32,637 nucleotides of DNA from Desulfosarcina sp. (GTDB lineage: Bacteria > Desulfobacterota > Desulfobacteria > Desulfobacterales > Desulfosarcinaceae), in contig JABZFO010000079.1 of NCBI GenBank assembly GCA_014237405.1, positions 1 to 32,637 of the forward strand, in the 5' to 3' direction. The notes under the pieces were generated by a model. It saw only the letters and a program-made list of their open reading frames with translations, was not told the DNA's origin and made no database searches. Position numbers and translations under genes: made by a program. Positions 1 through 32,637 of the stretch are shown here, piece after piece (position 1 is the stretch's first letter; each line of letters starts with the position of its first letter).

Positions 1-176
1 AATTGCTTGTTATTATTGCAAGTGAGTATACCATGCCGATCCTCAAATATCAACCATATTTACAATATATTTAGCTGGTTATGCTGTTTTTAGGTCTCTT
101 AAGTTAATGACATTGATTTCCAAATAAAAAGATGTTGACAGAAATAGTCATGCATGTGATATCTAACGATAGTTAT

Positions 177-190
177 ATAACATATGTTAT
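177..190. promoter_or_regulatory. 14-bp perfect palindrome upstream of the TetR-type gene
   Basis: ATAACATATGTTAT reads identically on both strands. It lies in the AT-rich 380-bp leader that precedes the TetR-type regulator. TetR proteins bind as dimers to palindromes of about this size, often in their own promoter, so autoregulation is possible. That link is inference; AT-rich DNA produces chance palindromes. Apart from this, I see no gene in 1-380. Confidence 0.25.
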
Positions 191-380
191 GTGAAGAAGA
201 TGCCCGATACAAAAAAAATACGGGCCTACAACCAAAAATAGGTAGATTCTTATAGCGCCTTGATAATCGGATCGTTACCGGAGTGAGCCAATTTGCATCG
301 AAAAAGGTGCAACCAACATAAATCATGCCCAATATGGTGCGGCTACCTTTTTATTGGATATAGATCCGAAAAAAAATATT

Positions 381-962
381 ATGCCACCAAATACCAAATT
401 TACATCGAATCGTATTATTGAGACAGCATTTAACATTGTCCGTAGACATGGTTGGCAACATTTGTCAGCGCGTTCAATTGCAAAAGCGCTGAGGTCATCT
501 ACGAACCCAATTTATTTTCATTTAAAATCCATGAATAACATCCAGGATGTTGTAATGAAAAAAGCGATAGATCTCTGTCTTGATTATGTAAAAACTGACA
601 GAACCGGTGACAGATGGATTGATCAGGGGGTCGGCTACGCGTTGTTCGCCAGAGACGAGAAGCGCCTTTTCAGAAGCATCAATGACGAAAATTACCAATC
701 GTTGAGAGAGAAATATGAAACTTATTTCTGGAATGAACTTGATCGCCATATATCCGATTATCCGCCTTTTCGTGGATTAGAGCCTCAGCTGCAAGAGAAA
801 ATCAGGCGTGCCAGATCAATATTTAGCTACGGGCTGGCATTCATGATAAGTGGATCAGTAGAATACAAAATGATGCAAACTGAAAAACAAATTATCGACC
901 TCATACAAGTTGCATCAGACTCCCTTTTCAAAGGAATCAAAGATGAATATGGAATTAAATGA
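381..962 (+). CDS. TetR/AcrR-family transcriptional regulator
   Basis: A 193-residue one-domain-plus-ligand-domain regulator. The N-terminal ~55 residues follow the TetR DNA-binding pattern: a first helix (RIIETAFNIVRRHGW), then LSARSIAKAL, then the recognition helix and the typical 'PIYFHLKSM' segment where families have xxIYxHFxSK. The rest is a helical ligand/dimerisation domain with no recognisable effector signature. I chose the ATG at 381 because MPPNTKFTSNRII resembles the usual family start; a TTG at 354 in the same frame would add nine residues, and neither has a clear ribosome binding site. The gene is markedly AT-richer than the genes to its right, as is the lipoprotein gene that follows 91 bp later, so both may be acquired. 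Target genes cannot be inferred. Confidence 0.8.
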   Translation: MPPNTKFTSNRIIETAFNIVRRHGWQHLSARSIAKALRSSTNPIYFHLKSMNNIQDVVMKKAIDLCLDYVKTDRTGDRWIDQGVGYALFARDEKRLFRSINDENYQSLREKYETYFWNELDRHISDYPPFRGLEPQLQEKIRRARSIFSYGLAFMISGSVEYKMMQTEKQIIDLIQVASDSLFKGIKDEYGIK

Positions 963-1053
963 AATTGAATAGAATCAGTTTCACGATAATTCTATAGGAA
1001 ATAATTGATTGTCTTCCCCTTCACATAGTTCATAAGTAAGGGATATTACCATT

Positions 1054-1431
1054 ATGGAAAAAGCTATTTTTATACTGATTTTGCTATTATCTATGCCAAT
1101 ATTATTCGCTTGTTCAAATAATGATCTCACTGAACAACAAATCTTTGAAATTTTAAAAAATGACTCTGTCATTGCAAAAAATGATTTCTTGGAATTAAGA
1201 ACCGTGTCAATAAAATCTTCCTTGTGGGCGGATAACAAATTTAGAGCACGATTACAGATTGATTTCTTAAACAATCAAGAGACCGCAAAATGGAGCGGAA
1301 AAGGTAAGAAAGATTTCATTCCTTTCGGTATGAAAATAGTTAAGGGTATGAACTCGGTTGAAGTAACCGCAACCTTTTCCGTGTCTTATGCCGGTGATGG
1401 GTCATGGTATATAGAAAGCTTTTCATTTTAG
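1054..1431 (+). CDS. small putative lipoprotein, unknown function
   Basis: A 125-residue protein with a lysine near the N-terminus, a hydrophobic stretch (residues 5-18) and a lipobox LFAC ending at Cys20. It should therefore be cleaved and lipidated at Cys20 and anchored to a membrane face. The mature part of ~105 residues is mixed polar; it ends with alternating beta-like segments (VEVTATFSVSYAGDGSWYIE), resembling small DUF4878/NTF2-like lipoproteins, but I do not recognise a family. An AAGGGAT stretch about 11 nt before the ATG may serve as a weak ribosome binding site. The low GC content matches the preceding TetR gene and not the rest of the window. Confidence 0.65.
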   Translation: MEKAIFILILLLSMPILFACSNNDLTEQQIFEILKNDSVIAKNDFLELRTVSIKSSLWADNKFRARLQIDFLNNQETAKWSGKGKKDFIPFGMKIVKGMNSVEVTATFSVSYAGDGSWYIESFSF

Positions 1432-1446
1432 TATCATGAAAAGGGA

Positions 1447-1645
1447 TCAACCTTCGCGGATCTGTTCCTGATTCTCCTTTTTAAATCCCGAATCCAGCGG
1501 GTACATACCGCCGTCCAGGCCGGTGAGCAGCCACTTGATGCCGTGGGAAACCCCACACGGCGAGGGACAGAAACAGTAGCAAACCGACGCTAGCCAGAAG
1601 CTTGAGCAGCAGGCTCTTGTGAATGATGGCCTTCAGTGACGGCAT
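1447..1645 (-). pseudogene. small membrane protein gene with a frameshift
   Basis: Read on the minus strand, an ATG at 1645 is preceded by a GGAAG ribosome binding site. It encodes MPSLKAIIHKSLLLKLL followed by a strongly hydrophobic segment (LLLFLSLAVWG). After a GGGGTTTCCC tract near 1547-1556 the frame breaks, and a one-base shift restores a sensible continuation (SHGIKWLLTGLDGG, then MYPLDSGFKKENQEQIREG and a TGA at 1447-1449). The two parts join into one ~66-residue protein with a single N-terminal membrane helix and a charged tail. The family is not recognised. The total of 199 nt is not a multiple of three, so this is either a recent pseudogene or a sequencing error in the homopolymer-rich tract. 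Confidence 0.5.
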
Positions 1646-1848
1646 GGTATTCTTCCGTTGGGGTTGTCGGAAAACAGGGATTCATCAGAGTGCTGGAAAA
1701 ACTTGGGAAACGATATCTGAAAAGCCCTCACGGGTCAACACAGGGGATGCCCTCTCGCCGGGCAATTGCTTGTCACATGCCTTTGGAATCGAAACCGGGC
1801 AAAATAAATTCGTTCATTCACATGCTGTATGAAATTCAGCTTTTATTC

Positions 1849-1878
1849 TTGACATTAATCCTTGTTTTTCTCTATTGT
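1849..1878 (+). promoter_or_regulatory. candidate sigma-70-type promoter for the acyl-CoA synthetase gene
   Basis: A perfect TTGACA (1849-1854) is followed after 18 bp by TATTGT (1873-1878), a 4/6 match to the -10 consensus. It lies about 175 bp before the synthetase start codon in an otherwise gene-free stretch (1646-2052). I see nothing else convincing in that stretch. The call rests on consensus similarity only. Confidence 0.3.
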
Positions 1879-2052
1879 TTCCTGACGGTTCCAACTGTTC
1901 CCCACCGAGGAGGCTACCGGATGCTCACAGTCGGCTATCCCCGAAACCGCGATATCCGGAAAAGCCTCGGAACACATGAAACCGGGATATTGCGATCACC
2001 ATGCAACGGTGTTTCTCTTCTATTTTCTTAACCAACGGCACAAGGAGGCCAC

Positions 2053-3960
2053 ATGACCAATCCCTACGAAGCGGCATTTGAGCAGTCGATTAACGATCCG
2101 GATGGATTCTGGGCAAAGGCGGCAGAGGACTGCCACTGGTACAAGCGGTGGGACAAGGTGCTTGACGACAGCAACAAGCCCTTTTACCGGTGGTTTACCG
2201 GCGGAGAGATCAACACCTGTTACAACGCCCTGGACTACCACATCGACCAGGGCCGGGGGGATCAGCTGGCCCTGATCTACGACAGTCCGGTCACCGACAC
2301 CATCAAGAAGTACACCTACACCCAGCTTCGTGACGAGGTAGCCACCTTTGCCGGGGTACTTAAGGCCCAGGGGGTGGAAAAGGGCGACCGGGTGCTGATC
2401 TACATGCCCATGATCGCCGAAGCGGCCATAGCCATGCTGGCCTGCGCGCGCATCGGGGCGGTGCATTCGGTGGTGTTTGGCGGGTTTGCGGCCAAGGAGC
2501 TGGCCACCCGCATCAACGACGCCAAACCCAAGGTGATCGTGACGGCGTCGTGCGGCATCGAGGTAAAAAAAATAATCGCCTACAAGCCGCTGCTGGATGC
2601 GGCCATCGACATGAGCGACGCCAAACCGGACAAGTGCATCATCTTGCAGCGTCCCATGGAAAAGGCACCCATGATCGACGGCCGGGATGTGGACTGGGTT
2701 GAGGCCATGGCGACTGCATCACCGGCGGATTGCGTACCGGTGGCGGCCACCGATCCGCTGTACATCCTGTACACCTCAGGCACCACCGGCGTGCCCAAGG
2801 GCGTGGTGCGTGACAACGGCGGCCATGTGGTTGCCCTGAAGTGGAGCATGAAGAACATCTACAACATGGACCCGGGCGATGTGTACTGGGCTGCCTCCGA
2901 TGTGGGCTGGGTGGTCGGCCACAGCTACATCGTCTACGGCCCGCTGTTCAAGGGCTGCACTACCATCCTGTTCGAGGGTAAACCCGTGGGTACGCCGGAT
3001 GCCGGTGTGTTCTGGCGGGTGATCTCCGACCACAAGGTCAATGCCATGTTTACGGCGCCCACGGCTTTTCGGGCCATCAAACGCGAGGATCCCAATGCCG
3101 AGCTGATGAAAAAGTACGACCTGTCCAACTTCAAAACCCTGTTTTTGGCCGGCGAGCGCCTCGACCCCAACACCTTGCACTGGGCCGAAGATGCCCTGAA
3201 GGTGCCGGTGGTGGATCATTGGTGGCAGACGGAGACCGGTTGGGCCATCTGCGCCAACTGCATGGGCGTGCATGTGTTTGAGGTGAAAGAGGGCTCTCCC
3301 ACCAAGCCGGCGCCGGGGTGGAATCTGAAGGTGGTGGACGCCAACAACCAGGAGGTGGCCACGGGCGAGATCGGTGCGCTGGTGGTGAAGCTGCCGCTGC
3401 CGCCGGGCTCGCTGCCTACCTTGTGGGAGAACGACGCGCGGTATGTGGAGTCCTACCTGGAGGAGTTTCCCGGGTACTACAAGACCGCCGATGCGGGCTT
3501 TATCGATGAGGACGGCTACGCCTTTGTTATGAGCCGCACGGACGACATCATCAACGTGGCGGGCCACCGGCTCTCCACGGGTGCCATGGAGGAGGTACTG
3601 TCCGACCATCCGGAGGTGGCCGAGTGTGCGGTGCTGGGGGTGGAAGACAGCCTCAAGGGCCAGGTGCCGGTGGGGTTCGTGGTACTAAAAGCCGGGGTGA
3701 CCAAAGCCGAAGACGAGATCGTCAAGGAAGTGATCCAGATGGTCCGCGATCGCATCGGCCCGGTGGCGGCGTTCAAGACGGCCACGGTGGTCACGCGCCT
3801 TCCCAAGACCCGGTCGGGCAAGATCCTTCGGGGAACGATCCAGAAGATCGCCGACAACGAGGAGTACAATGTGCCGGCCACCATCGACGATCCGTCCATC
3901 CTGGGCGAGATGGAAGAGGCTCTCAAAGGCATCGGGTATGCTGGAGCAAGGAAGTCCTGA
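2053..3960 (+). CDS. prpE: propionyl-CoA/acetyl-CoA synthetase (AMP-forming)
   Basis: A 635-residue acyl-adenylate-forming enzyme that activates a short-chain fatty acid with ATP and CoA to acyl-CoA, AMP and PPi in the cytoplasm. Visible signatures are the phosphate-binding loop YTSGTTGVPKG (~residue 240), WWQTETGW (~390), the hinge/A8 motif SRTDDIINVAGHR (~490-505) and the C-terminal catalytic lysine in RSGKILRG (~590), the usual site of acetyl-lysine control. The length and the EFPGYYKTADAG segment fit the PrpE/ACSS3 subgroup better than classical Acs (~650 residues), so propionate is my preferred substrate. A strong AAGGAGG sits 8 nt before the ATG. It stands alone, with a promoter-like site upstream and a terminator just downstream. 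In a sulfate reducer it would assimilate or oxidise acetate or propionate. Substrate preference cannot be decided from sequence alone. Confidence 0.9.
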   Translation: MTNPYEAAFEQSINDPDGFWAKAAEDCHWYKRWDKVLDDSNKPFYRWFTGGEINTCYNALDYHIDQGRGDQLALIYDSPVTDTIKKYTYTQLRDEVATFAGVLKAQGVEKGDRVLIYMPMIAEAAIAMLACARIGAVHSVVFGGFAAKELATRINDAKPKVIVTASCGIEVKKIIAYKPLLDAAIDMSDAKPDKCIILQRPMEKAPMIDGRDVDWVEAMATASPADCVPVAATDPLYILYTSGTTGVPKGVVRDNGGHVVALKWSMKNIYNMDPGDVYWAASDVGWVVGHSYIVYGPLFKGCTTILFEGKPVGTPDAGVFWRVISDHKVNAMFTAPTAFRAIKREDPNAELMKKYDLSNFKTLFLAGERLDPNTLHWAEDALKVPVVDHWWQTETGWAICANCMGVHVFEVKEGSPTKPAPGWNLKVVDANNQEVATGEIGALVVKLPLPPGSLPTLWENDARYVESYLEEFPGYYKTADAGFIDEDGYAFVMSRTDDIINVAGHRLSTGAMEEVLSDHPEVAECAVLGVEDSLKGQVPVGFVVLKAGVTKAEDEIVKEVIQMVRDRIGPVAAFKTATVVTRLPKTRSGKILRGTIQKIADNEEYNVPATIDDPSILGEMEEALKGIGYAGARKS

Positions 3961-3992
3961 CGGCTAATCGGTGCATAAAACCTTAAATAAAA

Positions 3993-4034
3993 CGCCGGGT
4001 GCTTCTGTCAAAGAAGCCCCGGCGATTTTCTTTG
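3993..4034 (+). terminator. rho-independent terminator after prpE
   Basis: CGCCGGG (3993-3999) and GCTTCT (4001-4006) pair with AGAAGC and CCCGGCG (4012-4024), with one bulged T and a GTCAA loop. A T-rich run (ATTTTCTTTG) follows. It begins 33 bp after the prpE stop and separates it from the convergent signalling gene. Confidence 0.8.
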
Positions 4035-4074
4035 TCTCAGGGGGGGATTAACCGTATTCGATTGATTTCGACAG

Positions 4075-5745
4075 TCAGCTTTCTCCGTTGTTTTTCAACC
4101 TAACGACCTGATCCCTCCCCTGGCTTTTGGCCTGGTACAGGGCCTTGTCGGCCAGGTCCACCAGCTGCTTGCCGGTGCCTTCGCCGCCAGCTGGCCGCGC
4201 AGCGACACCGACACTGGTCGTGATGTGAAGGGTCAGATTCTCGTAGGTGAATTCGTGATTCTTTACCCGCTCCCGAAAACGCTCACACAGGGCTACGGCC
4301 TTTTCCAAAGGCGTATCGGGGAGAATCACGGCAAACTCCTCGCCGCCATAACGGCAGCCCACATCATATTTGCGGATACCGTCGTCCAGCAGCCGCCCGA
4401 ACTCCCGGAGTACCCGGTCCCCGCACAGATGGCCGTGGGTATCGTTGACCCGCTTGAAATGGTCCAGGTCGATCATGCACAGCGCCAGGCCGTGACCGTA
4501 CCGCTGAGCACCGGATATTTCCCGCTCCAGTGCTTCCTGAAAATAGCGCCGGTTGAACATGCCGGTCAGCTCATCGCGCACGGACATCTCTGCCAGTTTC
4601 TCCTGTGCCATGCGCATCTCCCGTTTTAACCCGGCCTTTTCCAGGGCATTGGAGATGATGCGTAACAGCACTTTGCCGCTCACCTTGGCCTTGGGCAGAT
4701 AGTCGCAGGCCCCGGCCTGGATGATCCGGGAGGCGATGAGCTCGTTACCCTGGCCGGTAATGACCACTACCTGCGTCTCCATTCCTTTGCTGTTGATGGC
4801 TTCAAGAAAGTCCAGGCCGGTGCCGTCGGGGAGCAGGTAATCCATAAAAATGAGATCGAAACACTCATTTTCCAGGCGATCGAAAGCTTCCCCGATGGAT
4901 TTCACCCGGGTCAGCTTCAGCTGACGGTGATCCTGCAGGATCTGTTTGACTTTGGCGAAGTCCTCATCCTTGTCCTCAATGGAGAGGATGGAGACCTGCT
5001 GGTCTAGTTTGAGGATGGTTTTTCCGCCGGCGTAAGTCCTGGGCTCGTCGTGTCGAAGGGTCTGGATCTTCTTGACAATGTCGGAGATACGATTGGCGGC
5101 CGCGGTGATTTTACTCACCCGGTCGGCCAGGTGTGCCGGGATGTCGCCGTCCATTTCCATCAGTTGAACATTTCCCATCAGAACCATCAACGGCTGGCTA
5201 AGCTCGTGGGCCGTGGTGCCGGCCATCTGAAGCAGAACTTTCAGGCGCTCCTCCTCGATCACCGATTTCTGCTGTTCCCGAATCTGCCGGTTGACGGCTT
5301 CCAGCTCCGCCACCGCACGGCTCAATTCCGCATTGTTCTGCTGAAGTTTTTTGCGCTGCTGAAACAATTTAACGAAGACATTAACCTTACTTCTCAGGAT
5401 CAGGGGGTCCAGCGGTTTGAACAGGTAGTCTACCCCACCCTTCTCATAGCCGGTAAAGACGTGGGTCTCTTCCTTGCTGATGGCCGTGAGGAAAATGATG
5501 GGGATATGGCGGGTTTTTTCGCTGCCCCGCATCAGTTCCGCCACTTCGAAGCCGTCCATGCCCGGCATCTGTACATCCATGAGAATCAAGGCGAAGGTGT
5601 GCTTCAGCACCAGGCCCAGTGCCTCGTTGCCGGACGTGGCGGTTACGATGGACAGCTCCGGCTGCTCAAGGACTCCTTCGATGGCCATGAGATTCTCAGG
5701 CCTGTCGTCCACGACCAGGATTTTTATTTTTTCATCTGTCGGCAT
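4075..5745 (-). CDS. response regulator with REC-DHp-REC-GGDEF architecture (diguanylate cyclase)
   Basis: A 556-residue cytoplasmic signalling protein. Residues 5-125 are a receiver domain (acidic DD13-14, phospho-acceptor Asp57 in LILMDVQMPGMDG, Lys110). A coiled coil (~125-170) leads into a HisKA-like dimerisation helix with His180 in AHELSQP, but no ATPase domain follows. Residues 250-370 form a second, more divergent receiver (Asp302 in IFMDYLLPDGTG). Residues 385-556 are a GGDEF domain with an active-type GGEEF signature (467-471) and an RxxD inhibitory site (458-461) five residues before it. It should make cyclic di-GMP with product inhibition. It lies 92 bp downstream of, and is probably co-transcribed with, the hybrid kinase, which could phosphorylate one or both receivers. 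The orphan DHp helix may serve as a phosphorelay or dimerisation module. Confidence 0.88.
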   Translation of the reverse strand: MPTDEKIKILVVDDRPENLMAIEGVLEQPELSIVTATSGNEALGLVLKHTFALILMDVQMPGMDGFEVAELMRGSEKTRHIPIIFLTAISKEETHVFTGYEKGGVDYLFKPLDPLILRSKVNVFVKLFQQRKKLQQNNAELSRAVAELEAVNRQIREQQKSVIEEERLKVLLQMAGTTAHELSQPLMVLMGNVQLMEMDGDIPAHLADRVSKITAAANRISDIVKKIQTLRHDEPRTYAGGKTILKLDQQVSILSIEDKDEDFAKVKQILQDHRQLKLTRVKSIGEAFDRLENECFDLIFMDYLLPDGTGLDFLEAINSKGMETQVVVITGQGNELIASRIIQAGACDYLPKAKVSGKVLLRIISNALEKAGLKREMRMAQEKLAEMSVRDELTGMFNRRYFQEALEREISGAQRYGHGLALCMIDLDHFKRVNDTHGHLCGDRVLREFGRLLDDGIRKYDVGCRYGGEEFAVILPDTPLEKAVALCERFRERVKNHEFTYENLTLHITTSVGVAARPAGGEGTGKQLVDLADKALYQAKSQGRDQVVRLKNNGES

Positions 5746-5785
5746 GAGTTGCGTCCAGCGGATTCGTCGGGTGGAAGGTTAGGGC

Positions 5786-5833
5786 CTGTTCAAAAATAAC
5801 TGGCACCATCTTGCACCACTTATTTTCGGACAG
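5786..5833. repeat. 18-bp imperfect inverted repeat between the two signalling genes
   Basis: CTGTTCAAAAATAACTGG (5786-5803) and CCACTTATTTTCGGACAG (5816-5833) are inverted copies matching at 15 of 18 positions around a 12-nt centre. The element starts 5 bp after the hybrid kinase stop codon in the minus-strand reading direction. No T-run follows it, so it does not look like an intrinsic terminator. It could be an mRNA-stabilising hairpin or a relic with insertion-sequence-like ends. Confidence 0.5.
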
Positions 5834-5837
5834 ACAC

Positions 5838-8471
5838 TTACGCACCAATATGTGCCGGATCGACCAGTTGTGGGTCAAGCCAGATTTTCAGCATGGAAAT
5901 CAGTTTGTCCAAGTTCACCGGTTTGGCCAGGTAGTCATCGGCTCCAGCCTCGATACACTTGGCCCGGTCTCCTTTCATGGCTTTTGCCGTCAGGACAATA
6001 ATGGGAATGGCTCTGTAGCGGTCCCGGTTTCGAATCTCCCGTATGGCTTGGTAGCCGTCCACTTCGGATATCATGACATCCATAAGAACAAGATCAATGT
6101 CCGGAAAACCGTTCAGTTTGTCAAGACTTTCCTTGCCGGTCTTTTCGGTGAGCACCTTCGCTCCCTGGTCTTCCAGAACGCTGGAAACGGCAAATACCGT
6201 CCGCATGTCGTCATCCACCAGGAGTACTTTGCGTCCCTTTAACCCGGACTGCTGGTTGTCCATGGCCCGCAGCCGGTCACGATGGGCGTCGTCCAGCGCT
6301 TCGGGCGGCAGGTGAAGGCTCAAATTATCGACCCGGTGAAACGCCGCTTCCATCCCCTGGGACGCATTGGTCTCATCCACCGGGGGAGGCGGCTCAACCG
6401 TTTCGATGGACGTGGTTCTGAAAGTATCGGTCCGAATCACCGCCGGCTCCTTATCCGGCAGGGAGGTAATGGGAAGGTGAAGGGTAAACCGGCTGCCCTG
6501 CCCCTCTTTGCTTTCCATTGTAATCTCACCGCCCAGCAGTCGGGCCAGTTTCCGCGAGATGGAAAGGCCCAGGCCCGTCCCGCCAAACTTTCGTCGGGTG
6601 GAGCCGTCTACCTGCTGAAAGGCCTCAAACACTATCTGATGCTTGGCCGCCGGGATGCCGATTCCCGTATCCACAACACTGATGGCCAGGCACCCTTTGT
6701 CATGGCTGCTGCCGGCGCCCCGACAGATGACCCGTTCCCGGGAAACAGCGATTTCCAGGCGTATGGTTCCCTTGGTGGTAAACTTGAAGGCATTGGAGAG
6801 AAAATTCTTGACGATCTGTTCGATGCGCTTGCGGTCGGTGATCAGTCGCTCCGGTACGTCCGGTGCCACATGGATGGTAAACGCGAAACCGTTTTGCTCG
6901 GCCAGAGGAGCAAAGCTCACCTGCATGGCGTCGGCAATGGATTGGATTCGTACCGATTGAAACGCCACCTCCATTTTTCCCGATTCCACTTTGGCCAGAT
7001 CCAGGACTTCGTTGATTAGATTGAGCAGTTCTTCACCGGCGGAATGAATGGTTTGGGTGAACTCGGATTGCCTGGCGGTTAAGGTCTTTTCCTTGTTTTC
7101 CAGAAGCAGCCGGGAGAGCAGCAGAATGCTGTTGAGCGGCGTTCTGAGCTCATGGGACATGTTGGCCATGAATTCCGTTTTGTAGCGGCTGGAGGCCTCC
7201 AGTTGCCGGGCCTTTTCTGCCAGCTCCCTGTGGGTTGTTTCCAGCTCGGTGTTTTGTCTCTCCATGTCCAATTTCTGCGCTTCCAGGATGGCCATATGGG
7301 CTTCCAGATCCGCGGCGTTTTTTACCATCTGCGCATTGGCAGCCTTCAGTTCCAGCTGTTTCAGTTGAAGATTTTCTTCTGATGCCCTAAACGCCCTGCT
7401 CTGCGCAAGCAGTTCGCGGTTGCTTACCTCCAGCGCCGCTTCGCGTACCTTCAATTTTTTAGCCTGTTCCCGGGTTTGTTTCAGCAGGGCCTCCCCCTGC
7501 TGCCGGGTCAATGCAGCGTTGACGGTGACGGCAACGACCTCTGCTGCAGCCGCCACGAACCGGCAATCAAATTGACTGAACATACCCGCTTTTTCCAGCT
7601 CCAGAACCCCCTTGACCGTCTGTCGCAGCACTATCGGAACAGCGATTAGATTGGCCAGATCGGTTGTGGGAACGGGTGTCACCAACCCGCTGACCGTGTC
7701 CTTTTGAAAAGCGGTGATGGTTTTTCCCAGGGTCGCCTGCCCCACCCGCCCGTCTCCCGGGTAAAAGATCGGTTGAATCTGGTCGTTGGGATGGCCGGGA
7801 AATCGGCCGGCGCATTCCAGTCCCCCGTCGACATTCACGATAAAGAAGTCAGCCTGGCACAGATCGAGAAAGCCGGAAAGATATTCAAGGGTATTGAGGC
7901 AAAGCTCCCCGAGTTCCTGCTCGCCGCCGATCAACCGATGCAGGTTGGTCAGGCCGGACATGAACCGCCCCTGGATGTCATTTTCCGCCTTGATCGCTTT
8001 AAAGTGGCGAACCATACCGCCAAATGCCGCCGCCAGTTCGCCGATCTCGTTGTTGGCCGTCACATGAATGTCATGGTCGAACCGACCTTCTGCCACCATC
8101 CGCGTGCTTTCAGAAAGGTCGCGGATAGGTCCGACGATAATTCGCGCCAGGGCCGTAGACACCACCAGTACTCCCACGCCGGTCAGGATCAGCAGGGTGA
8201 CAATCATCGCTCGGAACCGATTGACGGCACCCAGTGCTGCTTCCGTTTCAATTTCCACGATCAGGGCATAAGGGATATTGCCCAGACGAAGCTCTGCGTA
8301 GGTGCCCATCACAAGGTTGCCGTCCGGCCCCGCATAAGTGAAAGGCACCGGCAGGGGCGACTCGGAATCGCCGCCAGGCCTGGGAACCGACTCCCGGCTC
8401 CATGGGCGCCCCCAGCATCTGATTGACGGTACTGACCAGTGTGCTGAAAAAAGAGACCGTGGTGCGTTCAC
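5838..8471 (-). CDS. hybrid sensor histidine kinase, main part (HAMP-GAF-HisKA-HATPase-REC)
   Basis: This frame carries all but the N-terminus of a membrane hybrid kinase of ~960 residues. In order: the end of an extracytoplasmic sensor region (FTYAGPDGNLVMG onward), a transmembrane helix (MIVTLLILTGVGVLVVSTALA), a HAMP linker, a GAF-like domain, a long coiled coil, HisKA with the phospho-acceptor His in FMANMSHELRTPLN, and an HATPase domain with the N-box NFLSNAFKF and G-boxes DTGIGIP and GGTGLGLS. A C-terminal receiver follows (VLLVDDDMRTV, Asp in VLMDVMISEVDGY, Lys in YLAKPVN). The first ~30 residues of this frame are out-of-frame nonsense: the true N-terminus lies in the neighbouring frame and joins near 8365-8390. 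The stop is at 5838. It should phosphorylate its own receiver and possibly the downstream REC-GGDEF protein. The ligand is unknown. Confidence 0.8.
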   Translation of the reverse strand: MNAPRSLFSAHWSVPSIRCWGRPWSRESVPRPGGDSESPLPVPFTYAGPDGNLVMGTYAELRLGNIPYALIVEIETEAALGAVNRFRAMIVTLLILTGVGVLVVSTALARIIVGPIRDLSESTRMVAEGRFDHDIHVTANNEIGELAAAFGGMVRHFKAIKAENDIQGRFMSGLTNLHRLIGGEQELGELCLNTLEYLSGFLDLCQADFFIVNVDGGLECAGRFPGHPNDQIQPIFYPGDGRVGQATLGKTITAFQKDTVSGLVTPVPTTDLANLIAVPIVLRQTVKGVLELEKAGMFSQFDCRFVAAAAEVVAVTVNAALTRQQGEALLKQTREQAKKLKVREAALEVSNRELLAQSRAFRASEENLQLKQLELKAANAQMVKNAADLEAHMAILEAQKLDMERQNTELETTHRELAEKARQLEASSRYKTEFMANMSHELRTPLNSILLLSRLLLENKEKTLTARQSEFTQTIHSAGEELLNLINEVLDLAKVESGKMEVAFQSVRIQSIADAMQVSFAPLAEQNGFAFTIHVAPDVPERLITDRKRIEQIVKNFLSNAFKFTTKGTIRLEIAVSRERVICRGAGSSHDKGCLAISVVDTGIGIPAAKHQIVFEAFQQVDGSTRRKFGGTGLGLSISRKLARLLGGEITMESKEGQGSRFTLHLPITSLPDKEPAVIRTDTFRTTSIETVEPPPPVDETNASQGMEAAFHRVDNLSLHLPPEALDDAHRDRLRAMDNQQSGLKGRKVLLVDDDMRTVFAVSSVLEDQGAKVLTEKTGKESLDKLNGFPDIDLVLMDVMISEVDGYQAIREIRNRDRYRAIPIIVLTAKAMKGDRAKCIEAGADDYLAKPVNLDKLISMLKIWLDPQLVDPAHIGA

Positions 8472-8733
8472 GGCCCTGCCTGTCGGCGTCAGCCAACTGG
8501 CCGTCGAAGAACACCTGAAGCTGACGGCCCTTCATTTCGGCGGCGATCCGGATGTTCTTGCGGACTTCCCGTTCCAGGCGGTTGTAGGTCGTTTTATAAC
8601 TGATGAATCCAACGAGGGCCAAGGGTACCATGGCAAGCCCAAAAAAGCAGAGCAGCAGGGTCCGACCCAAGCCCCGGCGAAGCACCAGGTCCAGGTTGAA
8701 GGGAAACTGCCTTTCAAGGGAATTGTTTTCCAT
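8248..8733 (-). pseudogene. N-terminal part of the hybrid histidine kinase, separated by a frameshift
   Basis: The ATG at 8733 opens a 161-codon frame. Its first ~118 residues are a plausible kinase N-terminus: a short cytoplasmic segment, a transmembrane helix (LLLCFFGLAMVPLALVGFI), then a helical extracytoplasmic start (SYKTTYNRLEREV, FFDGQLADADRQ, FFSTLVSTVNQML). After MEPGVGSQA the reading becomes arginine/cysteine-rich nonsense, while the other frame resumes a sensible sensor domain (DSESPLPVPFTYAG). The shift lies at about 8365-8390, in a run rich in GG/CC doublets. Together the two frames make a standard two-helix membrane sensor kinase. Either the gene is inactivated or the base count is wrong here; only coordinates above ~8380 are truly coding in this frame. 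Confidence 0.7.
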
Positions 8734-8955
8734 GAAAGGGGCCTTTCTTTAAAACCGCTTAAGCGTGAACGCTCTCCGCTGCCTGCAACGGGAATTCTTG
8801 CATTGCATCAACTTTTAAGTGGAACGGGAACACTTATCCGGCCTGCTGATGTCGGCACCAGCGGTCGGTGGGGTTACTTACCCTTTAATATCGACCGGTT
8901 GACGGTGAAGTTGAGTGCATTTGTGATCGATCTTGCAGCGTCATCTCAGTTCAAT

Positions 8956-11895
8956 TTATTCTTTCCGCGACGCTAACGTTGATGAATCCGTCAACGTTTG
9001 CTGCCAGAAGCGCTGCACCAGTTCCCTCAGGTGTTCAAACCGATGGCAAACGACCAAGGTGGACCGCTCCTGCAGATTGAGTCGGTGAACCACGGCCCTG
9101 AAGATCAGATAGGCCTGCCGGAGCCGGTAGGCGGTTACTCCGTCCACGATACCGGTTTTGGCCAGTGCCTGCAGCAGTCGCACATTGTCCGTCCAACGGG
9201 TAATTTCCGGATGGTTGGCTGCGTGCTGCAATACCAGGTATTGGACCAGAAACTCGATATCCACCATCGCACCGACACCCTCTTTGATATCGAACTGGTC
9301 CGGTTGGGCCGAAAGCCGGCTTTCGCGCATCCGCTCCCGCATTTCCCGTACGGAAGCCTTCAGCGTTTTCGGTTCCCGGGGCAGGCAGAGCACCTGGCGC
9401 CGAACCGTGGAAAAGGCATCCCGCAGCACCGCATCCCCGGTAATGGGTCGTGCCCGGATCAGGGCCTGATGCTCCCAGGTCCAGGCCTCGCCCATCTGGT
9501 AGGCCTTGAACCCGTTTACATGACTGACCAACAGCCCCGAGGTCCCATTGGGCCGCAGCCGCATGTCGGCCTCGTAGAGAGTGCCGGCGGCCGTTTGGGC
9601 TGAAAGCATATGAACCACCCGTTGACCCAGTCGGGCAAAAAAGTGGGTGTTGTCGATGGGCCGCTTGCCCCCGACGGTCTCGCCGGATTCGGCCGCGTGG
9701 AGAAAGACAAGATCCAGGTCCGACCCGTATCCCAGCTCGAGCCCCCCCAGTTTGCCGTAGCCGATGACGGCAAATCCCCGCTGGCAGGTTTGCCCGTTAA
9801 GAGTGCATGACGGGCGGCCGTGCTTTTTCACCAGATAGTTCCAGGAGATCTCCACCACCTTATCCAGAATCGTTTCGGCAATCCAGGAGAGATGGTCGCT
9901 CACCTTCATCAAAGGCATCACGTTGGTGATGTCCGATGCCGCCACCCGCAGGGTGTTGATCTGGCGGAAGATGCACAATGCCTCCATCTGGTACTCTGGA
10001 TCGTCATCGGGCACCGTGGCCAGCTGACGTACAAGGCCGGCGCGCAAGGCATCGGGGCCGGGGGGGACATACAGGGTGCGCGGATCCAGCAACTCGTCCA
10101 GCAGCACCGGGTGCCGGCTCAAGAAGGCGGCGATCCAGGGGCTGGCAGCCACCAGCCGGATCAGATGGGTCAGGGCGGTGGGGTATTCGAGGAGCAGGGA
10201 AAGGTAGCTGATCCGCTGCTGAATGCTTTTGAGCAGCTGCAGCACCCGGCTCAACACCATCTCGGGATCGTCGCATTGACCGGCCGCTTCCAATACGCGC
10301 GGGATCAGCCGGTCCAGACGGCGTTTTCCCGCGCTGCTCAGGGATCGGGTGACCGGTTCGGATTTAAAGGTTTCCAGAAGGGCGGCGGCGGCATCGCCAT
10401 CTTGAAACCCCGCCGTCTCCAGGATCTGCCGGCGCTCACCGGTCGTCACCGAAAAGGACCAGGCGTCGGCCAGGCCCGGTGCCGTTCGGCTGCCATCCCC
10501 GTCGGACGTGGCTTCGGTTTCGGGTTCCAACAGACCGTTAAAATGAGACCGAACCCGGTTTCGATGGCCATCGAGGACCTGCCGGTAGTCATCCCAGGTG
10601 TCGAATCCCATGGATCGGGCCAGCTGCAGACGGGCGAGGGGATCCGATGGCAGCGCATGGGTCTGCTGGTCGTTCACCTCCTGAAGCCGGTGCTCGGTTC
10701 TCCGGAAAAAGCGATAAGCGGCGGTGAGTTCACGGCAAACCGGTTGCGGCACAAACCCCTCTTTGCCCAGTGTGTCCAGCACGGTCTGGATGGCCGATTG
10801 CTGGAGCGCCGGCAGGACACCGCCCCGGATCAGCTGGAACATCTGGCCGAAAAACTCGATTTCCCGAATGCCTCCGCCCCCCAGCTTGATGTTGTCGTGG
10901 AGTTTCTTCCGGCGGACCTCGGCGGTAATCTTCCGCTTCATTTCCCGCAGCGACTCAAACACACCGAAATCCAGGTACCGGCGATAGACGAATGGCCGAA
11001 GCCGCTGGAGCAGCCTCCGGCCGGCATCCCGGTCACCGGCCACCACATCGGCCTTGATCAGGGCATAGCGCTCCCACTCTCGGCCCTGAAACTGGTAATA
11101 GTCCTCCATATGGTCGAAGTTCATGACCAGGGGACCGCCGTCGCCGTAGGGTCGAAGCCGTGTATCCACCCGAAAGACAAATCCGCCGGCTGTGTTTTCG
11201 CCGATGGTCTGGATCAGGTGTCGGCACAGCCGCGTAAAAAAGACCTCGTTGGAAAGGGGCCGTTTGCCGCCCTGGGTTTCACCGCTGGTGGGGAAAGTGA
11301 AAATCAGGTCCACGTCTGAGGAGAAATTGAGTTCACCGGCACCCAGCTTTCCCATGCCGATTACCACCAGACGCTGGCGGTTGCCGGCGTCGTCCTCGGG
11401 GATGCCGTCGGTTGCACGCATGCGGTTAAATATTAAGTCCAGGGCCCCATCGATTGCTGCTGCGGCAAGGGCGGAAAGATCCGCCATGGTGTCGTCCAGA
11501 TCGCAGATGCCGGCCAGATCCCGCACGGCGATGCGCACCATCTCCCGCCGCCGGAACGTACGCAGGGCGGCTTTCAGCGGTACCAGTAGAATGCCCGGGG
11601 TGGTTTCCGGATTTGCCTCTGCCACCGACTGGAGCAGCGGAGCCAGGCGATGGGCCATGTGACCGTTATTGTACGCATTGAGCAGATCATTGCTGTGGAT
11701 CAGATCCAGGGCCATGCACGGGTGGCGAATACAGCTGGCGGAAACGAACTCGCTGAAGCCAAAGGCTTTTGCCAGTGCCTTTGCACCGGCAGAGGTGTGG
11801 GAAAATGTCATGCCGGTGGCCCGGGCCTCGCGACAGAAAGTGGTCCATCGTTCCTGTTGATGCTGGTCCAGGATCTTGGCAGGGGAGCCTGTCAT
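8956..11895 (-). CDS. glnE: bifunctional glutamine synthetase adenylyltransferase/adenylyl-removing enzyme
   Basis: This protein of ~979 residues adenylylates and deadenylylates glutamine synthetase in response to PII and glutamine, setting nitrogen assimilation. It has the duplicated nucleotidyltransferase layout: the N-terminal adenylyl-removing half has GMGKLGAGELNFSSDVDLIF at ~180-200, and the C-terminal adenylyltransferase half has GYGKLGGLELGYGSDLDLVF at ~712-732, both with the Sx DxDL metal-binding pattern. Helical linkers (GlnD/PII-uridylyltransferase-like) follow each half. I place the start at the ATG at 11895. The open frame extends to a GTG at 12042, but those extra 49 codons run through one arm of a large palindromic repeat and resemble no GlnE. 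The length fits the family (about 950-1000). It is transcribed alone, head to head with the carA leader. Confidence 0.92.
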   Translation of the reverse strand: MTGSPAKILDQHQQERWTTFCREARATGMTFSHTSAGAKALAKAFGFSEFVSASCIRHPCMALDLIHSNDLLNAYNNGHMAHRLAPLLQSVAEANPETTPGILLVPLKAALRTFRRREMVRIAVRDLAGICDLDDTMADLSALAAAAIDGALDLIFNRMRATDGIPEDDAGNRQRLVVIGMGKLGAGELNFSSDVDLIFTFPTSGETQGGKRPLSNEVFFTRLCRHLIQTIGENTAGGFVFRVDTRLRPYGDGGPLVMNFDHMEDYYQFQGREWERYALIKADVVAGDRDAGRRLLQRLRPFVYRRYLDFGVFESLREMKRKITAEVRRKKLHDNIKLGGGGIREIEFFGQMFQLIRGGVLPALQQSAIQTVLDTLGKEGFVPQPVCRELTAAYRFFRRTEHRLQEVNDQQTHALPSDPLARLQLARSMGFDTWDDYRQVLDGHRNRVRSHFNGLLEPETEATSDGDGSRTAPGLADAWSFSVTTGERRQILETAGFQDGDAAAALLETFKSEPVTRSLSSAGKRRLDRLIPRVLEAAGQCDDPEMVLSRVLQLLKSIQQRISYLSLLLEYPTALTHLIRLVAASPWIAAFLSRHPVLLDELLDPRTLYVPPGPDALRAGLVRQLATVPDDDPEYQMEALCIFRQINTLRVAASDITNVMPLMKVSDHLSWIAETILDKVVEISWNYLVKKHGRPSCTLNGQTCQRGFAVIGYGKLGGLELGYGSDLDLVFLHAAESGETVGGKRPIDNTHFFARLGQRVVHMLSAQTAAGTLYEADMRLRPNGTSGLLVSHVNGFKAYQMGEAWTWEHQALIRARPITGDAVLRDAFSTVRRQVLCLPREPKTLKASVREMRERMRESRLSAQPDQFDIKEGVGAMVDIEFLVQYLVLQHAANHPEITRWTDNVRLLQALAKTGIVDGVTAYRLRQAYLIFRAVVHRLNLQERSTLVVCHRFEHLRELVQRFWQQTLTDSSTLASRKE

Positions 11896-11962
11896 GGTAA
11901 TGGAAATTCCCTTTTGTGGTATAAGGGCCTCGGAAATAATTAGATCCACACTCTTGCTTGCC

Positions 11963-12044
11963 TTTTGGTCCGTCTTCGGCGTTGCGCCAAAAGTCACATA
12001 TAGACAATATGCTCCCTTTGGCGCGCCTTGAAGGCGAACCAAAA
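11963..12044. repeat. large imperfect palindromic element in the glnE leader
   Basis: The left arm 11963-11993 (starts TTTTGGTCCGTCTTCGGCG) and right arm 12016-12044 (ends AAGGCGAACCAAAA) are inverted copies of ~30 bp with a few substitutions and small gaps, around a 22-bp centre. In RNA it would fold into a long stem-loop 70-150 nt before the glnE start codon. The paired changes between arms look like a REP/MITE-type dispersed element or a structured leader rather than a coding extension. Confidence 0.6.
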
Positions 12045-12240
12045 TCTAAGCGCAACCTTTGTGGATTTATTTTTTACCGCGACCCTAAAGACCGTGTTGC
12101 CGGATACCGTTGCCGGCCCGAAAATACCGCTGAATGGGTTCCGGCAAGCATGGTTGAACAGTATCAGATTTCGAAAAAGTTGCCAAGATCAGAATTTTTT
12201 CGATAGGTTACGGATACCTTTGGGTGGCAGCATCGAATGC

Positions 12241-12278
12241 TACAATATTGTAATTTGAGGCATAAATATATTGCAATT
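12241..12278. promoter_or_regulatory. AT-rich palindromes upstream of carA
   Basis: TACAATATTGTA (12241-12252) is a perfect 12-bp palindrome. ATTGTAATT (12247-12255) and ATTGCAATT (12270-12278) are near-identical direct repeats 23 bp apart. This lies in the 590-bp gene-free stretch (12045-12637) between glnE and carA, whose AT content is much higher than its surroundings. It may be an operator or promoter region; nothing identifies the binding protein. Confidence 0.25.
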
Positions 12279-12455
12279 ATGTAAAAGCTTGCCTTATAGA
12301 AAATGGTATCGCGGAAGCGCCAAATCAGGATGCAATTGGATTTTAAGCGAGTTTTATACTATGGTATGCAACTTGCTTTTATTAAATCGTTTAATCGAAA
12401 AAACAAGTGTTTCGTTCGAGTCCGGCATTGATCTTTCAATATCAAATGACAGTCG

Positions 12456-12484
12456 GGGCGGGTCCCCGTGCCTGCCCTTTTTCT
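12456..12484 (+). terminator. terminator-like hairpin in the carA leader (possible attenuator)
   Basis: GGGCGGG (12456-12462) pairs with CCTGCCC (12471-12477), one G-U pair included, with an 8-nt loop. TTTTTCTT follows directly. It sits about 150 bp before the carA start, with no gene before it on this strand. It could therefore terminate a leader transcript, as pyrimidine-gene attenuators do, or be a boundary terminator. A small TTGAT/ATCAA hairpin lies just upstream. Control by attenuation is inference. Confidence 0.45.
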
Positions 12485-12637
12485 TAAAAAACGACATTAT
12501 CCACCATTTACCATTGATCACCTGTATCTCCAACGCCTCACGCTGAAGGGGGTTGATTTGCCGGGCAGATGTGGTAATTGACCACAGAACTTTTAATGAG
12601 AGCGGCAAACCAGACCCGCGCAACAAGACGGTTATCA

Positions 12638-13774
12638 ATGGAAGCACGATTGACACTCGAGGACGGCCGCACCTTTCCCTGCCGGTCTTTTACCGGTCCG
12701 GGGGAAGCTGGCGGCGAGGTGGTGTTCAACACCAGCATGACCGGCTACCAGGAGGTGCTCACCGACCCGTCCTACCGTGGCCAGATGGTCGCCATGACCT
12801 ATCCGCTGGTGGGCAACTACGGCGTCAATCCTGAAGATGTGGAGTCCGCTCGGATCCAGGTGGCCGCTTTTCTGGTCAAGGAGTACCAGCCGTTTCCCAG
12901 CAACTTCAGATCCACGCAATCCCTTGGCGACTACCTTACCGGTCAGGGTGTGCTGGGTGTCGAAGGACTGGACACCCGGGCACTGACCCGCCACATCCGC
13001 AACGGCGGCGCCATGCGCGCCATCATCTCCACTATTAACCTGGAACCCGAATCATTGACGCGGCGCGCCAATGCCATTGCCAGCATGGTGGGCATGGACC
13101 TGGCCCGGGAAGTCACCACCGCCAAGCCTTACAGGTGGAACGGCGGCAAGCCCGAATCGCTGGCCGATGACTTGAAACTGGATGCCGGCGTATGGCAGCA
13201 CCGGGGGGATCGTCCGTCGGTGGTTGCCATCGATTTCGGCCTCAAGTACAACATTGCCCGATGCTTGGAACGGGTGGGGTTCGAGGTGGTAGTTGTACCG
13301 GCCGCAACCGATGCGTCGGCCATCATGGCCATGGCGCCCGACGGCCTCTTTCTCTCCAACGGCCCCGGCGATCCGGAACCGGTGACTTACGGCATCCAGA
13401 CCGTTAAAGAACTGCTGGGCCGGTTGCCCATCTTCGGCATTTGTTTAGGGAACCAGATTCTGGGGTTGGCCTTGGGGGGGCGTACCTATAAGCTGAAATT
13501 CGGCCACCGTGGTGCCAACCAGCCGGTCAAGAACCTGACCACCGGGAAGGTGGAGATTACTTCCCAGAACCACGGATTCGCCGTGGATATGGACAGCCTG
13601 GGCGCCGATGCCGTCGAGGTTACCCACATCAACCTGAACGACAACACCGTAGAAGGCATCCGGCACCGCCGGCTGCCGGCCTTTTCGGTTCAGTACCATC
13701 CGGAGGCCTCTCCGGGGCCGCACGATGCGGCCTACCTGTTTGATCAGTTCAGATCCATGATGAAAACCGCCTGA
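12638..13774 (+). CDS. carA: carbamoyl-phosphate synthase small (glutaminase) subunit
   Basis: A 378-residue subunit that releases ammonia from glutamine and channels it to CarB for carbamoyl phosphate synthesis (pyrimidines and arginine). The N-terminal half is the CPSase small-chain domain ([31 protein letters not shown]). The C-terminal half is a class I glutamine amidotransferase with [10 protein letters not shown], the nucleophile Cys (~269) in IFGICLGNQ, and the His/Glu pair in [12 protein letters not shown] (~353-355). I chose ATG 12638 because [13 protein letters not shown] matches the usual family start; in-frame TTG 12578 and ATG 12596 would add about 20 and 14 residues. No strong ribosome binding site precedes any of them. 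It is followed after 72 bp by carB. Confidence 0.93.
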
Positions 13775-13846
13775 TCCGGATCAACCCCCGGATTAACCAA
13801 TAGACCGCGCCCACGGGATGCGGAACACAATTGCCATATTTTTCAT

Positions 13847-17035
<3,189 letters not shown>

Positions 17036-17086
17036 CGGGGGCTTCCGGCCCTTTGTTCAACCACCATCCCCGCAAGGCAAACGACC

Positions 17087-18526
17087 ATGAAACTATTCGA
17101 AACAATTACCCAGGAAGCTATCATTGACGACAGACCCCGCGAAGCCTGCGGCCTTTTCGGCGCCTTCGGCCATCCGGATGCCGCAAAAATGTGTTATTTC
17201 GGGATCTACGCCCTCCAGCACCGGGGTCAGGAGAGTGCCGGGATCGCCATTGCCGATAACGGTGTCATCGATGAGTACAAGGGGATGGGGCTCGTTCCCG
17301 ATGTATTCGACATGGACATCCTGGACGGCCTTAACGGCCCCAGCGCCATCGGACACGTACGCTACTCCACCACGGGCAGCTCGGTGGTGGCCAACGCCCA
17401 GCCATTTATGGTGCGCCACCGGAACCGGGCCTATGCAGTGGCCCACAACGGCAACCTGGTCAATGCCCACCATGTAAAAGCGGAGCTGGAGGAGGCTGGG
17501 TCCATCTTCCAGACCACCATGGACAGCGAAGTGTTTCTGCACCTTTTCGTCCGCAACCTTCACCTGGGCTTCGAGGAGGCCCTGAAAGCATCGGTGGCCC
17601 GGCTGAAAGGGGCCTTTTCCATGGTGGTGCTTACCAGCCGAGGAGAATTGATCGGCATCAAGGACCCCCACGGCTTCCGTCCCTTGTGCCTGGGCAAACT
17701 CAATGGCGCGTGGATGCTGGCATCGGAAACCTGCGCCCTGGACCTGGTGCAGGCGGAATTTGTCCGGGAGCTGGATCCTGGTGAGATTGTCATCATCAAC
17801 AGCGAGGGGGTCAAAAGCATCCGCACCAAAACCCCCAACCGCCGGGCTTTCTGCATTTTCGAGTTCATCTACTTCGCCCGACCGGACAGCACTTTTTTCG
17901 GTCACAACGTCTACCTCACCCGCAAAGCCCACGGCCGACGACTGGCAGAGGAATCACCCGTGGATGCGGACCTGGTCATGCCTTTTCCAGACTCCGGCAC
18001 CTATTCGGCGCTGGGCTATTCGGAAGCGTCCGGCATCCCCTTCGAGACGGGCATGATCCGCAATCACTACGTGGGTCGGACCTTTATCCAACCCACCCAG
18101 AGCATGCGGGACTTTGGGGTCCGGGTAAAACTCAACCCGATCAAGGAACTGCTCAAGGGCAAGGACATCATCATCATCGAAGATTCGATTATACGGGGCA
18201 CCACAGTCAAGACACGGGTCAAGGCGCTAAGGGAGCTGGGGGTCAAACGGGTCCACCTGAGGGTAAGCGGGCCGGCCCACCGGTTCCCCTGCCATTACGG
18301 CATCGATTTTTCCACCAAGGGAGAATTGATCGCAGCCAGAATGAACGTGGAGGAACTCCGAAAGCACCTGAGCCTGGATTCCTTGAGCTACCTGAGCCTG
18401 GAGGGGTTGCTCTCATCAACCGGGATTGAGAACCCGGCCGAAAACTTCTGCAAAGCCTGCTTCGACGGCTGCTACCCGGTGGCGTTCGATGAAAATCTAT
18501 CCAAGCACTGTATGGAAATTAGATGA
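17087..18526 (+). CDS. purF: amidophosphoribosyltransferase, Fe-S type
   Basis: This 479-residue enzyme catalyses the first committed step of purine synthesis, from PRPP and glutamine to phosphoribosylamine. A ~20-residue propeptide precedes the catalytic Cys21 (EACGLFG), which should become the N-terminal nucleophile after processing. Ntn-glutaminase residues are seen in HRGQESAG, HVRYSTTG and AHNGNLVN. The PRPP loop is IIIIEDSIIRGTT (361-373). Cys256, Cys402, Cys455 and Cys458 match the spacing of the [4Fe-4S] ligands in Bacillus-type PurF, so this is the oxygen-sensitive, cluster-bearing form with propeptide. It follows carB by 51 bp, suggesting joint transcription of pyrimidine and purine entry enzymes. 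Confidence 0.95.
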   Translation: MKLFETITQEAIIDDRPREACGLFGAFGHPDAAKMCYFGIYALQHRGQESAGIAIADNGVIDEYKGMGLVPDVFDMDILDGLNGPSAIGHVRYSTTGSSVVANAQPFMVRHRNRAYAVAHNGNLVNAHHVKAELEEAGSIFQTTMDSEVFLHLFVRNLHLGFEEALKASVARLKGAFSMVVLTSRGELIGIKDPHGFRPLCLGKLNGAWMLASETCALDLVQAEFVRELDPGEIVIINSEGVKSIRTKTPNRRAFCIFEFIYFARPDSTFFGHNVYLTRKAHGRRLAEESPVDADLVMPFPDSGTYSALGYSEASGIPFETGMIRNHYVGRTFIQPTQSMRDFGVRVKLNPIKELLKGKDIIIIEDSIIRGTTVKTRVKALRELGVKRVHLRVSGPAHRFPCHYGIDFSTKGELIAARMNVEELRKHLSLDSLSYLSLEGLLSSTGIENPAENFCKACFDGCYPVAFDENLSKHCMEIR

Positions 18527-18641
18527 AGCATTTACGCTTCTGCAGAAAGATAATATCCGCTATTTGAGAGTTGGATTTTGGCAGTTGTCCCGTAAATGAT
18601 TACCATGAAGCTTGCCTTTCCTGTATCGGCACATTAGAATA

Positions 18642-18662
18642 CTTTGAGTAGCTGCCTCAAAG
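18642..18662. promoter_or_regulatory. 7-bp inverted repeat just before the cNMP-binding gene
   Basis: CTTTGAG (18642-18648) and CTCAAAG (18656-18662) form a perfect inverted repeat with a 7-nt spacer, ending 22 bp before the start codon. It could be an operator or a small leader hairpin near the ribosome binding site. The evidence is symmetry only. Confidence 0.25.
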
Positions 18663-18684
18663 AATCATTGCCCCGGGGGATTTC

Positions 18685-19251
18685 ATGTTTGAGTCCAAAT
18701 ACCTGAAGGAAAACATCGAAAACATTCAGCGGCTCATGTCCATCTCGGCACTGAAGCATTTCGAGACCCGCAATCTGGGTAAGCTGCTTCGCCTCAGCAA
18801 AATCCGCCAGTACGAAGATGGGGAGGTGATTATCCAGGAAGGGGACATGGATCCATGGCTCTACTTTCTGCTGTCCGGAAAGATTCGGATCACCAAGGAA
18901 GGCGAGGAGATCGGTACCATCAGCAAAAAGGGCGAAATTTTTGGTGAGATGCGCATCATTGATGACCAGACCCGCAGCGCCACGGTGCTGTCCGTAGGGA
19001 AGACCATCTGCCTGGCAGTGGACACCTCGGCCGGCAACCGGCTCGCCACCTCCGACCAAAAGGACGAGCGCCTGGACTTTTTGCTCCTGCTCTACCGGAT
19101 TTTTGCCGAATACATGACCTATCGCCTCCGCCTCACCAACGAAGAACTGATCCGGGCCAAAAAAGAGGTGCGGCGCCTGGGCGGTGCAGACGGTTCGTAT
19201 GCGGACAAGGATGAAGAGGAATATCTGGATAAATTAATGAAATCGATGTGA
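18685..19251 (+). CDS. cyclic-nucleotide-binding domain protein without DNA-binding domain
   Basis: A 188-residue protein with a CRP-type cyclic-nucleotide-binding beta-roll at ~40-135: YEDGEVIIQEGDMDPWLYF, LLSGKIRITKEG, then the phosphate-binding-cassette region FGEMRIIDDQTRSATV (~90-105), where CRP has FGELALxxxxPRxATV. The conserved Arg-Ser-Ala-Thr is kept. Instead of a helix-turn-helix, the C-terminus is a long helix (LLYRIFAEYMTYRLRLTNEELIR) ending in an acidic tail. It is therefore a cNMP sensor acting through protein contacts, not a CRP/FNR regulator. A GGGGGA ribosome binding site precedes ATG 18685. Its stop codon overlaps the start of the radical SAM gene by one base, so the two are translationally coupled. 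Ligand identity is unknown. Confidence 0.8.
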   Translation: MFESKYLKENIENIQRLMSISALKHFETRNLGKLLRLSKIRQYEDGEVIIQEGDMDPWLYFLLSGKIRITKEGEEIGTISKKGEIFGEMRIIDDQTRSATVLSVGKTICLAVDTSAGNRLATSDQKDERLDFLLLLYRIFAEYMTYRLRLTNEELIRAKKEVRRLGGADGSYADKDEEEYLDKLMKSM

Positions 19252-20255
19252 TGCGGAAAACCGTCTCCTTCACCCGCCATTCGGCAAACATCTTTTTTCA
19301 TATTCTCACCCGGTGTAATCTTCGCTGCCGACACTGCTACATCAATCCCGATCAGCACGGCCGAAATACGCTTGATATTGACACCATCGACCGGTGGCTG
19401 GCCCTGTTTGCCCGTCGGCATCCATCACCCAACGTGATTTTTCTGGGCGGTGAACCGACCCTGCACCCGGATCTGACCATCGCCGTCAAACGGTCCAGGG
19501 ATCTGGGATACGCATCGGTCACCATCGACACTAACGGCTACCTCTTTCACGACATCCTGAACCGGGTGACACCGCACGAGGTGGACTACTTCAGCTTCAG
19601 CCTGGATGGCCCCAGCCCGAAAGTCAACGATCCCCTTCGCGGCAACGGCTGTTTCAAACAGTGCACCCAAGGCATTGCGGCAGCGAAATTGCGTGGCTTT
19701 GCCGTCAGCCTCATCTATACGGTGAGCCGCGCCAACATCGATCATCTGCACCGAATGCCCTCCTTGCTGGCAGAACTCGGTGTGGACCGGTTTTTTATCC
19801 AGGTGATCGGCGTCAGGGGGAAGTGGACCGAAGATGCCCGGCACCGGGATGTCCTTGCCCAGGTGGACCGGAACACCTGGCTGGAAGTGATCCCGCAGGT
19901 GGCCGAAGCAGCCGCCCGACGGGGAATCACCGTCACTTTTCCCAAGGTGTTTCTGGACCCAAAGGAGCCTTTCGAATGCGCGGGGCTGGTGGCGGACAAC
20001 TACTTCATTTTCCCCAACGGTCGGGTTTATCGGTGCCCCTTGTGCGAGGACTACCCCCTGCATAGCCTCGAAATCCGTAACGACCGGCTTGCGGAGACCG
20101 CCAAGGTGAACGAGGCGGACCTGTTTCCCCTGGTCATCCCCGAGGGATGCGTCATGAACCGCATTATCCAGCCCTGCAACCTCCCCCCTGCCGATGGCTG
20201 CAACCTCCCTTACAAAATTGCCTGCTGCATGCTCAAAGAAGAGATCACGCCCTAG
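19251..20255 (+). CDS. radical SAM protein with cysteine-rich C-terminus
   Basis: A 334-residue radical SAM enzyme. The cluster motif is CNLRCRHC (Cys22, Cys26, Cys29), followed by the SAM-binding GGEPTLHPD and DTNGYLF strands of the partial TIM barrel. The C-terminal part has further cysteines (FECAG, YRCPLCEDYP, EGCVM, QPCNL, DGCNL, ACCM) consistent with a SPASM-like domain carrying auxiliary Fe-S clusters, as in peptide- or protein-modifying members. The substrate is unknown; no small precursor peptide is evident next to it. The start is the ATG at 19251, sharing its A with the stop codon of the cNMP-binding gene (TGATG). A GTG one codon earlier is possible. The coupling suggests that the cNMP protein controls or accompanies this enzyme. 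Confidence 0.82.
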   Translation: MRKTVSFTRHSANIFFHILTRCNLRCRHCYINPDQHGRNTLDIDTIDRWLALFARRHPSPNVIFLGGEPTLHPDLTIAVKRSRDLGYASVTIDTNGYLFHDILNRVTPHEVDYFSFSLDGPSPKVNDPLRGNGCFKQCTQGIAAAKLRGFAVSLIYTVSRANIDHLHRMPSLLAELGVDRFFIQVIGVRGKWTEDARHRDVLAQVDRNTWLEVIPQVAEAAARRGITVTFPKVFLDPKEPFECAGLVADNYFIFPNGRVYRCPLCEDYPLHSLEIRNDRLAETAKVNEADLFPLVIPEGCVMNRIIQPCNLPPADGCNLPYKIACCMLKEEITP

Positions 20256-20363
20256 TTGCAAAAGCCGGAGGACTCCCGATCCGGCGTTGCTAAGGGGTCG
20301 CAGTAGAACTACCCACGGCTTATGCAACGGTAGGGATTCCGCCCTGGATTGGCGCAGTCCGGT

Positions 20364-20900
20364 TCAGGTCACCGCCCGGATGAACACCGTTTCCATTTGT
20401 CGGCGCCGGCTTTTGATCTGCTGGAGTGTGGTCAGCAGCCGTTGTTTCTCTGCCGGCTGGTCGCCCAGGATGCGGGTTTGTGCCGGACACAGGTACCAGG
20501 TGCAGACAAAGGGCCGCTGGATCCGATCCAACCGACAGCCGCCGGGTCCTCCATAGCGACAGCGGGCTCCCTGCCGGCACAGCAGCTGTTGGTCGGGCAC
20601 CGGGATTCCGGCCAGATGGAGGAAGAGCAGGTCTCTGAAATCGGCCCACACCCATGCCCGGTAGCAGCAGATGTCCGCACAGTCGGGACAGGCCTCCCGG
20701 CACAAGCGGTCCATATGGGGAAAAATCGATTCAAGAAGGTGCTGTATCTGTTTGGTCAGCTGGCGAGATTCAGTCATCACCGACTGGTTTCGCCGTATGG
20801 TGACCGCCAGGCAGGTATTGGCTTCTTGCCACAGTGCGAGGGTGTTCCAGGGAACTGATGAAATGTGGTTTTGCATGGCCGTGTCATAGCCCTTTTGCAT
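20364..20900 (-). CDS. cysteine-rich protein of unknown function
   Basis: An open frame of 178 residues from the ATG at 20900; the frame stays open to a GTG at 21014, so the start is uncertain. The N-terminal part is helical (VPWNTLALWQEANTCLAVTI, LTKQIQHLLESIFPHMDRL). The central part is cysteine-rich: CREACPDCADICCYRA, LCRQGARCRY, GGCRL, CTWYLCPAQ. This pattern resembles metal- or Fe-S-binding proteins such as the YkgJ-type zinc/iron-chelating family, but I cannot assign it. The tail is basic and helical. It lies tail to tail with the radical SAM gene (109 bp apart) and head to head with ychF. The cysteine conservation makes it unlikely to be a chance frame. Confidence 0.6.
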   Translation of the reverse strand: MQKGYDTAMQNHISSVPWNTLALWQEANTCLAVTIRRNQSVMTESRQLTKQIQHLLESIFPHMDRLCREACPDCADICCYRAWVWADFRDLLFLHLAGIPVPDQQLLCRQGARCRYGGPGGCRLDRIQRPFVCTWYLCPAQTRILGDQPAEKQRLLTTLQQIKSRRRQMETVFIRAVT

Positions 20901-21031
20901 CAGCTTTTCAAATTCCCAGGCCGTTTTCGTTTGTCTTGACGAATGCACATGGATATGCGAAGGCCAGACCGAAACATTGACGGAGTTGTAAAACGTCCAA
21001 TATCTATCGCGCACGTTTCAGGAGCTAAACC

Positions 21032-22066
21032 ATGAGACTCGGCATTATCGGTCTTCCCCAGTCGGGAAAAACCACTGTTTTTGAAGCGTTGACCCGCAGC
21101 GTCGCCGCCGACGGCCACCGCCAGGAGAGCCGCATCGGCACGATCACCGTCCCGGACAAACGGGTGGAGACCCTCAGCGGCATATACAACCCCCGCAAAA
21201 CCATCTTCGCTCAGGTGGAGTATTTCCTGCCCGGCAAGGGGGATCACGGCGGAGCCGCCAAGAAGGACCAGAGCATCTGGACCCAGGTGCGGGACAGCGA
21301 CGCCCTGATCCATGCTGTGCGCAATTTCAGCGGCTACGGCTTCGATGCGCCCACGGCTAAAGCAGACGTGGCGGCTATCGACCAGGAACTGATCATATCC
21401 GACCTGGTCGTGGTGGAAAAACGCCTGGAACGCCTGGCCCTGGACGAGCGCAGGGGCAAAAAACCCAATCCCGAGGAGATCGTCCTGCTCAACCGCTGCA
21501 AGGAACATCTGGAAAACGAAACGCCCCTTCGCCGGTTTTGCGACATCGCCACGGCCAAACTGCTGCGCGGTTTTGCCTTTCTCTCCGCCAAGCCCATGCT
21601 GATTCTCTTCAACAACGAGGACGACGACGACGCCCTGCCCGACCCCGCCTCCCTGCCCGAAGGGGAGGCGTGCATGGTGATCCGGGCCAAACTGGAGCAG
21701 GAACTGGCCCAGATGTCCGACGACGAGGCCCAGGAATTTCTGACTGAGTTCAACATCACCGCATCGGCCACGGACCGAGTCGTTCAGCGCTCCTACGACC
21801 TGATGGGCCTGATCTCTTTTTTCACCGTGGGCGAAGACGAAGTGCGGGCCTGGACCATCGGCCGGGATACCGATGCCGTGGAGGCGGCCGAGGTGATCCA
21901 CTCAGACATCAAAAAGGGGTTCATCCGGGCCGAGGTACTCGCCTATGACGACCTCATGGATGCCGGTACCTATGCCGAGGCCCGCAAAAAAGGCACGGTC
22001 CGGCTGGAGGGCAAGACCTATAAGGTTTGCGACGGCGATATCATCAACTTTCGTTTCAACGTTTAA
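21032..22066 (+). CDS. ychF: YchF/Obg-like P-loop NTPase with TGS domain (divergent)
   Basis: A 344-residue relative of YchF/OLA1, a ribosome-associated NTPase. The P-loop reads GLPQSGKTT (residues 7-15), where classical YchF has GLPNVGKST. The base-recognition motif, NVDE in E. coli YchF, is here NNED in LILFNNEDDDD. The last ~85 residues are a typical TGS/DUF933 domain (ISFFTVGEDEVRAWTI, IHSDIKKGFIRAEV, DGDIINFRFNV). The N-terminal G-domain is shorter and more divergent than the housekeeping type (~363 residues), so this may be a second, specialised copy. AGGAG precedes the ATG at good spacing, and a strong terminator follows. It is monocistronic. Confidence 0.85.
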   Translation: MRLGIIGLPQSGKTTVFEALTRSVAADGHRQESRIGTITVPDKRVETLSGIYNPRKTIFAQVEYFLPGKGDHGGAAKKDQSIWTQVRDSDALIHAVRNFSGYGFDAPTAKADVAAIDQELIISDLVVVEKRLERLALDERRGKKPNPEEIVLLNRCKEHLENETPLRRFCDIATAKLLRGFAFLSAKPMLILFNNEDDDDALPDPASLPEGEACMVIRAKLEQELAQMSDDEAQEFLTEFNITASATDRVVQRSYDLMGLISFFTVGEDEVRAWTIGRDTDAVEAAEVIHSDIKKGFIRAEVLAYDDLMDAGTYAEARKKGTVRLEGKTYKVCDGDIINFRFNV

Positions 22067-22075
22067 GGGCCGCGG

Positions 22076-22113
22076 TGCAAGCATATTTTTTGAGGATATG
22101 CTTGCATTTTTTT
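22076..22113 (+). terminator. rho-independent terminator after ychF
   Basis: TGCAAGCATAT (22076-22086) and ATATGCTTGCA (22096-22106) form a perfect 11-bp stem with a 9-nt loop, followed by seven T. It starts 9 bp after the ychF stop codon. Confidence 0.92.
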
Positions 22114-22202
22114 ACGACTTCGTATTCATTAGAGGGACTTTTACTTTGGCCATATCACCACAAAGTTCATTATAACCGATTACTGCAATGAATGGAGAAA
22201 TC

Positions 22203-23561
22203 ATGAAAAAAGGTGAAAAGCTGGTAATTGTAGGTTGCAGCGGCGCCGGGGGACCGGCGGCCATGATGGCAAAAAAGCTGATGCCGGACGTGGATGTAAC
22301 GGTGATTCGAAAAGAGGCTTGCTTTATTGTCCGATGAGCGCTGCCCCATGTCGTGGCCGGTCTGGCCACCCCGAAATCCATTGTGGTCCCTGACAAGATG
22401 CTCGAAGATACCGGCCTTCATGTCATCGTTGATGAAGTCACCAAGGTGGATGCCGCTAAAAAGCGCGTTCAGCTGTCAGATGGCCGCGAGCTTGGCTATG
22501 ACAAGCTGTTTCTCGGTATGGGGGCCAGCTCATTTACCCCGCCCATCGAAGGCATCGAACTGAACGGAGTCCTCTTTTTGCGCGGTCTCTCCGATGCTGA
22601 AAAAATAAGAGCTTACATGGCTAAGAAAAACCCCAGGAACCTGCTGTTTGTGGGTGCGGGATTCATCAGCCTGGAAATCGCTTCGCTGCTCGCATCGGAT
22701 GGGCATGGTTCGAAAAACATTACCATCGTGGAAATGATGGACCGTCCCCTCCCCCTGATGCTGGACGAGGATATGGCGGCACCCGTGGCGGATTACCTGG
22801 AGCAAAAAGGGCTCACCCTCCTGACCGGCGAGACGGTCAAGAAAATCCTCGGCAGCAATGGCGAGGTCACCGGCGTGGAACTCGCTTCGGGAAAGACCAT
22901 TGATGCGGATATGATCTTCATTAACGTGGGCGTGCGACCGAACACCGAGATGGCCGAGGCCATCGGCCTGGAGATGGGAACCTTCGGCATCAAGGTCAAT
23001 CCGTATCAGGAAACTTCCGACCCGGATATTCTTGCCGGCGGAGACTGTGTGGAAAAAATCAATTTTATTACCGGCAAGCCCGAAGGCGCACGGCTTCGGG
23101 GGCCGGCGGTCATGCAGGGCCGTCTGGCCGCCAAGCGGCTGGCCGGCTATGATATCCAGTTCCCAGGCGTGCTCAATGCCGGTGGATGCCAGATGTTCGA
23201 CCTGGTGGTCACGGCCACCGGCCTTACCGAAGCGGATGCGAAACGCCACGGATTCGAAACCGTCTGCGCGGTGGTCGACTCCCGGAGCAAACATGCCATG
23301 ATTCCGGACATGCAGCCCTGGAAGATCAAGCTGGTGTTTGACAAAAAGACCCAGCAGCTCATCGGCGGCCAGATCGTGAGCCACACCATTGGGCCGTCCA
23401 GGGAGATCGATGCAGTCAGCGCCTTCATTCTCGGGAGAACAACCATCGGCGACCTGACTACTTTCACCTCTGCCTGCAACCCGGACATCTCATCGGAACC
23501 CAGTGCGGAACCCATCACCATTGCGGCCGAACAGGCACTGCAAAAATTAAAGAGAGCCTAA
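22203..23561 (+). CDS. CoA-disulfide reductase/NADH oxidase-like flavoprotein, probable selenoprotein (Sec at TGA 22335-22337)
   Basis: Read through one TGA, this is a 452-residue pyridine-nucleotide-disulfide oxidoreductase. ATG 22203 is preceded by GGAG. The N-terminus is an FAD-binding fold (KLVIVGCSGAGGPAAMMAKKL), which the downstream part alone lacks. Codon 45 is TGA in the context FIVR-U-ALPHVVAG; family members have their single redox-active Cys at residues 42-45 in the same NCGLPY-like setting. The frame does not shift across the TGA. After it come the middle region, an NAD(P) motif (LLFVGAGFISLEIASLL, ~155), the second FAD motif (DILAGGDCVE, ~275) and a complete dimerisation domain ending NPDISSEPSAEPI. 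Conventional calling would start at GTG 22353 and lose 50 residues. It should reduce a low-molecular-weight disulfide, persulfide, polysulfide or O2 with NAD(P)H; the substrate is not determinable. The alternative is a nonsense-mutated pseudogene, but the rest is intact. Confidence 0.82.
22338..22369 (+). promoter_or_regulatory. candidate bacterial SECIS element directly after the Sec codon
   Basis: GTGGCC (22353-22358) and GGCCAC (22364-22369) form a perfect 6-bp stem with the 5-nt loop GGTCT. The loop begins 21 nt after the TGA, and its first two bases are G. Bacterial SECIS elements lie within the coding sequence just downstream of UGA, with a short apical loop carrying a G at the first or second position. 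The fit is good; function is inferred from position and shape. Confidence 0.7.
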
Positions 23562-23564
23562 AAG

Positions 23565-23606
23565 CAACGGGGCACCTGACGAACCGTTAATGCAGGTGCC
23601 CCGTTG
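23565..23606 (+). terminator. strong hairpin after the flavoprotein gene
   Basis: CAACGGGGCACCT (23565-23577) and AGGTGCCCCGTTG (23594-23606) form a perfect 13-bp GC-rich stem with a 16-nt loop, four bases after the stop codon. No clear T-run follows, so it may act as a weak or rho-assisted terminator, as a 3'-end stabiliser, or for both convergent directions. Confidence 0.6.
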
Positions 23607-23642
23607 TGCAAAAGCGTTCTAATTTCTACGGATAGGTCTTCT

Positions 23643-23800
23643 TTAAAACCAGGAGGGATGGCTCCGGATATCTTCTTCCAGGTTTTTCTTGTCCTCCTGG
23701 AGCTGCAGAACCATGGCGGCGTTCTGGATGTGCCAGGCCTCGTACCGTGATCTCCGTGGCTGGCCACCAGCTTCAGCGAACCGGTGCCTTCGTCCATCAT
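23643..23800 (-). pseudogene. remnant of a small gene, frameshifted
   Basis: On the minus strand ATG 23800, with GGGAGAG upstream, begins MMDEGTGSLKLVASHGDHG. The frame then degenerates, while a neighbouring frame continues with protein-like sequence (YEAWHIQNAAMVLQLQEDKK, then NLEEDIRSHPSWF) and stops at 23643. The 158-nt length is not a multiple of three. The joined product (~52 residues, helical tail) is not recognised. It fills most of the 330-bp gap between the flavoprotein and korA. Confidence 0.4.
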
Positions 23801-23901
23801 GCGGCGGGCTCTCCCAATCCGATTGACATTCCTTTTTTTAAAGTAAAAATCGTTGACATCCAAATGCGGGTTCGCTATTGGTGAATTCATTTGATCCTAA
23901 A

Positions 23902-23911
23902 TTTGATCAAA
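23902..23911. promoter_or_regulatory. TTTGATCAAA palindrome in the korA promoter region
   Basis: A perfect 10-bp palindrome, with a second TTTGATC copy 12 bp upstream (23890-23896). GATAAT (23917-23922) just after it could be a -10 box, so a bound regulator would overlap the promoter. It lies 31 bp before the korA start codon. The regulator is unknown. Confidence 0.35.
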
Positions 23912-23941
23912 TATGTGATAATATTATTACGGAGGATTGAA

Positions 23942-25054
23942 ATGGCACTGAGTTTCATTGAGGGCAACGAGGCGGTTGCGTTGGGCGCCATGGCCGCCGG
24001 ATGCCGGTTTTTTGCCGGCTATCCCATCACGCCGGCAACCACCATTTACAACGCCATGCTCACGTACCTGCCCCCGGAAGGCGGCGTTTGCCTGCAGGGC
24101 GAGGACGAGATCGCGTCCATCGGCTACTGCCTGGGGGCGTCCATGGCGGGCAACAAGGTGCTCACCGCCACATCGGGACCGGGAATCAGCCTTTACAGCG
24201 AACAGATCTCCTTTGCCATCGGCAGCGAGATCCCCCTGGTCATCGTCAACGTCCAACGGCTGGGGCCCTCCACCGGATCGGCCACCAAAGGGGCGGACGG
24301 CGACATCCAGTTCATGCGCTGGGGCTCCAGCTCCGGCCTGCCGGTGATCGTGCTGGCGCCGGTGGACGTGGCTGACTGTTATCGGCTCACCGCCCACGCC
24401 TTCAACCTGGCCGAGCAGTATCGTTGCCCGGTATTCCTGGCCTCCAACAAAGAGATCGCCATGACCCGCGAAAGCATCGATCTGGACGCCATCCAACTGC
24501 CGGATATCACCACCCGAAAAGCGGCAGACCGGAATAAGCCTTTTCTTCCCTTTGCCACGGGCAGCGAAGACACCGCCCCGAATTTTCTGCCTATCGGTGA
24601 TCGAACCCTGGTGCGACAAACCTCCTCCACCCATGGCGTCAACGGCTACATTACCGTGGATCCCGACGAAATCAACGCCTTTCAAAATCGGCTGGAGAAG
24701 AAGCTGAAAGCCCATGTGGATGAATTCACCTTTTTCGACCGGGACCTGGACCCACAGGCCAGGACACTGGTGGTGGCTTACGGCGTCACCGCCCGGGCGG
24801 CCCGGGTGGCGGTGGCCACGTCCAGAGCGGATGGCAAGCCGGCTTCCCTGCTGACGCTCAAGACCTTGTGGCCGGTGCCGGAACGGCTGATCATCGAAAC
24901 GGCTGCCCCTTACGACCGGGTCGTGGTGGTGGAGATGAACATGGGGCAGTACGTGCGGGAAATCCAGCGGCTGCTGCCCGGCAAGCAGATTGACTTTTTC
25001 GGCCAGATGAACGGCAATCTGATCAAACCGGAACAGATCAGGGAGGTGATATAA
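23942..25054 (+). CDS. korA: 2-oxoacid:ferredoxin oxidoreductase, alpha subunit
   Basis: A 370-residue subunit of a thiamine-diphosphate enzyme that oxidatively decarboxylates a 2-oxoacid to acyl-CoA with ferredoxin reduction. The N-terminal pyrimidine-binding domain shows FFAGYPITPATTIYNAM, ATSGPGISLYSEQISFA and the VQRLGPSTG stretch conserved in KorA/VorA. The C-terminal ~110 residues are the transketolase-C-like domain (TLVVAYGVTARAAR, WPVPE, VVVEMNMGQ). The start is the ATG at 23942 after GGAGG; an upstream in-frame start would add 17 hydrophobic residues from the promoter region. Its stop codon abuts the korB start (TAAATG). No ferredoxin-like delta subunit is nearby. The substrate could be 2-oxoglutarate, a branched-chain or an aromatic oxoacid. 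Confidence 0.9.
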   Translation: MALSFIEGNEAVALGAMAAGCRFFAGYPITPATTIYNAMLTYLPPEGGVCLQGEDEIASIGYCLGASMAGNKVLTATSGPGISLYSEQISFAIGSEIPLVIVNVQRLGPSTGSATKGADGDIQFMRWGSSSGLPVIVLAPVDVADCYRLTAHAFNLAEQYRCPVFLASNKEIAMTRESIDLDAIQLPDITTRKAADRNKPFLPFATGSEDTAPNFLPIGDRTLVRQTSSTHGVNGYITVDPDEINAFQNRLEKKLKAHVDEFTFFDRDLDPQARTLVVAYGVTARAARVAVATSRADGKPASLLTLKTLWPVPERLIIETAAPYDRVVVVEMNMGQYVREIQRLLPGKQIDFFGQMNGNLIKPEQIREVI

Positions 25055-26347
25055 ATGAGCAGTCTGATCAACACCAGTCGCCCCCCGGTTTTCTGCCCGG
25101 GATGCAGCCATGAACGGATTACCCACACCCTGGACAAGGCATTTGAGAAGATGGGCCTGGACGGCAACCAGGTGGTCATCGTCAGCGACATCGGGTGCTC
25201 GGGCCTCTTCGACACCTTTTTTAATACCCACGCCTTTCACGGCCTGCACGGCCGGGCCCTGACCTACGCCACGGGTTTGAAAATGGCCCGCCCGGACCTG
25301 AAGGTGATCGTCACCATGGGCGACGGAGGGTTGGGGATCGGCGGTGCCCACGTGCTCTCCACCTGCCGCCGCAACATCGATCTCACCCTGCTGATCCTCA
25401 ACAACTTCAACTACGGCATGACCGGCGGGCAGTGCTCCTCCACCACCCCCCAGGCCGCCGTGGTGGGGTCCGGGTTTCTCAACCAGCTGGAAAAGCCGGT
25501 GGACATTTGCCAGATCACCGCAGCGGCCGGGGCCGCCTTCGTGACCCGAACGTCCTCCTATGCCCCGGACCTGGTGGATGAGATGGTCGCTGCCATCAGC
25601 TACGATGGGTTTTCCGTCATCGACATGTGGGGCATGTGTCCCGGTCGCTATACCAAGCGCAATAAAATTACCCCCAAGAGTATTGAGGTCGATCTGGCCA
25701 ACCTGCCCCGGTTCAAGGGACCGGTGGCTGAAAACCAGCGCAAAGAGTACGGCAGCGGCTATCGGGAAGTGGCCGCCCAGCTGCCCACACCGGCCCGGCC
25801 GGATAAAATTGAGGCGCGGTTTCAGCCGCCGGCCACCGGCCGTCAGGAGGTGCTGATATTAGGCAGTGCCGGCCAGCGCATCGTCACCGCTGGTGAGATC
25901 TTCTGTCTGGCGGGCATGACCGGCGGCTGGCACGCCACTTTGAAAAACGACTACCCCATCACCGTGCTGCGGGGCCACTCGGTAAGTGAGATGGTGCTTT
26001 CCCCGCAGCCGGTGGACTATACCGGTATCGACCGGCCCAAGGTGGTGGTGGCCCTGGCCGACGAGGGGGTGGGCCGTCGTAAAAAAATGCTGGCCCGGCT
26101 GGGCAGCGACACACTGATCATCAAGGCCGCCGGCGTCACCCTTCCCGACACCGGCGCCACGGTGCAGGAGGTGGTTTTCAAGGCCCAGAAAATCAAATCC
26201 CAGGACTGGGCACTGGCCAGCCTGGCCCTGCTGGCCCAAAAGAACCGTGTGATTTCCATGGAAATGCTCAAGGCGGCTCTGACCGTCCGGTTTAAAAAGG
26301 CCATACTGGAGACGGCCGTGGAACTGGTTGAGCGTGTCAGCGAGTAG
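25055..26347 (+). CDS. korB: 2-oxoacid:ferredoxin oxidoreductase, fused beta-gamma subunit
   Basis: A 430-residue fusion. Residues 1-~250 are the beta subunit: the Fe-S ligand motif CPGCSH (Cys14, Cys17), Cys48 in SDIGCSG, a further Cys at ~196 (GMCPGRYTKRN), and the ThDP/Mg motif GDGGLGIGG with LLILNNFNYGMTGGQ. Residues ~265-430 match the separate gamma subunit (EVLILGSAGQRIVTAGEIFC, GHSVSEMVLSP, VVALADEG). Beta and gamma are usually separate genes in korABC sets. Translation is coupled to korA: the ATG follows the korA TAA directly, with GGGAGG upstream. The enzyme should work in the cytoplasm with ferredoxin. Placement before an acyl-CoA dehydrogenase suggests amino-acid or dicarboxylate catabolism. 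Confidence 0.9.
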   Translation: MSSLINTSRPPVFCPGCSHERITHTLDKAFEKMGLDGNQVVIVSDIGCSGLFDTFFNTHAFHGLHGRALTYATGLKMARPDLKVIVTMGDGGLGIGGAHVLSTCRRNIDLTLLILNNFNYGMTGGQCSSTTPQAAVVGSGFLNQLEKPVDICQITAAAGAAFVTRTSSYAPDLVDEMVAAISYDGFSVIDMWGMCPGRYTKRNKITPKSIEVDLANLPRFKGPVAENQRKEYGSGYREVAAQLPTPARPDKIEARFQPPATGRQEVLILGSAGQRIVTAGEIFCLAGMTGGWHATLKNDYPITVLRGHSVSEMVLSPQPVDYTGIDRPKVVVALADEGVGRRKKMLARLGSDTLIIKAAGVTLPDTGATVQEVVFKAQKIKSQDWALASLALLAQKNRVISMEMLKAALTVRFKKAILETAVELVERVSE

Positions 26348-26384
26348 AAGCTATCTCAAAAATCCTAATTTTGAGACCAGCTTC
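26347..26384 (+). repeat. hairpin overlapping the korB stop codon
   Basis: GAAGCTATCTCAAAA (from 26347) pairs with TTTTGAGACCAGCTTC (to 26384), with a one-base bulge, a mismatch and a short loop. It begins at the last base of the stop codon. No T-run follows, so it may adjust downstream expression or protect the 3' end rather than terminate. Confidence 0.5.
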
Positions 26385-26429
26385 CAATGTAAAGCATATT
26401 ATTAAAAATAGAGGATTAAAGGAGGACCT

Positions 26430-27599
26430 ATGGACTTTCAGCTGACCAAGGAACTGGAGATGCTGCGCAAAGCGGTGCGCGAGTTTGCCACTAAGAAGAT
26501 CGCCCCCAACGCGGACCAGTGGGACAAGGATCACTACTTTCCCTACGAGGAGGCCATCAAACCCATGGGTGAGCTGGGCTTTTTTGGCACGGTGATCCCG
26601 GAAGCATACGAGGGCGAGGACATGGGCTGGCTGGCGGCCATGATCGTCACCGAGGAGATCGCCCGGGTCGCCAGCTCGCTGCGGGTGCAGGTGAACATGC
26701 AGGTGCTCGGCTGTGCCTTTACCATCTTCACCTACGGCACAGAAACGCTGAAAAAGAAGTACATTCCGGGTCTGTGCATGGCCGATCTCATCGGCGGATT
26801 CGCCATCACCGAACCGGATGCCGGCTCCGACGTTATGGCCATGACGTCCGTTGCCGAGGACAAGGGGGATCACTGGGTCATCAACGGCTCCAAGACCTGG
26901 ATCTCCAATGCGGACGTGGCCGACGTGCTGATTTACTACGCCTACACCGATCCGGATGCCGGCTCCAAGGGGCTTTCGGCCTTTGTGATCGAGCCCAAGA
27001 ACTTCAACGGCATCAAGACCACCCGGCTGGACAAGATGGGTTCCTTTTCGTCGCCCACTGGTGAAGTGTTTCTGGACAACGCCAAGGTTCCCAAGGAGAA
27101 CATTCTGGGCAAGCCCGGCGACGGGGCCAGGATCGTCTTCGGGTCCTTGAACCAGACGCGGCTTTCTGCGGCTGCCGGTGCCGTTGGCGTGGCCCAGGCC
27201 TGTCTGGACGTGGTCGTCAAGTACTGCAACGAGCGCAAGCAGTTCGGCAAGCCCATCGGCCGGTACCAGATGAACCAGGACATGATCGCCCAGATGGCCA
27301 CGGAGATCGAGGCGTCTCGGCTGCTGGTGTACAAGGCGGCCTGGGCCAAGGACCAGGGTCGGTTGAACAACGGTCTGGACGTGGCCATGGCCAAGTACTT
27401 TGCCGGGGAGACGGTGAGCAAGGCGTCCAACTATGCCATGCGCCAATATCTGCAAGTGGATCATCGCCTTGGACCAATTGGGGTATCGCAAGGCCAACCG
27501 ATAAGTGTCCATCCAGAAACGGCATCTTGCGGTCCAGATCTGTGTTCTCGGGTTATTGAAATCCTCGACGTAGCGCTGCTACGCCTGTGGTTCCAATAA
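26430..27599 (+). pseudogene. acyl-CoA dehydrogenase (glutaryl-CoA dehydrogenase-like), C-terminus replaced
   Basis: Residues 1-~337 are a clear FAD-dependent acyl-CoA dehydrogenase: an N-terminal helical domain, AMIVTEEIARVASSLRVQ, the FAD/substrate loop GGFAITEPDAGSDVMAM, WVINGSKTWISNADVADV, and the C-domain helices (YCNERKQFGKPIGRYQMNQ, AMAKYFAGETVSKASNYAMR). The overall look is closest to the glutaryl-CoA dehydrogenases of sulfate reducers. After AMR (~27440) the family sequence stops: the expected GxYGYS...YRD segment and the catalytic-base region (Glu near residue 370 in relatives) are missing, and ~52 unrelated residues run through a palindromic repeat to a stop at 27599. The product should be inactive. 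A strong AAAGGAGG precedes ATG 26430, so the gene was expressed before the damage. Functional glutaryl-CoA oxidation would need another copy. Confidence 0.8.
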
Positions 27600-27647
27600 C
27601 CCTGCGGCCTTGATCTGAAACGCAATCTACCATTTCTGAACGAACAC
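27505..27647. repeat. ~143-bp imperfect palindromic element
   Basis: The two halves are inverted copies. The left half starts GTGTCCATCCAGAAACGG; the right half, read on the other strand, starts GTGTTCGTTCAGAAATGG. Both then contain TTGCG, CAGATC, GGGTTATTG and CGTAGC at matching positions. The centre is a perfect CGTAGC-GCT-GCTACG. Arms of ~70 bp agree at roughly 70% of positions by eye. It looks like a MITE/BIME-type mobile palindrome or a long cruciform, and it carries the aberrant 3' end of the acyl-CoA dehydrogenase frame. Confidence 0.65.
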
Positions 27648-27741
27648 TGAATACCCAATATGGTGTAGTTCCCGGATTGCGGCCCGGGTTATCCTGATTA
27701 AAGCATATTTGGGAATTGTGGATTCCGGAATTGGGAGATAG

Positions 27742-27766
27742 GTGGAGCGGCTTCCAGCCGCGATCG
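27742..27766. repeat. REP-like hairpin (GCGGCT-TCC-AGCCGC)
   Basis: GCGGCT (27747-27752) and AGCCGC (27756-27761) form a tight stem with a TCC loop, flanked by GTGGA and GATCGG. The form GGAGCGGCTTCCAGCCGCGAT is like the REP sequences scattered between genes in many proteobacteria. It sits in the gene-free stretch 27648-27938, where I see no coding sequence. Confidence 0.5.
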
Positions 27767-27938
27767 GTTTTCGGGCATTCGTCTCCGCTGGGGCTTTGCC
27801 GATTCAGGTGATCTGGATCCCAACCTCCCATTTCGGCCCACAGCGAAACAGGCCAAGGAAGCCATTTTGAGATCGCGCTGCCGCGAAAATCAACCGGAGA
27901 TATGGAATGATGAGGTGGGAAGCATCGTGTGCGGTGGG

Positions 27939-27971
27939 AAAAAAAAGGGCACCCCATATCAGTGGGTGCCC
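27939..27971 (-). terminator. rho-independent terminator of the cold-shock gene
   Basis: On the minus strand GGGCACCC pairs with GGGTGCCC (27947-27954 and 27964-27971) with a 9-nt loop, followed by eight T (A-run 27939-27946 on the plus strand). It begins 20 bp after the cold-shock stop codon. Confidence 0.9.
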
Positions 27972-27990
27972 TATGAATCTGAAAAAAACC

Positions 27991-28191
27991 TTATTTGACG
28001 GGTCTTAGATTGACGGCCTGTCTGCCTTTGGCCGTTTCCTTGATTTCGAATTCCACCCGATCATCGCGCTGCAGACCGAAATGGCCGTACTCCTTGATGC
28101 CAGAAACATGCAGGAAAATGTCTTCGTTTTCCTGGGTGGTGACAAATCCGAACCGTTTTTTTTCGTCGTACCATTTAATGTGACCTTCCAT
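27991..28191 (-). CDS. csp: cold-shock-domain protein
   Basis: A 66-residue single cold-shock domain that binds single-stranded RNA/DNA and should act as an RNA chaperone in the cytoplasm. RNP1 is KRFGFV and RNP2 is DIFLHVS; the N-terminal EGHIKWYDEKK and C-terminal VEFEIKETAKGRQAVNLRP complete the five-stranded barrel. One difference from the E. coli family is EKKRFGFV in place of NxxKGFGFI. ATG 28191 is preceded by AAAGGAGAGG at good spacing; the frame stays open further upstream, but without coding character. A terminator follows. Confidence 0.93.
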   Translation of the reverse strand: MEGHIKWYDEKKRFGFVTTQENEDIFLHVSGIKEYGHFGLQRDDRVEFEIKETAKGRQAVNLRPVK

Positions 28192-28269
28192 CAGAAACCT
28201 CTCCTTTATTTGTGTCCTTGCGCAGTGACTCAGGATATATACCGAGGAATGCACAAAACCGTTTGGGGC

Positions 28270-28294
28270 GTTCACCGTCCGTTCGGCGGTGAAC
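28270..28294 (-). promoter_or_regulatory. strong hairpin in the cold-shock gene leader
   Basis: GTTCACCG (28270-28277) and CGGTGAAC (28287-28294) pair perfectly, with an inner CCG/CGG pair and a TT loop. It lies about 80 nt before the cold-shock start codon on its transcript strand. Cold-shock genes often have structured leaders, but this role is inference. I see no gene in 28192-28622. Confidence 0.35.
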
Positions 28295-28622
28295 CCACCG
28301 GTTTCTTCTCCGACGCGCCCGGCTGCCGGCCTGTCGCGCTGGCTGAAGCCGCCGGACATGATTTAAGTTAAGTCTATCATAGGCCATTTTTCAGCGGATT
28401 GCACGCGGTTTTCCTGATGGGCCTCCGGTTGTGTTGCCATTTCGCCCCAAGGAAGGTATGGCATGACGGAGTTGGTTTAAATAATTGTCGGCTTACCCAT
28501 TTCGGATCCATTTCTTTCTTGACGATGGTGCCTTCATCCCGTTAGTATTTTCTACAAACGTTCCTTTCCAATATTATCTTTCCGGCCCTTTCGTTCAGGA
28601 GGCGTCAACCAGGAGGGGTTAT

Positions 28623-29852
28623 ATGAAACACGTGATTATTGGAAACGGCATTGCCGGCGTATGTGCGGCCGAGGCCATTCGAATACTGGATGCGACGGCC
28701 GATATCACGATGATCGGCGACGAGACCTTTCCACCCTACAGCCGCCCTATGATCAGCCATGTGTTGGACGGCTCCCAGCCCCATAGCAAACTTCCCATCC
28801 GATCCGACCATTTTTACGACGAGCTGAAGATTACTCCGCTACTTGGCCAACGGGCCAGCGCAATTGATGTGGACAACAAACAGGTTCACCTCGCCGACGG
28901 CACCCGCGTCAATTTCGAACGCCTGCTCATCGCCACCGGCGCTGATCCCCGCCCGCTGAAGGCGGAGGGGCTGGATCTGAAAAACATCTTTTACATGCGC
29001 ACCCAGGACCATGTGAAACAGCAGGTGGCAGCGCTGGACGGCGCCCGCCGGGCAGTCGTTCTGGGCGGCGGCCTGGTGGGATTCAAAGCCGCATACGGCT
29101 TACTCAAGCGCGGCCTTGAGGTCACCATGCTCATCACCTCGGGTTACCCCCTCTCCATGCAGGTGGACCAAACGGCCGGGCACATGATTCTGGACGAGTT
29201 GGTCCACCATGGCCTGAAAGTCGAAGTCGGTGTCAGTGCTTGCGCCTTCGAGGGCAACGGATCGGTCCAGGTGGCCGTCACCGATGCCGGTACCCGTCTG
29301 CCCTGCGACATGGTGATCGTCGGCAAGGGGGTGCTGCCTGCCCGGACCTTTATCCCCAAAGATCGCATAGACCTGGACCTGGGCGTGGTGGTGGACGATC
29401 ACCTGCAGACCAGTGCGCCCGACATTTATGCCGCCGGTGATGTGGCCGAGTCGGTGGATATCGCCAGAGCCTGCCGGTGGGTCAACGCTCTGTGGCCGGA
29501 AGCGGCCAGCCAGGGGAGGGTGGCCGGCCTCAACATGGCCGGCCGGCCGGTGGCCTATCCCGGCAGCCTCAGCCGCAACGTTATGCGCGTCTTCGGCCTG
29601 GATGTGCTCACCGTGGGCAATGCCAACCCGCAGGAAGATGCGGGATGCCGGGTTGTGGAAACCGGCGGCGCCGACAAAAAATACTACCGACACCTGGTGC
29701 TTAAGGATGACATTCTGGTGGGGGTGGTGATGATCAACCGCATCGAGCAGGGCGGCGTACTCCGATCACTGATCGAAAACCGGATTCCCATCCGATTGCC
29801 GCCCGAGATCCTCATAACGCCCGGATTCAATTTCGGCCGACTGCTTTCCTGA
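28623..29852 (+). CDS. FAD-dependent NAD(P) oxidoreductase (FNOR) of the CO dehydrogenase operon
   Basis: A 409-residue flavoprotein with two dinucleotide-binding folds: FAD (HVIIGNGIAGVCAAEAI, residues 3-19), NAD(P) (AVVLGGGLVGFKAAYGLL, ~141-158) and the closing FAD motif DIYAAGDVAE (~267-276). It lacks the redox-active CxxxxC pair of disulfide reductases, so it resembles the ferredoxin/rubredoxin- or nitrite-reductase-type NAD(P)H oxidoreductases. It heads an operon with cooF (42 bp later) and cooS (20 bp after cooF). In known CooS-CooF-FNOR clusters this protein takes electrons from CooF and reduces NAD(P)+. The start is ATG 28623 after AGGAGGGG; the upstream in-frame extension lies in non-coding leader. 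Confidence 0.87.
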   Translation: MKHVIIGNGIAGVCAAEAIRILDATADITMIGDETFPPYSRPMISHVLDGSQPHSKLPIRSDHFYDELKITPLLGQRASAIDVDNKQVHLADGTRVNFERLLIATGADPRPLKAEGLDLKNIFYMRTQDHVKQQVAALDGARRAVVLGGGLVGFKAAYGLLKRGLEVTMLITSGYPLSMQVDQTAGHMILDELVHHGLKVEVGVSACAFEGNGSVQVAVTDAGTRLPCDMVIVGKGVLPARTFIPKDRIDLDLGVVVDDHLQTSAPDIYAAGDVAESVDIARACRWVNALWPEAASQGRVAGLNMAGRPVAYPGSLSRNVMRVFGLDVLTVGNANPQEDAGCRVVETGGADKKYYRHLVLKDDILVGVVMINRIEQGGVLRSLIENRIPIRLPPEILITPGFNFGRLLS

Positions 29853-29894
29853 TTTATTGGTTACCAGGTGCCCGAACCACATAAAGGAGGAGCC

Positions 29895-30494
29895 ATGAAA
29901 CAAGTCGTTGTTCACCCTGAACGATGCGTTGGCTGCATGCAGTGCATGCTGGCGTGCGCTACGGCCCACTCGCGCAGCCTGACGCTGTTCGCCGCCGTGC
30001 AGGAGACCCCGCAGCCCAAACCGAGAATCCATGTGGGGGCAGGCCGGTTCAATGAAGGCTTTCCCAACCGCTGCCGCCACTGCGATCCAGCCCCCTGCCA
30101 GATGGCTTGTCTTGCCGGCGCCATCTATCGGCGCGACAGCATGGATACCGTGATGATCAATCCGGACCGCTGCATCAACTGCGCCTCCTGCGCCATGGCC
30201 TGCCCCTACGGGGTCATTCGCTTCCATGAAGATCCGCTGGGTCCGGTCGGGCATGCCATTGCCGTAAAATGCGACAACTGCAGCGCCCGGGTGGCCAAGG
30301 GTCAGGTCCCCGCCTGCGTGGAGGTGTGCAAGGCCGGTGCCCTGACCTATGAGGAGATGGATGCGGCCATGCGGCGAAAAACCCGGACCGTGGCCCGCAG
30401 TATGTCGGTAGATACGGACCCGCCGGCCATACCCGCCGGCGTGGCCCTGTTGAAATCCATCAAACAATCTGAATTGCAGCTCAGCGGCAGCTGA
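29895..30494 (+). CDS. cooF: CooF-type four-cluster ferredoxin-like electron carrier
   Basis: A 199-residue polyferredoxin of the DmsB/HycB type. Four cysteine groups are visible: CVGCMQCMLAC (from residue 11), CRHCDPAPCQMAC, CINCASCAMAC and CDNCSARVAKGQVPACVEVC, enough for four [4Fe-4S] clusters. In CO-oxidation systems CooF docks on CooS and passes electrons on. Here the neighbours point to the flavoprotein upstream as acceptor, since no hydrogenase genes are in view. AAAGGAGG lies just before ATG 29895; the in-frame ATG at 29868 is less likely. Confidence 0.92.
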   Translation: MKQVVVHPERCVGCMQCMLACATAHSRSLTLFAAVQETPQPKPRIHVGAGRFNEGFPNRCRHCDPAPCQMACLAGAIYRRDSMDTVMINPDRCINCASCAMACPYGVIRFHEDPLGPVGHAIAVKCDNCSARVAKGQVPACVEVCKAGALTYEEMDAAMRRKTRTVARSMSVDTDPPAIPAGVALLKSIKQSELQLSGS

Positions 30495-30514
30495 AGCGAG
30501 ATAAGGAGGACGCC

Positions 30515-32398
30515 ATGTTTGATCCCAGAGAAAGCTTATCGATTACCCAGGATGGGGACCGGCTTATTGCCAAGGCCCGGCAGGACGGTATCGAAACGGT
30601 GTGGGAGCGGCATGAAGCCCAGCAGCCGCAGTGCGGTTTTTGCGACATGGGGCTTTCCTGCCGCATCTGCATCATGGGGCCGTGCCGGGTGGATCCATTC
30701 GGCGAGGGCCCCCAGACCGGCGTATGCGGCGCCGATGCCGACATCATCGTGGCCCGAAACCTGTGCCGCATGATCGCTGCCGGCGCCGCCGCCCACTCCG
30801 ACCACGGTCGGGACTTGGTTGAGGTGCTGGCCGGCGTGGCCGATGGAACCGCCGTCGGATACAAGATCCGCGACGAAGCCAAGCTCAAGCGACTTGCCGA
30901 AGAGTACGGCGTAGTGACCGGCGACAAAACCCCGTTGGCCATCGCCGGGGAACTGTCCCAGGCCATGATGGAAGACTACGGCATGCGCCAGAAAGCCGTG
31001 AAAATGGTCGCCCGAGCCCCTAAAAAGCGGCAGGAAGTTTGGGAGAAGTTCACCCTGACCCCTCGGGGCATCGACCGCGAAACCTCGGAAATGATGCACC
31101 GCACCCACATGGGGGTGGACAACAACTGGCAGAGCCTGTTGCTTCAGGGCATGCGCAACGCCCTGTCCGACGGCTGGGGAGGCTCCATGATCGCCACGGA
31201 GGTGTCCGACATCCTTTTCGGTGTGCCCACCCCGCGTCCCACCATGGTCAACGCCGGTGTGTTGAAAGAAGACCAGGTGAACATCGTGGTTCACGGTCAC
31301 AACCCGGTGGTGTCGGAGATGGTCTCCAAGGCCTGCCAGTCCCCGGGCCTCATAGACCTGGCGAAAGAGAAGGGCGCCCAGGGCATCAACCTGGTGGGGG
31401 TCTGCTGCACGGGCAACGAACTGCTCATGCGCCGGGGCATTGCCATGGCGGGAAACCACCTGATGTCCGAGCTGATTCTCTCAACCGGAGCCGTGGACAT
31501 GATGATTGTGGACTACCAGTGCATCATGCCGTCGTTGGGCAAGGTGGCCGGCAGCTACCACACCCGCATGGTCAGCACCAGCGACAAGGCCAAATTCCCC
31601 CACATGGAGCACCACGAATTCCACCCGGACAACGCCGAGAAAAAGGCGGTGGAGGTGGTCCGCTCGGCGGTTGAGAATTACGTCAACCGGGGCAAGGTCT
31701 TTATCCCGGTGGCGCCCCAGGAGGCCGTCGGCGGTTTCTCGGTGGAGACCATCGTAGGCGCTTTAGGCGGCACGCCGGAGCCGCTCATCGATGCCATCAA
31801 GGCGGGCAAAATCCGCGGTGCCGTGGGAATCGTGGGATGCAACAACCCTAAAATCAAGCACGACTACGGCCATGTGACCCTGACCCGACGGCTCATCGAA
31901 AACGACATCCTGGTGGTGGATACCGGGTGCGTGTCGGTGGCCACGGCCAAGGCCGGTTTCAAGGTGCCCGCCGCGGCCGACATGGCCGGACCGGGCCTCA
32001 AAGAGATCTGTAACGCCCTGGGCATCCCGCCGGTGCTGCACATGGGCAGCTGCGTGGACAACGTTCGCATCCTGGTGCTGGTGGCCGCCCTGGCCAACTC
32101 CCTGGGGGTGGACATCAGCGATCTGCCCGTGGCCGGCTCGGCGCCGGAGTGGTATTCGGAAAAGGCGGTGGCCATCGGCACCTATTTCGTCGCCTCGGGC
32201 GTCACCACCCATCTGGGTCCCATGCCTCCCATCACCGGCAGCATGAACGTGGTCAAACTGCTCACATCCGGTCTCAAGGATGTGGTGGGGGCCACCTTTG
32301 CCGTGGAGCCCGACCCGGAAAAGGCGGCCATTTTCCTGCGCCGGCACATCGAAGACAAGCGCAAGGCGCTGGGCCTGGATGCCCGCACCGTAGAGTAG
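30515..32398 (+). CDS. cooS: anaerobic Ni-Fe carbon monoxide dehydrogenase catalytic subunit
   Basis: A 627-residue monofunctional CO dehydrogenase (CO + H2O to CO2 + 2e- + 2H+). B-cluster ligands are Cys49, Cys52, Cys57 and Cys71 (SCRICIMGPC...GVC). The C-cluster set is complete: His262 (VVHGHNP), Cys298 (GVCCTG), Cys336 (VDYQCIM), Cys442 (VGCNNPK), Cys472 (DTGCVS), Cys513 (MGSCVDN), and the catalytic Lys550 (WYSEKAV). The proton-path histidines are in AAAHSDHGRD. At the D-cluster position it has CGFC (Cys40, Cys43) instead of the C-x7-C spacing of Carboxydothermus-type enzymes; CxxC is the form linked to a [2Fe-2S] D-cluster in the Desulfovibrio enzyme. AAGGAGG precedes the ATG. No Ni-insertion gene (cooC) lies within the window, and no ACS genes, so this is an energy or redox CODH rather than a Wood-Ljungdahl complex. 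Confidence 0.96.
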   Translation: MFDPRESLSITQDGDRLIAKARQDGIETVWERHEAQQPQCGFCDMGLSCRICIMGPCRVDPFGEGPQTGVCGADADIIVARNLCRMIAAGAAAHSDHGRDLVEVLAGVADGTAVGYKIRDEAKLKRLAEEYGVVTGDKTPLAIAGELSQAMMEDYGMRQKAVKMVARAPKKRQEVWEKFTLTPRGIDRETSEMMHRTHMGVDNNWQSLLLQGMRNALSDGWGGSMIATEVSDILFGVPTPRPTMVNAGVLKEDQVNIVVHGHNPVVSEMVSKACQSPGLIDLAKEKGAQGINLVGVCCTGNELLMRRGIAMAGNHLMSELILSTGAVDMMIVDYQCIMPSLGKVAGSYHTRMVSTSDKAKFPHMEHHEFHPDNAEKKAVEVVRSAVENYVNRGKVFIPVAPQEAVGGFSVETIVGALGGTPEPLIDAIKAGKIRGAVGIVGCNNPKIKHDYGHVTLTRRLIENDILVVDTGCVSVATAKAGFKVPAAADMAGPGLKEICNALGIPPVLHMGSCVDNVRILVLVAALANSLGVDISDLPVAGSAPEWYSEKAVAIGTYFVASGVTTHLGPMPPITGSMNVVKLLTSGLKDVVGATFAVEPDPEKAAIFLRRHIEDKRKALGLDARTVE

Positions 32399-32419
32399 TC
32401 AAGTACCTAAAATAAGACG

Positions 32420-32459
32420 GCCCGCATCATGAGAAAATCAGGTGCGGGCAGTTCTTTTC
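32420..32459 (+). terminator. terminator after cooS
   Basis: GCCCGCA (32420-32426) pairs with TGCGGGC (32443-32449), with an inner TGA/TCA pair, followed by AGTTCTTTTC. It begins 22 bp after the cooS stop codon and closes the CO dehydrogenase operon. Confidence 0.7.
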
Positions 32460-32577
32460 ATTGCCGCCCCGTCTGAACGAGGAAAAAAACAGCTTTCAAT
32501 TTTCAAAGGTCTCTGTTTATCATCATGAAATTCATTCCTTCCCAAATTCTTTACTTTACTCGAAGCAGAACAACTAA

Positions 32578-32608
32578 GAGGAACTTCAAACTGCTATTCG
32601 AGTTCCTC
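32578..32608. repeat. 8-bp inverted repeat near the right edge
   Basis: GAGGAACT (32578-32585) and AGTTCCTC (32601-32608) are perfect inverted copies 15 nt apart in AT-rich DNA. A TTGACA (32614-32619) follows near the end of the window. It may be a hairpin or an operator for a gene beyond the edge. Confidence 0.3.
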
Positions 32609-32637
32609 TCGGCGTTGACAATGCTGGTGATGATATA

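Follow-up and report, generated by a model that had tools for sequence, protein, structure and literature searches.

A predicted selenoprotein branch of the single-cysteine pyridine nucleotide-disulfide oxidoreductase family in Desulfosarcina and its relatives

Why selenium is used in some enzymes whose close relatives use sulfur is an old question. We analyzed a 32,637-nucleotide stretch of a Desulfosarcina sp. assembly (contig JABZFO010000079.1; 'the window' refers to this whole stretch) in which a gene for an apparent flavin-dependent reductase is interrupted by an in-frame TGA. The locus poses two questions – whether this codon is read as selenocysteine (Sec) and, if it is, what the resulting enzyme does.

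Decoding of the in-frame TGA

The original prediction described an N-terminal FAD-binding fold, equipped with its own GGAG ribosome-binding site, that a single in-frame TGA joins to a reductase. Our analyses bear out this arrangement (Table 1). The 453-codon frame contains just two stops, the TGA at codon 45 and a TAA at codon 453, and the closest in-frame stop 5′ of the ATG at 22203 is a TAA at 22173. Pfam searches of the read-through protein identified Pyr_redox_2, Pyr_redox, and dimerisation domains that cover nearly the full length, across the TGA. The same prediction held that an ordinary gene caller would begin at GTG 22353 and lose the FAD site. Such a conventional open reading frame (GTG 22353 to 23561, 402 amino acids) indeed lacks the FAD-binding GxGxxG, a motif that would be lost if translation began there. 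This GTG is the first codon of the 5′ arm of the SECIS element described below; a gene caller treating every TGA as a stop would open the protein inside the SECIS and drop its flavin-binding end. Across 51 Sec sequences, codons 1–44 differ by 0.24, 0.08, and 0.56 at codon positions 1, 2, and 3, respectively – a position-specific pattern of coding DNA, which fits translation of this segment in frame.

Table 1. Positions of the gene and its features in the window
Feature	Position	Strand	Evidence
Likely ribosome-binding site, GGAG	22194..22197	+	Sequence; 5 bases ahead of ATG 22203
Read-through FAD/NAD(P)-dependent reductase gene, 452 aa with predicted Sec45	22203..23561	+	Frame reading, Pfam, AlphaFold2
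Codons 1–44 with FAD-binding GxGxxG-type motif GCSGAGG	22203..22334	+	Pfam; coding-type substitutions
TGA codon 45, predicted to be read as Sec	22335..22337	+	Alignment onto Cys42 (AfNpsr) and Cys48 (phCoADR)
His49	22347..22349	+	His in 53/53 Sec, Tyr in 6/6 Cys clade members
Predicted bacterial SECIS: 6-bp stem GTGGCC/GGCCAC, 5-nt apical loop GGTCT	22353..22369	+	Alignment, covariation
Glu-Met-Met, codons 177–179, aligned with E183-M184-M185 of AfNpsr	22731..22739	+	Alignment, conservation
S360-x-x-K363-H364 loop, dimerisation domain	23280..23294	+	S360, K363, H364 invariant in 59/59 members
A424-C425-N426-P427, at the AYAP Tyr motif of CoADR/Npsr	23472..23483	+	Alignment, conservation

We examined codon 45 in related genomes. 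A search of 389 genomes of the class (E ≤ 1e-78, best four candidates per genome) identified 49 genomes with a match and at least 50 rows; among the 50 orthologue rows listed, the codon is TGA in 46 and TGT (Cys) in three, and the frame is broken in one. A search of 395 genomes of the phylum, which overlap the class set, likewise considered the best four candidates per genome and listed 11 rows, six with TGA and five with TGT or TGC. Seventeen further contig loci, several from genomes already in the class set, included 13 with TGA at codon 45, Desulfosarcina widdelii and D. alkanivorans among them; the remaining four comprise two distant Cys sequences, one locus unreadable at the column, and one with Thr (a 24% match). 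The clade is patchy in its distribution, being present in nine of 30 family genomes. The broken frame belongs to L104 (G323:C168), a draft-assembly member of the window's clade (clade A below) that is disrupted beside the TGA by either an error or a real lesion.

Two proposed checks, for cysteine at this column in Cys-containing relatives and for Sec machinery in the genome, both came out in favor of Sec. The Cys orthologues L102, L103, L105, L126, L127, and L129, as well as more distant families, have their Cys at the codon-45 column. The genome that carries the window has one match above the curated cut-off for each of selA (609.2 bits), selB (366.9 bits), selD (374.6 bits), and tRNA-Sec (75.4 bits). 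TGA terminates nine of the 20 window genes checked, and as an ordinary stop codon it makes a general reassignment unlikely. In this genome selD (L010) carries an in-frame TGA of its own close to the N-terminus (VKGAG-TGA-ASKLP), with a possible stem-loop after it; SelD proteins that contain Sec are already known (PMC13188914).

To look for a SECIS, we aligned the window with 53 other loci (alignment A1), setting aside L104, L123, L124, and L128. The 45 nucleotides from the TGA onward align without gaps in all 54 sequences, and RNAalifold predicted on this alignment the same stem as listed in Table 1, with arms at 22353–22358 and 22364–22369, so that the element spans +16 to +32 after the TGA. 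Stem positions are paired in 99.0% of 312 cells from 52 distinct sequences, as against 16–52% when the arms are slid. Compensatory changes convert the G-C pair at columns 21/33 to A-U in four sequences and a U-A pair to C-G in one. These five cells changed on both sides compare with a shuffled mean of 1.2. None of 500 shuffles reached the observed covariation score, count of paired cells, or count of cells altered on both sides, while the counts of doubly changed pairs and of additional pair types failed this control (130/500 each). An excess of synonymous identity also marks codons 50–55, whose mean of 0.49 is the highest of any six-codon window in the gene (gene mean 0.064, sd 0.11).

The published bSECIS model specifies an apical loop of 3–9 nt with a G in the first two loop positions, a stem of 4–16 bp, a loop 16–37 nt from the UGA, and a minimum free energy of −7.5 kcal/mol or lower (PMC13188914). 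The predicted element has a 6-bp stem and a GGUCU loop 21 nt from the UGA, within a 45-nt segment of −11.2 kcal/mol. A covariance model built from A1 scored 53–62 bits on the four Sec-type loci outside it (L104, L123, L124, and L128). On the Cys orthologues it scored 27.4 bits (L102) and 18.5 bits (L103) and reported no match on L105, L126, L127, or L129. The drop is only partly structural, since the score partly reflects shared coding sequence. In the Cys orthologues the SECIS is predicted to be degraded or missing. When folded singly, the window's 62-nt segment showed no greater stability than shuffled sequences (z 0.75), and an Rfam search of the window and the SECIS region returned no relevant family match, so the case for the SECIS rests on comparison.

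We weighed these observations against ordinary termination at the TGA, whether as a sequencing error, as a pseudogene, or as a short peptide followed by an internally started 402-residue protein. A 402-residue frame does open at GTG 22353. Termination is hard to reconcile with a TGA kept at codon 45 across many genera, protein-type constraint on codons 1–44, a SECIS 3′ of the TGA, and the lack of an FAD-binding motif in the 402-residue form, and we regard it as extremely improbable. The proposal that the TGA encodes Sec has thus held up, with TGA conservation, Cys relatives, Sec machinery, and a covarying SECIS all in agreement. From these lines of comparison the protein is very probably a selenoprotein of the single-cysteine pyridine nucleotide-disulfide oxidoreductase family.

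Relation to described selenoproteins and history of the Sec clades

Sec-containing relatives, which had been suspected to be known already, are on record. A 2006 survey reports a Sec 'NADH oxidase' in Geobacter metallireducens and one Cys-to-Sec event (PMC1794560), a 2008 marine survey lists one Sec 'NADH oxidase' (PMC2398784), and a 2022 catalogue lists a Sec 'FAD-dependent oxidoreductase (CoA-disulfide reductase)' (PMC9312934). A 2026 catalogue includes this last family with the motif UGxP and counts different Sec motifs as distinct subfamilies; its Table 1, taken whole, contains no UALP or USLP entry for this fold (PMC13188914). The UGxP protein WP_011365774.1 is taken to belong to the same family as the G. 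metallireducens 'NADH oxidase'. Known selenoprotein genes in D. widdelii PP31 number 38 in the deep-Sep table (PMC12013277). We found that this genome carries a clade A gene (L043) 84% identical to that of the window. Given that listing and L043, members of clade A may already be counted under the known Sec family. For Desulfobacterium autotrophicum HRM2, a total of 31 or more Sec proteins is reported (PMC2702500).

We built a quick tree of 99 rows, for which the tool issued warnings on long branches and on the composition of clade B rows. We collapsed six exact-duplicate pairs and the second copies L122 (of L112) and L125 (of L102). Neither trees nor residue counts include L104 or the partial loci L021, L054, L058, and L128, and the quick tree also omits L028, L040, L057, and L059. 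L057, with its many stops, and L059, which is 24% identical and has Thr at the column, were excluded from clade membership. The window protein falls in clade A, a starred group of 59 rows (53 Sec and six Cys; SH-aLRT 99) whose nearest sequences are Cys-only. Its Sec motif is RU[A/S]LPH, with U[A/S]LP in every extracted Sec member. Clade B (UG[I/M]P, in the context YSAUG[I/M]PY) holds 14 rows, nine Sec and five Cys, and is also starred (support 100). In the quick tree a starred branch separates the two clades, each of which has Cys-only groups closer to it.

Several differences separate these lineages. The known UGxP family (WP_011365774.1; PMC9312934, PMC13188914) shares the fold family and, judged by its motif and by clade B, the Sec column; it differs from the window protein, which lacks the UGxP motif of that subfamily and has RU[A/S]LPH, the known family being compared through its motif and our local clade B. 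The clade B Sec sequences are 27–30% identical to the window protein, occupy a separate tree position, and differ in SECIS sequence and stem, those of L060–L067 and L038 sharing a common stem about 20 nt after the TGA that is unlike the stem of clade A. By motif and tree position, then, the window clade is separate from the UGxP-type sequences. This kind of Sec enzyme is already in print, and the window's version appears to be a distinct branch. The simplest reading of the tree would be that Sec arose at least twice independently at the catalytic column. An ancestral Sec that was lost repeatedly is a possible alternative to independent gains.

The first branches within clade A are four Cys sequences (LTRCA[T/I]PY); the other two Cys sequences (FIVRCSLPY; L102 and L103) fall inside the Sec members in the best tree. 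A careful tree, covering 36 of the 53 Sec rows of the quick tree, repeated this nesting, with support of 84/96 for the branch. An arrangement in which the Sec members form their own clade was not rejected in the careful tree (AU p 0.32), and a Sec-to-Cys reversion in L102 and L103 is only a possibility. Genome G186 encodes both forms, the Sec copy L106 (clade A) and the Cys copy L103, which are 56% identical. L103 differs from its Sec paralogue in having Cys (TGT), Tyr49, Ser52, Ala305, and Gln426, and its SECIS region scores only 18.5 bits. The window's own genome also encodes a clade B member, L068 (G000:C158:16400-18300), with Cys in the motif YSACGMPY; in this genome the clade B lineage thus uses sulfur and the clade A lineage selenium.

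Structure and candidate substrates

An AlphaFold2 monomer model, run on a 46-sequence alignment (A2, from which L102 was omitted because its extracted stretch holds a TAG), has a mean pLDDT of 92.5 and a pTM of 0.89. It places residue 45 in the first turn of a helix spanning residues 44–51. Counted along the alignment, U45 falls on Cys42 of the Archaeoglobus fulgidus enzyme AfNpsr and Cys48 of the Pyrococcus horikoshii enzyme phCoADR, both active-site cysteines (PMC7969121, PMC6026696). By sequence and by model structure alike, the best PDB match is AfNpsr (6PFZ; TM 0.91, about 33% identity). NADH peroxidase (1nhs) also matches with a TM of 0.91, and water-forming NADH oxidases match nearly as well as AfNpsr.

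We compared the window protein with these characterized relatives. It shares with Npsr the catalytic column (U45 at Cys42), the Arg before it, the Glu-Met-Met at the NADH-selecting E183-M184-M185, and a sulfate-reducer host; it differs in having selenium for sulfur, no AYAP Tyr, and no C-terminal rhodanese domain, the protein ending at residue 452 after the dimerisation domain. P. horikoshii CoADR/CoA-persulfide reductase (4FX9, 5L1N) likewise has two nucleotide-binding domains and a dimerisation domain without a rhodanese; the window protein differs from it in Sec, in the replacement of the Tyr-containing C-terminal motif, and in overall sequence (~30% identity). The active-site tyrosines of Staphylococcus aureus CoADR include Y361 and Y419, both named as mutated residues in PDB titles. 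At the level of the motif, the AYAP Tyr is replaced by Cys or Gly in 59/59 clade members. The best NCBIfam match shown (June 2026) is the CoA-disulfide reductase family TIGR03385, at 268.6 bits against a cut-off of 578.8; clade B L063 (369.6 bits) is also below it. The original description as CoA-disulfide-reductase-like thus stands as to fold family and the placement of U45 at the Cys48 column, but does not extend to the curated CoADR family (269 vs 579 bits). Lacking a rhodanese domain and the AYAP Tyr, and scoring below the CoADR cut-off, the protein is best filed under neither Npsr nor CoADR.

The most likely function, which we hold at about even odds, would be the NADH-dependent reduction of persulfide or polysulfide in a cell that produces sulfide. 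This assignment is drawn from AfNpsr being the best match and from the shared Glu-Met-Met. AfNpsr reduces persulfides and polysulfide, not CoA-disulfide, with NADH and acts as an NADH oxidase in air, and models of it ascribe its rejection of NADPH to E183-M184-M185 (PMC7969121). Counting against the assignment are an identity of only ~33% to AfNpsr, the missing rhodanese domain, the AYAP Tyr changed to Cys or Gly, the oxidase activity of AfNpsr itself in air, and the variability of the Glu-Met-Met: Glu177 is present in 47/53 Sec and 6/6 Cys members, and residue 178 is mostly Leu (42/53 Sec).

That oxidase activity is one of the points in favor of a second reading, in which the selenoprotein is a peroxide or oxygen reductase of the NADH peroxidase/NADH oxidase type and Sec protects against overoxidation in an O2-exposed sulfate reducer. 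The structural matches to 1nhs and to water-forming NADH oxidases also fit this reading, as does the name NADH oxidase given to published Sec relatives. It is opposed by a persulfide reductase being the best match in both sequence and structure, and by the GxGxxG loop, where position 14 is Gly in 59/59 clade members. We take position 14 to be the site of the catalytic His10 of NADH peroxidase. In AfNpsr, moreover, per- and polysulfides outcompete O2 (PMC7969121). We consider a peroxide or oxygen reductase unlikely. Less likely again is a low-molecular-weight disulfide or selenium compound as the substrate, such as CoA-disulfide or a selenodiglutathione-like species: the top NCBIfam score does go to a CoA-disulfide reductase family, but it is under half the curated cut-off, the AYAP-motif Tyr is absent, and AfNpsr, the nearest solved relative, lacks CoA-disulfide activity.

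Gene neighbourhoods did not discriminate among these substrates. Across 70 loci, many with a flank of 1.5 kb only, we observed no conserved neighbourhood pointing to a sulfur role; the largest common neighbour family occurs at eight of the 70 (which include a few duplicates or distant relatives). The Pfam names of seven neighbours (NifU_N, FeMo-Co, DsrE, TrmO, CGGC, PNPOx, and ArsP_2) give no consistent story, and a search of a plasmid collection yielded no match at 1e-60.

Within the window, a 344-amino acid YchF-type GTPase (21032–22066) lies just upstream of the reductase gene. It scores 219 bits against a YchF cut-off of 279, and Pfam reports the YchF C-terminal domain only, which makes it look like a diverged copy. 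A 344-amino acid open reading frame is also found upstream of the D. widdelii orthologue. Elsewhere, 28614–32398 holds on one strand, in a row, a second FAD/NAD reductase (28614–29852), a 4Fe-4S protein (29868–30494), and a long open reading frame (30515–32398) that resembles a CooS carbon monoxide dehydrogenase.

A mechanism consistent with a persulfide/polysulfide reductase can be sketched by analogy with the family. SelB and tRNA-Sec would decode the UGA at codon 45 as Sec under the direction of the stem-loop immediately 3′, yielding a 452-residue FAD enzyme that probably acts as a homodimer. In this family a helix whose N-terminal end carries the catalytic Cys faces the flavin, and Sec45 would occupy the position of that Cys. 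NADH would reduce FAD, and FAD would in turn reduce Sec45; the selenolate could then attack a sulfane-sulfur substrate, a persulfide or polysulfide, with release of H2S or a thiol. Bound CoA may serve as the carrier of that substrate, and the SxxKH and A[C/G]NPD loops of the partner subunit may round out the active site. Published work on the family describes active-site contributions from residues of the second subunit (PMC6026696, PMC7969121), and we infer that residues 360–364 and 426 are among them. The alignment also suggested an intersubunit selenenylsulfide between Sec45 and Cys425 of the partner subunit; we do not propose it, as residue 425 is Gly in 25/53 Sec members and in three of the 53 none of positions 423, 425, and 429 is Cys.

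Sequence differences between the Sec and Cys members of clade A

We next compared the 53 Sec and six Cys members of clade A. Columns 49, 52, 68, 305, and 426 have no letter in common between the two forms. The His/Tyr difference at column 49 is given in Table 1; column 52 is Ala in Sec members and Ser or Val in Cys members, column 305 is Gln or Met and Ala or Gly, respectively, and column 426 is Asn or His and Gln. Part of the difference at column 52 could stem from the SECIS, which covers that codon. His49 is not required for Sec as such, since the nine clade B Sec sequences have Tyr there. One independent pair links Sec to His49 when starred branches are used, and two do so when the best tree is used, which does not suffice for a test; the counts were made with the Sec label for both traits, the labels coinciding within the clade. 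With only about two changes on the tree, the Sec-linked residues constitute a lead rather than a test.

Taken together, we tentatively propose, at somewhat less than even confidence, that these proteins form a separate RU[A/S]LPH subfamily of sulfate reducers that gained Sec independently, rebuilt its active site around selenium, and acts as a selenium-dependent persulfide/polysulfide reductase; Sec and Cys versions would coexist in at least one organism, which might let it switch between them with selenium supply, and one Cys branch could have reverted from Sec. We know of no earlier selenium-dependent persulfide/polysulfide reductase. If the active site was indeed rebuilt, His49, Gln305, and Asn426 of the Sec forms would be exchanged jointly for the Tyr, Ala/Gly, and Gln of the Cys forms. 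The clade offers natural matched Sec/Cys pairs, including both copies in a single genome, and the few other differing residues are named – so the question of why some enzymes use selenium and their relatives sulfur would become testable by swapping one to four residues.
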